Origin: Sinimarinibacterium sp. NLF-5-8
GTDB lineage: Bacteria > Pseudomonadota > Gammaproteobacteria > Nevskiales > Nevskiaceae
DNA length: 64,000 nt
NCBI RefSeq assembly: GCF_010092425.1
Contig: NZ_CP048030.1
Location: 2,925,501-2,989,500, forward strand
Reading direction: 5' to 3'
In this document: positions 1 through 64,000 of the stretch, one piece after another
How the letters are laid out: each line of letters opens with the position of its first letter
How positions within the stretch are numbered: position 1 is the stretch's first letter
Position numbers and translations under genes: made by a program
The notes under the pieces: model-generated
What the model was told of the DNA's origin: nothing
Database searches by the model: none
What the model saw: the letters and a program-made list of their open reading frames with translations, nothing else

Positions 1-77
1 GGGTGCTGCGGATTCAGCAGCGCCAGTATCCGGCCAGTCTGAAACGCCCGCATGAGCGGATCGAGCCGTATCTGTAG
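1..77 (+). CDS. 3' end of an unidentified gene (partial)
   Basis: An open frame enters from the left edge, with its first complete codon at base 3, and ends at a TAG at 75-77. The 24 visible residues are Arg-, Gln- and Pro-rich, ending in RIEPYL. This is too little to assign a family. The gene lies upstream of, and converges with, the HopJ-family gene on the other strand. The call rests on the codon pattern only, and a chance open frame is possible. Confidence 0.4.
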   Translation, partial: VLRIQQRQYPASLKRPHERIEPYL

Positions 78-91
78 GCGTTGTGGCGGGG

Positions 92-436
92 TCATGGTGC
101 CGGGGTCAGCGGACAGCCTGCAAACGCAACACCCGCCCAGCCATAGGCCCTGAAATTGCGAATATTGGGGTGGCTGCTGCCATTGGGTGCGGCCTGCACC
201 TGCCGGTCATGCTCGCCAAAACAGGCCAGCGTCTGTGCCTCGGACAAGCCGTGCAGCCCGGCAAATGCCAGGACTTTGCAGGCGCCGGGATTGTCGCCCG
301 CGCGATTGTCGAGGGTGCCGTTTTTGAACGCACACGGAACAAAAACATACAGCGTGTCGATCAAGGCCAGCGTGTCGGCAAAACAGATGGTTTCCGGCGC
401 GCGCGCCAGGCGCGATAAAAAAGTCGTCAAATCCAT
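92..436 (-). CDS. HopJ type III effector family protein
   Basis: A small protein of 114 residues that matches the HopJ family as I know it. The C-terminal half has the ordered signature of an F-x-N-G segment, [25 protein letters not shown] and GWAGVAF. Despite the name, such proteins are widespread in non-pathogens and their biochemical role is unknown. No type III secretion genes are visible here. The ATG at 436 gives the usual family N-terminus ([10 protein letters not shown]). An in-frame ATG at 454 would add six residues. The gene is divergent from dusC, and their starts are only about 35 bp apart, so the two share one promoter region. Confidence 0.8.
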
Positions 437-469
437 AAAATGCACGGTTTTCATAAGCGGGTAAGGGCA

Positions 470-1495
470 ATGCAATTGGCACTGGCGCCGATGGAAGGCT
501 TGGTCGACGACGTGCTGCGCGATGTGCTCACGCAGGTGGGCGGCGTCGATTGGTGCGTCACCGAGTTTATCCGCATCACCGATCAGCTTTTGCCCCAACG
601 CAGTTTTTACGCCCTTGCCCCGGAGCTGCACCACGGCGCGCAAACCCGCGCGGGGACGCAGATGCGCGTGCAACTGTTGGGGGCTGACCCGCAGTGTCTG
701 GCCGAAAATGCGGCGCTGGCCTGCACCCTGGGCGCGCCGGTGATCGACCTCAACTTTGGCTGTCCGGCCAAGACCGTCAACAAATCGCGCGGCGGCGCCA
801 TTTTATTGCAAGAACCGGAGCTGCTCTATCGCATCGTCACTGCGGTGCGTGCGGCAGTGCCGGCAGCGATTGCGGTCACCAGCAAAATGCGCACCGGCTT
901 TTTGAATACCGATCTGGCGCTGGACTGCGCGCGCGCGCTCGATGCTGGCGGCTCGGCCGAGATCGTCGTTCATGCGCGCACCAAATTGCAGGCGTATCAG
1001 CCGCCCGCGCACTGGGAGTGGGTGGCACGGATCGCCGAGGTCGTGCGCGCGCCGGTTTATGCCAATGGCGATATCTGGAGCGTGGACGATTGGCAGCGCT
1101 GCCGCAGCATCACCGGCGCGCGCGATTACATGCTCGGCCGTGGTTTGGTGGCGTGCCCCGATTTGGCGCTGCAAATCCGCGCTGCGGCAAAGGGTGAGGC
1201 TTATACGCCGATGACCTGGGATGCGTTGTGGCCGCTGGTGCAACATTTCTGGTGCGGCGTGCGGCGCAAAGTGCCCCCACGCCATGCGCCGGGTCGGATC
1301 AAGCAATGGCTCAAATGGCTGGGACGCAATTATGCCCAGGCCGATGGGTTGTTTACCCGGCTGCGAAAAGAGCTCGATCCGTGCGTCATCGACGCGGCTT
1401 TGGGCGTGGATATGCGCGCGGCGCTTGCGTCGGGTGAGCCCAGACCGCGGCGGCGGCGGTCGTCGGCCTGTGGGCAAAGCCGCGCGGTGATCTGA
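470..1495 (+). CDS. dusC: tRNA-dihydrouridine(16) synthase DusC
   Basis: An FMN-dependent enzyme of 341 residues that reduces uridine to dihydrouridine in tRNA. The N-terminal LALAPMEG is the Dus FMN-barrel start. The catalytic cysteine sits in [10 protein letters not shown] at residue 98, the same position as in E. coli DusC. An SKMRTGF segment and HARTK follow in the barrel. The C-terminal helical domain (about 240-341) fits the DusC type rather than DusA or DusB. The start at 470 is chosen because GTAAGGGCA precedes it at Shine-Dalgarno distance. The longer frame from 440 adds residues not seen in the family. The Arg-rich last 15 residues are unusual. Confidence 0.9.
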
Positions 1496-1519
1496 GCGGG
1501 TTTGCGCGCGCCAGAATCA

Positions 1520-1813
1520 TCAGCCGAGCGATTGCCAGCCGTCACCGTCCAGTGGCAAATCCAGCTGGTCCGGGCGTGCCCAGCCGATGCGTCCACAGGA
1601 CAGCGCCAGCACCTGTTGCCGCCAGGATGATCCGTTGCGTGCCTCGATCAGGCGCAGTTGCGACATCACCCGCAGCGGGGTGCTGCGCAGCCACTCGTAG
1701 CCCGCCTTGACCTCGGCGTCGGGATGAAAGCGCAGGTCGATCCCCACCGGCCACTGACTGCGTGGGCGCGCCGGCAGATAAGACACTTTGGGGGAGGCAA
1801 GAGAGTAGGGCAT
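1520..1813 (-). CDS. Small conserved-looking hypothetical protein
   Basis: A 97-residue soluble protein with no signal peptide or membrane segment. Its codons show strong G/C third positions like the flanking genes, so it is likely real. The sequence contains WPVGIDLRFHPDAEVKAGYE followed by a mixed basic/hydrophobic region, ending in DLPLDGDGWQSLG. I do not recognise the family. It converges with dusC and is divergent from the gene at 1927. No clear ribosome-binding site precedes the ATG. Confidence 0.55.
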   Translation of the reverse strand: MPYSLASPKVSYLPARPRSQWPVGIDLRFHPDAEVKAGYEWLRSTPLRVMSQLRLIEARNGSSWRQQVLALSCGRIGWARPDQLDLPLDGDGWQSLG

Positions 1814-1926
1814 GTCGCAAACAAGTCAGGCGGCAGGATGCAGGCGCAGGGATTTATGTCAGATTTCGGGTGGGTTATGCAATAGGATTTTGTGCGATCA
1901 CCCCCTTCTTTGTGGAATCCATTGTC

Positions 1927-2547
1927 ATGACTGACCGAACCGAGCGTGCCAAGCTGAAGTGGCCGAATGTCCCCGATGTTTATGGCTGGCTGAGCCTTGA
2001 CGGGCGCGGGCAGTGGCGGATCAAGGCACAGCGTGTGACGCGCGCGCAGATCATCGAGACGATCAACGCACATTATCAGGCGGATGCGCGCGGCTGCTGG
2101 TTTTACCAAAACGGCCCGCAGCGGGTTTTTGTGGCGTTGGAGACGGCGCCGCTGATTGCGCGCGCGCAGCCGGATGGCCGTTTGCTGACGCATACCGGCA
2201 CGCAGATTGCGTCCGTGGAGGCCTGCGCGCTGGATGAAAACGGTGCGCTGTGGCTCCGCAGTGGCTGCGGGGCGGCCCAAGGCGCGGTGATCGTCGATGG
2301 CGATGAGCTGCACTGGGCGCTGGCTCGGCTGACCTGCAAGGGCAACGGCATTGATGATCAGGCCGTACTCACCGCATTGGCGCAGCCCGACGGCGCGCGC
2401 ACGGCCCTGACGCTGCGCTGGGGCGATCGGCTTTTGCCGGTCGAGCGCATCGATTTTGCCTGCGTGCCCGAACGCTGGGGATTTGTGCGCGCGCCGCAGC
2501 GCCCCTTGTGCGGGTCACCGCAGGCGCTCGATGTCAGCCAAAGCTGA
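1927..2547 (+). CDS. Conserved protein of unknown function (WPNVP...QNGPQRV family)
   Basis: A cytoplasmic protein of 206 residues. It has the pattern WPNVPDVYGWLSLDGRGQW near the N-terminus and then WFYQNGPQRVFVALE at about residues 60-75. I recall this signature from an uncharacterised family in xanthomonad-like Proteobacteria. Function is unknown. A longer frame opens upstream at 1762, but the ATG at 1927 matches the family start and the upstream part overlaps the divergent gene at 1520-1813. Confidence 0.7.
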   Translation: MTDRTERAKLKWPNVPDVYGWLSLDGRGQWRIKAQRVTRAQIIETINAHYQADARGCWFYQNGPQRVFVALETAPLIARAQPDGRLLTHTGTQIASVEACALDENGALWLRSGCGAAQGAVIVDGDELHWALARLTCKGNGIDDQAVLTALAQPDGARTALTLRWGDRLLPVERIDFACVPERWGFVRAPQRPLCGSPQALDVSQS

Positions 2548-2767
2548 GCCATCGGGAACATGGCGCCCTGCCCGGTGTCCCGGTGGGTTGCGCGCGCGGG
2601 AACGTTTGGCGGCGGCGGTGACTCTGTCAGTGGCAGCAAGATCACGGCTGGGGTCATCCGGTAGCAAGGGCAGCCAGCCGCCCGGACCAACGCCCAGACG
2701 AGCCGGGGTTCTTGCTCTTTTCCGCGCGCCGCGTGACCCCCATTCCCCATGCGCGGCGCGCGGCTCT

Positions 2768-3226
2768 TTAGGGGGTGTGCGCGTCGAGTGCGGTGGCGAT
2801 CTGCTGTGCCAGCGCGTCCAAGCGTGCGCGGCGGCGGCGGGTTTCGCGGCTGGGCAGCATCAGCGTGGTGACGTGCCAGATCATTTTGCTGACGGCGCGC
2901 GCGGTATCGCCGCCGTAGCGGGGGATCACATGAATATGCACATGCGGCACGGTCTGGCTGGCGAGCTTGCCGTCGTTGACCAGAAAATGCTGGGCGCCAC
3001 TGCCCAGCGCGCGCCGTTGTGCCGCGCCGATCCTGAGTGCAATTTCCCACAGGTGCGCGCGCGTGCCAGGGGGCAGTTGGTCCAGTGTGGTCACGCATTG
3101 GCGCGGAATCACCAGCGTGTGTCCGCGCGTGATCGGATGGATGTCCATGAACGCTATGCAAAGATCGTCCTGGTAGACTTGGCTGGCCGGGAGCTTGCCG
3201 CTGAGGATGGCTGCAAAAACGCTCAT
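2768..3226 (-). CDS. HIT family nucleotide hydrolase/transferase
   Basis: A histidine-triad protein of 152 residues. The triad HVHIHVIPR lies at about residues 95-103, and the N-terminal part MDIHPITRGHTLVIPRQ is the typical nucleotide-binding strand pair. HIT proteins hydrolyse nucleoside phosphoramidates or dinucleotides; the exact substrate cannot be read here. The start at 3226 overlaps the rlmJ stop in an ATGA arrangement, so the two genes are translationally coupled and form an operon (rlmJ then this gene). The Arg-rich C-terminal region, about residues 125-135, is longer than in minimal HIT proteins. Confidence 0.88.
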   Translation of the reverse strand: MSVFAAILSGKLPASQVYQDDLCIAFMDIHPITRGHTLVIPRQCVTTLDQLPPGTRAHLWEIALRIGAAQRRALGSGAQHFLVNDGKLASQTVPHVHIHVIPRYGGDTARAVSKMIWHVTTLMLPSRETRRRRARLDALAQQIATALDAHTP

Positions 3227-4062
3227 GGGGTGACCTGCCATGTTTCAAAGCTGGCAAAGGCGCCGTCGTCCTGCTTGAGCCGCACGGCCAGATCGTCGAT
3301 CGCGGCTTGCGCCGGCGCCATAAAGGCGTAGGGCGGGTTGACCACCAGCAATCCGCAGCCGCGCATGCGGCCCTCGGCAGGGCGGCCGATGGACAGCGTC
3401 AGGTTGACGCTGTCCTGGCGCAGTTGCGCGCGCATCCGGCGCAGCCAACGCTGGGTCTGCGCGCGCTGTTTATAGGGGTACCAGACGGCATAAACGCCAT
3501 GGGCAAAACGCTTGAGCGATGCCTGTAAGAAGTCACCGCAGGCATCAAACTCGTCGGCGCGCTCAAAGGGCGGATCGACCAGGATCAGCGCGCGCTTTTC
3601 CGGCGGGGGCAGCAGGCTGCTGATTTCATAGCCGTTGCGTTGGTGGATGTGCGCGCGCGCATCGCCATGTAGCACGTCGCGCAGCTCGGCGGCGATGGCC
3701 GCAACGTTTTCGCACAGCCACAGGCGGTCGTTGTCGCGCGCCAAAAGCTGGGCAATCTGCGGTGAGCCGGGATAGCGGCGCAACGGGCCTTCGGGATTGA
3801 GCGTGCGGATCAGTTCGAGGTAGTCGCGCACGGCCTCGGGCGCGCCACGGGGATCGGCCAGCAACTGGGCAATGCCGCGTTCAAACTCGCCGGTGCGCGC
3901 GGCCTCGGCGATGTCCAGGCGATAGTCGCCGCTGCCCGCGTGCGTATCCACATAGCACCAGGGCTTGGGCTTGGCGTTGAGCGCGCGCAGCAGGCTGATC
4001 AGTAAAACGTGTTTGAACACATCGGCAAAGTTGCCGGCGTGGTAACGGTGTTGGTAATGCAC
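3223..4062 (-). CDS. rlmJ: 23S rRNA (adenine(2030)-N(6))-methyltransferase RlmJ
   Basis: A SAM-dependent methyltransferase that modifies A2030 of 23S rRNA. From a GTG start at 4062 it has 279 residues, almost exactly the family length, and begins with the characteristic YQHRYHAGNFADVFKH. The SAM site is seen in YVDTHAGSGDYRL and the catalytic motif in LVDPPFE, a Phe variant of DPPY. ATG codons at 4098 and 4122 would add residues not found in the family. None of the three has a strong ribosome-binding site, so the start is a judgement. It is the first gene of the rlmJ-HIT pair. Confidence 0.9.
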   Translation of the reverse strand: MHYQHRYHAGNFADVFKHVLLISLLRALNAKPKPWCYVDTHAGSGDYRLDIAEAARTGEFERGIAQLLADPRGAPEAVRDYLELIRTLNPEGPLRRYPGSPQIAQLLARDNDRLWLCENVAAIAAELRDVLHGDARAHIHQRNGYEISSLLPPPEKRALILVDPPFERADEFDACGDFLQASLKRFAHGVYAVWYPYKQRAQTQRWLRRMRAQLRQDSVNLTLSIGRPAEGRMRGCGLLVVNPPYAFMAPAQAAIDDLAVRLKQDDGAFASFETWQVTP

Positions 4063-4157
4063 AAAAGCACCCGCAGTCGGGAGTGGGGCGCGCAGCATAC
4101 GCAAAAAAAGACCGCGATCCATGCAAGCCAGTTGCCAGATATCGCGGTCGAGTCAGT

Positions 4158-4188
4158 GTCCGGTCTAAGGGAGGGAAAGTGACCGGAC
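4158..4188. repeat. Inverted repeat GTCCGGTC / GACCGGAC
   Basis: Two perfect 8-bp arms (4158-4165 and 4181-4188) are separated by 15 bp of purine-rich sequence and followed by a run of five T (4195-4199). It could be a protein-binding site for acs or rlmJ, or a weak terminator read on the plus strand. No gene upstream on that strand would need a terminator. Role not established. Confidence 0.5.
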
Positions 4189-4321
4189 AACGGCTTTTTA
4201 ACATAGTTTGAACGTAATCTCCCTACCCGAAAGGTTGCGTCTGCGGAAAGTTGTGGCCTGTTGTTCTGTGCAGGCTCGTGGCAGGCCGTTGGAGACGCCG
4301 CCGGGCTGTTTTATCCCCAGA

Positions 4322-4356
4322 TGCTGTGTCAGATCTGCAACGCGGCTGACACAGCA
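4322..4356. promoter_or_regulatory. Perfect 11-bp inverted repeat upstream of acs
   Basis: The arms TGCTGTGTCAG (4322-4332) and CTGACACAGCA (4346-4356) are exact reverse complements with a 13-bp spacer. They lie about 210 bp before the acs start. The centre-to-centre distance of the arms is 24 bp, slightly over two helical turns, which suits a dimeric regulator. No T-run follows, so a terminator is less likely. Acs genes are commonly under activator and catabolite control, but the cognate protein is not identifiable from sequence. Confidence 0.6.
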
Positions 4357-4511
4357 ATAAAGTATTGGGCATTGCCCGATCCGGGCAAAACTTGGAATGA
4401 TGGGCGCCTGAACCCCTGTCGCGGAGCCGCCAATCGGGCTTTGCCTGCATGGGCCCAGTCCGGTCGGGCCGATTCGGCGCCGCCGCAGCGACGGCGTATG
4501 CTGCGGCCCGC

Positions 4512-4535
4512 TTTGCATTTTTTGCACGGTTTGCA
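4512..4535 (+). repeat. Three TTTGCA hexamers with 9-bp period
   Basis: TTTGCA occurs at 4512-4517, 4521-4526 and 4530-4535, exactly nine bases apart, about 30-50 bp before the acs start codon. The middle and last copies are followed by C, giving TTTGCAC. One copy may overlap a -35 element (TTGCAT), with CAATAC 17 bp downstream. A regulator-binding array or translation-control element is possible. Confidence 0.5.
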
Positions 4536-4563
4536 CAATACCTTTACGCACTGCGAGGAGATC

Positions 4564-6564
4564 ATGAGCAGTAATACCAACATCCAGTCTGTTTTGACTG
4601 AAAATCGCGCGTTTGCGCCCTCTGCCGAGTTTGTCGGCCAGGCTCAGCTCAATGCCGACAAACTTGCGGCGCTGCACGCAGCCGCGCAAGCCGACCACCT
4701 GGGCTTTTGGGCCGATTTAGCGCGCAAAGAAGTGGCCTGGCAAACGCCGTTTACCACTGTGCTGGATGACGCCGAGGCGCCCAATTTCAAATGGTTTGTC
4801 GATGGTCGTACCAATGCCTCGGTCAACTGTTTAGACCGCCACCTGGGCGCGCGCGGGGATCAAGTCGCCATTCGCTACGAAGGCGAGCAGGGCGACACCC
4901 GCACCTACACCTACAAACAACTGCATGCCGAGGTCTGCAAAACCGCCAACGCGCTCAAATCCCTGGGCGTAGCCAAGGGCGATCGCGTGGCGATTTATAT
5001 GCCAATGACTGCGGACGCCGCCATCGCCATGCTCGCCTGCGCGCGCATTGGCGCGATTCACACGGTGATCTTTGGCGGCTTTTCGGCCAGCTCGATCAAG
5101 GATCGGGTGGAAGATACCCAGGCCAAGCTGCTGATCACCTCCGACGGGGGGCGTCGCGGCGGTCATATCGTTGAACTCAAGCGCACCGCTGACGATGCGC
5201 TGGCACAAGGCTGCGCGACGATTGAAAAAGTGCTGATGTTCCGCCGCACCGGCCACGATGTGCCGTTCAATCCCGCGCGCGATGTGTGGGCGAACGCGCT
5301 GATCGAACAACAATCCACCGAATGCGAACCGGAATGGGTGGAATCCGAACACCCGCTGTTTTTGCTCTACACCTCCGGCTCCACCGGCAAGCCCAAAGGG
5401 ATTCAGCATTCCACCGGCGGCTACATGGTCGGCGCCACCGCCACCTCCAAATGGGTGTTCGACTTGCGCCAGGGCGACGTGTTCTGGTGCACCGCCGATG
5501 TCGGCTGGGTGACCGGCCACTCCTATGTGGTTTACGGGCCGCTGTCGGCGGGCAGCACGGTGATGATGTACGAAGGCACGCCGATGGTGCCGGACGCCGG
5601 GCGCTTCTGGAAAATCTGCCAGGATCACGGCGTCACCATCTTCTACACCGCCCCCACCGCCATCCGCGCGCTGATGAAAGCCGGTGATCAGTGGCCGGGA
5701 CAATACGATTTATCCAAGCTGCGCCTGCTTGGCAGCGTGGGTGAGCCGATCAACCCCGAAGCCTGGATGTGGTACCACCGCGTTGTTGGCAAAGAAAAAC
5801 TGCCGATTGTTGATACTTGGTGGCAGACCGAAACCGGCACCATCATGATCTCCCCGATCCCCGGCGCGATTGCCACCAAACCGGGCTCCTGCACCAAGCC
5901 GCTGCCCGGCATTGCCGTGGATATTGTTGACGAAGGCGGCAACCGCATCGAAGGCAATGATCAGGGCGGTTATCTGGTGGTCACCAAACCGTGGCCGTCG
6001 ATGCTGCGCGGCATTTGGGGCAACCCTGAGCGTTTTGTCAGCACCTACTGGGGGCAGTTCAAAGACGCCCCGGCGGGATACGCCACGCCCACCGGCAAAT
6101 GGACCTACCTCGCCGGTGACGGCGCCCACCGCGACACCGATGGTTATTACTGGATCATGGGGCGCACCGATGACGTGCTCAACGTCTCCGGCCACCGTCT
6201 CGGCACCATGGAAATCGAAAGCGCCCTGGTCTCTCACCCGCGCGTTGCCGAGGCTGCGGTGGTGGGCCGACCCCACGAAGTCAAAGGCGAAAGTGTGTTC
6301 GCGTTTGTGATCTGCAACGGCGAGCGTCCCACCGGCGCTGACGCCGAAGCCTTCACCAAGGAACTGCGCGAACACGTTGCCCGCGAAATCGGCGCGCTGG
6401 CCAAGCCGGATGACATCCGCTTTGCCGACAACCTGCCGAAAACCCGCAGCGGCAAAATCATGCGGCGGTTGCTGCGCTCCATCGCCAAGGGTGAAGTCAT
6501 CACCCAGGACACCTCCACGCTGGAAAACCCCGGCATCGTCGATCAACTGGCGGGCAAGGCGTAG
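4564..6564 (+). CDS. acs: Acetyl-CoA synthetase
   Basis: Activates acetate to acetyl-CoA through an acetyl-AMP intermediate, in the cytoplasm. The 666-residue length fits the family. Visible motifs are the P-loop-like LLYTSGSTGKPKG, the TWWQTETG acyl/adenylate site, YLAGDGA and GRTDDVLNVSGHR. The C-terminal PKTRSGKIMRR has the conserved lysine (about residue 631) that is acetylated and inactivated in known Acs enzymes. GAGGAGATC directly before the ATG at 4564 is a strong ribosome-binding site. It stands alone, with a bidirectional terminator at 6596-6624 downstream. It would supply acetyl-CoA alongside the CoA-ester catabolic genes elsewhere in the window. Confidence 0.96.
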   Translation: MSSNTNIQSVLTENRAFAPSAEFVGQAQLNADKLAALHAAAQADHLGFWADLARKEVAWQTPFTTVLDDAEAPNFKWFVDGRTNASVNCLDRHLGARGDQVAIRYEGEQGDTRTYTYKQLHAEVCKTANALKSLGVAKGDRVAIYMPMTADAAIAMLACARIGAIHTVIFGGFSASSIKDRVEDTQAKLLITSDGGRRGGHIVELKRTADDALAQGCATIEKVLMFRRTGHDVPFNPARDVWANALIEQQSTECEPEWVESEHPLFLLYTSGSTGKPKGIQHSTGGYMVGATATSKWVFDLRQGDVFWCTADVGWVTGHSYVVYGPLSAGSTVMMYEGTPMVPDAGRFWKICQDHGVTIFYTAPTAIRALMKAGDQWPGQYDLSKLRLLGSVGEPINPEAWMWYHRVVGKEKLPIVDTWWQTETGTIMISPIPGAIATKPGSCTKPLPGIAVDIVDEGGNRIEGNDQGGYLVVTKPWPSMLRGIWGNPERFVSTYWGQFKDAPAGYATPTGKWTYLAGDGAHRDTDGYYWIMGRTDDVLNVSGHRLGTMEIESALVSHPRVAEAAVVGRPHEVKGESVFAFVICNGERPTGADAEAFTKELREHVAREIGALAKPDDIRFADNLPKTRSGKIMRRLLRSIAKGEVITQDTSTLENPGIVDQLAGKA

Positions 6565-6595
6565 CGCCTGCATTCGGCATTGACCGTGGATCAAC

Positions 6596-6624
6596 CCAAA
6601 TGCCCGCTGACTGCGGGCATTTGG
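6596..6624. terminator. Bidirectional terminator between acs and the PepSY-like gene
   Basis: A perfect 12-bp stem (6596-6607 with 6613-6624) and a TGACT loop. The arms begin CCAAAT and end ATTTGG, so each strand has a short A/T flank. It lies between convergent genes and suits both. Confidence 0.8.
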
Positions 6625-6653
6625 ACGTTGGGAAACCGCGCGCGGGGATGGCG

Positions 6654-7124
6654 TTAATCGTCGTAGCTGACGATACGCATGTCTTGGGGATCGAGTTTGA
6701 ACTCGGTTTTTTCGCCGTGGGCATTGCGCGCGTCGATTTCGATCAGGCCGTCGTCGGCGCTGACATCGTCCACCTCGGTATAGCCCTGCTGCGCCAGCCA
6801 ATCCAGCACTTTGCGCGCGGTGGTCAGATCCATGCGGTCGCTCAAGTCGCGCTCGATGCCGCCGCTGCGCTGGTTTTGCAATGCGCCGTTGGCATCAAAG
6901 ATGAACTTGTGTTCCACGTTGTCGCTGCCGATGGCGTCGATCTTGATGTTGCCGCGCGCGCCGACGTCGATTTCGTCAATCTGCTGATAGCCCTGCGCCT
7001 CCACGGCTTTGAGGGCGGTGTTGATGGCGGCATAAGTGGCCGGATTGGCCTGGGCGGGGACGGCTACGGCGCCGAGCATCAGCGAGGCGAGCAGGGCATA
7101 GGTGGGGGCAATACGCGGTGACAT
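6654..7124 (-). CDS. Secreted PepSY-like protein with two repeats
   Basis: A 156-residue exported protein. A signal peptide (residues 1 to about 26, ending VPAQA) is followed by two similar segments. Each has an amphipathic helix with a GY turn (QGYQQIDEI, QGYTEVDDV) and then a beta strand with alternating acidic residues (GNIKIDAI, GLIEIDAR) and HKFIFD or TEFKLD. This is the PepSY-like fold, which in other systems inhibits peptidases or senses cations. The start at 7124 has GGAG upstream. The gene is divergent from the PepSY/two-component operon, so it is a likely member of its regulon. Confidence 0.75.
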   Translation of the reverse strand: MSPRIAPTYALLASLMLGAVAVPAQANPATYAAINTALKAVEAQGYQQIDEIDVGARGNIKIDAIGSDNVEHKFIFDANGALQNQRSGGIERDLSDRMDLTTARKVLDWLAQQGYTEVDDVSADDGLIEIDARNAHGEKTEFKLDPQDMRIVSYDD

Positions 7125-7237
7125 GGGCACACTCCAGTGGTGATTCAACAGGTTGGATTTCAAGGCTTGTGGGTACGGATGTACACCCCAAGTGCGAGGC
7201 AGTGTGCGCGCGCGCAGCCCACGCTTTGATGAATTGG

Positions 7238-7255
7238 CGGTTCACGATCGGTTCA
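7238..7255 (+). promoter_or_regulatory. CGGTTCA direct repeat, likely OmpR-type operator
   Basis: CGGTTCA occurs at 7238-7244 and again at 7249-7255. The 11-bp centre spacing is one helical turn, as in PhoP- and PmrA-type boxes bound by OmpR-family regulators. It sits in the shared promoter gap between the two divergent PepSY-like genes, directly before the operon that encodes an OmpR-family regulator. Autoregulation is the inference. Confidence 0.55.
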
Positions 7256-7281
7256 TGGACGGGGCTGGCATGCTGGCGCGC

Positions 7282-7629
7282 ATGAAAACCTTTTTTATGA
7301 TGACGCTGCTGGGGGCGCTGCTGCTCGGTAGCAGTGCGGGGGGGCAGGCGGGCGAGTCGAGCCGCCAGCGTTTGCGCGAGGCGGTGCAGCGCAATGAAGT
7401 GCTGTCGCTGCGGGTGATTCTGGCGCGGATCGAAAGCGAGTTTGAAGGGCGGGTGATCGAGGTGGAAATCGACGATGACGACGGCCAGTTGATCTACGAG
7501 ATCGACTTGCTCACGCCCGAGGGACGGGTGCTGGAGCTGGAGCTGGATGCGCGCAGTGGCGCGCTGCTCAATGGCGACCAGCGCAAGATCGCGCGCGCGC
7601 GCCGCAACGCACAGGCGCAGACGCCATGA
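7282..7629 (+). CDS. PepSY domain protein, first gene of a two-component operon
   Basis: An exported protein of 115 residues. Residues 1-23 form a signal peptide (MKTFFMMTLLGALLLGSSAG...). One PepSY unit follows: the helix REAVQRNEVLSLRVILARIE, then strands GRVIEVEIDDDDGQLIYEID and VLELELDARSGALL. The run of five acidic residues could bind cations. The stop overlaps the next gene by ATGA, so it is coupled to the response regulator. It probably acts in the periplasm as a modulator of the histidine kinase or as a regulated output. An ATG at 7270 is an alternative start. The helical Ala/Arg-rich tail is short. Confidence 0.8.
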   Translation: MKTFFMMTLLGALLLGSSAGGQAGESSRQRLREAVQRNEVLSLRVILARIESEFEGRVIEVEIDDDDGQLIYEIDLLTPEGRVLELELDARSGALLNGDQRKIARARRNAQAQTP

Positions 7630-8294
7630 GGGTATTGATTGCCGAGGACGATGTGCCGCTGGCGCAGGGCATTGCGCGGGTGCTGCGCGAGGCGGGCTTC
7701 AGTGTGGACTGCGCGCATGCCGGCGATCGCGCGGATTTTCTGGCGCAAACCGAAACCTACGATGCGATCGTGCTGGATCTGGGACTGCCGATGCGCGATG
7801 GCCTGAGCCTGCTGCGCGACTGGCGCGAGGCGGGGCTGAGCGTGCCGGTGCTGATCTTGACCGCGCGCTCACGCTGGCCGGACAAGGCCGCTGGTTTTGC
7901 CGCCGGTGCTGATGATTACGTCACCAAGCCGTTTGAGCCGCTGGAGATCGTGCTGCGGATTCAGGCGCTGGTGCGGCGCAGTCGCGGCGAGGCGCATCCG
8001 CTGATCACCGTTGGCAATGTCAGCGTCGATACGCTGGGCGCGCGGGTGGTGGTCGATGGCGAGCCGGTGACGCTGACCGCGCAGGAATACAAGCTGCTGG
8101 AGTATCTGTTTTTGGCGCGCGGGCGGGTGGTGTCGCGCAGTGAGCTGGTGGAACACGTTTATGAGCGCGACCGCGATCCGGATTCCAATGTGGTGGATGT
8201 GCTGATCGGACGGATTCGGCGGCGGCTGGGCGCCGCGCTGATCGAAACCGTGCGCGGGCGCGGCTTTGTGGTGCGCAGCGACGCGCGCGCATGA
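7626..8294 (+). CDS. OmpR-family response regulator (QseB/PmrA/PhoP type)
   Basis: A two-domain regulator of 222 residues. The receiver domain (1 to about 115) has the acidic pair E7-D8-D9, phosphoacceptor D51 in VLDLGLP, T79 and K101. The C-terminal winged helix (about 125-218) has LTAQEYKLLEYL, SRSELVEHVY and the recognition part DSNVVDVLIGRIRRRL, ending in TVRGRGF. It is phosphorylated by the kinase encoded next. Starts and stops overlap by 4 bp on both sides (7626-7629 and 8291-8294). The direct repeat at 7238-7255 is its probable operator. Confidence 0.93.
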   Translation: MRVLIAEDDVPLAQGIARVLREAGFSVDCAHAGDRADFLAQTETYDAIVLDLGLPMRDGLSLLRDWREAGLSVPVLILTARSRWPDKAAGFAAGADDYVTKPFEPLEIVLRIQALVRRSRGEAHPLITVGNVSVDTLGARVVVDGEPVTLTAQEYKLLEYLFLARGRVVSRSELVEHVYERDRDPDSNVVDVLIGRIRRRLGAALIETVRGRGFVVRSDARA

Positions 8295-9622
8295 ACGTCA
8301 GTACCGGACAGCGCCTGACCCTGGTCGCCGTGCTGGCGGTGCTGGTGCTGCTGCCGATCACCGGCGCCATGATCGCGCGCGCTTATCAGCGTTCGGCGCT
8401 GCAGGGGTTTGATCATCGGGTGGCGGCGTATGCGCAAACCATGGCGGGGCGTCTGGATGTGGACGAGCAAGGCGTGTTGCGCGGCGCGCGCTCGCCGCGC
8501 GAGCTGCGCTTTGATCAGGTGTTTTCCGGCTGGTATTGGCAGGTGCAACAGCACGGCGCGGTGGTGGCGACGTCGCGTTCGTTGTGGGATGCCAGTCTGG
8601 AGGTGCCCGTCGATGCCGCGCGCGCGCCGCAGCGCATCGTCACCCTCAACGGGCCGCGCGCGGAAGCCCTGCGCGGGGTGGTGCTGCGCCTGAGCCTGAG
8701 CCGCCTGGAGGCGCCGGTGGAGCTGATCGTGACCCTGCCGCTGAGTGAGGTGACGCTGGCGGTTCAAGCCTTTGAGCGCCTGCTGTTTGCTGCGCTGGGC
8801 TTGCTCGGGGTGATGCTGGTGCTGGTGTTTGCCTTGCAGATTCACTGGGGACTGGCGCCGCTGCGCCAGTTGAGCCGTGAGTTGCAACGCGTGCGCAGCG
8901 GCAGCGCCGATGAGCTGCCCACCCGATTGCCGGCCGATCTGCGCCAGATTGCACTGACGATGAACGAGGTCTTGAGCCATCAGCGTCAATGGATTGCGCG
9001 CGCGCGCTCGACGGCGGGCAATCTTGCCCACGCCTTGAAAACCCCGCTGGCCACCCTGCGCCTGCGGATCGAACACAACCCGCCTGATGTTGCGGGGCTG
9101 CGCGACGATCTGGCGCAAATCCAGCGCATCACCGATCACCACCTTGCGCGTGCGGCTGCCGCCGGACGCGCCGGTGCGGTGTATCGCCGCACCCGGTTGC
9201 GTGCGGCCGTGCAGCCCATCATCGACGCGGTGCGCGCCATGCACCGCGCGCGCGCGGTGGCGCTGGAGGTGCAGTGGGACGCCGAAACCGAGGTCGTCAT
9301 CGATGCCCAGGATCTGCAGGAACTGATCGGCAATGTGCTCGATAACGCGATGAAATGGGCGCGCCAGCGGGTCAGCCTGCGCAGTGTCTGCCACGCGCAG
9401 ACCGTCGAAATCCAGATCCAGGACGACGGCCCCGGCATCGCCGCCGAGGCGCGCGAACGCGCCATGGCGCGCGGGATGCAGCTGGATCTGGACGTGCGCG
9501 GCTCCGGACTGGGGCTGGCGATCGTGCGTGATATCGCTGCGCTGTATCAGCTCGGTTATACCCTCAGCCCCGGCGTCCACGGCGGCTTGTGTGTGACGCT
9601 GATCCTGCCGCGCGCGCTGTAG
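8291..9622 (+). CDS. Sensor histidine kinase
   Basis: An inner-membrane sensor of 443 residues. TM1 spans about 10-28, a periplasmic domain about 30-160, TM2 about 164-183, then a HAMP-like linker. The dimerisation/phosphoacceptor helix contains His247 in NLAHALKTPLATLR. The ATPase has NVLDNAMKWA (N box), DDGPGI (G1) and GSGLGLAIV (G2). It pairs with the overlapping response regulator. The periplasmic domain is short, as in PhoQ- and QseC-like kinases; the ligand is not readable. Given the PepSY partner, peptides or divalent cations are reasonable candidates. Confidence 0.92.
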   Translation: MNVSTGQRLTLVAVLAVLVLLPITGAMIARAYQRSALQGFDHRVAAYAQTMAGRLDVDEQGVLRGARSPRELRFDQVFSGWYWQVQQHGAVVATSRSLWDASLEVPVDAARAPQRIVTLNGPRAEALRGVVLRLSLSRLEAPVELIVTLPLSEVTLAVQAFERLLFAALGLLGVMLVLVFALQIHWGLAPLRQLSRELQRVRSGSADELPTRLPADLRQIALTMNEVLSHQRQWIARARSTAGNLAHALKTPLATLRLRIEHNPPDVAGLRDDLAQIQRITDHHLARAAAAGRAGAVYRRTRLRAAVQPIIDAVRAMHRARAVALEVQWDAETEVVIDAQDLQELIGNVLDNAMKWARQRVSLRSVCHAQTVEIQIQDDGPGIAAEARERAMARGMQLDLDVRGSGLGLAIVRDIAALYQLGYTLSPGVHGGLCVTLILPRAL

Positions 9623-10008
9623 ACACGCGCGCCAAAAGCCTGGCGTGTCCCCCGGCGGGCGGCGGTGCCCCGACAATCGCGCTCGGCTTGAATCGCGCGC
9701 GCCGCCTGCGGCAGTGGCGGTTGTCATCGCGGTGAATCGGGCTGGACGCGAGGTTTGTAATTGAAAACCTTACATCATGGTCGGCCTCCAAGCCGCTCGC
9801 GTCGGCGCGCGCGCGGCAAAATCCGGATCGACGGAATCAATCAGCCGCCTTCCGGTCTTGACGCGCGCGCGATCAACCGCCTGCGCAGCAAAAGCTGCCG
9901 TTCATATTCAATCCATCCTTTCCTACAAGGGGTCAGCCGTACTGTTCACTCACCGCGAAACAACAGCCTCGCGACCTACCCAGACAGTGACATCGACGGA
10001 GACTGACC
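9623..10008. other. Intergenic region, no gene seen
   Basis: About 386 bp between the histidine kinase and the lipoprotein gene. It contains several CG-alternating runs (near 9694, 9808 and 9863). Frames across it are short and do not look coding. It presumably holds the promoter of the lipoprotein gene, but I cannot fix one. No clear terminator follows the kinase gene. Confidence 0.6.
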
Positions 10009-11331
10009 ATGAACAAGCTCAACACCCACAAAACCCTGACCCTCGCATCCGCCATCGGCGCCGGCATCCTGCTCACCGCATGTGGCGGGGGTGGCAGCAG
10101 CGGCGGTGCGGCCCCGCAAACCCAGACCCCGAATCCCGATAACAATGCCCCCGTGGTGCAAAACGTGGCGCCGGTGCAAGTCAAGCGCGCGCAAGGTTCG
10201 CTTGATCCGGTGCAGGATCAGGTCAGTGAAAAAATCTTTGGGGCGCTGATCAATACCGCCGCCGATACGCCGCTGGAAGGCATCCTCAACTGCGCCAATC
10301 AGACCCTCACCTTCAGCCTGCTGGATGTGGCCGATACCATGCTCACACAGCTTCAGGGTGTGGCGCAGAGCAGCGGCGGGATGCCGATGCAGCCCGATCC
10401 GCAAATGCTGCAGGACAACCTGATTGCCCTGACCGCCAATATCAGCGGACTGCTGGAATCGCTGGCCGGCAAGAGCGTGGATTGCAGTGACGCCGTGTTC
10501 TCCCTGCAGAGCCTGTCCGCAGGTAACAACCCGCTGGAAGGGACGCCGCTGGCGCCGCTGGGCGCGGCATTGGCGCCGGTGCTGGCACAGGTGGCCGATG
10601 CCTTGATTGCCGCCAACCAAAGCGGCGATGACCTGCAACTGACCACGGTGTCGAGTCTGGTGGAGCAGATCAACCATGCCGTTCAGCTCGGGCTGAGCCA
10701 GATTCCTGAGCAGGCATACGAGGCCCCGGTGATCGGTGGCGTGCTGGGCACGATTGCAACCGCGCTCAACGATGCCAGCCAGCTGATCAATGCGGTCGGG
10801 GTGTATGACGCCGAAGGTGCAACGGCCAGTGTGCAAACCTTGCTCGACAACACGCTGAACAATGTTCTGGTCAACGTGCTGCCGGTGCGGATTCTGGAAG
10901 ATCAGGCGGGCGTAGGGCCGGTGCTCAGCGGCCCGATCACGCAGACGGTGAGCCAGGTCAGCAGCCAATTGACCGGCATCATCGGCATGGTTGCGACCCC
11001 GGTGCTTTCGCAACTGCAAAACGGCGCGCTGTCGCAGATTCTCGACCCCATCGAAAATGCGCTGCTGCCGGCCATTCTGAATCCGCTGGCCGATGGGCTG
11101 GTTGGCTTCACCAACGCCGATTCAGCCACGCTGAGCAACCCGCTGGCACCGATCACCACCGTGCTGAACAACGTCGTCAACGGCTTGATCGGCGGCATTC
11201 TCGGCGGCATGGGTGGCGGCTTGACCGGCGCAACCGAAGAAGGCACCCCCTCGGCGGTGGGCGGCGGCATCCTCGCCGGCGGTTTGACCGGCATCATCAA
11301 CGGCCTGCTGGGTCGGCGTAGCGAAGGCTGA
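10009..11331 (+). CDS. Large Ala/Leu/Gly-rich lipoprotein of unknown function
   Basis: A 440-residue protein with a signal peptide and the lipobox LLTAC (lipidated Cys25), then a GGGGSSGG linker. The body consists of amphipathic helices rich in Ala, Leu, Val, Asn and Gln. Repeated NPL(A/E) and ILG/GLTG motifs become glycine-rich at the C-terminus (GGILGGMGGG, GGGILAGGLTG). The N-terminal phrase around LDPVQDQVSEKIFG and the LNCANQT segment recall pseudomonad proteins annotated as collagen-like triple-helix-repeat proteins, but no GXY array is present here. Likely anchored in the outer membrane. GGAGACTGACC precedes the ATG. A very strong terminator follows. Confidence 0.75.
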   Translation: MNKLNTHKTLTLASAIGAGILLTACGGGGSSGGAAPQTQTPNPDNNAPVVQNVAPVQVKRAQGSLDPVQDQVSEKIFGALINTAADTPLEGILNCANQTLTFSLLDVADTMLTQLQGVAQSSGGMPMQPDPQMLQDNLIALTANISGLLESLAGKSVDCSDAVFSLQSLSAGNNPLEGTPLAPLGAALAPVLAQVADALIAANQSGDDLQLTTVSSLVEQINHAVQLGLSQIPEQAYEAPVIGGVLGTIATALNDASQLINAVGVYDAEGATASVQTLLDNTLNNVLVNVLPVRILEDQAGVGPVLSGPITQTVSQVSSQLTGIIGMVATPVLSQLQNGALSQILDPIENALLPAILNPLADGLVGFTNADSATLSNPLAPITTVLNNVVNGLIGGILGGMGGGLTGATEEGTPSAVGGGILAGGLTGIINGLLGRRSEG

Positions 11332-11674
11332 AGCTGACTGCTTGTCAGCCAAACAAGACGAGCCACCTTCGGGTGGCTCGTCTTGTTTGGGGTGCTGCCT
11401 GGGCAGGGTACGCGTCTGCTGTGAGCCCCCGGCGGTGGTTTGAAAAAAACGGGTGCGGGCAAGCTGTGACCCACGCGCCCTTGCGAATAAAGCCATTGTT
11501 CAGACGGCCGGCGAGGCCCCGGAGATTGAAAATAACGAGTGTGATCAGGGCGGCAATAAAAATGATCCGCAGGGTGCGTATTTTCGTGCAAGATGCGCGG
11601 TCAATATGCATTTTTTAACTTTCTTCGCAATGCGTATTGTCATCTGTTCAATACACCTTATTGGAGTCATCTCT
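11332..11674. other. Intergenic region with terminator and AT-richer leader
   Basis: The first part holds the 19-bp-stem terminator (11349-11390). The remainder up to the NHL gene is less GC-rich than its surroundings, especially from about 11595 to 11660, and probably contains that gene's promoter and leader. A minus-strand frame (11345-11611) has a hydrophobic start but runs through the terminator stem, so I do not call it. Confidence 0.55.
11349..11390 (+). terminator. 19-bp-stem terminator with TTCG loop
   Basis: Arms 11349-11367 and 11372-11390 are perfect complements closed by the very stable tetraloop TTCG. It lies 18 bp after the lipoprotein stop. The T-rich part (TTGTTTGG) is inside the stem and no U-tract follows, so it may also work as an mRNA-stabilising 3' end. 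Confidence 0.85.
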
Positions 11675-13666
11675 ATGCAATCCCCGTCTGCCGTCAGCGG
11701 CTTGTCCCCTCCCGCAACACATGAGTTTGCAATTACGCCACGCAGGCCGAAAACCCGCATCGCACACATATTACTGCCGCTGCTGCTCGCAGCCACCCCG
11801 CTCGCCCACGCCGCGCCGGGGGACTCCACCCCAGACCGCGTGCTGGGTCAGGCAGACTTTCAAACCGGCACTGAAAACAGCCTCCCCGGTAGCCGGGGTC
11901 TGAGGTTCCCACAAAGCGTTGCCTTTGACCGCAGCGTCACGCCCAATCGCGTCTATGTGGCGGATGCCGGAAATTCCCGCGTACTGGTCTGGAACAATGC
12001 CGATGCTTGGGGCAACGGCGCAGCGGCAGATCACATCATCGGCCAGCCGGATGCCCTCACCACGGGCTGCAACAGCGGTGGCATCAGCGCCAGCAGCCTG
12101 TGCGTTCCCTATGGCCTTGCCTTCGATAGCAACGGCAGGCTCTATGTGGCGGATGGCGACAACCACCGCGTACTGATCTACGACGACCCGCTGACCAGCC
12201 CGATCGCCAACCACGTCCTGGGGCAGGGCGGCGCTTTTGACACCAACACCGCCAACAAGGGCGGCGTTTCCGCAAACAGCCTCGGCATTCCCTTCGGTAT
12301 CGCCGTCGATGGCAGTGGCCGACTCTATGTCGTGGATGCATTCAACCACCGTGTGCTGGCCTTTGATGCCCCGCTGACCAGCCCAACCGCCAATCGCGTG
12401 TTTGGTCAGGGCGGCGCTTTTGATACCGCCGAAGTCAACAAGGGCGGCGTTTCCGCAAACAGCCTCAACCGCCCCTCCGGCGTCGCGGTGGACGGTAACG
12501 GCAACCTCTATGTGGCGGATGGCGAGAACCACCGCGTGCTGGCCTATGACGCGCCGCTGACCAGCCAAACCGCCACCCGCGTGTTTGGGCAAGGGGGCGC
12601 TTTTGACACCGCCGTGTGCCACAAGGGCGGCGCTTCCGCGAACAGCCTGTGCGTACCCTTTGGCATGGCCGTAGACGGCGACGGCAGGCTCTATGTGACG
12701 GAGCTCGACCGCAACGCCGTGCTGGTCTACGACACCCCGCTGACCAGTCCGACCTCCACCAGTATCTTTAAATTTAGAGACGGCCTGAACCGCCCCCGCG
12801 CCGTGGCGATAGACGATAACGGCAATCTCTATGTGGTGGATACCGACAACCACCGCGTACTGGCTTACGACAGCCCGCTGGCAATGGACTACGGCGACGC
12901 GCCCGACACCTACAAAACCCTGTTTGCCAACGATGGCGCGCGTCATCGCCTCAGGGCGTTGATGCTGGGCACCAAGATTGACGTGGAAAACGACGGCCAG
13001 CCCAACGACTTTGCCACTGGTGATGATCTGGTCGGTAACGATGAAGATGGCGTGACGTTCTCATCCCCGCTGACCCTCGGCACCACCCAACAACTGACCG
13101 CCATCGTCACCGGCGGCAACGGCATCCTCGATGCGTGGCTGGACTTTGGCGCAGACGGCGCGTTTGACGCGGCGGACAAAATCATCGACGGACTAGCGGT
13201 CACGGCAGGCACCCATCAATTGCCCTTCACCATTCCCGACACCGCCACCGCAGGCAAAACTTTCGCCCGCGTGCGCTTGTCCAGTGCAGGATCGGCCAAT
13301 CCTTACGGCCAAGCCGCCGATGGCGAGGTTGAGGATTACGAAGTGACGTTGCTGCCCGCACCGACGCCCACTCCGACACCGACACCGGTGCCGACGGCAA
13401 CGCCGAGTCCGACGCCCGTGCCGACCGTAATGCCGACGGCAACGCCGAGTCCGACGCCCGTGCCGACCGTAATGCCGACGGCAACGCCGACCCCCGCGCC
13501 GACGCCGGTGCCAACCGCAACCCGGAGTCCCGCGCCGACGCCGGCGGCAACACCGACGCCTGGGCCGTCAGCGCCAGCCAGCACTGGTGGCGGCGGCGGT
13601 GGTCTGGGCACGCCGTTGCTGGCCGTGCTGGGATTGCTGGCACTGGTGCGCCGCCGTCGCGGGTAA
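11675..13666 (+). CDS. Secreted NHL-repeat / GEVED-domain protein with GlyGly-CTERM tail
   Basis: A protein of 663 residues. The long N-region and hydrophobic core ([15 protein letters not shown]) act as a signal peptide. Residues about 50-400 form a run of NHL repeats with recurring [20 protein letters not shown] and PLTSPTA phrases, predicting a beta-propeller. Residues about 410-560 begin DYGDAPDTY and end GEVEDYEV, which is a GEVED domain. A Thr/Pro linker follows, encoded partly by a 42-bp tandem repeat, then [26 protein letters not shown]-like sorting signal (glycines, hydrophobic helix, Arg tail). That tail is the GlyGly-CTERM type, known to be cut by rhombosortase and linked to type II secretion. 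The start at 11675 has GGAG upstream. Confidence 0.85.
13391..13490 (+). repeat. 42-bp tandem repeat coding the Thr/Pro linker
   Basis: A 42-bp unit (13391-13432) is repeated exactly at 13433-13474 and continues partly into a third copy. It encodes [14 protein letters not shown]. Since it is in frame and a multiple of three, copy number can change without breaking the protein. It sits just before the GlyGly-CTERM tail. Confidence 0.85.
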
Positions 13667-13694
13667 TTCCAGCGGCAAAGTGGCGTAAAGCCCC

Positions 13695-13731
13695 AAAGCC
13701 CATCACGCCAGCCGTGCGTGATGGGCTTTTT
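13695..13731 (+). terminator. Terminator after the GlyGly-CTERM gene
   Basis: The stem AAAGCCCATCACGC (13695-13708) pairs with GCGTGATGGGCTTT (13716-13729), followed by further T. A classical intrinsic terminator 28 bp after the stop codon. Confidence 0.9.
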
Positions 13732-13845
13732 GCATTCAGCGCCATCCTGCGGCAGTGTGCGCGCGCCCTCACCCTTGTGAATGAAGCCGCCGCGCGCGCG
13801 GCTGGCGATACTCCCAAGGTTCGAATCCTTAAAGGAGTGTCTTGA

Positions 13846-14643
13846 ATGTCGCAAGTGATTGTTCCACCCCCCGCTTATGTGCCTGCACACGGTTTGCTCA
13901 AAGGAAAAACGGTGCTCATTACCGCAGCGGCGGGTGGCGGCATTGGGTTTGCGGCGGCCAGGCGTTGCCTGGAAGAAGGCGCGCGCGCGCTGATGCTGTC
14001 GGACATTCATCCGCGCAGAACCGCCGAGGCCGCCGAGGCGCTGGCTAAAGAGTTTCCACAAGCCAAAGTCTTTGGGCAGGTGTGCAACGTGGCGGTTGAG
14101 GATGATGTGCAGGCGCTCATCAATGCCGCAGAAGATCAGCTCGGCGGCGTTGATGTGCTGATCAACAACGCGGGGCTGGGCGGCAGCAAGCGCGTGGTGG
14201 ATATGAGCGATGAGGAATGGAACAAGGTGCTGGACGTGACCTTGACCGGCACTTTTCGCATGACCCGTGCGATGCTGAAAAAAATGCAGCCGCGCAAGGC
14301 TGGCGCAATCGTCAACAACGCCTCGGTGCTGGGCTGGCGCGCGCAAAAAGAGCAGGCGCATTACGCCGCCGCCAAGGCCGGGGTGATGGCGTTGACGCGC
14401 TGCTCGGCGCTGGAGGCTGCGGAGTTTGGGATTCGCATCAACGCGGTGTCGCCGTCGATCGTGTTTCACGATCACTTGCGCAAAAGCGCGCCGGTGGAGT
14501 TGCTCAACGAGCTGGCCAGCCGCGAGGCGTTTGGCCGGGGCGCCGAGGCGTTTGAAATTGCCAACGTCATGGTGTTTTTAGCCTCTGATTACGCCTCTTA
14601 TCTGGTTGGCGAAACCATTTCGGCGTCGAGCCAGCACGCTTGA
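13846..14643 (+). CDS. SDR oxidoreductase, IpdF-like (steroid C/D-ring degradation type)
   Basis: A short-chain dehydrogenase of 265 residues. The Rossmann motif is TAAAGGGIG (26-34), then NNAG (107-110), and the catalytic set is Ser160, Tyr173 and Lys177. The stretch NNASVLGWRAQ...HYAAAKAGVMALTRCSALEA plus INAVSPSI and ASREAFGRGAE is, as I recall, very close to mycobacterial IpdF (Rv3559c). IpdF oxidises or reduces the hydroxyl group of a hydrindane-CoA intermediate of cholesterol breakdown. The family match is strong from memory; the substrate is inference. AAAGGAG precedes the start. It is followed closely by a MaoC hydratase and a thiolase. Confidence 0.75.
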   Translation: MSQVIVPPPAYVPAHGLLKGKTVLITAAAGGGIGFAAARRCLEEGARALMLSDIHPRRTAEAAEALAKEFPQAKVFGQVCNVAVEDDVQALINAAEDQLGGVDVLINNAGLGGSKRVVDMSDEEWNKVLDVTLTGTFRMTRAMLKKMQPRKAGAIVNNASVLGWRAQKEQAHYAAAKAGVMALTRCSALEAAEFGIRINAVSPSIVFHDHLRKSAPVELLNELASREAFGRGAEAFEIANVMVFLASDYASYLVGETISASSQHA

Positions 14644-14665
14644 TTTTTGATAAGGAAGCAAACCC

Positions 14666-15127
14666 ATGACGCAGGCGGTTTTTGATTCTGTGGACGCAGT
14701 GCTCGGCTACGTTGGGCAAACACTGGGAACGAGCGACTGGGTGGAGATCACCCAAGAGCGCGTCAATCAGTTTGCCGATGCCACCGACGATCATCAGTGG
14801 ATTCACGTTGATCCGGTCAAGGCCAAGGATGGCCCGTTTGGTGGCTGCATTGCCCACGGTTATTTGTCGCTGTCGCTGGTGTCGCGTTTTTTGCCGGAAA
14901 TCGCCACGCTCAAGGACTTGAAAATGGGCGTGAACTACGGCACTGAAAAAGTGCGTTTTCCGTCGGCGGTCAAAGTCGGATCAAAGCTGCGCGGCAAGGG
15001 CGAGATGGTCGCCGCCGAAAAAACCAAGGACGGCGGCGTGCAGGCCACCATTCGCGTCACGGTCGAAATCGAAGGGGAGGCGCGTCCGGCCTGCGTTGCC
15101 GACACCATTTCCCGCTACTACTTTTGA
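14666..15127 (+). CDS. MaoC-family (hotdog) enoyl-CoA hydratase
   Basis: A 153-residue single-hotdog protein of the MaoC/NodN-like type. The R-hydratase active site is seen in FADATDDHQWIHVDP (Asp and His), followed by GPFGGCIAHGYLSLSL, the hotdog helix. KVRFPSAVKVGSKLRGKGE and the final IEGEARPACVADTISRYYF are typical of the family. It hydrates an enoyl-CoA. It starts 22 bp after the SDR gene with a TAAGGA ribosome-binding site, so the two are one transcript. The natural substrate is probably that of its neighbours. Confidence 0.88.
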   Translation: MTQAVFDSVDAVLGYVGQTLGTSDWVEITQERVNQFADATDDHQWIHVDPVKAKDGPFGGCIAHGYLSLSLVSRFLPEIATLKDLKMGVNYGTEKVRFPSAVKVGSKLRGKGEMVAAEKTKDGGVQATIRVTVEIEGEARPACVADTISRYYF

Positions 15128-15130
15128 ATG

Positions 15131-15150
15131 ACGCCATCAATCAATGGCGT
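15131..15150 (+). terminator. Small hairpin after the MaoC gene
   Basis: ACGCCAT (15131-15137) and ATGGCGT (15144-15150) form a 7-bp stem with a 6-nt loop, four bases after the stop. No T-run follows, so it may only attenuate read-through into the thiolase gene or stabilise the message. Confidence 0.4.
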
Positions 15151-15225
15151 GGATAAAGTGCCGACGGCTCTTAAATATAAACCGCCTGGCGTTTGCCTTG
15201 GGCGTACCCCCAACTGAGGAAAAAC

Positions 15226-16431
15226 ATGACTGAAGCAGTGATCGTGTCCGTGGCGCGTACGCCGATCGGCAAGGCTTTTCGTGGTGCATTCAACGATACC
15301 GAAGCGCCGGTGCTTGGCGGTCATGTGGTCAAACAGGTTGTGGCGCGCGCGGGCGTATCGCCGGATGAAGTCGATGACGTGCTCATCGGCTGCGCCGCAC
15401 AGCAAGGCACCCAGGCGTACAACCTGGGTCGCTTGTGCGCCTACACCGGCGGGCTGCCCGATACGGTGTCGGGGATGACGCTGGATCGTCAGTGTTCATC
15501 GGGTTTGCAGACCATTGCCATTGCCGCCAAAAACATCATGTGCGGCGAGCAGAACATTGTGGTTGCGGGTGGTCTGGAATCGATTTCGCTGGTGCAAAAC
15601 AAGCATAAAAACAGCTACCGATTTGTTTCCGAAGCGGTTTTGGCAGCACAGCCGAAAGCCTATATTCAAATGATTGAAACCGCTGAAGTCGTCGCCGCGC
15701 GCTACGGCATCAGCCGCGCGCAGCAGGATGAATACGCGCTGCTCAGTCAGCAGCGCACCGCAGCGGCGCAGGACGCCGGCAAGTTTGACGATGAAATCGT
15801 GCCGCTGGAAACCGTCAAGCAGTTGTTCGACAAAGAAGGCAATCCCACCGAAACACAAACCGTCACGCTGACGCAGGATGAAGGCAACCGCCCCAGCACC
15901 ACGCTGGAGAGTCTGTCTGGCCTCAAGCCGGTGTGGAAAAACGGCAAGGTGATTCCGGTGGGTGAAAACATCACTGCGGGCAATGCCTCGCAATTGTCAG
16001 ACGGCGCTGCGGCGACACTGTTGATGAGCCGCGAAGAAGCGGCTAAGCGCGCGCTCAAACCGTTGGGGATTTATCGCGGTTTTGCCGTGGCCGGCTGTGG
16101 CCCGGATGAAATGGGCATTGGCCCGGTGTTTGCGATCCCCAAACTGCTCAAGCAGCACGGTCTGAGCGTCAACGACATCGGCCTGTGGGAGTTGAACGAA
16201 GCCTTTGCCGTGCAGGTTGTTTACTGCCAGGAAAAACTCGGCATTCCGGCGGATCGCTTGAACGTGGACGGTGGCGCGATTGCCATTGGTCATCCGTTTG
16301 GCATGTCGGGCGCACGCATGGTCATGCACGCCTTGATCGAAGGCCGTCGTCGTGGCGTCAAATATGTGGTTGTCACCATGTGTGTCGGTGGCGGCATGGG
16401 CGCGGCCGGTTTGTTTGAGGTTGTGCCGTAA
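15226..16431 (+). CDS. Thiolase family acetyl-CoA acyltransferase
   Basis: A thiolase of 401 residues. It carries the acyl-accepting cysteine (Cys90 in [10 protein letters not shown]), [26 protein letters not shown] with the catalytic His, and the second cysteine in [10 protein letters not shown]. It would cleave a 3-ketoacyl-CoA to release acetyl-CoA. It follows the SDR and MaoC genes by about 100 bp on the same strand, and together they give the hydratase, dehydrogenase and thiolase steps of a beta-oxidation round. GAGGAAAAAC precedes the ATG at 15226. An upstream in-frame start at 15193 lacks one. FadA6-type assignment is possible but not demonstrated. Confidence 0.9.
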
Positions 16432-16453
16432 GCCAGGCGTGTGATGAACTGGG

Positions 16454-16480
16454 GCGTCTGCCGTCGTTGGCGGCAGGCGC
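16454..16480 (+). terminator. Hairpin after the thiolase gene
   Basis: Arms 16454-16463 and 16471-16480 form a 10-bp stem with one G-T pair and a 7-nt loop. No T-run follows. It is placed 23 bp after the thiolase stop and before the YCF48 gene. Confidence 0.4.
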
Positions 16481-16565
16481 ACCGTCGATCAGAATCGGGA
16501 GGGGTCGGTTACGGCCCGAAACAAACAAGCTCATGATCAAGTGAGCGGATGAACGAGGAGTCATT

Positions 16566-17711
16566 ATGACGCAGGTTGATGCCGCTGCTGCGGCGCAAAA
16601 AGGATCGTTGGCACACGGTTGGCCATCGTTGCTGCTGGTGCTGTGCATCGCGCTGGCAGCGGTGTATTCCTTCTGGCATCGGCCACCGCCGGACATGGCG
16701 CCGACGGCCGTGCGTGAAAATGGCCTGCTGATCAATGCCTTTGCCCATCAAGGCAGCCGCCTGATCGCGGTCGGTGAGTTGGGACAGGTGCTGACGGCCG
16801 ATGCGGTCAATGGGCCGTGGACGCTGGGACAGGTGCAGCCACAGCGGCTGTCAACGCTGACCGATGTGACCTTCGTTGGCGCGCAGACGGCGGTGGCCGT
16901 GGGTCACGATGGCTGGATCGTGCGCAGTACCGATGGCGGCCAGACCTGGCAGGAAGTCAACTTCGTCACTGAAAATGCCGAGCCGCTGCTGGGGGTTTCC
17001 GGGCCTTTCAATGGCAAGGTCTTTGCGTATGGCGCTTTTGGCCAGTTCTGGGTGTCTGACGATGCCGGTGAACATTGGCAGCAGCGCAGCCTGAATGTCG
17101 TCGGTGGCGATCAGGCCGCCGATTCCGGGGATGAGGACGCCGATCCGTTTGCCAGCCTCGATGACGATGCCGATCCGTTTGCCGCGTTTGCCGCTGGCGG
17201 TGGTGGGGATGATGATCTTTCCACGCACCACCTCAACAAGATGATCCGGGCCGCTGACGGCACCCTGTGGCTGGTTGGCGAGCGTGGCTTGATCGTGCAC
17301 TCCAGCGACAGCGGCGAGAGCTGGACGCCGGTCGAGAGCATTTACGGGGGATCGTTCTTCGGCATCCTGCAGGTGCCCGGCAGCGGCGATCTGCTGGCTT
17401 ATGGCATGCGCGGCAACGCGTTTGTCAGCCGTGATGGCGGCCACAGCTGGACAAAATCACGGATCGATATGCCGGTCTCGCTGTTCGATGGCCAGGTCGA
17501 TGGCGGCGGCAACATCATTCTGGTCGGCAGCGGTGACATGATTCTCAAGTCTTCCGACCGTGGCGCCAGCTTCGAGCTGGTTTCACAGCGGGATCGCAGC
17601 ACGCTGACCGCAGTGTTGCCGCTGAAGGATCAAACCTGGCTGACCGCAGGCGAAAATGGTGTTCGCCGACAACTGCCGGGCGTTGAAGCCCTGGGCAGCG
17701 AAAACAACTGA
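16566..17711 (+). CDS. YCF48/BNR-repeat protein, membrane anchored, partner of the RND transporter
   Basis: A 381-residue protein with one N-terminal membrane segment or uncleaved signal (about 20-38). A beta-propeller of YCF48/BNR units follows, each with an S-x-D-G-G-x-x-W-type Asp box (STDGGQTWQE, SDDAGEHWQQ, SSDSGESWTP, SRDGGHSWTK, SSDRGASFEL). An acidic insertion at about 193-215 contains DADPFASLDD followed by DADPFAAF, a short tandem duplication. Proteins of this kind regularly sit beside MMPL/RND transporters in proteobacterial loci for hydrophobic substrates. The transporter gene starts 15 bp downstream. Likely periplasmic, possibly an assembly or coupling subunit. Confidence 0.85.
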   Translation: MTQVDAAAAAQKGSLAHGWPSLLLVLCIALAAVYSFWHRPPPDMAPTAVRENGLLINAFAHQGSRLIAVGELGQVLTADAVNGPWTLGQVQPQRLSTLTDVTFVGAQTAVAVGHDGWIVRSTDGGQTWQEVNFVTENAEPLLGVSGPFNGKVFAYGAFGQFWVSDDAGEHWQQRSLNVVGGDQAADSGDEDADPFASLDDDADPFAAFAAGGGGDDDLSTHHLNKMIRAADGTLWLVGERGLIVHSSDSGESWTPVESIYGGSFFGILQVPGSGDLLAYGMRGNAFVSRDGGHSWTKSRIDMPVSLFDGQVDGGGNIILVGSGDMILKSSDRGASFELVSQRDRSTLTAVLPLKDQTWLTAGENGVRRQLPGVEALGSENN

Positions 17712-17726
17712 TCAAGGGGGAGAACC

Positions 17727-20342
17727 ATGACGCGCGTAGAAAAGATGGTCAGCGGTGTTGCCGACGGTTTGATGAAATGGCGGCACGCACTGTCGGTGGT
17801 GTTTATTGCCATCACCATGTTCTTTGGCTGGAGCGCCTCGCATGTGCGCCTTGATCCGGGCTTTTTAAAGCTGATCCCGATCAAGCATGAATACATGCGC
17901 ACCATGTTTGATTACATGAAGGACTTTTCCGGCGCCAACACCATTTTGGTGAACCTGCGCTGGAAAGGTGAGGGCGATATTTACAACCGCGAGTTCATGA
18001 GCGCGCTGGAAAAAGCCACCGATGAAGTGTTCTTCATCCCCGGGATCAACCGCACCAAGGTGTCGTCCCTGTTCACGCCCAGTACCTACTACATCGAAAT
18101 CACCGAGGACGGTTTCAACGGTGAGCCCGTGGTGCCCGCGCGCTATTCCGGCACCGATGAGCAGCTCGCCCAGGTGCGTCGCAACGTTGAAAACTCCGGC
18201 CAGATCGGCCTGTTGGTGGCCAACAACCTCAAAGCGGCGATGATCCGCGCCGACTTGCAGGATTACGATGCCGACGCCGGCGAAGATGCCGAGCAGGCCG
18301 TGGATTACTGGGAGGTGCAAACCCGCCTGGAAGAAATCCGCAACCGCTTTGAAAGTCCGAAAAAATACATCTACACCCTCAAGCACGACCAGCCGCCGTT
18401 CAAGGCCGGTGAGGTTGTTTACGAAGGGTATGTGAACTATGGCTGGCAGCTGTTCATGCAGACCTTCACCGCGCTCAAGCAGATTGAAGGGCAGGAAGGG
18501 ACGCAGGCGTTCAAGATCAGCGGTGGCGATGTTGACGTCCAGACCGCAGACAATCCGGATTACAACGCCGATGTCGAAGTCAACATCATTGGTTTCGCAC
18601 GCTTGCTGGGTGACGTGATCAACGGCCTGCTCGGTGTGTTCCTGTTCTTTGGCGTGGCATTTTTGATCACCATTGCCTTGCTGTACTGGTACACCCGCTC
18701 GGCGCGGATGACCACGGCGGCGATCATCGTGGCACTGCTGCCGGTGCTGTGGTTGATCGGTATTTTGCCGCTGATTGGGTTCGGGATTGACCCGATGTCG
18801 ATCCTGGTGCCGTTCTTGATCTTCTCCATCGGTGTGTCGCACGCGGTGCAGATGACCAACGCCTGGCGCCAGGAAGTGGTTGCCGGTGCCACACCGTTGC
18901 ACGCCTCGCACGAAGCCTTTGTCAAACTGTTCGTCCCCGGCGCCGTGGCGCTGCTGACCAACGCTTTGGGCTTTGCCGTGATCATGGTCATCGACATTCC
19001 CATCGTCCGCGAGCTGGGCATCACGGCCTGCCTCGGCGTGCTGTTGATGATCATCACCAACAAGATGATCCTGCCGATTTTGCTGACGCACATGACGCTG
19101 GAAGAATCCAGCCGTCAGCATTCGATCAAATCCGCGCAGGGCGGCCAGATCTGGCGCACCGTTGCGCGCTGCGCCGAACCGCGCAATGCACTGATCATCT
19201 TTGGCATTACGGCGCTGATGCTGGTGTTTGCCACGGTCGAATCGCGCAAGCTGGTCATCGGCGATACCGGCATCGGCCAGCCTGAGCTGCATGCCGACTC
19301 GCGCTACAACCAGGACAGCGCCACCATCGCCAACAACTACGCGATTGGCGTGGACGTGCTCACCGTCATGGTCGAGGCCAAGGATTTTTCCACGGATTCC
19401 TGCCTGCAATATCCGGTGGTGAACCTGATCGACCAGTTTGAACTGTTCCTGCGCGGGGTCGATGGCGTGCGTTCGGTGACCAGCGTTGCCGGGATTGGCA
19501 AGCTGGTGATCTCGGCCTTTAATGAAGGCAACCCCAAATACCGGGCGCTGCCGCGTACTGAAGTGGGGCTGTCCACTGGCTCCAAGGCGTTTGACCCCAA
19601 TCTGGGTTTGAATAACGAGGGCTGCCGCGCGATCCAGGTGATGATCTTCACCAAGGATCACGAAGGCACCACGATCGCGCACATCATCCATGAGATCAAA
19701 GGCTTCATCGCCGCCCATCCTGTGGAAGGGGTGAACCTGCGTCTGGCATCCGGCAACGTTGGCGTGATGGCGGCCACCAATGAAGCCGTGGCATCAGCCG
19801 AAGTGGGCATGCTGCTGGCGTTGTTTGGTGCGCTGGTGATCTTCTGCCTGATCGCGTTCCGCTCATGGATCGCGGTGTTGTGCGTGCTGGCGCCGCTGGC
19901 ATTGGTGGTGGTCATGGGCAATGCCTTGATGTCGCTGCTGGACATCGGCCTCAAAGTCGCCACGCTGCCGGTTATCGCGCTGGGGGTTGGTGTGGGCGTG
20001 GACTACGGCCTGTATCTGTTCGAGCGCATCCAGCACCACATGCACGACACCTCGGTCAACTTCAAGGAAGCGTTTTATCGCTCCATGCGCGAACGTGGGA
20101 CGGCTGCCGTATTCACCGCCGTGACCATGGCAGTCGGCGTGGGGACGTGGACGATGTCGGCACTCAAGTTCCAGGCCGATATGGGCTTGCTGCTGGCCTT
20201 CATGTTCCTGGTCAACATGCTCGGCGCGATCTGCCTGCTGCCGGCACTGGCGACCTGGTTCTACCGGGCTTCCGGTAAGGGCAAGCCTGCCGCCGCAACC
20301 GACACCGCCTTGGCGGATACCGGCGCGCAGTCACATCATTGA
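17727..20342 (+). CDS. MMPL/RND family transporter
   Basis: An inner-membrane transporter of 871 residues. TM1 is at about 25-42, followed by a large periplasmic loop. A first TM bundle lies at about 290-460 (including GVSHAVQMTN), then a second loop and a second bundle at about 695-850 with GVGVDYGLYLFERIQ, the repeated sterol-sensing/MMPL-like half. It belongs to the HpnN/MMPL side of RND, which moves lipids and other hydrophobic molecules. GGGGGAGAACC is a strong ribosome-binding site. It forms a tight pair with the YCF48 gene. The direction of transport and cargo are unknown; proximity to CoA-degradation genes suggests a hydrophobic growth substrate. Confidence 0.92.
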   Translation: MTRVEKMVSGVADGLMKWRHALSVVFIAITMFFGWSASHVRLDPGFLKLIPIKHEYMRTMFDYMKDFSGANTILVNLRWKGEGDIYNREFMSALEKATDEVFFIPGINRTKVSSLFTPSTYYIEITEDGFNGEPVVPARYSGTDEQLAQVRRNVENSGQIGLLVANNLKAAMIRADLQDYDADAGEDAEQAVDYWEVQTRLEEIRNRFESPKKYIYTLKHDQPPFKAGEVVYEGYVNYGWQLFMQTFTALKQIEGQEGTQAFKISGGDVDVQTADNPDYNADVEVNIIGFARLLGDVINGLLGVFLFFGVAFLITIALLYWYTRSARMTTAAIIVALLPVLWLIGILPLIGFGIDPMSILVPFLIFSIGVSHAVQMTNAWRQEVVAGATPLHASHEAFVKLFVPGAVALLTNALGFAVIMVIDIPIVRELGITACLGVLLMIITNKMILPILLTHMTLEESSRQHSIKSAQGGQIWRTVARCAEPRNALIIFGITALMLVFATVESRKLVIGDTGIGQPELHADSRYNQDSATIANNYAIGVDVLTVMVEAKDFSTDSCLQYPVVNLIDQFELFLRGVDGVRSVTSVAGIGKLVISAFNEGNPKYRALPRTEVGLSTGSKAFDPNLGLNNEGCRAIQVMIFTKDHEGTTIAHIIHEIKGFIAAHPVEGVNLRLASGNVGVMAATNEAVASAEVGMLLALFGALVIFCLIAFRSWIAVLCVLAPLALVVVMGNALMSLLDIGLKVATLPVIALGVGVGVDYGLYLFERIQHHMHDTSVNFKEAFYRSMRERGTAAVFTAVTMAVGVGTWTMSALKFQADMGLLLAFMFLVNMLGAICLLPALATWFYRASGKGKPAAATDTALADTGAQSHH

Positions 20343-20358
20343 GGCGCTAAAAAGCCAC

Positions 20359-20390
20359 AAAAAAGCCCGGCGTCATATCCGGGCTTTTTT
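20359..20390. terminator. Bidirectional terminator after the RND gene
   Basis: A perfect 12-bp stem (20359-20370 with 20379-20390), an 8-nt loop, and six T on either strand. It lies 17 bp after the transporter stop and before the convergent DUF6489 gene. Confidence 0.93.
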
Positions 20391-20494
20391 GTGTGTGATG
20401 CCGTGTTTCTGCGGTGATCATGGCGCGTAGCGGCGCCGAAAAATACGGTGAATGAGGCTGCGCAGTGTTAAGGAGAAGGGACTCGCGGGGGAGT

Positions 20495-20806
20495 TCAGTC
20501 CTGTTCGTCCTTGCCGGATTTGCGGCCTTTGCCAGACTTGCCCTGGGCCGCGTCACCCTCGGCCGCAGAGTTGCCGGCATCGCCACTGATGCGCACGCGC
20601 GCCAGCAGTTTTTGCAGCGCCGGACTGTGTTCGCTCAGTGAGGACAGGTTGGCCTTGACGAACTGGGTGGCGTCGAATTCGGTCGCCGCACCGGCCAGGT
20701 CGCGGACAAAGCCGACCACATCGGCAGGCAGCGCCGTCACATCGGGGAATCCCAGAAACTTGCGCAGTTCGTCAGGGCGAACATCGATTTCGATTTTGAT
20801 TCGCAT
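20495..20806 (-). CDS. DUF6489 family protein
   Basis: A small soluble protein of 103 residues. The start MRIKIEIDVRPDELRKFLGFPDV, with a PADVVGF helix after it, is the pattern I associate with DUF6489. The tail from about residue 78 is charged, low-complexity and Lys/Gly/Ser-rich. Function unknown. It is followed on the same strand by no close gene, and the MAPEG gene lies upstream with its own ribosome-binding site. The family name is from memory. Confidence 0.75.
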   Translation of the reverse strand: MRIKIEIDVRPDELRKFLGFPDVTALPADVVGFVRDLAGAATEFDATQFVKANLSSLSEHSPALQKLLARVRISGDAGNSAAEGDAAQGKSGKGRKSGKDEQD

Positions 20807-20827
20807 GAAAAGTCTCGTAGCAAGGGG

Positions 20828-21205
20828 TCAGGCGCGGGCTGCGATCACGAACAGGCCGACAACGCAGGCCTGTGCAGCCATCCACGTCAGCGAGCGCAGC
20901 GTTGCCAGATTGGCGATGTAGAGCAGGCCGTAAACCAGGCGCAGCGCGACAAAAGCCAAAGCCAGCAGGTTGGCGCTGTCATTGGCGCCCGCCAGCAGGT
21001 GGCAGATGATCACGGCCGCAGCAAAGATCGGAAAGTTTTCCAGGCTGTTGAGCTGCGTCCATTGCGCGCGCTGACGCCAGCCTTCCAGTGCCTCCAGATA
21101 GGCGCGTGGCCGCGCGTTGCTGAAGCCTTTGCCGGACTTTGCGGCGATCGCAAACGGCAGATGCAAAAAAGCGGCTGCAAGTACACACCACAGGGCGATG
21201 GTCAT
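20828..21205 (-). CDS. MAPEG family membrane protein
   Basis: A four-helix integral membrane protein of 125 residues. Segments lie at about 3-20, 58-76, 80-97 and 104-122. The helix 1-2 loop NARPRAYLEALEGWRQRAQWTQLNSLENFP has the conserved RAxxAHxNxxEnfP-like pattern (here WTQLNSLENFP). MAPEG proteins include glutathione-dependent enzymes of lipid metabolism; the bacterial role is unclear. AGAGGATG precedes the ATG at 21205; the longer frame to 21319 has none. Confidence 0.85.
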   Translation of the reverse strand: MTIALWCVLAAAFLHLPFAIAAKSGKGFSNARPRAYLEALEGWRQRAQWTQLNSLENFPIFAAAVIICHLLAGANDSANLLALAFVALRLVYGLLYIANLATLRSLTWMAAQACVVGLFVIAARA

Positions 21206-21269
21206 CAGGGCATCCTCTTGAGGGTTGAGCGGGAACGAGTCTTCAGCATAGCAGTGCGCGGGCAGCCGA

Positions 21270-21863
21270 TCAGCGGTGAGCCAGCCACCAGTCAGAAATC
21301 CCGCCCAGCAGCATTTCAACGGCGATAGTGACCAGAATCAGGCCCATCAGCCGCTCGATGGCGGTCAGGCCGCGTTCGCCCAGGGCATCGCGCAGGCGGG
21401 TGCTGGCCAGCATGATCGGTACGCACAGCCCCCATGCCAGCAGCACCGCGCCGAGCCACTCCGGCCAGCGCGCCGGTTCGCGGCTCATCAGCAACAAGAC
21501 CGTTGCCAGTGCCGAGGGGCCGGCCAGATAGGGAATTGCCAGCGGCACGATGAAGGGCTCGGCAACCACATCTTCATGCAGGGAATGCTCACGGGATGGA
21601 AACACCATGCGCAGCGCGATGATCATCAAAATGATGCCCCCGGCCGCCGACAGCGCCGGTTCTGACAATCCCAGCAGGCGCAGCATCTGGCCGCCGAGGA
21701 ACAGGAACAGCAGCAGCACGCCCAGTGCAATCAGCATTTCGCGCGCGATCACCCGGCGCTGACGTTGTGCCGGGACGCGCTTGAGTGCCGACAAAAACAG
21801 CGGGACGTTGCCGAGCGGGTCCATGACAAAGAACAGCAGGACAACGGCGGAGATGAACGTCAT
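21270..21863 (-). CDS. MarC/YhgN family integral membrane protein
   Basis: A protein of 197 residues with six predicted helices. Family signatures seen are FFVMDPLGNVPLFL at the start, GGIILMIIALRM in helix 3 and VPLAIPYLAGPSALATVLLL in the middle. MarC proteins were once linked to multiple antibiotic resistance, but that link is not supported; function remains unknown. It is the next gene after purC on the same strand, separated by only 16 bp, so likely co-transcribed with it. Confidence 0.9.
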   Translation of the reverse strand: MTFISAVVLLFFVMDPLGNVPLFLSALKRVPAQRQRRVIAREMLIALGVLLLFLFLGGQMLRLLGLSEPALSAAGGIILMIIALRMVFPSREHSLHEDVVAEPFIVPLAIPYLAGPSALATVLLLMSREPARWPEWLGAVLLAWGLCVPIMLASTRLRDALGERGLTAIERLMGLILVTIAVEMLLGGISDWWLAHR

Positions 21864-21879
21864 CGCGCGCGCCGGGCGG

Positions 21880-22764
21880 TCAGTGGCCGGTCAGCAGCCG
21901 CTGTGCTTCGCGGTACTTGGCGGCGCTTTTTTCCAGGATTTCCGCTGGCAACTGCGGCCCCGGTGCTTTTTTGTTCCAGTCCAGGGTTTCCAGGTAATCG
22001 CGCACAAACTGTTTATCAAAGCTCGGCGGGCTGATGCCGGGCTGATAGGTGTCGGCGGGCCAGAAGCGTGAGGAATCTGGCGTGAGCGCTTCGTCAATCA
22101 AGTGCAGTGTGCCGTGGTCATCCACACCAAACTCGAACTTGGTGTCGGCAATGATGATGCCGCGCGTGCGCGCGTATTCGGCGGCTTCACGGTACAGGCG
22201 CAGGGTGACATCGCGCACCTGGGCGGCGAGATCGGCGCCAATACGCGCCTCAACATCGGCATAGGTGATGTTTTCGTCGTGCTGACCCACCGGGGCTTTA
22301 TCGGCGGGCGTGAAAATGGGCTCCGGCAGTTGATCGGCCAGACGTAGCCCTGCGGGCAGGGCAATGCCACAGACCGCGCCGGTTTTTTGGTAATCCTTCC
22401 AGCCGCTGCCAATCAAATACCCGCGCGCAACGGCCTCGATCGGCAGGGCCTTGAGTTTGCGCACGACCACGCTGCGGCCATTGACCTGGGCGATTTCATC
22501 GGCATTCAAGTACTGCGCCAAATCCACTTCCGGCGCCAGGTGATTGGGCAAGACATCGGCAAAGCGTGCCATCCAGAAGTTGCTGACGGCGGTGAGCACC
22601 GCGCCTTTGCCGGGGATCGGCTGCGGCAGGATCACGTCGAACGCAGAGAGGCGATCGGTGGTGACAATCAGCATGTGCTGATCACCCAGCGCGTAGATGT
22701 CGCGCACTTTGCCGCGATGCAATTGGGGAATGCTGGTCAGCGAGGATTCGTATAAAGCGTGCAT
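21880..22764 (-). CDS. purC: Phosphoribosylaminoimidazole-succinocarboxamide synthase
   Basis: SAICAR synthetase of purine biosynthesis, joining aspartate to CAIR with ATP. The 294-residue length is of the longer bacterial/eukaryotic type. Motifs are HRGKVRDIY at the N-terminus, [40 protein letters not shown] and [14 protein letters not shown]. The ATG at 22764 is preferred; a second in-frame ATG at 22776 adds four residues. The gene is divergent from rpe, with about 136 bp between the starts. Confidence 0.95.
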
Positions 22765-22900
22765 GGATGGACTCATGAACAATGCGCGCGCGGCGCCGAT
22801 GAAGGCGCGCATTGTGAGCGCGCGCGGCAGGACGGTAAAGCACGCGCGCGCGCGTTTGCGGAATAATGCGCGCCCATTTGAAGATTTTGCGAGTGATGTG

Positions 22901-23578
22901 ATGACCAAATGTGCGCCGCTGATTGCGCCGAGCATCTTGTCTGCTGATCTGGCGCGCTTGGGTGAGGACGTTGCCAGGGTTATTGAGGCGGGTGCGGATA
23001 TCGTCCACTTTGATGTGATGGATAACCACTATGTGCCCAATCTGACCTTTGGCCCGGCGGTGTGCCAGGCGCTGCGCAAGTACGGCATCACCGCGCCGAT
23101 TGACGTGCACCTGATGGTGGAGCCGGTCGATGATCTGGCGGCGCAGTTTGCCAAAGCCGGTGCCAGCTACATCACCTTTCACCCGGAAGCCAGCCGTCAT
23201 GTGGATCGCAGTTTGCAGGCGATCCGCGCGGCCGGCTGCAAAAGCGGCCTGGTGTTCAATCCGGCCACCCCGCTGGATGTGCTCAAGTACGTCATCGACA
23301 AGGTGGACATGGTGCTGCTGATGTCGGTCAACCCCGGTTTTGGCGGGCAGAGTTTTATCCCCTCGGCGCTGGACAAGCTGCGTGACGCGCGCGCGCTGAT
23401 CGATGCCTCGGGGCGCGAGATTCGTCTGGAAATCGACGGCGGCGTCAAGGTGGACAACATCGGCGCGATTGCTGCCGCTGGCGCCGATACCTTTGTGGCC
23501 GGTTCAGCGATTTTTGGCAGTGATGATTACGCCGCAACGATTGCAGCGATGCGCGCGCAGATCGCGCAGGCGGGCTGA
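22901..23578 (+). CDS. rpe: Ribulose-phosphate 3-epimerase
   Basis: Interconverts ribulose 5-phosphate and xylulose 5-phosphate in the pentose phosphate pathway. A 225-residue TIM barrel with the metal-binding motifs [50 protein letters not shown] and the phosphate-binding VAGSAIFG. The ATG at 22901 gives the family start [14 protein letters not shown] a few residues in. A longer frame reaching 22697 overlaps purC and is rejected. Upstream of trpE, an arrangement (rpe, sometimes gph, then trpE) that is common in Proteobacteria. Confidence 0.96.
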
Positions 23579-23682
23579 TCCGATGTGTGTGGCGGGCGCT
23601 TCTTTGGTGCGGCGATGGCCGGGGTGATATCCAAACCTTGCCCTGATATGCCGTTTTGCCCATTTGAAAACACCCCATCCTT

Positions 23683-25125
23683 ATGACTTACAACCGTATT
23701 GCCCTGACCCGTGAATTACCGGGCGATCTGGATACGCCGGTCGGCGCGTATCTCAAACTCGCGGCACAGCAGCCGTACAGTTTCTTGCTCGAATCGATGC
23801 AAGGCGGCGAGCGCTGGAGCCGCTACTCCTTCATTGGCCTGCCTGCTGCACAGGTGCTCAGAATCACCGGCGCGCGCGTGGAAGTGACACGCAAGGGCGA
23901 GCTGATCGAGCAGCTCGACAGCGATGATCCGATCGGCTGGGTGCGCCAATACACCGCGCGCTATCGGGTCAAGCCCAACCCCATGCTGCCGCGATTTTCC
24001 GGCGGGTTTGTCGGCTACTTTGGCTACGACTGCGTGCGTTACTTTGAGCCGCGCCTGGCAAAAACCGTCAAACCCGATCCGCTCGGCAACCCCGATATTT
24101 TGCTGATGCTGGTTGAAGAACTGGTGGTGTTTGATAACCAGCGCGCCAGTGTGATTGTGATTGTCCACGCCGACCCCAACGACGAGGCCGATTTGACCCG
24201 CGCGCGCGCGCGCCTGGATGCCATCGAAGCGCAGCTTGCGCAGCCTCTCAATGCCGCGCTCAACCCCGCGCGCGCCAAGGCCGAGCCGCTGCCGTTCACC
24301 TCCTGCTTTGGCGAAGAACCGTTCAAGCAGGCGGTGCGCAAGGTGCAGGACTACATTGCCGCCGGGGACTGCATGCAGGTGGTGCCGTCGCAGCGACTGA
24401 CCGCGCCGTTTGCCGCCGATCCGGTGCAGCTCTACCGCGCGATTCGCCGGCTCAACCCGTCGCCTTATTTGTATTGCATGAACCTGAATGATCACCACGT
24501 CGTCGGTTCCAGCCCCGAGATTTTGCTGCGCGTGGAAGACGGCGAAGTCACGGTGCGGCCGATTGCCGGAACGCGCAAACGCGGCGCCACACCAGAGCAG
24601 GATCTGGCGCTGGAGCAAGAGCTGCTGGCTGATCCCAAGGAAATTGCCGAGCATTTAATGCTGATTGACCTCGGGCGTAACGACGTTGGCCGGGTCGCGC
24701 AGACTGGCAGCGTGCGCGTGACCGAGCAGATGGTGATCGAACGCTACAGTCACGTCATGCACATCGTCTCCAATGTCACCGGCCAATTGAAGCCGGGTCT
24801 GGATGCCCTGCATGCGCTGGCGGCGACGTTTCCGGCGGGCACGCTATCGGGCGCACCCAAGGTGCGGGCGATGGAAATCATCGACGAGCTGGAGCCGGTC
24901 AAGCGTGGCATCTACGGCGGCGCAGTCGGTTATCTGGGCTGGGACGGCACCATGGATACTGCCATTGCCATCCGTACCGCCGTGATCAAAGACGGCCAGG
25001 TGCATGTGCAGGCCGGTGCCGGCATCGTTGCCGACTCACAGCCGCAATCGGAGTGGGATGAAACGATGAACAAGGCTGAGGCCCTGTTGCGCGCGGCGGC
25101 GACCGTCAGCGCTGATCAGGCGTAG
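23683..25125 (+). CDS. trpE: Anthranilate synthase component I
   Basis: Makes anthranilate from chorismate with the glutamine amidotransferase TrpG, which is not in this window. At 480 residues it is of usual length. The N-terminal LLES at about 35-38 is the tryptophan-feedback element. The chorismate-binding domain has [63 protein letters not shown] and [10 protein letters not shown]. No Trp-rich leader or attenuator is visible between rpe and trpE. A perfect palindrome at 25151-25178 follows. Confidence 0.96.
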
Positions 25126-25150
25126 GCAGTCGCCGGGGTGCGCAGAAAAC

Positions 25151-25180
25151 AATAGATCATCCATATGGATGATCTATTTT
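25151..25180. terminator. Perfect 28-bp palindrome, probably the trpE terminator
   Basis: Bases 25151-25178 read identically on both strands (AATAGATCATCC, ATAT, GGATGATCTATT). The T-run reaches 25180. It lies 26 bp after the trpE stop and is far less GC-rich than its surroundings. An intrinsic terminator is most likely, but a DNA-binding site for the downstream TonB operon cannot be excluded. Confidence 0.7.
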
Positions 25181-25215
25181 GCGGCCTTGATGGTGCTAGT
25201 ATCGACCGCCTTGTT

Positions 25216-25234
25216 GAGATTCATATTCATTTGG
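25216..25234 (+). promoter_or_regulatory. Possible Fur-like box before the TonB operon
   Basis: The AT-rich segment ATTCATATTCATTT (25219-25232) agrees with the Fur-box half AATCATTATCATTT at 11 of 14 positions by eye. It lies about 50 bp before the first gene of a TonB-energising operon, where iron control would be expected. Weak on sequence alone. Confidence 0.3.
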
Positions 25235-25280
25235 CCTTTGCGCCACCTTCAGAAACAGTCCATTGCCAGGGATCAATCGC

Positions 25281-26060
25281 ATGGTCGGAAGTGAAATCGG
25301 AAGCCGCCGAAGCGCCGCGCTGAGCGTCGTTGTTGCGGCGTTGATGTTGAGTACCGGTGCGGCGGCGCAGTCATCGGCCACGCTGGACAAAGCCATTGCC
25401 GAGCAGGCAGGCACCGAGCAGGCCGCGCAGCAGACACAGAGCCGCGTCGATCAGCTCGATGACGAAGCGCGGCGCGCGGTCAATGAATACCGGGCGGTGA
25501 TTCAGGAGGCGCAGAGCCTCAAGCGTTACAACGAGCAATTGGCGTTGCAGGTCAAGTCGCAGACCGACGAAATGCACACCATGCAAACCCAGTTGGGTCA
25601 GGTTGAAAACACCGCGCGCGAGATCGTGCCCCTGTTGCAGCGGATGTTGACCACGCTTGAAGAATTCGTGGCGCTGGATCTGCCGTTTTTGCAGCAGGAG
25701 CGTGCGGAGCGCATTGCCGGCCTCAAGGACATGATGGCGCGCGCGGATGTGACGATTGCCGAAAAATACCGCCGGATCACCGAGGCCTATCAGGTCGAGA
25801 TGGAATATGGCCGCACACTGGAAGCCTATCAGGGCAAGATCGGTGAAAAAACGGTCGAGTTCCTGCGAACGGGGCGGGTGTCGTTGATGTATCAGACGCT
25901 TGATGGCAGCGACAGCGGTTATTGGGACGCAAGCGCCAAGCAGTGGGTTGGCGACAACAGCTATCAGAACGCCGTTACGGCGGGACTCAAAATTGCCAAA
26001 AAACAAGCCGCCCCGGATTTGCTCACGGTGCCGGTGGCCGCGCCTACGGGAGCCCAGTAA
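25281..26060 (+). CDS. DUF3450 periplasmic coiled-coil protein of a TonB system
   Basis: A 259-residue exported protein with a signal peptide (to about residue 30, STGAAAQ). A long coiled coil covers about 35-120 (EQAGTEQAAQQTQSRVDQLDDEARR...), followed by the conserved part LPFLQQERAERIAGLKDMM, VEMEYGRTLEAYQG and VSLMYQTLDGSDSGYWD. This is the DUF3450 pattern. Such genes lead operons with MotA/TolQ/ExbB, ExbB, ExbD, TonB and TPR proteins. AGGGATC precedes the ATG at 25281. Its stop overlaps the next start (TAATG). Role: probable periplasmic helper of the TonB complex. Confidence 0.85.
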   Translation: MVGSEIGSRRSAALSVVVAALMLSTGAAAQSSATLDKAIAEQAGTEQAAQQTQSRVDQLDDEARRAVNEYRAVIQEAQSLKRYNEQLALQVKSQTDEMHTMQTQLGQVENTAREIVPLLQRMLTTLEEFVALDLPFLQQERAERIAGLKDMMARADVTIAEKYRRITEAYQVEMEYGRTLEAYQGKIGEKTVEFLRTGRVSLMYQTLDGSDSGYWDASAKQWVGDNSYQNAVTAGLKIAKKQAAPDLLTVPVAAPTGAQ

Positions 26061-27430
26061 TGCAGCGCACACTTTTCAAAAATGCCTGGCGCGCGGCCAG
26101 TGTGGCCTTGCTGATGGCGCTGCCGGTGGGCAGTTTTGCCGCAAACTCGCTGGATGAGCTGCTCACGCAAACGCGCAATGTGCGCGCGGCCGAAGCGCAG
26201 CAAAATCAGGCACGCATCACCCAGTTTCAACAGGAGCGCAACAAGCGCGCCGAATTGCTGGCGCAGGCGCAGGCCGAGTTGAGCCGCGAAAACGCGCGCG
26301 CGCGCAGCCTTTCCCAGCAGTTTGACGACAATGAAAAAAAGCTCGTTGATCTGCAGGCGGCGGTAGATGCCAAGCTGGGGAATCTTGGCGAGATGTTTGG
26401 CGTTGTGCGGCAGGTCGCCGGTGATTTTTCATCGGTCAGCTACAACTCGATGATTTCTGCACAGTTTCCCGATCGTGAGGCGTTCACGCGCAAATTGTCG
26501 GAGTCCAAGGCGCTGCCGTCGATCGAGGATTTGGAGCGTTTCTGGTTTGAGATGCAGCGCGAGATGACCGAAACCGGTCGCGTTGCCCGTTTCGATGCCA
26601 AAGTGGTCAGTGGTGAAGGCGTCGAAGCCGTCGTGCCGGTGGTTCGCGTCGGCGGTTTTACCGCCGCCAGCAAACAGGGGCTGTTGACCTATCTGCCGGG
26701 TGAAAAAGAGTTTGCCGTACTCGGCCGTCAGCCTGCATCACGGTTTGTCTCGCCCAACGTATCGCTGCTGGATCAGACCAGCGGCTATCACAAGGCCACG
26801 GTAGATCCCACACGCGGCACGTTGCTGTCGGTGCTGGTGCAAACGCCCAAGTTCACCGAGCAGATCGAGTATGGCGGTCTGGTGGGCTATCTGATCATGA
26901 TGATCGGTGCCATCGGTCTGGTCATGGCCGCGGTTCGCCTGGTGGTGCTCAGTGCGGTCGGGGCCAAAGTCAATGCCCAGCGCAAAAATGCCGGGCAGCC
27001 GCAGGACAACAATCCGCTCGGCCGGGTGCTGGCGGTTTATCACAAAGATCCCGATGCCGATCAGGATGCGCTGCAATTGCGGCTGGATGAAGCCGTACTC
27101 AAGGAAGTGCCGGCGCTGGAGGCGTGGTTGCCTGCGATCAAGATGATCGCCGCCGTGGGGCCGTTGATGGGCTTGCTCGGCACCGTCACCGGCATGATCC
27201 TGACCTTCCAGCAGATCACCCTGTTTGGCACCGGCGACCCCAAAATCATGGCCGATGGGATTTCGCAGGCGCTGGTCACCACCGTGCAAGGTCTGGTGGT
27301 GGCGATTCCGATGGTGCTGATCCACGCGTACCTGTCTGGCCGCAGCAAGAACATCGTCCAGGTGCTGGACGAAGAAGCGGCCGGGCTCATCGCCGAGCAT
27401 GCAGAGAAGCGGCATGGCCGCCCCGCTTGA
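26060..27430 (+). CDS. TtpC-like MotA/TolQ/ExbB proton channel protein with N-terminal extension
   Basis: A protein of 456 residues. It has a cleavable signal (residues 1-28), a periplasmic coiled coil (about 30-115), a globular periplasmic part (to about 270), then a TolQ/ExbB-type membrane region. TM1 is at about 275-300, and later segments contain IKMIAAVGPLMGLLGTVTGMILTFQQIT and GISQALVTTVQGLVVAIPMVLIHAY. This large variant corresponds to TtpC, which is required for the Vibrio TonB2 system. It overlaps the DUF3450 stop by one base and the next exbB start by 17 bp. Confidence 0.88.
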   Translation: MQRTLFKNAWRAASVALLMALPVGSFAANSLDELLTQTRNVRAAEAQQNQARITQFQQERNKRAELLAQAQAELSRENARARSLSQQFDDNEKKLVDLQAAVDAKLGNLGEMFGVVRQVAGDFSSVSYNSMISAQFPDREAFTRKLSESKALPSIEDLERFWFEMQREMTETGRVARFDAKVVSGEGVEAVVPVVRVGGFTAASKQGLLTYLPGEKEFAVLGRQPASRFVSPNVSLLDQTSGYHKATVDPTRGTLLSVLVQTPKFTEQIEYGGLVGYLIMMIGAIGLVMAAVRLVVLSAVGAKVNAQRKNAGQPQDNNPLGRVLAVYHKDPDADQDALQLRLDEAVLKEVPALEAWLPAIKMIAAVGPLMGLLGTVTGMILTFQQITLFGTGDPKIMADGISQALVTTVQGLVVAIPMVLIHAYLSGRSKNIVQVLDEEAAGLIAEHAEKRHGRPA

Positions 27431-27938
27431 GGTCTTTGCCGATATCCGCGACCTGCTGGAGCTGGGCGGGCCGGTGGTGCAAGTGTTGCTGGGCGCTGCG
27501 TTTTTGCTGTGGGTGCTGATCATGGAGCGCTGGCTTTACAGCCGTCGCGAACTGCCGCGCATGATCGAGGATTTGCAGCGGCAGTGGGATGCGCGCAGTG
27601 ATCATGCCTCGTGGCATGCGCGGCAGGTCAAGCGCAAGCTGGTGTCCGAGGCCACCCGCCATATTCGCGGCAGTCTGGGGCTGATCAAGGCACTGGTGGC
27701 GCTGGCGTCGCTGATCGGCCTGCTCGGCACCGTCACCGGCATGATCCAGGTGTTTGATGTGATGGCAACACTGGGCACCGGCAATGCGCGCGCGATGGCG
27801 TCCGGCGTCTCCGCCGCCACCATTCCGACGATGGCCGGCATGGTGGTGTCGATTTCAGGGCTTTATCCGATTCTGTGGCTGGAGAAGAAACTGGCGCAGG
27901 AAACCAGTCGGCTCAACGACCACATGATTACCAATTGA
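27414..27938 (+). CDS. exbB: ExbB-type biopolymer transport protein
   Basis: A 174-residue MotA/TolQ/ExbB channel protein. The N-terminal helix GPVVQVLLGAAFLLWVLIMERWLY, then ALVALASLIGLLGTVTGMIQVFDVM and SAATIPTMAGMVVSISGLYPI, give the three-helix topology. With ExbD it forms the proton channel that energises TonB. The ATG at 27414 follows AGAGAAG and lies inside the end of the ttpC-like gene, showing coupling. The operon thus has two channel proteins, one large and one small, as in TonB2-type systems. Confidence 0.93.
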   Translation: MAAPLEVFADIRDLLELGGPVVQVLLGAAFLLWVLIMERWLYSRRELPRMIEDLQRQWDARSDHASWHARQVKRKLVSEATRHIRGSLGLIKALVALASLIGLLGTVTGMIQVFDVMATLGTGNARAMASGVSAATIPTMAGMVVSISGLYPILWLEKKLAQETSRLNDHMITN

Positions 27939-27948
27939 GGGGGCGGCA

Positions 27949-28359
27949 ATGGCCCGCAGAACGCGCAATACCGATGATGATGCCCAGATCGACCTGACGC
28001 CGATGCTGGATATGTCGTTCATCCTGTTGATCTTTTTTATTGTGACCACATCGTTTGTCAAAGAAGCCGGCATTGATGTGAATCGCCCCAATGCCGCCAC
28101 TGCGGAACGCAAGGAGCGTGGCAACATCCTGATTGCGATCCGCGCCAATGGCGAGATCTGGATCGACAAGAAAGTCACCGACAAGCGCGCGGTGCGCGCC
28201 ACGGTCGAGCGGCTGCATGCCGAAAACCCGGAAGGCTCGGTGGTCATCATTGCCGACAAGGCCTCTGAAACCGGCACCCTGGTCGAGGTCATGGATCAGG
28301 TACGGCTGGCAGGGGTTTACAACGTCTCGATTGCCGCTGATCAGGCGGGGGGCGGCTGA
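27949..28359 (+). CDS. exbD: ExbD-type biopolymer transport protein
   Basis: A 136-residue protein with a short cytoplasmic N-terminus, one membrane helix (about 20-41) and a periplasmic domain. The functional Asp is in IDLTPMLDMSFILLIFFIV (Asp21), equivalent to the proton-carrying Asp25 of E. coli ExbD. The periplasmic part IWIDKKVTDKRAVRATVERL ... VVIIADKASETGTLVEVMDQVRLAG is typical. GAGGGGG precedes the ATG. Its stop overlaps the tonB start (TGATG). Confidence 0.95.
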   Translation: MARRTRNTDDDAQIDLTPMLDMSFILLIFFIVTTSFVKEAGIDVNRPNAATAERKERGNILIAIRANGEIWIDKKVTDKRAVRATVERLHAENPEGSVVIIADKASETGTLVEVMDQVRLAGVYNVSIAADQAGGG

Positions 28360-28994
28360 TGCGTTCATTGCGCGTAGGGCTTGCAACGGTACTTGCCGCA
28401 GTCATTGCGCTGAGTCTGTTCTGGGTCATGCACTTGCTGATTACCGGGCGCGCGATGGAGCCGGTCAAGGCAGGGGATAGCGCGGTGATCGACTTTGTGC
28501 GGCTCAAGCGCGATTCGCAAATGGAGACGCGCACCCGCAGCAAGCCCGAAAAACCACCGCCACCCAAAGAGCCGCCGCCGCCACGGCTCAACATGCAGGC
28601 GCAGACCGACAAGCCGAACATGGCGCCAACGGCGCTGAATGTGCCCAAGATGGATTTGCCGACCAATATCACCGGCGGCCCTTTTCTCGGAGGCTTTGCA
28701 GCCGAAACGCCGATACAGGGCGATGCCGAGCTGATCCCGCTGGTGCGGATTGCGCCGCAATACCCACGGCAGGCGCTGCGCGATGGCGTCTCCGGCGAGG
28801 TCACGCTGGAGATCACGGTGGGGCCTGATGGCATGGTCAAATCCGCGCGCGTGCGCGAAGCCAAGCCCCGTGGCTATTTTGAGTCGGCGGCAGTGTCGGC
28901 CGCATACAAAGGCCGGTTTCGGCCCAAAGTGGTGGATGGCACGCCGGTGGAAACCACCGGGGTGTATACCGTTCGCTTCAAGATGAGTGATTGA
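28359..28994 (+). CDS. tonB: TonB family protein
   Basis: An energy transducer of 211 residues. The membrane anchor is at about 8-28, a short Pro-rich stretch at about 65-76 (KPPPPKEPPPPR), and the TonB C-terminal domain at about 125-211 (PLVRIAPQYPRQALRDGVSGEVTLEITVGPDG and VYTVRF). The proline-rich region is short, so the reach across the periplasm is less than in E. coli TonB, as in TonB2-type proteins. It is part of a tight operon with exbD. Partner receptors are not in the window. Confidence 0.93.
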   Translation: MRSLRVGLATVLAAVIALSLFWVMHLLITGRAMEPVKAGDSAVIDFVRLKRDSQMETRTRSKPEKPPPPKEPPPPRLNMQAQTDKPNMAPTALNVPKMDLPTNITGGPFLGGFAAETPIQGDAELIPLVRIAPQYPRQALRDGVSGEVTLEITVGPDGMVKSARVREAKPRGYFESAAVSAAYKGRFRPKVVDGTPVETTGVYTVRFKMSD

Positions 28995-28996
28995 CG

Positions 28997-30394
28997 ATGA
29001 TGCGTCTTCTTCGCGCAGTGAGCGTCTCATGGGCCGTGACGCTGGCAACGGCGATGGCGTTGTCGCTGACGCTGGCTGTGCCTGCCCAGGCGCAATCCGC
29101 CACCCAAACGCAACGCAAGGCCACCGGCACCCTGAGCGAGCCCACCTACCGGCAGCTTGAACGTGTCCACGAACTGATTGCCAAAAAGCAGGAAGCCGAA
29201 GCCCTCAAGCGTGCGCAGGCGCTGCTGGGCAAGGTCAGCGGCGATTACGAAAAAGCCGTGATCCAGCAGACGCTGGGATTTATCTACGTTGCGCAGAACA
29301 ACTACAAGGAAGCGATCAAGGCATTCGAGGCGTCGCTGGCGCTGGAAGCGTTGCCACAGCAGCCGTATGAGCAGATGTTGTTCAACGTTGCGCAGTTGTA
29401 TTTTCAGGAAGGCAAGACCGATCAGGCCATCAGCCGCCTTGAGCAATACCTCAAGGAAGTGACGACCAAGCCCAACGCCGATGTCTACATCCTGCTGGCC
29501 AGCGCCTATGCCGATCGCAAGCGCTACAAGGACGCCTTGCCCCAGGTGGACAAGGCGATTGCCAGCAGCAGCACGCCTAAGGAGTCATGGTTGCAACTCA
29601 AGCTGGCGCTGCATTACGAGCTCAAGCAGTTTGCGCAGTGCGCCGAGGTGCTGACCAAACTGATCACGCTGGCGCCGATCAAGCAGGATTACTGGAAGCA
29701 GCTTTCCAGCGTGTTGTTTGAAATCAAGCGTGACAAGGAATCGCTGGCCGTGCTGGCACTGGCCGAGCGCCAGGGTTTTTTGAAAACCGAAGGGGAAGTG
29801 CGCAACCTCGCCAATGTTTATCTGCTGCTCAATATTCCACTCAAGGCCGCGCGCGTTCTGGAACAGGGGATCGAGCGCAACCTGCTCAAGGGCGATGAAA
29901 AAACCCTGACCCAGATCGGGGATGCCTACACCATGGCGCGCAACTATGCCAAGGCTGAAGGGGTTTATCGGCAGGCGGCTCAGACTGCGGCCAATGGCGA
30001 GCTTTACTTCAAGCTGGCACAGATTTTTGTTGAAGACGAGCGCTGGGCCGATGCCTTGCCGATGCTCCAGCAAGCCCAGAGCAAGGGCGTCAAAAAACCG
30101 GGAGAAGCGGCCTTTCTGGAGGGCGTGGCGGCGTTCAACAAGGGGGATCGGCGGCGCGCGCTGACGGCGCTGCGCAAAGCCCAGCAATATCCCGAAAGCC
30201 GTAACAACGCTTCGCAGTGGATCAATCACATTGCGCAGATCGACGAGGCCGATGCCCTGGCCACGCGTGCGACCCGGGCAGCCGCGAACAACCGTGCTGA
30301 GGCTGACGATGTTGCGGTGCCACAGGCGCCGGCAGCCCCGCGCGCGCCGACGCCGCCTGTTGCTCCGGTCGCGCCCGCCGCGCCGGTTCCGTAG
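28997..30394 (+). CDS. TPR protein of the TonB operon
   Basis: A protein of 465 residues with a signal peptide (ending PAQAQS). TPR-like helical pairs lie over about 45-400, for example YEKAVIQQTLGFIYVAQNNYKEAIKAFEASLAL, FNVAQLYFQEGKTDQAISRLEQYL and IGDAYTMARNYAKAEGVYRQAA. The Ala/Pro-rich tail is from about 425. It is the last gene of the DUF3450-ttpC-exbB-exbD-tonB cluster, overlapping or abutting tonB. TPR partners of TonB2-like systems are known but poorly characterised. ATG codons at 28997 and 29000 are equally possible starts. Confidence 0.88.
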   Translation: MMRLLRAVSVSWAVTLATAMALSLTLAVPAQAQSATQTQRKATGTLSEPTYRQLERVHELIAKKQEAEALKRAQALLGKVSGDYEKAVIQQTLGFIYVAQNNYKEAIKAFEASLALEALPQQPYEQMLFNVAQLYFQEGKTDQAISRLEQYLKEVTTKPNADVYILLASAYADRKRYKDALPQVDKAIASSSTPKESWLQLKLALHYELKQFAQCAEVLTKLITLAPIKQDYWKQLSSVLFEIKRDKESLAVLALAERQGFLKTEGEVRNLANVYLLLNIPLKAARVLEQGIERNLLKGDEKTLTQIGDAYTMARNYAKAEGVYRQAAQTAANGELYFKLAQIFVEDERWADALPMLQQAQSKGVKKPGEAAFLEGVAAFNKGDRRRALTALRKAQQYPESRNNASQWINHIAQIDEADALATRATRAAANNRAEADDVAVPQAPAAPRAPTPPVAPVAPAAPVP

Positions 30395-30403
30395 CGCCGA
30401 ATC

Positions 30404-31303
30404 TTGCCGCCTGTGTCGCACCGTTGGCAGTTGATCACCGCGTTCGCGCTGGTGTATCTGGTCTGGGGCTCTACTTATCTGGGGATTCGTATCGGCGTGC
30501 GTGATTTGCCACCGCTGCTGTTTGCCGGCGTGCGGTTCTTGATCGCCGGTCCGTTGATGCTGCTCTACGCCAGCAGTCGCCGCATGCGTTGGCCACGGCG
30601 CGCGCACGAATGGCGGCTGATCGGTGTGACCGCGGTCTTGATGCTGGTGCTTGGCAATGGCCTGGTCACCTGGTCGGAGCGTTGGGTGGAATCCAATCAG
30701 GCGGCACTGATCGTTGCGACTTCGGCGATCTGGATGGCCGGTTTTGGCGCGCTTGGTGCACAGGCCGACAAGGTCTCCAGGCTGACCCTTCTGGGCTTGA
30801 TCAGCGGCTTTGCCGGGGTGGCGCTGCTGGTGGGCGTGGGCTTGAGCCATCGCAGCGCCCCGTGGTCGGCCTATCTGGCCTTGCTGCTGGCGCCGATGGC
30901 CTGGTGTGCCGGTTCGGTGTATGCCAAGCGCACCAAGGTTGAATGTTCGCCCTGGATCGTGGCCGGTTTGCAGATGCTGATCACCGGCGTGATTTTGAGT
31001 GCGCTGGGACTGGCCGCAGGCGAAGCCGCGCGCTGGCAGCCGACGTTTGATTCGATTGCGGCGCTGCTGTATCTGGCCATTTTTGGCTCATGCCTGGCGT
31101 ATGGCGCTTATATGTGGCTGGTGTATCAGGTCTCGCCGTCGTTGCTGGGCACTTATGCGTATGTCAATCCGGCCGTGGCGGTTTTGCTGGGCTGGTGGTG
31201 GCTGGGGGAGACAATGAACACGATGCAGATCATTGGCACCGGCGTGATCCTGTTCAGCGTCATGGGAGTGACCCTGACCACGCGCAATCAAAAGGGGCGC
31301 TGA
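30404..31303 (+). CDS. EamA/DMT family permease
   Basis: A ten-helix membrane protein of 299 residues made of two EamA halves (about 8-135 and 150-292). LVYLVWGSTYLGIRIGVRDLPPLLFAGVRF is the hallmark N-terminal half start; LLAPMAWCAGSVYAKR opens the second half and VNPAVAVLLGWWWLGE is the last conserved motif. Drug/metabolite exporters of the YedA/PecM type are the closest group I recall. Start uncertain: TTG at 30404 or GTG at 30413, neither with a good ribosome-binding site. It lies one base before the peptide-binding protein gene. Confidence 0.88.
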   Translation: MPPVSHRWQLITAFALVYLVWGSTYLGIRIGVRDLPPLLFAGVRFLIAGPLMLLYASSRRMRWPRRAHEWRLIGVTAVLMLVLGNGLVTWSERWVESNQAALIVATSAIWMAGFGALGAQADKVSRLTLLGLISGFAGVALLVGVGLSHRSAPWSAYLALLLAPMAWCAGSVYAKRTKVECSPWIVAGLQMLITGVILSALGLAAGEAARWQPTFDSIAALLYLAIFGSCLAYGAYMWLVYQVSPSLLGTYAYVNPAVAVLLGWWWLGETMNTMQIIGTGVILFSVMGVTLTTRNQKGR

Positions 31304-31304
31304 A

Positions 31305-32885
31305 ATGGCGCGCGCGTGGCTGTGGATGGTGCTGCTGATCGGCGCTGCGGTTCCGGCACAGGCCAGTGATGTCTTGCGCCTTGGCAATGGCACCGAGCCG
31401 GAAACACTCGATCCGCAAAAAACCGAAAGCGTCAGCGCCTCCAACATCATCCGTGATTTGTATGAGGGCTTGACCGCCGTGGGTGAGAACGGCGAGATCA
31501 TCCCCGCCGCCGCGCAAAGCTGGACGCGCAGCGAGGATGGCCTGACCTACACCTTTACCCTGCGCAGCGATGGATTCTGGAGCAACGGTGATCCGGTGGT
31601 CGCCGAGGACTTTGTGGCGGGCATGCGCCGCAGCGTCAATCCCGCCACCGGCGCACCGGCGGCGGGGATGCTCGATATCGTGGAAAACGCGCAAGCGGTG
31701 CTGGATGGGCAGATGCCGGTAGAAAAACTCGGCGTGCGCGCGCGCGATCCGCATACCGTGGAGATTCGCCTGCATTCACCGGCGCCGTTTTTGCCGGGGC
31801 TGCTGACCCATCCGATTGGTTTTGCGATCCACCGCCCCAGCCTGGCGCAATACGGCAATGACTTCACCAAACCGGGGCGCCTGGTCAGCAACGGCGCCTA
31901 TCAGCTTCAGGAGTGGCTGGTGCAATCGCATATCACCCTGGTGCGCAATCCGCATTACCGTACGCGCGCGCCGATTGCCGAGGTACGCCACATCAATACC
32001 GAGGATGTCTCCTCCGAGCTGCAACGCTATCGCGCCGGTGAGCTGGATGTGACCTACGACATCCCGCCATTACAAGTCCAGCGGATGCAAAAACGGCTGC
32101 CGGGGCAGTTGCGCATCACGCCTTATCTGGGGATTTATTACTTTGGCCTGAACCTCACACGCCCACCGCTTAAAGGTCAGCCGGGATTGCGCCAGGCCTT
32201 GTCGATGCTGATCGACCGCGAAGTGATTGTGAACAAGGTCATGCAGGGCTTAGGGCAACCGGCTTACGGCTGGGTGCCCCCGGCCACGGCAGGGGCGATT
32301 GCCCAAGAGCCGCAATGGGCGCAGTGGACGTATGCCGAGCGCGTGGCCAAGGCGCGCGAGCTGTATCACGCGGCGGGGTATTCCGATGCCAACCCGCTGG
32401 AGATTGAAATCCGCTTTAACACCCACGAAAGCCACCGTCGCCTGGCGATTGTGATGGCGGCGATGTGGCGGCAAACGCTGGGCATTCGCGCGCATCTGGT
32501 CAATGAAGAATTCAAGGTGTTTTTGGCCAACCGGCGGCTGCGCAAAGTCACCCAGGTGTTTCGCTCTGGCTGGATTGCCGACTTTGATGATCCGGTGAAC
32601 TTTTTGGACATCCTGCGCGCGGGCGATGATCGCAACGACACCGGCTGGGACAATCCCCGCTATCGGCAACTGCTCGATCAAGCCCAAAACACCGCCGACC
32701 CTGACGCGCGCGCGCAGCTTTTGGCGCAGGCGGAGCAGCAAGTGCTGCAAGATACGCCGGTGATTCCGATTTATTACTACGTCTCCAAGCATCTGGTGTC
32801 GCCGCGACTGCGCGGCTGGCACGACAACGCCCTGGATACGCACTACAGCAAAGATTTGTCATTTGTGGCGGAGGGCGCGCGATGA
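31305..32885 (+). CDS. Oligopeptide ABC transporter substrate-binding protein
   Basis: A periplasmic binding protein of 526 residues (family SBP_bac_5, OppA-like). A signal peptide (to about residue 20, VPAQA) is followed by LRLGNGTEPETLDPQKTES, the family start, then GLTYTFTLRSDGFWSNGDPVVAEDFVAGMRR and IEIRFNTHESHRRLAIVMAAMWRQTLGI in the second lobe. No lipobox, so it is free in the periplasm. It starts one base after the EamA stop and overlaps the permease gene by 4 bp. Probable substrates are peptides. Confidence 0.93.
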   Translation: MARAWLWMVLLIGAAVPAQASDVLRLGNGTEPETLDPQKTESVSASNIIRDLYEGLTAVGENGEIIPAAAQSWTRSEDGLTYTFTLRSDGFWSNGDPVVAEDFVAGMRRSVNPATGAPAAGMLDIVENAQAVLDGQMPVEKLGVRARDPHTVEIRLHSPAPFLPGLLTHPIGFAIHRPSLAQYGNDFTKPGRLVSNGAYQLQEWLVQSHITLVRNPHYRTRAPIAEVRHINTEDVSSELQRYRAGELDVTYDIPPLQVQRMQKRLPGQLRITPYLGIYYFGLNLTRPPLKGQPGLRQALSMLIDREVIVNKVMQGLGQPAYGWVPPATAGAIAQEPQWAQWTYAERVAKARELYHAAGYSDANPLEIEIRFNTHESHRRLAIVMAAMWRQTLGIRAHLVNEEFKVFLANRRLRKVTQVFRSGWIADFDDPVNFLDILRAGDDRNDTGWDNPRYRQLLDQAQNTADPDARAQLLAQAEQQVLQDTPVIPIYYYVSKHLVSPRLRGWHDNALDTHYSKDLSFVAEGAR

Positions 32886-33805
32886 CGCTGTTTTTATTGC
32901 GCCGCCTGCTGTCGGGCGCGCTCACCTTATGGGTGCTGATGACGCTGACCTTCTTTTTGCTGCGCGCGGCGCCCGGCGGCCCGCTGGATCGTGAACGCAG
33001 TCTGCCGCCGCAGATCGAAGCGGCGATTGCCGCGCAGTTTCACTTGGACGAAACCCTGCCGCAGCAATACGCGCGCTATGTCGGTCAGGTGTTGCAGGGC
33101 GATCTGGGGCCGTCGTTTCAATACGTCGGTTTTCGCGTCACCGAACTCATTGCCAGCGGCTTGCCCGCTTCGGCCTTGCTCGGCGGCTCTGCGCTGCTGA
33201 TTGCGCTGCCGTTGGGCACCTGGCTGGGGTTTTATGCCTCGCGGCACAGCGGCAGCGCGCTCGATCGCGGCTTGATGGCCGGCTCGCTGCTGGGGATTTC
33301 AGTTCCCAATTTTGTGGTGGCACCGCTGCTGGTGCTGCTGTTTGCGGTCACGCTGGGCTGGTTGCCTGCCGGCGGCTGGGAGCGTGGGCAGTGGCGTGAT
33401 GTGGTGATGCCGGTCATTGCCCTGGCGCTGCCGCAAATCGCCTACGTTGCGCGGCTGGCGCGCACCGGCATGGCCGAGGTTTTGGAAGCGCCGTTCATCC
33501 GCGCCGCGCGCGCCAAAGGGCTGCCGCCGTCGGTGGTGTTGTGGCGGCACGCGATGAAACCGGCGCTGCTGCCGGTGTTGTCCTATCTGGGGCCTGCCGC
33601 CGCCGGCTTGATTACCGGCTCGGTGGTGATCGAGCAAATTTTCAGCATCCCCGGCATTGGTCGCTACTTCATTCAGGGCGCGCTCAATCGTGATTACACC
33701 GTCGTGCTCGGCGTGGTGTTGCTGTATGGCGCGCTGATCGTCCTGTTCAACCTGATTGTGGATGTGCTCTACGGCGTGCTCGATCCACGGGTGCGTTACC
33801 AATGA
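32882..33805 (+). CDS. Oligopeptide ABC transporter permease (OppB type)
   Basis: An inner-membrane permease of 307 residues. The N-terminal helix LLRRLLSGALTLWVLMTLTFFLLRAAPGGP is typical of OppB/DppB. Six helices follow, with the EAA loop YVARLARTGMAEVLEAPFIRAARAKGLPP at about 195-225. The start overlaps the binding-protein stop and its own stop overlaps the next permease (both ATGA), so the four transporter genes are translationally coupled. Confidence 0.94.
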   Translation: MTLFLLRRLLSGALTLWVLMTLTFFLLRAAPGGPLDRERSLPPQIEAAIAAQFHLDETLPQQYARYVGQVLQGDLGPSFQYVGFRVTELIASGLPASALLGGSALLIALPLGTWLGFYASRHSGSALDRGLMAGSLLGISVPNFVVAPLLVLLFAVTLGWLPAGGWERGQWRDVVMPVIALALPQIAYVARLARTGMAEVLEAPFIRAARAKGLPPSVVLWRHAMKPALLPVLSYLGPAAAGLITGSVVIEQIFSIPGIGRYFIQGALNRDYTVVLGVVLLYGALIVLFNLIVDVLYGVLDPRVRYQ

Positions 33806-34629
33806 GCAAGGTCTGGCGGCTGCTGTGGGCGCGCGGGCTGACGCGGCTGGCGTTGCTGGGTTTGCTGCTGGTGCTGCTGACGATCACGCTGGGATCGGTG
33901 GTGAGTCCTCATGTTGCTGATTTCATTGACTTTGAAGCGGATTGGGGGGCGGCACCCACCTGGCTCAATCAGCACTGGTTTGGCACCGACAGCCTGGGCC
34001 GTGATTTATTCGCGCGCACCGCTGCGGGCGGGCGCACCTCGATTCTGGTGGCGCTGGCGGCAACGCTGGTGTCGGTCGGTGTGGGCGTGGCGTATGGCGC
34101 GTTTGCCGGTTATCTGGGCGGGCGCGTCGATGCGCTGATGATGCGCACAGTCGATGTGCTGTATGCGCTGCCGTTCATGTTCATCGTCATCTTGCTGATG
34201 GTCGCGTTCGGGCGGCAGGTGTGGCTGGTGTTTGTGGCGATCGGCCTGGTCAATTGGCTGGACATGGCGCGCATCGTCCGGGGTCAGGCGCTGTCGCTGC
34301 GTGAGCGCGGCTATGTGCAATCGGCACGGCTCAATGGCGTTTCAACCCCGCGCATCATCTGGCGGCATATCGTGCCGGGTCTGGTCGCGCCCGCTGTGGC
34401 GGTGGCAACGCTGACCATCCCGCAGGTGATTTTGATCGAGTCATTCTTGAGCTTTTTGGGCTTAGGGATTCAGGAGCCGATGACCAGCTGGGGCGTATTG
34501 ATCAGTGATGGCGCGCGCGATATGGAAATCACCCCCTGGGCGCTGGCGTTTCCGGCGGGCTTTCTCGTCGTCACCCTGCTGTGTCTGAACCTGCTGGGCG
34601 ATGCGCTGCGCGAGGCATTGGAAGCATGA
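33802..34629 (+). CDS. Oligopeptide ABC transporter permease (OppC type)
   Basis: A second permease of 275 residues. It has the OppC/DppC N-terminal extracytoplasmic segment with HWFGTDSLGRDLFAR, then GARTS-like GGRTSILVALAATLV. The EAA loop is DMARIVRGQALSLRERGYVQSARLNGVSTPRII at about 150-185, and the C-terminal helices include LTIPQVILIESFLSFLGLGIQEP. It overlaps its neighbours by 4 bp on both sides. Confidence 0.94.
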   Translation: MSKVWRLLWARGLTRLALLGLLLVLLTITLGSVVSPHVADFIDFEADWGAAPTWLNQHWFGTDSLGRDLFARTAAGGRTSILVALAATLVSVGVGVAYGAFAGYLGGRVDALMMRTVDVLYALPFMFIVILLMVAFGRQVWLVFVAIGLVNWLDMARIVRGQALSLRERGYVQSARLNGVSTPRIIWRHIVPGLVAPAVAVATLTIPQVILIESFLSFLGLGIQEPMTSWGVLISDGARDMEITPWALAFPAGFLVVTLLCLNLLGDALREALEA

Positions 34630-35432
34630 GCGCGCGCCTGCTGGAAGTGGAAAAACTGGCGATCCATCTGCCGCAGACTCACGGCGGCTTTGCCACGGTG
34701 GTCAAGGACGTCAGCCTGACGCTGGATGCGGGTGAGGCGCTGGGGATTGTCGGTGAATCCGGCTCCGGTAAATCGCAGACGGCGCTGGCAATTCTGGGCC
34801 TGAGCAAAACCGGCGCGCGCTACGACGGCGTTTTACGAGTGCAGGATCGTGACTGGCTCACCCTGGACGAGCGCGCGCGCAGTGCCGTGCGCGGTCGCGT
34901 GGTGGCGGCGGTGTTTCAAAACCCGCAGCAAAGTCTGAATCCGTATCTGCGCATCGGTGAGCAACTGCGCGAGGGCTTGATGTTGCATCACGGCAGCGCG
35001 CGCGCGGCGGCGGACGCCGAGGCGCGGCGCTGGCTGGACGCGGTGCAAGTGGCCGATGCCGCGCGGCGGATGACGCAATATCCGCATGAGCTGTCCGGCG
35101 GCATGTGTCAGCGGGTGTGCATTGCCATGGCGCTGAGCTTGAAACCCATGCTGCTGATTGCCGACGAGCCCACCACCGCACTGGATGCCAGCACCCAGGC
35201 GCAGTTGCTCGACCTGTTGCGCGCGCTGCGGCAAGAACTCGGCTTGGCGCTGCTGCTGATTTCGCACGATCTGGGGGTGGTGGCCGAACTGTGCGCGCGC
35301 ACCCTGGTCATGCAACACGGCGTCGGCGTGGAACTTGGCGATACCGCGCAAGTCCTACAGGCGCCGCAGCATCCGTATACCTCCACTCTGGTGGACGCGC
35401 GGCGGCGCTTGTATGGTGCGCCGCTGCAATAA
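34626..35432 (+). CDS. Oligopeptide ABC transporter ATP-binding protein (OppD type)
   Basis: An ATPase of 268 residues. Walker A is GESGSGKS (about 42-49), Q-loop VFQNPQQSLNPYLRIGEQL, signature LSGGMCQR, Walker B LLIADEPTTALD, H-loop LLISHDLGVVAE. The C-terminal part is shorter than in classical OppD, and the Cys-rich iron-sulfur-like tail of that family is missing. No oppF follows: the next gene is a YheT hydrolase. The transporter must use this subunit as a homodimer or borrow another ATPase. Confidence 0.93.
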   Translation: MSARLLEVEKLAIHLPQTHGGFATVVKDVSLTLDAGEALGIVGESGSGKSQTALAILGLSKTGARYDGVLRVQDRDWLTLDERARSAVRGRVVAAVFQNPQQSLNPYLRIGEQLREGLMLHHGSARAAADAEARRWLDAVQVADAARRMTQYPHELSGGMCQRVCIAMALSLKPMLLIADEPTTALDASTQAQLLDLLRALRQELGLALLLISHDLGVVAELCARTLVMQHGVGVELGDTAQVLQAPQHPYTSTLVDARRRLYGAPLQ

Positions 35433-35461
35433 CGGCGTGAGGGCGTGCCACAACCCATCGA

Positions 35462-35489
35462 GACTGTCGCGCCATCCGGCGCGGCAGTC
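35462..35489 (+). terminator. Hairpin after the ABC transporter operon
   Basis: GACTGTCGCGCC (35462-35473) pairs with GGCGCGGCAGTC (35478-35489), 12 bp with one G-T pair and an ATCC loop, 29 bp after the stop. There is no T-run, so termination efficiency is uncertain. Confidence 0.5.
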
Positions 35490-35514
35490 GCCTGACCGAT
35501 TTGCGTAAAGCCGT

Positions 35515-36525
35515 ATGAACATTGAACGTCTGGATCACGGTCGCGTGATCGACAGCACTTTTGAACCCCATCCATGGTTGCGCGGGCCGCACGCGCAAAC
35601 CCTGGTGCCCTCACTGCTGCGTCCCCTGCCCAAACTCGCCATCCGCTATCAACGGCTGGAATTGCCAGACGGTGATTTTGTCGATCTGGGCTGGAGCGGC
35701 GATGAAAACGCCGCGCGCATTGCCGTGCTGGTCCACGGCCTCACCGGCGGCTTTGAATCCAAATATCTGCGCGGCACGGCCCAGCAATTGATCGCGCGCG
35801 GCTGGCAAGTGGTGATGATTCAACTGCGTGGCGGCGGCGAACCCAATCGCCGTGTGCGCTGCTATCACCACGGCGATACCGCCGATCTGCGCTATTTGTG
35901 GCACTGGCTGGCGCAGCACTATCCGCGCGCGCAACTGGCGGCGGCAGGCTGGTCGCTGGGTGCCAATGTGGTGCTCAAGGCGCTGGGCGAGGAAGGCGAT
36001 GACGCCCCGGTTGTGGCCGCTGCCGCAGGCTGCGCGCCGTTTGAACTGGAAACCTGTGCCAACAAAATGCGTCACGGCAGCGCGCGCCTGTATCAAAACC
36101 ATTTGCTTGGCGGGCTTAAAAAAATGGTCAAGCGCAAACATGCCGTCACCCCGCTGCCGGCGCGCCTGCCACTGCAAAACGTCCTCAAGGCCAAGGATTT
36201 TTTTGAGTTCGATAACGCCTTTACCGCGCCCTTGAACGGATTCAAGGATGCCCAGGATTACTACGCGCGCGCGCAATGTCTGCGCTATCTGAACCAGATC
36301 GCGCGCCCCACGCTGATCGTCAATGCGCGCGATGATCCGTTCATGACGCCGACGATGCTGCCCGGTGCCGAACAACTGTCACCGTTTGTCACGCTGGAAG
36401 TGGCGCAGCGCGGCGGCCATGTCGGCTTTATGAGTGCCGGACACGGCAGGCGACCCCGGTTTTGGCTGGAGTCGCACTTTGCCGAGTTTCTGGATCAGCA
36501 GGTGGCCGCCGGCTCAAGCGATTAG
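35515..36525 (+). CDS. YheT-family alpha/beta hydrolase
   Basis: A cytoplasmic hydrolase of 336 residues. The N-terminal WLRGPHAQTLVPSLLRP is the YheT signature. LVHGLTGG forms the oxyanion region and the nucleophile elbow is AAAGWSLGANVVLKALGEEG at about 140-160 (Ser in GWSLG). The acid/His part is NARDDPFM and RGGHVGFM. Members are esterases of unknown physiological substrate, some acting on acyl chains. It ends in a 12-bp tail-to-tail overlap with the aminotransferase gene on the opposite strand. Confidence 0.92.
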   Translation: MNIERLDHGRVIDSTFEPHPWLRGPHAQTLVPSLLRPLPKLAIRYQRLELPDGDFVDLGWSGDENAARIAVLVHGLTGGFESKYLRGTAQQLIARGWQVVMIQLRGGGEPNRRVRCYHHGDTADLRYLWHWLAQHYPRAQLAAAGWSLGANVVLKALGEEGDDAPVVAAAAGCAPFELETCANKMRHGSARLYQNHLLGGLKKMVKRKHAVTPLPARLPLQNVLKAKDFFEFDNAFTAPLNGFKDAQDYYARAQCLRYLNQIARPTLIVNARDDPFMTPTMLPGAEQLSPFVTLEVAQRGGHVGFMSAGHGRRPRFWLESHFAEFLDQQVAAGSSD

Positions 36526-37587
36526 CGGCGGCACTGCCTCGCACCACGGGCGATCGCCAGCGCCAGCCGTGCCGCTTTCCTGCGCCTGCTTGAGCCGCTG
36601 TTGCACCCAGCGCACCAGGCCCCGATCGTTGAATATGATATCGCCCTGACCATCGCCCAGCGCGGTGATGCGCTTGACCCGTGCCGCCGTGCCGGTGCCA
36701 AACGCCGCGCCGAGCAGGCCGCTGGCCTGGGCATGCGCCAGATCCTGCAATGCAATCGGCATTTCCAGCACGCGGATGTCGGCATCGCGCAGCAGGGTGA
36801 TGACACTGCTGCGGGTGATGCCGGCAAGGATGGTGCCGTCCAGCGGCGGAGTCAGCACATCGGTGCCGATCTGCACGAACAGGTTCATCGTTCCCGCCTC
36901 GGCCAGTTGGCTGTGGGTGGCGGCATCCAGCCAGGCCACATCGTCATAACCGTTGGCGCGCGCGTTGAGCAGGCCGCCCATGCCTGCGGCGTAATTGGCG
37001 CTGGCCTTGACCGCACCAAGGCCGCCGCGCGCCGCACGGATCAGTTCGGGTTCTGCCCACAGGCGAACATCCTGCAATTGCGGATCGCTGCACGCGGTGG
37101 CGACGATGCTCAGCCGGTGCAGCTGGGCCGGGCGCAGGCCCAGGGACTCATCTTCGGCAAACAGCGTAGGCCGCAAATACAGGGCACCGCGCCCATGCGG
37201 CGGCACAAATTCGGCGTGGATCTGCACGGCCAGCCGGCACAGCTTGAGAATCAACTCGGTGGGCGGCGCAGGCAGTCCCAGCCGCTGCGCGCTGTGTTGC
37301 AGACGCAGCGCGTGGTCGCGCGCGCGGAACAGATGAATCTGTCCGCGGGCGTCGCGATAGGCTTTGAGCCCTTCAAAGACGGCCAGCGCGTATTGCAGGG
37401 CGCCGCTGGCAACCGGTGCCGGTGCGGCGCCGCGCGGGGTCAGGCTGGGGGCGCTCCAGCCGTGGTGGTCACGGTGTTGTGCCTCGACCAGATACGGCGC
37501 GAGGTACTGGCCAAAGCCCAGTGCTTCGGGAGCCGGCCAATCGGGTGGCAGAGGGGTGGGGAGCGGGAAGTGAGGTGGCAGATTCAT
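36514..37587 (-). CDS. ilvE: Branched-chain amino acid aminotransferase (BCAT2 type)
   Basis: A class IV PLP aminotransferase of 357 residues that interconverts valine, leucine and isoleucine with their 2-oxo acids. The PLP lysine is in GGLGAVKASANYAAGMGG (about residue 196). The substrate loop LQYALAVFEGLKAYR, LYLRPTLFA and TPPLDGTILAGITRSSVITL are typical of the long, eukaryote-like BCAT2 form rather than the 300-residue IlvE. It is preceded by a leader peptide and a terminator, annotated separately, that form a transcription attenuator. This strongly supports a biosynthetic role. It lies downstream of, and is separately controlled from, the ypjD-like gene. Confidence 0.93.
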   Translation of the reverse strand: MNLPPHFPLPTPLPPDWPAPEALGFGQYLAPYLVEAQHRDHHGWSAPSLTPRGAAPAPVASGALQYALAVFEGLKAYRDARGQIHLFRARDHALRLQHSAQRLGLPAPPTELILKLCRLAVQIHAEFVPPHGRGALYLRPTLFAEDESLGLRPAQLHRLSIVATACSDPQLQDVRLWAEPELIRAARGGLGAVKASANYAAGMGGLLNARANGYDDVAWLDAATHSQLAEAGTMNLFVQIGTDVLTPPLDGTILAGITRSSVITLLRDADIRVLEMPIALQDLAHAQASGLLGAAFGTGTAARVKRITALGDGQGDIIFNDRGLVRWVQQRLKQAQESGTAGAGDRPWCEAVPPLIA

Positions 37588-37649
37588 GGCGCAGGGTCTA
37601 TCGACAAAAAGGCTTTTGAGAGAGGGCCTTCGAAAACCGGCGCGTCATG

Positions 37650-37687
37650 AAAAAACCCCCGCCGGCCCTGGAAGGCCGACGGGGGTT
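37650..37687 (-). terminator. Attenuator terminator of ilvE
   Basis: Read on the minus strand, AACCCCCGTCGGCC (37687-37674) pairs with GGCCGGCGGGGGTT (37667-37654), 14 bp with a single T-G pair and a 6-nt loop. It is followed by six T (37655-37650). It lies between the leader peptide stop and the ilvE start, and its 5' arm can instead pair with the leader (37720-37714), the mutually exclusive antiterminator. Confidence 0.92.
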
Positions 37688-37707
37688 GGTTACGCAAACA
37701 CCACCCG

Positions 37708-37770
37708 TTACGGCCCGTCGCTGATAGCGACGACCATAATGACGACGGCGGCGTGTTTGAACAGATTCAT
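37708..37770 (-). CDS. ilv leader peptide
   Basis: A 20-codon frame reading MNLFKHAAVVIMVVAISDGP. It has four Val, two Ile and one Leu, with VVI and VV clustered just before the hairpin segment. It is analogous to the ilv leader peptides of enterobacteria. Ribosome stalling on Val/Ile codons would cover segment 1 (37732-37726) and free segment 2 (37722-37714) to pair with the terminator 5' arm. Too short for ordinary gene prediction. No strong ribosome-binding site precedes the ATG. Confidence 0.8.
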   Translation of the reverse strand: MNLFKHAAVVIMVVAISDGP

Positions 37771-37811
37771 GAGCTGTTTGGATCGTGGAGCAAGGTGAAA
37801 ACGGTGCGCAC

Positions 37812-37838
37812 GCTATATCGTGATGGTCAGAATGTCAA
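37812..37838 (-). promoter_or_regulatory. Promoter of the ilvE leader transcript
   Basis: On the minus strand, TTGACA (37838-37833, perfect -35) is followed after 15 bp by TATAGC (37817-37812, a 4 of 6 match to the -10). The transcript would begin about 35 bp before the leader ATG. The short spacer is the weak point. It lies just past the stop of the ypjD-like gene, so ilvE can be expressed independently. Confidence 0.6.
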
Positions 37839-37852
37839 GCGCACGACAAGGA

Positions 37853-38635
37853 TCAGCTCCAGTGCGTGCCAAGCACCTGTTCCAGAATCAGTTTGCTGCC
37901 AAAGTAGGCGAGGATCAGCATGGCGTATCCGGCCAGTGTCCAGCGGATTGCGGTGCGCCCGCGCCAGCCGAATTTGGCGCGCCCCCAGAGCAGAACTGCA
38001 AAAATCAGCCATGCGCTGATCGACAGAACCGTCTTGTGTGCCAGGTGCTGGGCCAGCCAGTCGCGGATGAAGCCCAGGCCCGAAATCAGGGTCAGCGAGA
38101 GCAGGAAAAAGCCGATGCCGATGAGCTGAAACAGCAGCCGTTCCATGGTTTGCAGCGGCGGCAGGGCCGCCATCAGCCCGGTCATTCTGCGGGTGCGCAA
38201 AAGGCGCTCCTGGATCGCCAGCAGGCAGGCGTGGACAGCCGCCAGCGTCAGCAGCCCCGATGAGAGCAGGGACAGCACAATGTGCGTGCGCGCGCTCCAG
38301 TCGTCGATGGCGATATCACTGCTTTGTGTGGGCCAGAAGGCGGCGAGCACGGCCATGACCCCGGCAAACGGATAGACCACCGTGCCGATGGTGCGCAGCG
38401 GTTCGCGAAAACACAGGGCCCACAGCAGCAGTGCGGATTGCCATGCAAACAGTGACAGCGCCTCGTTGATGCCAATGGTGATCAGCCCCCCGCCAAACAT
38501 CTGGCCGCTGAGCAGGCCGATGTGCAGCGCCAGTGCCGGCAGCGGCAGCCAGCGACTGCATAACCACTCGGGCTTGCGCAGTCCCAGCCAGGCGGCGGCG
38601 GTGTAAAACAGCAAACTGATGAGGGAGATGGTCAT
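37853..38635 (-). CDS. YpjD/CcsA-type cytochrome c assembly family membrane protein
   Basis: An integral membrane protein of 260 residues with about eight helices. Segments include LISLLFYTAAAWLGL, ALALHIGLLSGQM (a His in helix 2) and VLSLLSSGLLTLAAVHACLLAIQERLL. This is the CcsA-like YpjD family that regularly lies next to ffh in gammaproteobacteria, here divergent from it beyond one gene. The exact role is not defined; heme handling is assumed from the family. The ATG at 38635 is preferred over a TTG nine bases upstream. Confidence 0.88.
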   Translation of the reverse strand: MTISLISLLFYTAAAWLGLRKPEWLCSRWLPLPALALHIGLLSGQMFGGGLITIGINEALSLFAWQSALLLWALCFREPLRTIGTVVYPFAGVMAVLAAFWPTQSSDIAIDDWSARTHIVLSLLSSGLLTLAAVHACLLAIQERLLRTRRMTGLMAALPPLQTMERLLFQLIGIGFFLLSLTLISGLGFIRDWLAQHLAHKTVLSISAWLIFAVLLWGRAKFGWRGRTAIRWTLAGYAMLILAYFGSKLILEQVLGTHWS

Positions 38636-38743
38636 GGGATGCAAAGATTAGGTGCTGACGATGATAAACGCCATTGACACGGATTTTAGGCGTTTGAATC
38701 GCTGTGCTAGTCTGCCCTCCATGTTTAATTTTCAAGATTCCTC

Positions 38744-39511
38744 ATGCGAATCAGGATCCTCGGCTGTAGCGGCGGTATCGGTCCGGGTCTGCGGACCACG
38801 TCCTTGTTGGTGGATGATGCAATATTGATTGATGCCGGTACTGGCGTCGGCGATCTGAGCCTGGCGCAGCAGCGGCGGATTCGCCGGGTTTTTCTGACGC
38901 ATGCGCATCTTGACCATGTTTGCGGACTGGCGTTTCTGGCGGACAGTGTTTTTGACCCGGAGGGGCCGGGGATCGACGTTCATGCCAGTCAGCCCACGCT
39001 GCATGCGCTGCGTGAGCATTTGTTCAACTGGCATCTCTGGCCGGATTTTTCAGTGTTGCCAACGCCGGAAAAAGGCCAGCTGCGCTGGCATACGCTTTGC
39101 CCCGGAGAATCGTTTGCCCTTGACGGCGGCCAGATCCAGGCTTTTGCGGTGCTGCATACCGTTCCGGCGGTGGGTTATGTGCTGCAAGCTCCGCGCAGCA
39201 CCTTTGCGTTTACCGGCGATGCGTATGCGGACGATGACATGTGGAAGGCGCTCAATGCACTGCCCCGGCTCGACAAGCTGATGATCGAGGTGGCCTTTGC
39301 CGATGAACAAGCCGCGCTGGGCTATGCCGCCAAACATTTCACCCCGGGACTGCTTGGCGAGGAGCTGCAAAAACTGCGGCACAAACCCAAGCTGTACCTG
39401 ACCCACCATAAACCGGGATGCAGCCGTACGATTGTCCGCCAGTGCAAAACCGCGCTGCGCGGTTGGGACTATGTGCATCTGCGCCGCGCTGACGTGATCA
39501 CCGTTGAATAG
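38744..39511 (+). CDS. MBL-fold metallo-hydrolase, class II cAMP phosphodiesterase-like
   Basis: A 255-residue metallo-beta-lactamase-fold protein. The metal ligands are in THAHLDHVCG (about 54-63), with further ligands in LHTVPAVGY, TGDAYADDDMW and LYLTHHKPG. The overall order with the N-terminal LGCSGGIG...TTSLLVDDAILIDAGTG resembles class II 3',5'-cyclic nucleotide phosphodiesterases (PDE1/CpdP group) more than glyoxalases. Activity is inferred. It ends 49 bp before ffh. Confidence 0.85.
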   Translation: MRIRILGCSGGIGPGLRTTSLLVDDAILIDAGTGVGDLSLAQQRRIRRVFLTHAHLDHVCGLAFLADSVFDPEGPGIDVHASQPTLHALREHLFNWHLWPDFSVLPTPEKGQLRWHTLCPGESFALDGGQIQAFAVLHTVPAVGYVLQAPRSTFAFTGDAYADDDMWKALNALPRLDKLMIEVAFADEQAALGYAAKHFTPGLLGEELQKLRHKPKLYLTHHKPGCSRTIVRQCKTALRGWDYVHLRRADVITVE

Positions 39512-39560
39512 ACTCTCTGCTTACAATGTGCAGCTTCATCTTTTGCAGTGATAAAACGCC

Positions 39561-40925
39561 ATGTTTGAAAACCTGACTTCGCGCCTGTCGCGCGTGCTTG
39601 ACTCGATTCGCGGACAAGGGCGGCTGACACAAGAGCAGATCGATCTGGCCGCGCGCGAGCTGCGCATGGCGTTGCTGGAAGCCGACGTTGCACTGCCGGT
39701 GGTCAAGGATTTTGTCGAACAGATCAAGACCCGCGCGCTCGGTGTCGAAATCACCCAGTCACTGACGCCGGGGCAGGAGTTTTTGCGGGTGGTGCAGCAG
39801 GCGCTGACCGAGACCCTGGGCGGCACCGTCGAGCCGCTGAACCTGCGCCAGCAGCCGCCAGCGATCATTCTGATGGCCGGTTTGCAGGGCGCAGGCAAGA
39901 CCACCACCACCGGCAAACTCGCACGTCTGCTCAAGGAGCAGGAAAAGAAAAAAGTCCTGGTGGTGTCGGCGGACGTTTACCGGCCTGCGGCGATCGAGCA
40001 GTTGCGCATCGTCGCCGAACAGGTGGGTGTGACGTTTTTTCCGTCGGCTGTCGGGCAAAGCCCGGTACAGATCGCCACCGACGCGCTGGCCGAGGCGCGC
40101 AGACAATATGCCGATGTGCTGATCGTCGACACCGCCGGGCGCACCACGGTGGACGAGGCGATGATGACCGAAATCGCCGCGCTGCATGCGGCGCTCACGC
40201 CGGTCGAGACGCTGTTCGTCGTCGATAGCATGACCGGCCAGGACGCCGCCAAGACCGCGCGCGCGTTTGCGGATCGGCTGCCCTTGACCGGCGTGATTCT
40301 GACCAAGGTCGATGGTGATGCACGCGGCGGCGCGGCGCTGTCGGTACGCCAGGTCACCGGCAGGCCGATCAAGTTTCTGGGGGTGGGCGAAAAGTCTGAA
40401 AAACTGGAGGTTTTCCACCCCGAACGCATCGCCTCGCGGATTCTGGGACAGGGGGACATGCTCACCCTGATCGAAGAAACGGTACGCAAGGTCGATCACG
40501 ACAAAGCGCAAAAGCTCGCTGAAAAACTGCGCAAGAACAAACGCTTCGATCTCGAAGATTTTCGCGAGCAAATGTTGCAGATGCAGAACATGGGCAGCGT
40601 TAGCAGCCTGCTCGAAAAGCTCCCCGGCGGCGCGCAGTTGCAGGCGCAGCTCAAAAACGTGGATGCCGACAAGCAAATGCGGCGCACGGTTGCCATCATC
40701 AATTCCATGACCGTGCAGGAGCGGCGGTTTCCCGACGTGATCAAAGCCTCGCGCAAGCGCCGCATCGCCGCAGGGTCGGGGGTTGAAGTCCAGGAGGTCA
40801 ACCGGCTGCTGCGCCAGTTTGAAACCACCCGCGACATGATGAAAAAAGTCGCCAGCGGCGGCATGGGCAAAATGTTGCGTGCGCTCGGCGGGCGGATGCC
40901 GCCGGGCATGATGCCGCGGCGCTGA
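39561..40925 (+). CDS. ffh: Signal recognition particle protein Ffh
   Basis: The SRP54 GTPase that, with 4.5S RNA, targets nascent membrane proteins to FtsY. It has 454 residues: an N-domain helical bundle (1-90), P-loop GLQGAGKTTTTGKL (107-120), DTAGRTTVDEAMM, TKVDGDARGGAALS, FLGVGEK, then the Met-rich M domain (about 325-440, e.g. REQMLQMQNMG and GGMGKMLRALGGRMPPGMM). A good -10 (TACAAT, 39522-39527) lies 33 bp upstream. It is coupled by a one-base stop/start overlap to a TlpA-like gene. Confidence 0.97.
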   Translation: MFENLTSRLSRVLDSIRGQGRLTQEQIDLAARELRMALLEADVALPVVKDFVEQIKTRALGVEITQSLTPGQEFLRVVQQALTETLGGTVEPLNLRQQPPAIILMAGLQGAGKTTTTGKLARLLKEQEKKKVLVVSADVYRPAAIEQLRIVAEQVGVTFFPSAVGQSPVQIATDALAEARRQYADVLIVDTAGRTTVDEAMMTEIAALHAALTPVETLFVVDSMTGQDAAKTARAFADRLPLTGVILTKVDGDARGGAALSVRQVTGRPIKFLGVGEKSEKLEVFHPERIASRILGQGDMLTLIEETVRKVDHDKAQKLAEKLRKNKRFDLEDFREQMLQMQNMGSVSSLLEKLPGGAQLQAQLKNVDADKQMRRTVAIINSMTVQERRFPDVIKASRKRRIAAGSGVEVQEVNRLLRQFETTRDMMKKVASGGMGKMLRALGGRMPPGMMPRR

Positions 40926-41503
40926 TGATGCGCCGCGCGCGCGCAGGGTTGCTGTATGTGCTGCTGGCCGGCAGCGTCTCGGCGTCGGCGTTGGAGCCGA
41001 CCCGGGCGGTGACCCCGCCACATACGCAAAGCATTCATGCCGGCGTGCAGGCGCCGGAGGCGGCGGGCGTTTTGATCAGCGGACAGGCGCCGGCCAGCGT
41101 CAGTGCGCTGCGCGGACGGGTGCTGATCGTCGAGTTCTGGGCTTCCTGGTGCGGGCCGTGCGTGCAGTCGATGCCCCGGCTCGATGCGCTGCGCGGTGAA
41201 TTGCGTCAAGCCGGCTATGGTGAGCGGTTCGAGGTTCTGGGGGTGGGGCTGGATGACACGCTGGACGCCGCGCGTCGCTTCATCGAGGTGCATCCGGTGA
41301 CGTTCCCGGTCGTCGTCGATACGCTCGGAATCGCTTCGCGGCAATACGGCGTATGGCGACTGCCGGCAACATTTCTGATTGATCATGATGGCACCATCGA
41401 ACAGATTTACCACGGCTATGGCGAAGGTTTTGGCGATGATTTACGCCAGCGCGCACTGAGCCTGCTGCAAACGCCCGCTGAATCCGTTGGCGCCGCGCGC
41501 TGA
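40925..41503 (+). CDS. TlpA-like thioredoxin-fold protein, exported
   Basis: A 192-residue protein with a signal peptide (ending SVSASA) and a periplasmic thioredoxin domain. The redox pair is Cys76/Cys79 in FWASWCGPCVQS, the cis-Pro loop is RLPATFLID, and a Val/Asp strand follows. It reduces or monitors periplasmic disulfides, as in the TlpA/ResA group. It overlaps the ffh stop (TGATGATG) and lies between ffh and rpsP, a position usually empty in gammaproteobacteria. A second ATG at 40928 is equally possible. Confidence 0.88.
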   Translation: MMRRARAGLLYVLLAGSVSASALEPTRAVTPPHTQSIHAGVQAPEAAGVLISGQAPASVSALRGRVLIVEFWASWCGPCVQSMPRLDALRGELRQAGYGERFEVLGVGLDDTLDAARRFIEVHPVTFPVVVDTLGIASRQYGVWRLPATFLIDHDGTIEQIYHGYGEGFGDDLRQRALSLLQTPAESVGAAR

Positions 41504-41549
41504 TTGTGGGCGCGGATCACGAAAGACTGGAAAACTGCGGCAAAGTCGC

Positions 41550-41583
41550 TACAATACGCCCCCTTTTGCGGCCTTCGGGTCGC
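41550..41583 (+). promoter_or_regulatory. rpsP operon promoter (-10) and TTCG leader hairpin
   Basis: TACAAT (41550-41555) matches the -10 consensus at five of six positions; the -35 17 bp upstream (CTGGAA) is poor. Downstream, GCGGCC (41568-41573) pairs with GGTCGC (41578-41583) around a TTCG loop, giving a stable 5' hairpin 22 bp before the rpsP start. It may stabilise or regulate the ribosomal protein message. Confidence 0.5.
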
Positions 41584-41605
41584 TTGTGCTATTGGATTTA
41601 AGAGC

Positions 41606-41857
41606 ATGGTTACGATTCGTTTGGCTCGTGCAGGCGCTAAGAAACGGCCTTATTACCACGTCGTTGCGGCCAATAAGAGCAGCCCGCGTGATGGTCGTTT
41701 CATCGAGCGTCTGGGGCAGTACAACCCCAACGCGCGTGGTGAAGAGAAAAAATTGGTGCTGGATGTTGCCAAGATCGAGCAGTGGCAGAAAAAAGGCGCG
41801 CAGATGTCCGAGCGCGTGGCTTTTCTGGTGAAAACGGCCACTCAGGCCGCTGCCTGA
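41606..41857 (+). CDS. rpsP: 30S ribosomal protein S16
   Basis: Ribosomal protein bS16 of 83 residues, beginning [20 protein letters not shown] and continuing [17 protein letters not shown] and [20 protein letters not shown], all family hallmarks. It assembles into the 30S subunit body. The frame extends upstream to 41504, but family length and AAGAGC place the start at 41606. It is the first gene of the rpsP-rimM-trmD-rplS operon. Confidence 0.97.
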
Positions 41858-41861
41858 TTCC

Positions 41862-42386
41862 ATGAATACGCCCCGGGTGACGCTGGGACGGGTCATCGGC
41901 GTGTACGGCGTGCGGGGGTGGCTGCGGATTGATGCGCAGACCCAGACGCCGGTGCAGATTCTCAAATATCCGGTCTGGACGATCCGCCACGGCGAGCAGT
42001 GTTTTGAGGCGCAGATCGTCGATGGGCGGGGGCATGGCGGTGGCGTGGTTGCGCAGATCACCGGCGCCGATGGACAGCCGATCGCCGATCGTGATGTTGC
42101 GGCGCAGTGGATCGGTGCACTGATCGAAGTCGATCGCAGTGCCTTGCCGCCGCTGCCGGAAGGGCGCTATTACTGGGTCGATCTGGTCGGTTTGAGCGTC
42201 AGCAATCCGGCCGGTGTCGAGTTGGGCGTGGTGCATGATGTCACCACCAATGGAGCCCAGGAAGTGCTGGTGCTGAAGGATGCCGCCGGGATCGAACGGT
42301 TGATTCCGTTCGTCAAGCCGCAGATTGTTGTGGATGTGGATCTTGCGCAGCGGCGCATCGTCTGCAACTGGGAAGCGGACTACTAG
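41862..42386 (+). CDS. rimM: Ribosome maturation factor RimM
   Basis: A 174-residue protein needed for maturation of the 30S head and binding S19. The N-terminal beta-barrel begins [18 protein letters not shown], and the C-terminal PRC-barrel contains [16 protein letters not shown] and [19 protein letters not shown]. It starts four bases after rpsP, in the canonical operon order. Confidence 0.95.
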
Positions 42387-42412
42387 CGCGCGCAAACGCC
42401 TGCGGATGGGTC

Positions 42413-43156
42413 ATGCAGATTGAAGTCATCACGCTGTTTCCGGAGTTGGTGCAGCAGGTGGTGCAGCACGGCATGCCGCGCATTGCCGTGCAGGGTGGGC
42501 AGTTACAGCTGCAAACGCGCGATTTGCGCAACAGCAGCCAAAACCGCTGGCGGCGGGTTGATGACAGACCCTACGGTGGCGGGCCCGGCATGGTGATCGA
42601 GCCGGAGCCTTTGGCACAGGCGATTGCCGAAGCCAAAGCCGCGCAGCCAAACGCGCGGGTGGTGTTCATGTCGCCACAAGGCGAGCGATTTTCGCAGCCC
42701 TGGGCGCAGCGTCTGGCACAGGAGTCGGCGCTGATTTTGCTCTGCGGGCGCTATGAGGCGCTGGATGAGCGCGCGGTGCGCTCGCAGGTGGATTTGGAGT
42801 TGTCGCTGGGGGATTTTGTGATCTCTGGCGGAGAGTTGGCAGCGATGGTGGTCATTGACGCCATTGCCCGGTTGTTACCCGGTGTGCTGGGTGATGCAGC
42901 GTCGGCGCAGAGTGATTCATTTTCTGCCGGATTACTGGATCATCCGCATTACACCCGCCCTGAGACCTGGCGCGGACAGCCGGTGCCAGAGGTGCTGATG
43001 TCAGGCGACCATGCGCGCATCGCGCGCTGGCGACTGCAACAGGCGCTGGGGCAAACCTGGTTGAAACGGCCTGATCTTTTGGACGGGCTGGCGTTGGAAG
43101 ATGATGTACGGATGCTGCTGCGCGAATTCATCGCAGAGCAGCAAATTGTTGAGTAA
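42413..43156 (+). CDS. trmD: tRNA (guanine(37)-N1)-methyltransferase
   Basis: Makes m1G37 in tRNAs with a G at position 36, preventing frameshifts. A 247-residue SPOUT-class enzyme. Motifs are [22 protein letters not shown] (SAM knot), [42 protein letters not shown], and the catalytic Asp region [12 protein letters not shown]. Third gene of the operon. Confidence 0.97.
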
Positions 43157-43168
43157 AGGTGACTTGCG

Positions 43169-43537
43169 ATGCGCACGAACAAAATCATTGCCGCGATTGA
43201 GGCAGAACAGATGACCAAAGAAGTCCCGGACTTTCGTGCCGGTGACACTGTGGAAGTCAAAGTCAAAGTAAAAGAAGGTGACCGCGAGCGCTTGCAGGCG
43301 TTTGAGGGCGTGGTGATTGCCAAGCGCAATCGCGGCATGCACTCCGCGTTCACCGTTCGCAAAGTGTCACACGGCGAAGGCGTCGAACGTGTGTTCCAGA
43401 CCTACAGCCCGCAGGTGGCGGACATCACGGTCAAGCGTCGCGGTGCGGTGCGTCGCGCCAAGCTGTACTACCTGCGCGCGCTGTCGGGCAAAAAAGCCCG
43501 TATCGCCGAAAAGCTGGTGCCGAAGGTCGCGCAGTAA
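43169..43537 (+). CDS. rplS: 50S ribosomal protein L19
   Basis: Ribosomal protein bL19 of 122 residues, located at the 30S-50S interface. [47 protein letters not shown] and [25 protein letters not shown] are conserved. It closes the rpsP operon and is followed by a terminator candidate at 43585-43620. Confidence 0.97.
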
Positions 43538-43584
43538 AGCGCACTCGCGGCGCGCACAGCGCCGCAGCGGTAACCGTTTTGGAG

Positions 43585-43620
43585 CCAAGCCCTGCCTTTG
43601 CAAAAAAGGTGGGGTTTTGG
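43585..43620 (+). terminator. Probable terminator of the rpsP-rplS operon
   Basis: CCAAGCCCTGCCTTT (43585-43599) can pair with the AAAGG...GGGG...TTGG arm ending at 43620, about 15 pairs with three G-T pairs and a one-base bulge. A T-rich stretch follows. Imperfect but well placed, 48 bp after rplS. Confidence 0.55.
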
Positions 43621-43783
43621 TCTTTGTGTTGGCTTATTGCGCGCGCGCTCCGCGTAAGGTACTTGCGTGGATCAGCGCGCGGGTCGCGGCCACGCTTTGG
43701 GTGAAAGCGCTTTCTGTCGGCGCGATGGCCTCGTGTCGGTTGTCTGGTAGCAATGATTAAGCCAACAACCGCGCAGGCACGGA

Positions 43784-44479
43784 TTACGGCACCGCCAGCC
43801 CCCGCACAACAGCCGGGCGTGCATTGAAGGCGTCGAGCGCGCGGCAGACGTGGGTGAAGCGTTCGATTTCAACGAGTTCACCGGCACCGTAAAAACCGAT
43901 GAGGTTGCGCACCCAGGGCAAAATGGCGATGTCGGCGATGCTGTAATCGCTACCGGCAACCCAGGCATGGGCGGCGTATTGCTGATCGAGCACACCAAGC
44001 AGGCGTTTGGATTCATTGATGTAACGATCGCGCGGGCGCTTGTCTTCAAAGTCTTTGCCAGCAAACTTGTGGAAGAAACCCACCTGCCCAAACATCGGCC
44101 CCACGCCGCCCATTTGGAACATCAGCCATTGGATTTCGCAGTAGCGTTTGGCGGGGTCTTTTGACAGCAATTGGCCGGTTTTTTCTGCTAAATAAAGCAA
44201 GATCGCGCCCGATTCAAACAGCGGCAGCGGTTGGCCGTCAGGGCCGTTGGGGTCGAGGATGGCGGGGATTTTGTTGTTGGGGTTTAAGGACAAAAACGCC
44301 GGGCTGAGCTGATCGTTGGTTTCAAAGCTGACGGTGTGCGCTTCATACGGCAGGCCGCATTCTTCGAGCATGATCGAGACTTTGACGCCGTTGGGCGTGC
44401 CCAGTGAATACAGTTGCAGGCGGTCAGGGTGCTGCGCCGGCCATTTTTGGGTGATGGGAAAGTCTGCCAGGCTGGACAT
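43784..44479 (-). CDS. Glutathione S-transferase, YfcG/YghU-like (nu class)
   Basis: A 231-residue GST. The N-terminal thioredoxin fold has the characteristic YSLGTPNGVKVSIMLEECGLPYE (Thr-Pro-Asn glutathione site of the nu class), then NPNNKIPAILDPNGPDGQPLPLFESGAIL with the cis-Pro and Ser. The all-helical domain contains MFQMGGVGPMFGQVGFF and YSIADIAILPWV. Nu-class members show disulfide reductase or peroxidase activity. AAAGGAGC precedes the ATG. It lies downstream of the thioesterase gene on the same strand, 24 bp apart. Confidence 0.92.
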   Translation of the reverse strand: MSSLADFPITQKWPAQHPDRLQLYSLGTPNGVKVSIMLEECGLPYEAHTVSFETNDQLSPAFLSLNPNNKIPAILDPNGPDGQPLPLFESGAILLYLAEKTGQLLSKDPAKRYCEIQWLMFQMGGVGPMFGQVGFFHKFAGKDFEDKRPRDRYINESKRLLGVLDQQYAAHAWVAGSDYSIADIAILPWVRNLIGFYGAGELVEIERFTHVCRALDAFNARPAVVRGLAVP

Positions 44480-44503
44480 GAGGGGCTCCTTTGGGGCGGC
44501 GAT

Positions 44504-44887
44504 TTAGGCCGCTGGAATGTGTTGAGTGGTGATGTCGGCAATCAATTTGCCGTTGTCGCCGGTGATCAGCGTGCGCACGACGCTTAAACGTTTGCCTTTT
44601 TTGACAAAGCGCGCGGTGGCGGTGAAGTGGCCTTGCGTTTGATTGCCGAGCAAGGCGGCGCTGAGGTGAATCGCCAGCGGAAAACCGCTTTGCCCAGGGC
44701 TCATTTGGCTGCCGCCAAAGGCTAAGACGGTGGCGCAAACGTCGGCAAACCAGATCGTTGCGCCAGCGTGGACGGTGCCAAAGGGATTCAAAATCCCGGC
44801 TTGAATCGGCATTTTGCCGACCACTTCATCCGCACTTTGTGCGGTGATTTCAAACTGGATCTGGCCGTTGACGGGGGTGTTTTGCAT
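44504..44887 (-). CDS. PaaI-type hotdog thioesterase
   Basis: A single-hotdog acyl-CoA thioesterase of 127 residues. NPFGTVHAGATIWFADVCATVLAF holds the conserved HAG of the PaaI/YbgC-like group; SAALLGNQTQGHFTATARFVKKGKRL and TLITGDNGKLIADITTQH follow. It would hydrolyse acyl- or aryl-CoA esters and release CoA. It is placed directly after the 2,4-dienoyl-CoA reductase gene (18 bp), so a salvage role in unsaturated or unusual acyl-CoA breakdown is reasonable. Confidence 0.88.
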   Translation of the reverse strand: MQNTPVNGQIQFEITAQSADEVVGKMPIQAGILNPFGTVHAGATIWFADVCATVLAFGGSQMSPGQSGFPLAIHLSAALLGNQTQGHFTATARFVKKGKRLSVVRTLITGDNGKLIADITTQHIPAA

Positions 44888-44905
44888 AACGGTTTTCCTG
44901 GCCGG

Positions 44906-47005
<2,100 letters not shown>

Positions 47006-47129
47006 TCAACGCAGGGCGTAGGCGCGCGCGCCGCTTTTGCGCGGCGCTGTGGCCGCCATTGCGCACATCGCGCGCGCGGTAGGCGACAATGGCGTGTCTT
47101 GAAAAACACAAGCTGAGGATCAACAACAG

Positions 47130-47930
47130 ATGAACGATCGTGTGCGCATCGAGGTGCAAGACGGTATTGCCGAGGTCATTTTGAATCGTGCCGACAAAAT
47201 CAACGGGCTGGATCACGCCATGTTTGAGGCGCTGGTGGCGGCGGCCAAACAAGTGCGTGCCAATCGCAACATTCGCGCGGTGATTTTGCGCGGGGATGGG
47301 CGCGGCTTTTGCGCCGGGCTGGACTTCAAATCATGGGGTGCCAATCGCGGCTTGATGCTGCGCAGCTTTATGAAATGGGGCGTCAAAAAAACCAATCTGT
47401 ATCAGGAAGCCTGCTGGTGCTGGCGGCGCTTGCCGGTGCCGGTGATTGCGGTGATTCACGGCGCCTGCTACGGCGGCGGCCTGCAACTGGCGCTGGCCGC
47501 GGATATGCGTGTGGCCGCGCCGGATGCCGACCTGTGCATCATGGAAGCCAAGTGGGGCTTGATTCCCGACATGACCGGCAGTGTCACGCTGCGCGAGCTG
47601 CTGCCCAAGGACGTGGCGATGAAGCTGACGATGAGCGGCGAGCGCATCAGCGGCGCGCGCGCGCACGAACTGGGGCTGGTGACTGAAGTCACCGACGATC
47701 CGCTGACCTATGCGCGCGCACTTGCCGCGCAGATTGCGGAACGTTCGCCGGATGCGGTGGCACTGACCAAGCGCCTGTTTGCCCGCACCTGGCAGGCCTC
47801 GGAGCGCTGGGCGTTTCGGGTGGAAAGCGCCTTGCAGTTGAAACTTTTGCTCGGCCGCAACCACAAAGAAGCGTTGCGCGCCAATGCGCAAAAGCGCGCG
47901 CCGCAATACGCCGCGCGCAGTGTGAAGTGA
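47130..47930 (+). CDS. Crotonase/enoyl-CoA hydratase family protein
   Basis: A 266-residue crotonase. The oxyanion pocket is in GFCAGLDFKSW and IHGACYGGGLQLALAADMRVAA. The acidic residues are Glu in MEAKWGLIPDMTGSVTL and Asp four to five residues after, an arrangement seen in isomerase-like and hydratase members with long insertions (RSFMKWGVKKTNLYQEACWCW, about 80-100). The exact reaction is not certain; hydration or isomerisation of an acyl-CoA is likely. It is divergent from fadH, and a small membrane-protein gene follows after 18 bp. Confidence 0.9.
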   Translation: MNDRVRIEVQDGIAEVILNRADKINGLDHAMFEALVAAAKQVRANRNIRAVILRGDGRGFCAGLDFKSWGANRGLMLRSFMKWGVKKTNLYQEACWCWRRLPVPVIAVIHGACYGGGLQLALAADMRVAAPDADLCIMEAKWGLIPDMTGSVTLRELLPKDVAMKLTMSGERISGARAHELGLVTEVTDDPLTYARALAAQIAERSPDAVALTKRLFARTWQASERWAFRVESALQLKLLLGRNHKEALRANAQKRAPQYAARSVK

Positions 47931-47948
47931 TTTTGAGATCAGGATTGA

Positions 47949-48200
47949 ATGCAGATGTTTCCAAACGATGAACCGCGCAGCGGCGACTACATCCCAGGCG
48001 GCGGTCAGTCGCATCACCCTTACGCCAGTTGGCAAACACGGGTGCGCTATGTGGGCCTGCCCACCGCGTTTCGCGCGCTGGGCTTTGGCACGATGCTGGC
48101 GATTGCGATCAGCTACCACCACAACGAATCCATCGGCTGGGCGATCGTGCACGGCATTCTGTCGTGGTTTTTTGTGATCTACGCGGCGTTGTTTTACTAA
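47949..48200 (+). CDS. Small membrane protein of unknown function
   Basis: A protein of 83 residues. A polar N-terminus rich in Gly, Pro, His and Asp (GDYIPGGGQSHHPYASWQTR) is followed by two hydrophobic segments (about 40-55 and 63-82, the latter ending GILSWFFVIYAALFY). It is probably an inner-membrane hairpin. It lies 18 bp after the crotonase with AGGATT as a ribosome-binding site, so it is likely co-transcribed. I do not recognise the family. Its stop codon is embedded in a hairpin. Confidence 0.7.
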   Translation: MQMFPNDEPRSGDYIPGGGQSHHPYASWQTRVRYVGLPTAFRALGFGTMLAIAISYHHNESIGWAIVHGILSWFFVIYAALFY

Positions 48201-48223
48201 ACCGTGCTTGTGCACGGTTTAGT
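48196..48223 (+). terminator. Hairpin spanning the stop of the small membrane protein gene
   Basis: ACTAAACCGTGC (48196-48207) and GCACGGTTTAGT (48212-48223) form a perfect 12-bp stem with a TTGT loop. The stop codon TAA (48198-48200) is inside the 5' arm. It is a likely terminator between convergent genes. Confidence 0.7.
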
Positions 48224-48317
48224 GTGATTGGTGATTGGGAAGGGCAACTGTGGCTTTTTCTTATCAATCACCCATCACAAGCAAGGCGCGCCAGCGCCGC
48301 GCGAAATCACCAATCAC
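48224..48317. repeat. Three copies of a GTGATTGGTGATT element in inverted arrangement
   Basis: GTGATTGGTGATT at 48224-48236 has its exact reverse complement at 48305-48317 and a one-mismatch copy in the same reverse orientation at 48266-48278. It resembles the GATTGG-type intergenic repeats I recall from xanthomonad-like genomes. It lies entirely between the small membrane protein gene and the convergent dnaJ-like gene. Confidence 0.6.
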
Positions 48318-48320
48318 CAA

Positions 48321-49226
48321 TTAGACCGTTCGCGGGTCAAAGGCAAAGCGATCGGCCATGCTTTGATAAAACGCTTTGTCGGCATCGGTTTTGGTCGGTG
48401 GAATGACGATTTGTACGGTGACGAATTGGTCGCCCGCCACGGCGCCGGGCATGCCGCGCCCCTTGAGGCGCATTTTGCGGCCGCTTTGGGTGTTGGGCGG
48501 CAGACTCAGCTCCACCGTGCCGCCGAGTGTGGGCACCGGCAGTTTGGCGCCCAGCGCCGCTTCCCACGGTGCGATTTTGAGGACGTGGTAGATGTCTGCG
48601 CCTTCGAGTTCAAAATGCGGGTGCTTGGCAAACTCCACTTCCAGCAGCAGGTCGCCGCCGTGGCTGCCTTGCTTGGCCAGGCGAATGGATTTGCCGGCGG
48701 TGATGCCTTTGGGAATGCGCACATTGAGCGTGCGGCCATTGACGGTAATGGCTTTCTGCCCCCCGTTGTAGGCGTCTTCGAGCGTCAGTGACAGGCGTGC
48801 GCGGCTGTCCTTGGGCGCGCGCGCGTGCGGCTGTGGTGGGGGCTCAAAGCCACCGAACCCGGCAAAGCCATCGTTTGCGCGCGTGCCGCCGCCGAACATC
48901 TGGGCAAAAAAATCGGAAAAACTGCTGGCTTCTTCGCGACGACGCTGATTGCTGCTGCTGAAGCCGCCGGTGCTCCAGCCCGGCGGCGGGGTGAATCGTT
49001 GTCCGGATTTCCAGTTGGCGCCGAGTTCGTCATAGGCGCGGCGTTTTTCTGGATCGTTGAGCACTTCATGGGCTTCGTTGATCTCTTTGAACTTCTCTTC
49101 AGCGCCTTTGCTCTTGTTGCGGTCAGGGTGGTATTCGCGTGCCAGTTTGCGGAACGCGCGCTTGATCTCGTCCGGCTTGGCCGAACGATCCACGCCCAGA
49201 GTCTTGTAGTAATCCTTGTATTGCAA
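48321..49226 (-). CDS. cbpA: DnaJ-class co-chaperone, CbpA-like
   Basis: A 301-residue J-domain protein. The J domain (1-65) begins [11 protein letters not shown] and has the HPD motif in [14 protein letters not shown] Gly/Phe region (about 85-135, with FAQMFGGG) follows, then DnaJ C-terminal substrate-binding domains I and II (about 145-290) without the zinc fingers, the CbpA pattern. It stimulates DnaK. The family start (M-x-F/Y-K-DYY) matches a TTG at 49226 (minus strand, GGGAATCT upstream); a second TTG at 49253 would add nine residues. No ATG is available. Confidence 0.9.
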
Positions 49227-49327
49227 CGCTAGATTCCCGATGGAGCTGGTCAATCAAAGCCCCCGCGTGCAGGCCGAAGCCAATGCGGGGGCAGTCGAAA
49301 AGGTCACGCATGATAAATGAGCCTGAG

Positions 49328-49357
49328 CCGTGCTGGCACATGGGCGTGCCAGCACGG
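49328..49357 (-). terminator. Hairpin between hsp20 and the dnaJ-like gene
   Basis: CCGTGCTGGCAC (49328-49339) and GTGCCAGCACGG (49346-49357) form a perfect 12-bp stem with a 6-nt loop, 11 bp downstream of the hsp20 stop on the minus strand. No T-run is present. Confidence 0.65.
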
Positions 49358-49368
49358 GGGATACAGAC

Positions 49369-49803
49369 TCAGTGCGAGACGCTGATTCGCCGGGGCTGCG
49401 CCTGCGCGCGCTTTGGAATAACGATTTCCAGAACGCCGTGCTTGCCGCTGGCCGAAACACTGTCGGCATCGGCGGTGTCGGGCAGGGTGAAGCGACGCAG
49501 GAAGCGTCCACCGGGGCGTTCGCTGCGGCGGCGCTCCTGTCCTTCGACCTGTGCATCCAGCGTGCGGGTGCCCGAAAGCGTGAGAACGCCGTGCTCCAGC
49601 GTCAGCTCGATGCTGGCGGGGTCAACGCCGGGCACATCGGCATACAGCACAAATTTATCGGTGCCCTCGTCGATATCCACGGTGGGTGCCCAGTCGGCGG
49701 TGGCGGCACTGGAGCCATCGGCAGATTCGCGCGCCCAGTAACGACTCAGTTCATCGAGCATCGCGCGGTGCAGGTTCCAGGGTTGGTAACGAACGGTATT
49801 CAT
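49369..49803 (-). CDS. Hsp20/alpha-crystallin family small heat-shock protein
   Basis: A 144-residue small heat-shock protein that holds unfolding proteins for refolding. The N-terminal arm (1-45) carries QPWNLHRAMLDELSRYW. The alpha-crystallin domain is at about 45-138 (DIDEGTDKFVLYADVPGVDPASIELTLEHGVLTLSG), with RPGGRFLRRFTLPDTAD and the conserved KHGVLEIVIPKR near the end. GGAGATTTTGCA precedes the ATG at 49803. It lies directly upstream of the co-chaperone gene on the same strand, separated by a hairpin. Confidence 0.93.
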   Translation of the reverse strand: MNTVRYQPWNLHRAMLDELSRYWARESADGSSAATADWAPTVDIDEGTDKFVLYADVPGVDPASIELTLEHGVLTLSGTRTLDAQVEGQERRRSERPGGRFLRRFTLPDTADADSVSASGKHGVLEIVIPKRAQAQPRRISVSH

Positions 49804-49967
49804 TGCAAAATCTCCAATCATTCAGGACAAGGCTGAAAAAAGCCAAAACACTTGACAACTGGCCTGATATGTGAAGGCGTCTGGTTGTTTTTCAAGGGTG
49901 GGCGGCGCGCGTTTTGTCTGGATTGCTTTAGCATGCGCCGGGTCATCAGCAACATTGGGGACATGTG

Positions 49968-51566
49968 ATGTACGACTTTGTGATTGTCGGCGGCGGTTCA
50001 GCCGGGTGTGTGCTGGCCAACCGGCTCAGTGCCGATGGGCGCTATCGGGTGTGCCTGCTGGAAGCCGGGCCGCGCGACAGCAGTCCGTTTGTGCGGATGC
50101 CATCCGGTGTGATCCTGATGCTGCGATCCAATACTTATAACTGGAAGTTCTGGACAGCTCCGCAGCCCAACATGGGGCATCGGCGGCTGTACTGGCCGCG
50201 CGGGCGCACGTTGGGCGGCAGTTCGGCGATCAATGCCATGTGCTACATCCGGGGTCACAAAACCGACTATGACCACTGGGCCGCGCTGGGCAATGAAGGC
50301 TGGTCTTACGATGAGGTGCTGCCGTATTTCAAAAAACTGGAAAACTTTGAGCCGGATGGCGATCCGGCGTATCACGGCCACGGCGGCCCGCTGAATGTGG
50401 CGCGGCAAGTGCAGCCCAATCCGATGACGGCAGTGTTTTTGGAGGCGGCGCAGCAGGCCGGACATGCCCTGAATCCCGATTTCAACGGCGCACGGCAGCA
50501 GGGGGCGGGCTATTTTCATGTGATGCAGAAAAATGGTGAGCGGTGCAGCAATGCCGCGGCCTACCTGCGTCCGGCGGAGGGACGCCCCAATCTGACCGTG
50601 ATCACCGGCGCGCACGCAACAAAAATCCTCTTTGAGGGATCGCGCGCGGTGGGCGTGCGTTACTTTGCCGATGGTGCCTATCGTGAGGTTCATGCCAGTC
50701 GTGAGGTTTTGCTCAGCGGCGGGGCGATTGGTTCTCCGCACCTTCTGTTGCTGTCGGGTGTGGGTGATCCGCAGCAGTTGGCCCGGCATGGTATTGCCGT
50801 CGTTCACGCACTGCCGGGGGTCGGCAAAAACCTGCAAGACCACCTCGAAGTGCTGACCGGCATGCGCAGCCGCACCCATCTGGGGTTGTCGCTGCATCCG
50901 CGTTCGCTGTGGCGCTCGTTCAAGGCGTTGTTGCAATACATCTTTGGGCGGCGCGGTGAATTGACCAGCAACGTTTCCGAAGGCGGGGTGTTCCTGAAAT
51001 CGGATGAACAGGAGCCGGTCCCGGATTTGCAGTTCCATTTCATCCCGATGGTCAACAGCACGCATGGTCTGAACCTGACGCCCGTGTTCAGATACTACGG
51101 TTATTCGATCATCGCCTGTGACTTGCGGCCGCGCGCGCGCGGTGAAATCCGCCTGGACAGCGCCGATCCCTTGGTGCCGCCGGTGATCGACCCCCGGCAC
51201 TTTGAAGACCCGATCGACATCGACAAACTGGTGGCCTGCGTGCGCAAATCGCGCGAAGTGTTCGCACAGCCTGCATTTGCCCCGCATAATGATGTGGAAA
51301 TGCAACCTGGCGCAGCCGTGCAAAGCGATGCAGAGCTGCGGCAATGGGTGCAGAACAACGCTGAAACGGTTTATCACCCGGTGGGCACCTGCAAGATGGG
51401 CAATGACGACATGGCCGTGGTCGATGCCCGATTGCGGGTGCATGGGCTGAGCGGGTTGCGGGTGGTGGATGCCTCGATCATGCCGACGCTGGTGGGTGGC
51501 AACACCAACGCCCCGACGACGATGATTGCCGAAAAAGCGGCCGACATGATTTTGCAGGACACCTGA
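49968..51566 (+). CDS. GMC-family FAD-dependent alcohol/choline dehydrogenase
   Basis: A 532-residue GMC oxidoreductase. The FAD site is [18 protein letters not shown], the first GMC signature is [20 protein letters not shown] at about 75-95, and the second is [17 protein letters not shown] at about 245. The active-site His pair is in [11 protein letters not shown] and near [16 protein letters not shown]. AlkJ- and BetA-like members oxidise long-chain alcohols or choline at the membrane; without transport or regulator genes nearby I cannot choose. A GTG at 49965 is an alternative start. Followed within 9 bp by a lipoprotein gene. Confidence 0.92.
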
Positions 51567-51574
51567 TCAACCGT

Positions 51575-52069
51575 ATGAACATCAAAGCCTGGGGAATGTT
51601 GCTGGCCACGCTGGGCGTGGCGGGATGCAGCTTGTTTGCAGTGCGCGGTGAGCGGCTGGATGTGGTTGAGGCCGGACGTTCGATCCTGTGCTCGGCCGAG
51701 GAAACCAGCGCCCGCGTACAGATTTTTGACTCGGCGGCGGCCGTGCAGCAGTGGCAGGCGCGTACCGGCATCGAGCTGGCCGTGTTTGGTGAGCTCGATC
51801 GTGGCCGCTATGCCCTGATCGAAATGGGGCAGCGACACACGGGGGGCTATGGTATCGCCGTCAGCCGCGAGGCACGCATCAGTGGCAATACGCTGCGCTT
51901 GTACGCCACCTTCTTCGAGCCGGATGCCGGCGCCATCACCCCCCAGATGATCAACAGTCCGTGTGCCCTGGTGTATCTGCCCGAGGGGGCCTATATCGGC
52001 GTGCAGGTTTATGACCAGCATGGCCAGCTACGCGCCGATTCCATGCGCAGCGGCGAGGCGGTTCCATGA
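51575..52069 (+). CDS. PrcB-like lipoprotein
   Basis: A 164-residue lipoprotein. The lipobox LGVAGC gives lipidated Cys18. The domain from about residue 60 has [21 protein letters not shown], then [34 protein letters not shown], which fits the PrcB C-terminal fold linked to protease-complex inhibition in other bacteria. Function here is unknown. It starts nine bases after the GMC dehydrogenase and overlaps the next gene by 4 bp, so the three genes form one unit. Confidence 0.75.
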
Positions 52070-52542
52070 AGGCGCGCGCCGTCATGGTGCTGGTCAGTGG
52101 CCTGCTGTTTTGCGGCGGTGTTCTTGCGCAGCTGCCGGTCGCACCTGCGGGCACTGATCCGCGTCAGGCGGTCGAGGCGGTCGCCAGTGATTTTCAGCGT
52201 GCGATGGGCGAAGGCTATGCCGAGGGGGTGGTGCGCCATCTCGCCCCCGAGGTGGTCATCTTTGAAGGGGGTGAAGTCGTCGCCGCCAGTGGCGGCGCCT
52301 ATATTCGCGGCTCGCTGCAAGCGGACTTGCGCTATGCCGCCACAGTGCGGCGGCAACTGGTTCATCGCAAGACCACCGTATCCGGCGAGATGGCCGTGGT
52401 CATGAGCCAGACCCGCAACCAGGGGACATTCGAAGGCAGAGCCATCAACCTCATGCGTACCGAAACCCTGGTGCTGCGATGGATCGAGGGCGCGTGGAAA
52501 ATCATTCACATTCATTGGTCAGGCTACGAGCCGCCGCCTTGA
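52066..52542 (+). CDS. Exported DUF4440/SnoaL-like (NTF2-fold) protein
   Basis: A 158-residue protein with a signal peptide (VSGLLFCGGVLAQ) and an NTF2-like domain. The domain has DPRQAVEAVASDFQRAMGEGYAEGVVRHLAPEVVIFEGGE, then a beta-sheet with IRGSLQADLR and a final WIEGAWKIIHIHWS, the usual DUF4440 ending. Such domains bind small ligands or serve as enzyme folds; no catalytic residue can be assigned. It overlaps the lipoprotein gene (ATGA). Confidence 0.82.
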   Translation: MKARAVMVLVSGLLFCGGVLAQLPVAPAGTDPRQAVEAVASDFQRAMGEGYAEGVVRHLAPEVVIFEGGEVVAASGGAYIRGSLQADLRYAATVRRQLVHRKTTVSGEMAVVMSQTRNQGTFEGRAINLMRTETLVLRWIEGAWKIIHIHWSGYEPPP

Positions 52543-52596
52543 TCGGCGCCGCCGGCTATTTCACAAGCGGCTGTTCAGACGCAAAGGGAGCTCACC

Positions 52597-53499
52597 ATGC
52601 TGCAATTTTTACCGGGGCCGATACTGGGCGTATTGATGGTGCTGCTGCTGCTCATCAATACCGTGTTCTGGGTCATTCCTGTCTACACCTTGATTCTGAT
52701 CAAGCTGATCACGCCCAAGGGCAGGCCGCGCGATGCCATCTCACGGTTGACGGCCTATCTGGCGCAGCTATGGGCAGCGGTCAACGTCAGGGTCGTCGAT
52801 ACGCTGCTGGATATTCGCTGGGACATCCGCATCGATGCCAGCATCGATCCGCGCGGCCAGTATCTGGTCTGCTCCAACCATCAGACCTGGAACGATATTT
52901 TTGTTCTGTTCAAAGTGTTTGGGCGCAAGGCACCGTTCTTCAAGTTCTTTTTGAAACAGGAGTTGATCTGGGTGCCGTTGCTGGGGCTGGCATGGTGGGG
53001 GCTGGATTACCCGTTCATGAAACGCTACGGCAAGGCGCAGCTCAAAAAACACCCCGAACTGCGTGGCAAGGATCTGCAAACCACGCGCAAAGCCTGTGAA
53101 GCCTTTCGCAATCAACCGGCCATGATTCTCAACTTTCTGGAGGGCACCCGCTTCACCGCCGCCAAGCACGCGCGCCAGAACTCACCCTATCGGCACCTGC
53201 TCAAACCCAAATCGGGTGGCTTTGCCTTCACCCTGTCTGCGCTGGGCGCCCAGCTCAACTCATTGCTGGATGTCACCATCGTCTACCCCGAAGGCGCCAA
53301 CGGCTTTTGGGATTTCATGTGCGGCAAGATGCGCCATGTCGTCATCGAAGTGCGGCAGTTGACGCTGCCGGATGATTTTTTTGCCGGCGATTATGAAAGC
53401 GACACGGTCTTTCGCGCGCGCTTTCAAAAATGGGTTGCACAACTGTGGAAAGAAAAAGACCAGCAAATCGACGACATGCTGGCCCGCAGCCGCCGCTGA
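52597..53499 (+). CDS. PlsC-like membrane acyltransferase (YihG type)
   Basis: A 300-residue acyltransferase. The N-terminal membrane helix (LGVLMVLLLLINTVFWVIPVYTLILIKLI, about 8-36) is followed by an LPLAT domain with NHQTWNDIFVLF (the H-x4-D catalytic motif in the form NHQTWND) at about 85-95. Further LPLAT elements are FFKFFLKQELIWVP, WWGLDYPFMKR and FLEGTRFT, a variant of the EGTR motif. The YihG group in E. coli acylates lysophospholipid intermediates. CAAAGGGAGCTCACC is a strong ribosome-binding site. It may be co-transcribed with the GMC cluster, 54 bp upstream. Confidence 0.9.
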   Translation: MLQFLPGPILGVLMVLLLLINTVFWVIPVYTLILIKLITPKGRPRDAISRLTAYLAQLWAAVNVRVVDTLLDIRWDIRIDASIDPRGQYLVCSNHQTWNDIFVLFKVFGRKAPFFKFFLKQELIWVPLLGLAWWGLDYPFMKRYGKAQLKKHPELRGKDLQTTRKACEAFRNQPAMILNFLEGTRFTAAKHARQNSPYRHLLKPKSGGFAFTLSALGAQLNSLLDVTIVYPEGANGFWDFMCGKMRHVVIEVRQLTLPDDFFAGDYESDTVFRARFQKWVAQLWKEKDQQIDDMLARSRR

Positions 53500-53670
53500 A
53501 GCCGCTGAAGCCGCTGATCGCGGCGGGGCGGTTTAAAGGCGATTGAGGCGCTGCTGACGCGCGCGGATTGCGCCGAAGCTTGCCGGTTTCGCGCGCCCAT
53601 CAGCAATCCCTGAGTCGCATGGGGCACCTCGTTGCCCCGGAAAACGGTTTTGCTGGAACCCTGCGGGTGA

Positions 53671-53704
53671 TTTTTGCCCCTGTGCCTGGGCACAGGGGCA
53701 AAAA
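53671..53704. terminator. Bidirectional terminator after the acyltransferase gene
   Basis: A perfect 15-bp stem (53671-53685 with 53690-53704), a CTGG loop and five T/A at each end. It separates the convergent acyltransferase gene and the valine operon. Confidence 0.93.
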
Positions 53705-53722
53705 GATCGTCAGCCGAGGGGA

Positions 53723-54607
53723 TCAGCCCTGGGTGTACATCTTGACGATGCTGGAAAAATCCAGACCGGCGTGATCCTGGCAGTGCATCGAGTACAGATT
53801 GCGCGCCAGTTCGCCCAGCGGAATCGGGCTGCCGCTGGCAAGCGCCGCTTCGGTGGCCAGCCCCAGGTCTTTGAGCATCAGCGCGCTGCCAAAACCGCCT
53901 TCGTATGCGCGCGATGCGGGGACGTTGTCCATGACGCCCGGCCACGGGTTGTAGAGTTCCAGCGACCAGTTGCGGCCTGAGCTTTTGCTCATCACATCCG
54001 ACAGCACTTTGGGATCAAGGCCATTGGCCACGCCCAGCGCAATCGCCTCGGCGGTGCCCGCCATGTGAATCGCCAGCAGCATGTTGTTGGCGATCTTCAC
54101 CACTTGTCCGGCACCGACATCACCGCAATGGAAGATGTTTTTGCCCATTTTTTCCAAATACGGCTGCGCGCGCGCAAAGTGCTCGGCGCTGCCACCGACC
54201 ATAAAGCTGAGCGTGCCAGCGGCGGCGCCTGCGGTGCCGCCGGAAACCGGCGCGTCGATAAAGGCAATATCGCGCGCGCGCGCGGCTTCACCGACTTTGC
54301 GCGAGGTGGCGGGGGCGATGGTGGAGCTGTCGATCACCAGCGTGCCCTGGGCAATGTGCGTAAGCAGGCCGGAATCGCCTAAATACACGCCTTCAACGTG
54401 ACGGCTGGCGGGCAGCATGGTGATGACGACTTCGGCACCTTGCACGGCTTCGGCAGGATTGGCGGCAACTTGCGCGCCAGCGGTTTTGGCGGCTTCCAGC
54501 GCGGCCGGGGCGAGGTCGAACACGCGCAGGGCGTGGCCGGCTTTGATCAGGTTGAGGGCCATCGGGCCGCCCATGTGACCCAGACCGATGAAGGCGATTG
54601 TTGCCAT
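53723..54607 (-). CDS. mmsB: 3-hydroxyisobutyrate dehydrogenase
   Basis: Oxidises 3-hydroxyisobutyrate to methylmalonate semialdehyde with NAD+. A 294-residue protein. The Rossmann motif is IAFIGLGHMGGPMALNL (1-20), substrate loop FIDAPVSGGTAGAAAGTLSFMVGG, catalytic Lys in GAGQVVKIANNMLL, and C-terminal GGFGSALMLKDLGLA. It is the last gene of a five-gene valine-degradation run transcribed from mmsA. Confidence 0.95.
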   Translation of the reverse strand: MATIAFIGLGHMGGPMALNLIKAGHALRVFDLAPAALEAAKTAGAQVAANPAEAVQGAEVVITMLPASRHVEGVYLGDSGLLTHIAQGTLVIDSSTIAPATSRKVGEAARARDIAFIDAPVSGGTAGAAAGTLSFMVGGSAEHFARAQPYLEKMGKNIFHCGDVGAGQVVKIANNMLLAIHMAGTAEAIALGVANGLDPKVLSDVMSKSSGRNWSLELYNPWPGVMDNVPASRAYEGGFGSALMLKDLGLATEAALASGSPIPLGELARNLYSMHCQDHAGLDFSSIVKMYTQG

Positions 54608-54665
54608 GACGTTTGACTCCGGTATTGAGCCGCAATGGGCTCGTGTTGGGTTGAAAATCCGCGCC

Positions 54666-55799
54666 TTATAAGTCGGCCAGCGGATGAATGCCGCCGACCC
54701 AGTTGGGGGCGGTGAAATGGGTTTCGATGTGGCTGGGCTTGATCTCGGCCAGCGAGGCCGGTTTCCACTTGGGGGCGTTGTCTTTTTCGATCAGCAGCGC
54801 GCGCACGCCTTCGGCAAAGTCGTTATGCGCGCAGCATTGCAGCGCCACGATCAATTCCATGCGAAACACCTCGGCCAGCGTCATCTTGGCGCCGCGTTTG
54901 AGCAGCTCCCAGATCAGCGCGGCGGTGGTGGGGGAGCCTGCAGCCAGCGATTGCGCCGCGCGCACCAGCCATTTTTCCTCACCTTTGTAGCCGGTGATGG
55001 CTTTGTAAACGGCGGTCAGGGTGTCGCCGGCGGTCAGGGCGTTGAGCGTGTCGCGGTGGGTGAGCAGGTTGGAGACCGGCAGCGCGGTCTGCGCCGGTTT
55101 GCTGAACGATTGCAGCAGTTCGCTGAGCGCGCGCTTGTTGTGCGCGGCGTCGTCGCGCCAGTTGACGCTGGCAAGAGCGCCAAAAATCGCTTCACGATCT
55201 TCGGCTTTGACGAATTGATCGGCCAGACCGGCTTCGATCAGATCGTGGCCGTTGATCGAGGCGCCGGTGAGTGCCAAAAAGCGGCCATAAGCGCGCGGCA
55301 TCCGGCTTAAAAAGTAGCTGCCGCCCACATCGGGGAACAGGCCGATGGTGATTTCCGGCATTGCCACGCGCGAGGTTTCGGTCACCACGCGGTGACTGGC
55401 GCCGGCCATCAAGCCCAGCCCGCCGCCCATGACAATGCCGCTGCCCCAAACCATGATCGGCTTGGGGTAGTTGTGAATCAGGTTATCCAGCCGGTATTCG
55501 CGGCTGAAAAACTCCAGATTCTTGGGGTTGGGCAATGCGCCGGGGTGAGTCAGCATGGCGTGATAGAGGCTGCGAATGTCGCCGCCGGCGCAGAAGGCTT
55601 TTTCACCTGCGCCGTGCAGCACCACGCAGGCAATGCCGGGATCGACCGCCCAGCGCCGCAGCGCGGGTTCCAGGATGTCGATCATCGGCAGGCTCAGGGC
55701 GTTGAGCGAGCGCTCGGCGTTGAGTTGGGCAAAGGCGACGCGCTTTTTAACCGGCGCGCACACCTCGCGCAGCAGGACGACGTCTTCGGTTTCGGCCAT
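54666..55799 (-). CDS. 3-hydroxyisobutyryl-CoA hydrolase
   Basis: A crotonase-family hydrolase of 377 residues, the HIBCH type that releases 3-hydroxyisobutyrate and CoA. The oxyanion loop GEKAFCAGGDIRSLYHAM, then WGSGIVMGGGLGLMAGASHRVVTETSRVAMPEITIGLFPDVGGSYFL (conserved Glu and Asp), and the long C-terminal part with AKMTLAEVFRMELIVALQCCAHNDFAEGVRALLIEKDNAPKWKP all agree. Length over 340 distinguishes it from hydratases. It follows the hydratase by 15 bp in the operon. Confidence 0.94.
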   Translation of the reverse strand: MAETEDVVLLREVCAPVKKRVAFAQLNAERSLNALSLPMIDILEPALRRWAVDPGIACVVLHGAGEKAFCAGGDIRSLYHAMLTHPGALPNPKNLEFFSREYRLDNLIHNYPKPIMVWGSGIVMGGGLGLMAGASHRVVTETSRVAMPEITIGLFPDVGGSYFLSRMPRAYGRFLALTGASINGHDLIEAGLADQFVKAEDREAIFGALASVNWRDDAAHNKRALSELLQSFSKPAQTALPVSNLLTHRDTLNALTAGDTLTAVYKAITGYKGEEKWLVRAAQSLAAGSPTTAALIWELLKRGAKMTLAEVFRMELIVALQCCAHNDFAEGVRALLIEKDNAPKWKPASLAEIKPSHIETHFTAPNWVGGIHPLADL

Positions 55800-55814
55800 G
55801 CTCAGAGTCCTCGC

Positions 55815-56582
55815 TTATTGCCACTCAGGTTTGCGCTTTTGCACAAAGGCGTTGACGCCTTCGGCCTGGTTGGGGGCGTCAAACAGTTTGATGAACAGCT
55901 CACGCTCCACCGGCAGGGCTTTTTGCGACGGCGCGCGCGCGGCGTGAATCAGCGATTTGCAGGCCACCACGCTGTCGGGGCTTTGCTTTTGCACATTGGC
56001 GGCCAGTGCCAGCGCGGTCTCCAGCGCCTTGCCGGTTTCTACCACTTCTTCCACCAGGCCAATACGCAGCGCGGTTTCGGCGTTGATGCGTTCGCCGCAC
56101 AAAATCATGCGCTTGGCCCAGCCTTCGCCAACGGCGTGTGCCAGCCATTGCGTGCCACCGGCGCAGGGCAGCAAGCCCACGGCGCCTTCGGGCAGCGCCA
56201 TTTGGGCGTGCGCCTCGGCAATGCGGATATCGCAGGCCAGCGCCACTTCAAGGCCGCCGCCCATGGCGTAGCCGTTGATGGCGGCAATGCTCACGCCCTT
56301 GAATGCGGCCAGCGTTTCAAACGCTTGCCCAAAGGCATAGGCCATATCCACGCCTGCGGCTTTGCCACCTTCGGCAAACACTTTGAGATCAGCCCCGGCG
56401 CTGAAAAACTTAGGGCCTTCGCCGGTGAGCACCAGCGCGCGAATCGCAGGGTCGGCGTTGAGCTGGTTCACCAGATCGCGCAGGCCGTTTAAGGATTCCA
56501 GCGTCCAGACGTTGGCGGGCGGATTGGCAATGGTGATTTGCGCCACGCTGCCGTGAGTAGTGAGTTTGAGTAGATCGGTCAT
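55815..56582 (-). CDS. Enoyl-CoA hydratase (methacrylyl-CoA step)
   Basis: A 255-residue hydratase acting on methacrylyl-CoA in this context. It has GPKFFSAGADLKVFAEG, AINGYAMGGGLEVALACDIRIAE, and the catalytic pair region QMALPEGAVGLLPCAGGTQWLA (Glu present; the second acidic residue is replaced around LLPCAGG), so it may differ from classical crotonase. It shares a 4-bp overlap with the acyl-CoA dehydrogenase gene upstream. A Cys in place of the usual residue in the second loop is worth noting. Confidence 0.9.
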   Translation of the reverse strand: MTDLLKLTTHGSVAQITIANPPANVWTLESLNGLRDLVNQLNADPAIRALVLTGEGPKFFSAGADLKVFAEGGKAAGVDMAYAFGQAFETLAAFKGVSIAAINGYAMGGGLEVALACDIRIAEAHAQMALPEGAVGLLPCAGGTQWLAHAVGEGWAKRMILCGERINAETALRIGLVEEVVETGKALETALALAANVQKQSPDSVVACKSLIHAARAPSQKALPVERELFIKLFDAPNQAEGVNAFVQKRKPEWQ

Positions 56583-57739
56583 GTCATTGAATCGGTTGGA
56601 GTGGTTTGCAGCACGTGACGGGCAATGATCACGCGCATGATTTCGTTGGTGCCTTCAAGGATTTGATGCACACGGGCATCGCGCAGCAGGCGTTCCAGCG
56701 GGAACTCACGAATGTAACCGTAGCCGCCATGCAATTGCAGTGCGTCGTTGCAAACCTTGAAGCACAGATCGGTCGCCAGACGCTTGGCCATGGCACAAAA
56801 CACCGTGGCCTGCGGGTCTTGGCGGTCGAGCTTGCTGGCCGCCAGCCGCACCATTTGCCGTGCGGCAACCAGTTCGGTGGCCATATCGGCGAGCTTGAAT
56901 TGCAGCGCCTGAAACTCCGCCAGCGGTTTTCCAAACTGCTTGCGCTCGTGCATATACGCTTGGGCGTGACTGAGCGCGCCTTGCGCAGCGCCCACCGAGC
57001 AGGTGGCAATGTTGATGCGCCCGCCATCAATGCCTTTCATCGCAATGCGAAAGCCCTCGCCTTCTTCACCCAGGCGGTTTTTGGCGGGGATGCGCACGTT
57101 ATCAAAGGTAATGGTGCGGGTGGGCTGTGAGTTCCAGCCCATTTTTTGCTCTTTTTTGCCGTAGCTGATGCCGTCGCTGTTGGCGGGTATGGCAAAGGCG
57201 CTGATGCCGCGCGCGCCGGTGTCGCTGGTGCGCGCCATCACCACCAAAAGATCGGTGGCACCGGCGCCGGAGATGAACGCCTTGGCACCACTGATCAGGT
57301 AGTCATCGCCATCACGCTCGGCGCGCGTGCGTAAGGAGGCGGCGTCAGACCCCGCACCCGGTTCGGTGAGACAGTAAGAGCCGAGCAGCTCCCCGGCGGC
57401 CATCTTCGGCACCCATTGCTGGGCGACTTCGGGCTGCGCCCAGGTCGCCACCATCCAGGTGGCCATGTTGTGAATGGTGATGAAGGCGGCGGTGGACGGA
57501 TCGGCGCGCGCCAGTTCTTCAAAAATGATCGCAGCGTCCAGGCGCGGCAAACCCATACCCCCGAAAGATTCGGGGGTATAGACGCCGCAAAAGCCCAGCT
57601 CACCGGCCAGCGCGATGGCCTGGCGCGGAAAATGCGCCTGCTCATCCCACTCGGCGGCGTGAGGCGCCAGCTCGTTGTCGGCAAAATCCCGAGCCGCCGC
57701 GCGAAACGCCTGCTGCTCGTCGGACAGTTCAAAATCCAT
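56579..57739 (-). CDS. Acyl-CoA dehydrogenase, isobutyryl-CoA type
   Basis: A flavoprotein of 386 residues that oxidises isobutyryl-CoA to methacrylyl-CoA. The N-terminal helical region, FAD site YCLTEPGAGSDAASLRT (about 130-146), middle beta domain and C-terminal LHGGYGYIREFPLERLLRDARVHQILEGTNEIMRVIIAR with the catalytic Glu are all present. ACAD8 assignment rests on the neighbours (hydrolase, 3-HIB dehydrogenase, mmsA). It starts 15 bp after the mmsA stop. Confidence 0.93.
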   Translation of the reverse strand: MDFELSDEQQAFRAAARDFADNELAPHAAEWDEQAHFPRQAIALAGELGFCGVYTPESFGGMGLPRLDAAIIFEELARADPSTAAFITIHNMATWMVATWAQPEVAQQWVPKMAAGELLGSYCLTEPGAGSDAASLRTRAERDGDDYLISGAKAFISGAGATDLLVVMARTSDTGARGISAFAIPANSDGISYGKKEQKMGWNSQPTRTITFDNVRIPAKNRLGEEGEGFRIAMKGIDGGRINIATCSVGAAQGALSHAQAYMHERKQFGKPLAEFQALQFKLADMATELVAARQMVRLAASKLDRQDPQATVFCAMAKRLATDLCFKVCNDALQLHGGYGYIREFPLERLLRDARVHQILEGTNEIMRVIIARHVLQTTPTDSMT

Positions 57740-57753
57740 TGCTGCGCGCGCCC

Positions 57754-59256
57754 TTATTTGAGGCTGATGGTGGTGTTGACGCCGGTGGAAACGGCATCGT
57801 CAAACCAGCGCGAGGTGACGGTTTTGGTTTGCGTGTAGAACAGGATCACCTGCTTGCCGTAAGGGCCAAGATCGCCCAGCTTGGAGCCGCGCGAGCCGGT
57901 GAACGAGAACAGCGGAACGGGCACCGGGATCGGCAGGTTGATGCCGACCTGACCCACGTCGATGTCTTCCTGGAACTTGCGGGCAGCGGCGCCGGATTGA
58001 GTGAAGATCGCCACGCCGTTACCCATCGGGTTGGCGTTGATCAGCTCAATGGCTTGGTCGAGCGTGTCCACGCCCACCAGTGACAGCACCGGTCCAAAGA
58101 TTTCCTGGTCGTAGATTTCCATACCGGGTTTGACGCCGGAGAAAATCGTCGGGCCAACAAAATTACCCTTGGCGTATTTGTCTGCCAGCGGCGGCGCGCG
58201 GCCATCCAGCTCCAGCTTGGCGCCTTCGTTCACGCCTTTGGCGATAAAGCCTTCAACGCGCTCTTTGGCGGCGCAGGAAATCACCGGGCCCAAATCGGTG
58301 CCGGGTTCGGCGCCCGCGTTGGTTTTGAGGGTTTTGGATTTTTCCACCAGCTCGGGAATCCATTTTTGGGCGTCACCCACCAGTACGCCGACCGAGGCCG
58401 CCATGCAGCGCTGACCGGCGGCGCCAAAACCGGCACCCACCAGCGCGTTGAGGGCTTGTTCTTTGTTGGCGTCGGGCAGCACAACGGCGTGGTTCTTGGC
58501 GCCCATCATGCACTGCGCGCGCTTGCCGTTTTGGGTGGCGCGGTTGTAAACGTGGGTGCCGACGCGGGTGGAGCCGACAAACGAAATGGCTTTGATATCG
58601 GGGTGGTCGCAAATCGCGTTGACCGCATCGGCGCCGCCGTGAATGACGTTGAGCACGCCCTTGGGGATCCCGGCTTCCAGCGCCAGCTCAACCAGGCGCA
58701 TCGTCACCATCGGGTCTTGTTCAGACGGCTTGAGGATGAAGGTGTTGCCGGTGGCAATCGCCATCGGGAACATCCACAGCGGAATCATCGCCGGGAAGTT
58801 GAACGGGGTGATGCCCGCGCACACGCCCAGCGGTTGCAGGATGGTGTAGGTGTCCACGCCGCCCGCCACGTTGGTGGCCAGCTCACCCATTTGCAGCGTG
58901 CCGATGTTGGCGGCGTATTCCACCACTTCCAGGCCACGGAACACGTCTCCTTCGGCGTCGGGCAGGGTTTTGCCTTGTTCAGCGGTCAGGATCGCGGCGA
59001 GTTCTTGCATGTTCTCGCGGATCAGGTGCTGATATTTCAAAAAGATGCGCGCGCGCGTGCTGATCGGCGATTTGCGCCAGGTTTTAAAGGCTTCTTGCGC
59101 CGCAGCCACCGCCGCATTGATTTCGTCCTGCGTGGCAAACGGCACTTTGGCCAGCACTTCCTGCGTGGCGGGATTGACGATATCGCGCCAATGCGTGGTC
59201 TTGGATTCGACGAATTCACCATTGATCAATAATTTGACGGTAGGCACTGCTGACAT
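57754..59256 (-). CDS. mmsA: CoA-acylating methylmalonate-semialdehyde dehydrogenase
   Basis: Converts methylmalonate semialdehyde to propionyl-CoA and CO2 with NAD+ and CoA; it ends the valine pathway. A 500-residue aldehyde dehydrogenase-like protein. It has [10 protein letters not shown] at the start, [48 protein letters not shown], a nucleophilic Cys in [14 protein letters not shown] at about 285 and [35 protein letters not shown] precedes the ATG. First gene of the valine operon. Confidence 0.95.
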
Positions 59257-59612
59257 GACTCAATACTCCAAAAGCGATCTTTGGCAAAGATCAAAAAATC
59301 AACCACGACCCCGGCAAGCGAGATCGACTGTTCAAAACAAAAAACGGCGGCGGCTGTGCGTTGGCACCACATGGCATATCGTCAGGACGCATCAATGCCC
59401 GAGGCCGCGCGGGTGTTGCTGTTCGACGCGGGGCGTCGCCGCACGCGGAACATTCTAGGCAGCAATGCGTCATCATGCAGTGTCAGAATCAGGCAATCAC
59501 CGTGAACGATTTTGCCACTACCGCGCGCGCGGCAAATGAATCACTCCCTAGGCAGTGCTGCGCCGGTTCCGGTGAGCTACTGTTGATCCACAGGCATATG
59601 AAGGAAATTACC
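59257..59612. other. Intergenic region between mmsA and the ArsC-like gene
   Basis: About 356 bp separating two divergent genes, presumably with both promoters. It contains CTAGGCAG twice in direct orientation (59455-59462 and 59548-59555), a CG-alternating palindrome CCGCGCGCGCGG (59521-59532) and AAGGAAATTACC just before the ArsC-like start. Open frames that cross it do not resemble known proteins. Confidence 0.55.
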
Positions 59613-59963
59613 ATGCACGATCGCATCTACCACAACCCCCGCTGCTCCAAGAGCCGCGCCACCCTTGAGTTGCTGAAACAGCGCGGCGTTGATATCCCCG
59701 TCATCGAATACCAGAGCGCCCCGCCCAGCAAAGACGAACTGCGCGAAGTCATTACTCTGCTCGGCGTCAAACCGCTGGACATCATCCGCAGCGGCGACGA
59801 CCTGTTTGCCGATCTGGGGCTGTCCACCGCCAACGGCTACAGCGACGAACAATGGCTCGACGTGCTCGCCGCCAACCCCAAGCTGCTGCAACGCCCCATC
59901 GTCGTCCGCAACGGCAAAGCCGCCATTGGCCGGCCGATTGAAAATGTCATGGCGATTTTGTGA
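59613..59963 (+). CDS. ArsC/YfgD-family arsenate reductase-like protein
   Basis: A 116-residue thioredoxin-fold protein. The N-terminal YHNPRCSKSRATLELL places the active Cys at about residue 11, as in glutathione/glutaredoxin-coupled ArsC. DLGLSTANGYSDEQWLDVLAANPKLLQRPIVV with RNGKAAIGRPIENV gives the conserved Arg triad region. The YfgD branch has unknown function, and no ars operon partner is here, so detoxification of arsenate is not proven. AAGGAAATTACC precedes the start at 59613; an earlier in-frame ATG lies 15 bp upstream. Confidence 0.9.
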   Translation: MHDRIYHNPRCSKSRATLELLKQRGVDIPVIEYQSAPPSKDELREVITLLGVKPLDIIRSGDDLFADLGLSTANGYSDEQWLDVLAANPKLLQRPIVVRNGKAAIGRPIENVMAIL

Positions 59964-60180
59964 CGGCTTTTCGAAGCTGCCGCAGCCTTGCGCTGTGGCT
60001 GTCCTCAAAACCGGACGACGCAGGCCAGCGCCTCTGCAATATTGCCCCGTGGGCGTCACTTGAGATGGAGATACTGAGCCGGTCTGGCCGGTGTGTATAA
60101 AACAATCCGTGGCGCTCTCTTGACTGGCAGACGTCACTCTGGCGGAGCCAGTTGAACTGCCCTCATCGCCATGCCATCGT
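59964..60180. other. Gap between the ArsC-like gene and the Rhs gene
   Basis: About 217 bp. I see no terminator with a T-run and no convincing gene on the plus strand. A minus-strand frame that ends at 60223 and begins beyond 60318 is open but short (see findings). The composition differs from the flanking coding sequence. Confidence 0.4.
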
Positions 60181-63100
60181 ATGCGCACACAGGTCAAACC
60201 CGCACGCAGGGGAGCAGCTTGGCTGCGCGTGCGGCGTCATCGGCAATCAGGGGGAGGGGCGGCATGTTGGTGCGCAGCGCGTGGGTGCGGATTTCGGTCT
60301 TTTTGGGCTTGGCATGATGGCGACGGCCGCACCGACATAGCGTCATATCAAAACGGCATGAGTACCGTATGCCTGTCTACCGGTTCAGGCTTTAATTGCT
60401 CATCGTGGAATGGCCCCACGGTCAACACCCAAAACATTCTTGCCGGAGATTTTTCCGGTGATGGGGTGACTGATTTGCTGGGGCACGTCAGCGACACGCA
60501 ATGGCGGATGTCCCGTTCTGCAATGGCTTCCACGGATGGGCTTACGCAAGTCAGCAACGGCGTGGGCGATGTCAACACCATCACTTACACCGTGTTGACC
60601 GACAGCAGCGTTTACACCCCCAATACCGGCGCGACATACCCGCTCACCGAAGTCACCGCGCCGGTACAGGTTGTAGCGTCTGTGGTGGGCTCAAACGGCG
60701 TGGGCGGCACGCTTGCCACCACTTATAAATACGGGGGGCTCAGAACCAACTTTGAAGAACGTGCCGCGCTGGGGTTTGCATGGATGGAAAGCCGCCAGAC
60801 GCAAACCGGCGCAAGAGTCCGTACTGATTACCGACAAGATGGCCTCTACGTCGGCCTGCCCGCACGGGTGCGCAAGTGGTCAAACACCAGTCTGTTGAGC
60901 GACAGCACCTTTGCCTATGACTGCAATGCGATGGGCACCACGCATTGTCAAGCCTCTCTGATCGCTGCATTTGCCTTTCCCTACCAGTCGTCCCGTATTG
61001 ACAAAAGCTGGGATCTCGACGGCTCCATTCTGCCCCAGATCACCACCCAGACTGAATACGACGGCTACGGCAATGCGACTTATGTCGAAACGCTGACCAG
61101 CGACGGGCACCGCAAAGTGACCCGCAACACCTACACCAACGACGCCTACAACTGGAAACTGGGTCGGCTCACGCACGCTGAAGTCACCAGTTCTGCGCCT
61201 GGAGTCCCATCACAAACACGCACTGCTGCATTTACCTATGCCAACGGAACCGGGCTGCTTGACAAGGAAGTCGTCGAGCCAAACGACGCCACGCTGTGCC
61301 TCGTCACCCAATACGCGCACGATGCCTACGGCAACCGCACCACCAGCACCGTGCGCAACTGCAACGGCAGCGCGCTCGAAGGTGCAGCAGAAGCACCTGC
61401 GCCCACCGGCAACCCCGCGTTTGTCAGCCGCACCAGCAGCGTGCAATACGACGCGCGTGGCCAGTTTCCCATTGCCAGCACCAACGCACTCGGCCATGCC
61501 GAAACCCGCACGTTTGATCCCGCCACCGGCAATCCGCTGACGCTCACCGGCCCCAACGGACTGACCACCCGATGGCAATACGACGCGCTGGGACGCAAAA
61601 CGCAGGAAATCCGCGCCGATGGCAATCGCACTCGCTGGACGTACAGCTATTGCAGCGGCGTCAACGGCGGCTTTGCCGCCTGCCCGCAACACGCCCAGTA
61701 CCTCATTGAAGAATCCCCGCGCAGCAGCAACGACACCCCCAACGCCCCGTGGGTGCGCAGCTACTACGACCTTGCCGATCGGGGCATTGCCGTGCGCACC
61801 CTCGGCTTTGATGGCAGCAGCGAAATTTGGCAGCAAACCGAATACGACAGCCTCGGTCGCGTCGCGCGCACCTCGCGCCCCCATTTCAGCGCCGAATCCC
61901 CGTGGTGGACGCGCTACGAATACGACGCCATCGGGCGCACCACTGCGGTTATCCAGCCCAACAACACCTGGACGCAAACCCACTACAACGGCTTGACCAC
62001 GCGCGTCACCAACGCCCTCAACCAGACCGAAGCCCGAACCGTCAACAGTCAAGGGCAACTCATCAGCGTGCAGGATGCCGCCTACAACACCCTCACCTAC
62101 AAATACGACGCACAAGGCAACCTGCTCGGCACCACCAATCCCAACGGCAACGTCACCGTCCTGCAATACGACCTGCGCGGGCGTAAAACACAGATGACCG
62201 ATCCCGACATGGGCGTCTGGAAATACACCTACAACGCGCTGGGTGAGCTGATCCGCCAGACCGATGCCAAAAATCAAGTCACCACACTGCAATACGACCG
62301 CCTTGGCCGCATGACCCAGCGTGTAGAACCGGGTCTTACCTCCAGCTGGCACTACGACACCTACAAGGGCGGTGCGCTGGGCGCGCAGACGGCCTGTGGC
62401 AAAAGCATCGGCAAACTCTGCCGTGCAGAATCCAGTGACAGCAGCTACAAACGCACCTACCAATACGACGATCTTGGACGCCCCACCCAAACCCAGATCG
62501 CCATCGCCCAGGTCAACTACGACACCACCCTGACCTACGATGCCCAAGGCCGCGTCCAAAGCATGGAATACCCCAAACCGGCACTTGCCCTGCTGCCGTT
62601 TGCGATCAACTACGTCTATACCGAACTCGGATATCTCAAAGAAATCCGCGACCGTACCGGCAACACCGTGTACTGGCGCGCCGAGCAGATGGACGCCGAA
62701 GGGCGGCTCAAACTGCAAAGCTACGGCAACGGCCACAGCAAACAGCACACCTACAGCCCCCTGACCGGCTACCTGACCGACATCGAAACCCAGGGCGGCA
62801 GCATCCAGAGCCTGTCCTACGAATACGACGCCATCGGCAACATGACCAGCCGCAGCGACTCACGCAGCCTGCTCACCGAAACCTTTCAATACGACATCCT
62901 CAACCGGCTCAAGACCGCCACCGTCAACGCCCCCGGCATCACGCCCATTACCACGTCCTACGACTACGACGCGCTCGGCAACATGACCGGTCGCAGCGAC
63001 CTTGGCAGCTACGTCTACAACACCGGCGCCACCGCAGTCCGTCCGCACGCCGTCAGGCAGATTGAACTGATCATGGGCGGCATAAGGCAATACAGCTACG

Positions 63101-64000
63101 ACGCCAACGGCAACCTGACCCAAGACACCGGATCGGCCGACGTTATCGCCTCCCGCAGCATCACCTGGACGGGCTACAACCAACCCGAGCGGATCCAATC
63201 CGGCAATACCAAGCTGGACTTCAACTACGGACCTGAACACCAGCGCATCCAGCAAAAAAACACCAGCGGACTGCTGGGCGCACTCACCACCACCTACGTT
63301 CACCCTGACAACGCAGGCGGCCTGCACTTTGAAAAAGACACCCAAGGACTCAAGACCGAACACCGCTACTACATCGTCGCCGCAGGGCAACTCGTTGCCA
63401 TCGCCAAACGCAAATCCAGCGTTGCAGGTGTACTGCACGGCACGGTCACGCTCACCTACCTGCATCAGGATCACCTTGGCTCCACCACCGTTGTTGGTGA
63501 CAGCGAACAACTGTCTTACGAACCGTTTGGCAAACGCCGCTTCACAAACGGCAAACTTGATCTTTTCAACAGCCTCGCAGCAGACGCCACCAATCGCGGC
63601 TTTACCGGGCACGAACATCTGGACGACGTTGGGCTGATCCACATGAACGGGCGCATCTACGACCCGCGCACCGCCCGCTTCATGAGCCCCGACCCCATCA
63701 TTCAAGCCGCCGCCAACCTGCAGAGCTACAACCGCTACAGCTACGCCCTCAACAACCCGCTGTCTTACATAGACCCCAGCGGCTACAGCCTGTGGGGAAA
63801 AATCGTCAACAGCGTCAGCAACGAACTCCGCCGCTGGGAGAGCGACTTCCGGCATGAAATGCGCAGACCGGGGAGCTTGCTGGCACCTGTACTCAGAGTG
63901 GCGGGAGCGACGGCGTCGGTTTTGGGGTGCGCGGGTGCAGCATCAGCAGCGTGCTACGCAGGCATAGAAGGCGCCATCAGTCGATCCCAAGGCATTACTG
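60181..64000 (+). pseudogene. Rhs/YD-repeat protein, 5'-truncated and running off the window
   Basis: An open frame continues without a stop to the right edge. It encodes YD-repeat proteins of the Rhs/SpvB-TcdB kind. The first recognisable part (about 60317-60480, DGDGRTDIASYQNGM, FNCSSWNGP, GDFSGDGVTDLL) is an FG-GAP/VCBS-like unit. Many YD repeats follow (QYDALGRKTQ, EYDAIGRTTAV, YDLRGRKTQM, YEYDAIGNMT), then the Rhs core YLHQDHLGSTTVVGD, the GHEHLDDVGLIHMNGRIYDPR motif and the final NNPLSYIDPSGYS. The region after this is the start of a variable C-terminal tip. The only in-frame ATG (60181) gives an unnatural Arg/Cys/Trp-rich N-terminus without a signal, and homology begins abruptly inside a repeat, so the true 5' end is missing. 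Function of the encoded part: possible surface or toxin-delivery shell. Confidence 0.72.

Follow-up and report, generated by a model that had tools for sequence, protein, structure and literature searches.

The DNA analysed here, a stretch of 64,000 nt from Sinimarinibacterium sp. NLF-5-8 (the window), carries a branched-chain aminotransferase (BCAT) gene on its minus strand, with the gene start at 37587. Its product scores 222.6 bits against the ilvE_II family and 263 bits against PRK13357; neither value reaches the respective curated cut-off. The BCAT gene is apparently monocistronic, as the next gene (35515-36525) converges on it from the plus strand. Since the genome (3.2 Mb, one contig) also encodes an ilvE_I-type BCAT (L002; PRK06606, 410.6 bits at a cut-off of 279), the window gene is a second one. 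The whole attenuator occupies 37838-37650 of the minus strand, 62 nt 5' of the BCAT gene. Further upstream lies a ccsB-like gene (37853-38644, minus strand), whose end is separated from the terminator stem by about 165 nt. The features are as follows, with RNA strands numbered 1 to 4 in the order of transcription.

36514-37587, minus strand: BCAT gene, ilvE_II / PRK13357 type (family profile matches)
37810-37838, minus strand: promoter-like pair TTGACA (37838-37833), 17-nt spacer, TAGCGT (37815-37810) (sequence, alignment with relatives)
37812-37817, minus strand: alternative -10 candidate TATAGC, at a 15-nt spacer from TTGACA
37708-37770, minus strand: leader peptide ORF MNLFKHAAVVIMVVAISDGP plus stop UAA (ORF reading, homologous leaders in relatives)
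37716-37732, minus strand: core 1:2 hairpin, CGUCGCU (37732-37726) with AGCGACG (37722-37716) (sequence, fold)
37698-37754, minus strand: outer helix 1a:2a at the base of the 1:2 domain, ACGCCGCC (37754-37747) with GGUGGUGU (37705-37698) (fold, permutation test)
37674-37715, minus strand: antiterminator 2:3, GGCCG-UA-ACGGG (37715-37704) with CCCGU-CGGCC (37683-37674) (energy, homology to the pairing in relatives)
37654-37687, minus strand: terminator hairpin 3:4 (terminator scan, 15 pairs and a loop of 4; fold)
37650-37655, minus strand: six U in a row behind the terminator; in the scanned stem, the first of these are also paired

The sequence-only reading had interpreted this segment as a full attenuator of the classical kind preceding a BCAT gene, and both the anatomy and the homologues described below bear this out. 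The TTGACA box, the 20-codon leader, the first hairpin, the terminator and the T run at 37655-37650 all lie where it had placed them; the terminator stem comprises 15 pairs by our scan rather than the 14 bp given there. The -10 box is poor, a scan for consensus promoters found no site, and alignment with relatives favours TTGACA-N17-TAGCGT. In each of the nine relatives from the same genus that carry the element, it is preceded by TTGNNN-N18-TAG(A/T)(C/T)T, and any pair of the form TTGNNN-N17/18-TANNNT is present in 12 of 18 relatives and missing from six, including the genome G026 discussed below.

The leader starts with ATG at 37770, stops with TAA at 37710-37708 and contains four Val, two Ile and one Leu among its 20 codons. 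An excess of third-position changes is absent: for the leaders of 20 codons (13 of 19), differences at the three codon positions number 455, 299 and 407 of 1092, second positions thus changing least. The stop codon of this leader, which is rich in branched-chain codons, lies inside antiterminator strand 2, as is typical of ivbL-type attenuators.

Folding, as the sequence-only reading had suggested for the minus-strand RNA, supports a strongly structured element. The 161-nt RNA reaches -70.6 kcal/mol against a mean of -50.8 for shuffled sequences (z -5.2; 0 of 200 shuffles as stable), and the full-length RNA is predicted to form 1:2 plus 3:4. The antiterminator proposed earlier, CGACGGG (37720-37714) with CCCGTCG (37683-37677), does exist, but a shifted pairing of 37715-37704 with 37683-37674 is the better one: ten pairs with a 2-nt bulge at -16.2 kcal/mol, compared with -11.9 for the seven pairs. 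In relatives, strand 2 (CGCCG-UA-GGGG) pairs with CCCC-GC-CGGCG, to which the 10-pair version of the window is homologous. Predicted folds and conservation together yield the mutually exclusive 1:2, 2:3 and 3:4 pairings that characterize attenuators in general.

The helices are conserved to different degrees in the 19 aligned sequences. The 2:3 helix is paired in 95.9% of cells, with one compensatory pair (C-G to G-C), found in the window, and its covariation is weak (55 of 500 shuffles reach the observed pairing percentage). The 1:2 helix (8 pairs) is paired in 95.4% of cells, and its core gave no covariation signal over shuffles (500 of 500) in these sequences. Covariation is nearly absent in both because the helices are so conserved. 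In the terminator, one pair is changed on both sides in three sequences. The outer helix, which joins leader codons about 5-9 with the segment after strand 2, varies in sequence between species, and its two sides match each other better when both come from one species than when they come from two. With all 19 sequences, none of 5000 permutations reached the observed energy; with 15 less redundant ones, 28 of 5000 did. As the permutation does not keep relatedness, we take this as moderate support for a covarying outer helix that would make 1:2 a long domain. By eye only, an alternative outer pairing, CAAACAC (37759-37753) with GUGUUUG (37701-37695), can be drawn on the minus strand. Also by eye, a CGCCGG motif is seen just 3' of the terminator in the window (about 37645-37630, minus strand) and in several relatives (e.g. 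L061 and L066).

A BCAT of the window type was found in 20 of 61 genomes (the own genome and 19 of 60 relatives, E up to 1e-60), among them nine of ten from the same genus; a search for related loci returned one distant relative only. We compared the 7 kb upstream of BCAT in all 19 relatives. In 18 of them this region contains a leader that is rich in Val, 19-22 codons long and succeeded by an almost identical terminator (17 detected by scan, that of G018 by inspection), so that the leader search proposed in the sequence-only reading came out positive; 17 of these 18 leaders end with DAP*. The order is uniform in 17 of the 19 relatives: the element is followed by a gene for the large subunit of acetolactate synthase (AHAS), here ilvB1, which is the last gene before BCAT. 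G026 resembles the window in that leader and terminator immediately precede BCAT, and in G013 neither a leader nor ilvB1 was found within 7 kb upstream of BCAT. Taken literally, the same BCAT thus lacks a leader of its own in 17 of 19 relatives; this does not speak against attenuation, since in these genomes the leader precedes ilvB1, the neighbouring gene upstream in what appears to be the same operon. What was presented as a little-described stand-alone BCAT attenuator does directly precede BCAT in the window and G026; its homologues are of the ilvB (ivbL) type, and the attenuator is BCAT's own only where ilvB1 is missing. The best family for ilvB1 (G004 copy) is PRK08155, which we take to be the E. 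coli IlvB type, with 823.8 bits at a cut-off of 870; an ilvG label for this gene was dropped on these grounds.

Two covariance models were built. R1 comprises 19 sequences, the window included. Of 61 genomes, 26 gave one strong match each (68-128 bits), and the next best hit reached 38.9 bits; in the own genome, the window copy alone is strong (next 29.5 bits). Because R1 contains the window copy, we built R2 from 17 ilvB1-linked copies only, leaving out the window and G026. R2 still recovers the window (65.6 bits, E 2.1e-17), G026 (84.1 bits) and G013 (78.3 bits), although its E-values are rough owing to a short calibration. The element is therefore more than a chance resemblance.

With R1 at E up to 1e-9, the element was detected in 32 of 58 genomes of the family. 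It is followed by ilvB1 in 29, by a possible ilvB1 remnant in G013 and by BCAT in two, the window's own genome (G000) and G026. The first structural gene is thus BCAT in the window and ilvB in 29 of 32 family genomes, which makes the window a derived variant in which the RNA is homologous and the target is not. Of 274 sampled genomes from the class, the own genome included, at least three match at E up to 1e-7, and the other two copies also precede ilvB1; this count is a lower bound, as only 13 candidates per genome were scored. In G016, a genome that is 79% complete, the ilvB1 gene after the attenuator (L078 813-1994) encodes only 394 aa compared with about 570-610 elsewhere. In G013 the attenuator precedes a 114-aa ORF (L082 3343-3846) that is weakly similar to part of ilvB1 (E 1e-5 in a comparison of only four sequences), and the locus resembles a degenerated ilvB1 behind a switch that has been retained. 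Beyond this ORF, on the opposite strand, lies a gene that we presume to be metF-like. The 2.7-Mb genome of G002, from the same genus, has no BCAT match at E up to 1e-60, no ilvB1 orthologue and no strong attenuator match; here the whole attenuator-ilvB1-BCAT module appears to have been lost.

R2 also finds the ivbL-ilvBN attenuator of E. coli K-12 (53.2 bits). With filters off, the ilvL, leuL and thrL regions of E. coli reached only 11.4, 15.9 and 16.4 bits, respectively, and we rejected membership in the ilvL (ilvGMEDA) type on account of the low ilvL score. The E. coli ivbL element shares with the window's family the stop/antiterminator strand CGCCGUAGGG, strand 3 CCCCGCCGGCG and a run of Val codons; its leader ends with NAP* instead of DAP* and comprises 32 codons before ilvB, as opposed to 20 before BCAT in the window. 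A model built without either sequence finds both, and on this comparison of sequence and structure we regard the two attenuators as homologous. At gathering score, no Rfam family matches in the window. Likewise, the E. coli ivbL-ilvBN attenuator (L083 2332-2453) is matched by no Rfam 15 family at that score; the thrL, leuL and ilvL regions each match a cis-regulatory family, RF02744 in the case of ilvL.

No ilvB1 orthologue was found in G000 or G026, where the matches obtained (E up to 1e-60) belong to different AHAS genes, at 40% and 42-45% identity, respectively; true orthologues show 60-77% (57% for the partial G016 copy). The G026 genome is 90% complete, but a single contig carries its attenuator and BCAT side by side. 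A tree of BCAT pairs G000 with G006 (95/91) and G026 with G015 (96/93). Since both sisters retain attenuator-ilvB1-BCAT, ilvB1 was probably lost twice, separately, with BCAT inheriting the switch each time; this is the simplest account of the gene orders. The own genome retains a divergent ilvB / ilvN-ilvC locus, the gene before ilvC being named ilvN by assumption. A 16-kb scan of this locus found no Val/Ile leader with a terminator at those genes; R1 scored 7.2 bits at best in this stretch, and two other matches of the leader scan lie elsewhere in it.

That the hairpin is a plain terminator of the ccsB-like gene, accompanied by a small ORF that arose by chance, would fit the position and shared strand of that gene. 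This reading is contradicted by the homologues and was rejected, its probability being negligible: 31 further family genomes contain the same leader, strand 2 and terminator, and no relative of the ccsB-like gene was found in the 7-kb stretches upstream of BCAT in the 19 relatives (tblastn, E up to 1e-3). Hardly more credible is a small RNA acting in trans, such as a relative of sX13, instead of a cis element. The Rfam model of sX13 does match 37650-37757 (minus strand) with 25.2 bits (E 0.0044). However, this is half of its gathering score of 50, none of six relatives tested gave a match at E up to 1, and the element lies immediately 5' of ilvB1 or BCAT in all but one of the 32 family genomes that carry it; an sX13 assignment was thus rejected.

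Two further explanations accept the attenuator and dispute its present role or its history, and we consider both unlikely, though less so than the former two. The element could be a relict, useless since the loss of ilvB1 and decaying, with BCAT expressed by read-through or from another promoter. In line with this, the window copy has the lowest score of the 19 (88.9 bits, first alignment), and its strand 2, its stop codon (UAA) and its leader end (DGP for DAP) are all changed. On the other hand, terminator and antiterminator are kept, the latter with the compensatory pair mentioned above, and at -31.9 kcal/mol the terminator matches the strength of those in relatives (-22.0 to -32.0 kcal/mol). 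The G026 copy, in which part of the 1:2 core is broken, retains the consensus strand 2 and the terminator core. Alternatively, a stand-alone BCAT attenuator may have arisen de novo or moved in, without any loss of ilvB1, for which one could cite that no ilvB1 remnant was detected in the window (tblastn, no match at E up to 1) and that its upstream neighbour differs from that of the relatives. Against such an origin stand the attenuator-ilvB1-BCAT order in the sister G006, the same change made separately in G026 beside its sister G015, and the short ORF with weak ilvB1 similarity behind the attenuator of G013.

We therefore consider it very probable that the window element is a ribosome-mediated attenuator of the ivbL-ilvB type, mainly valine-sensing, that was re-targeted to BCAT by gene loss. 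The ancestral target would have been an ilvB1-BCAT operon from which ilvB1 was lost in the window's lineage and separately in that of G026; with ilvB1 gone, the switch would now act directly on BCAT. Provided that the element still works, transcription would start 5' of the leader. With plentiful Val-tRNA (and probably Ile- and Leu-tRNA), the ribosome would reach the stop codon and cover antiterminator strand 2, whereupon terminator 3:4 would form and transcription would halt before BCAT. Under valine shortage, the ribosome would stall on the Val/Ile codons and leave strand 2 free, so that 2:3 would form first and RNA polymerase would proceed into BCAT.

Fold predictions are in agreement with this scheme. 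When a ribosome is placed on the first Val/Ile pair of an RNA truncated behind strand 3, all 26 sequences are predicted to form 2:3, with 4-13 pairs. If the ribosome is instead at the stop codon, 2:3 forms in none of the 26, which is trivial as strand 2 is then masked by construction. Without a ribosome, 2:3 is still predicted for 16 of 26 RNAs cut after strand 3, including that of the window, so that a tight shut-off in the absence of translation is uncertain. When the segment before strand 3 was shuffled, a mean of 4.0 pairs was obtained compared with 10.7 observed (19 sequences); for the window alone, a fraction of 0.065 of the shuffles does as well, the range over the 19 sequences being 0.005-0.19.

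Attenuation of ilvBN and ilvGMEDA is established (PMC1183508), and in E. coli expression of a GFP reporter behind the ivbL attenuator falls when Val or Leu is fed (PMC11187965). The ilvL-ilv(X)GMEDA operon of E. coli is comparable in that a branched-chain-synthesis attenuator controls an operon including ilvE; it differs in its type of leader, and ilvE is not the first gene. In E. coli K-12, where ilvG is annotated as a pseudogene, ilvE likewise follows an acetolactate synthase gene that is broken. A branched-chain leader with an attenuator before ilvB is also reported for ilvBNC of Corynebacterium (ilvB-II motif; PMC11857589 and PMC10272879), a member of another phylum likened here by description. 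Among the best matches listed in the open PMC literature, none dealt with this element in front of BCAT. New aspects here are the changed target, the better antiterminator pairing and the moderately covarying outer helix, whereas the kind of element is already known. The survey by Vitreschak et al. 2004 (FEMS Microbiol Lett), reportedly the main comparative one, may already list ilvB1-linked copies.

Our analysis ties the leaders of the window's family to the classical ilvBN attenuator of E. coli and provides a usable covariance model for an element without an Rfam 15 match at gathering score. The window, G026 and perhaps G013 are natural cases of what becomes of an attenuator once the gene it served disappears. 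With some reservation, we lean towards the broader view that at least twice in this family an attenuated operon lost its first gene and its valine sensor thereby passed from AHAS to an aminotransferase, the outer helix covarying and no attenuator having been found at the own ilvB. If this is true, a shortage of valine would induce transamination, not the committed step.
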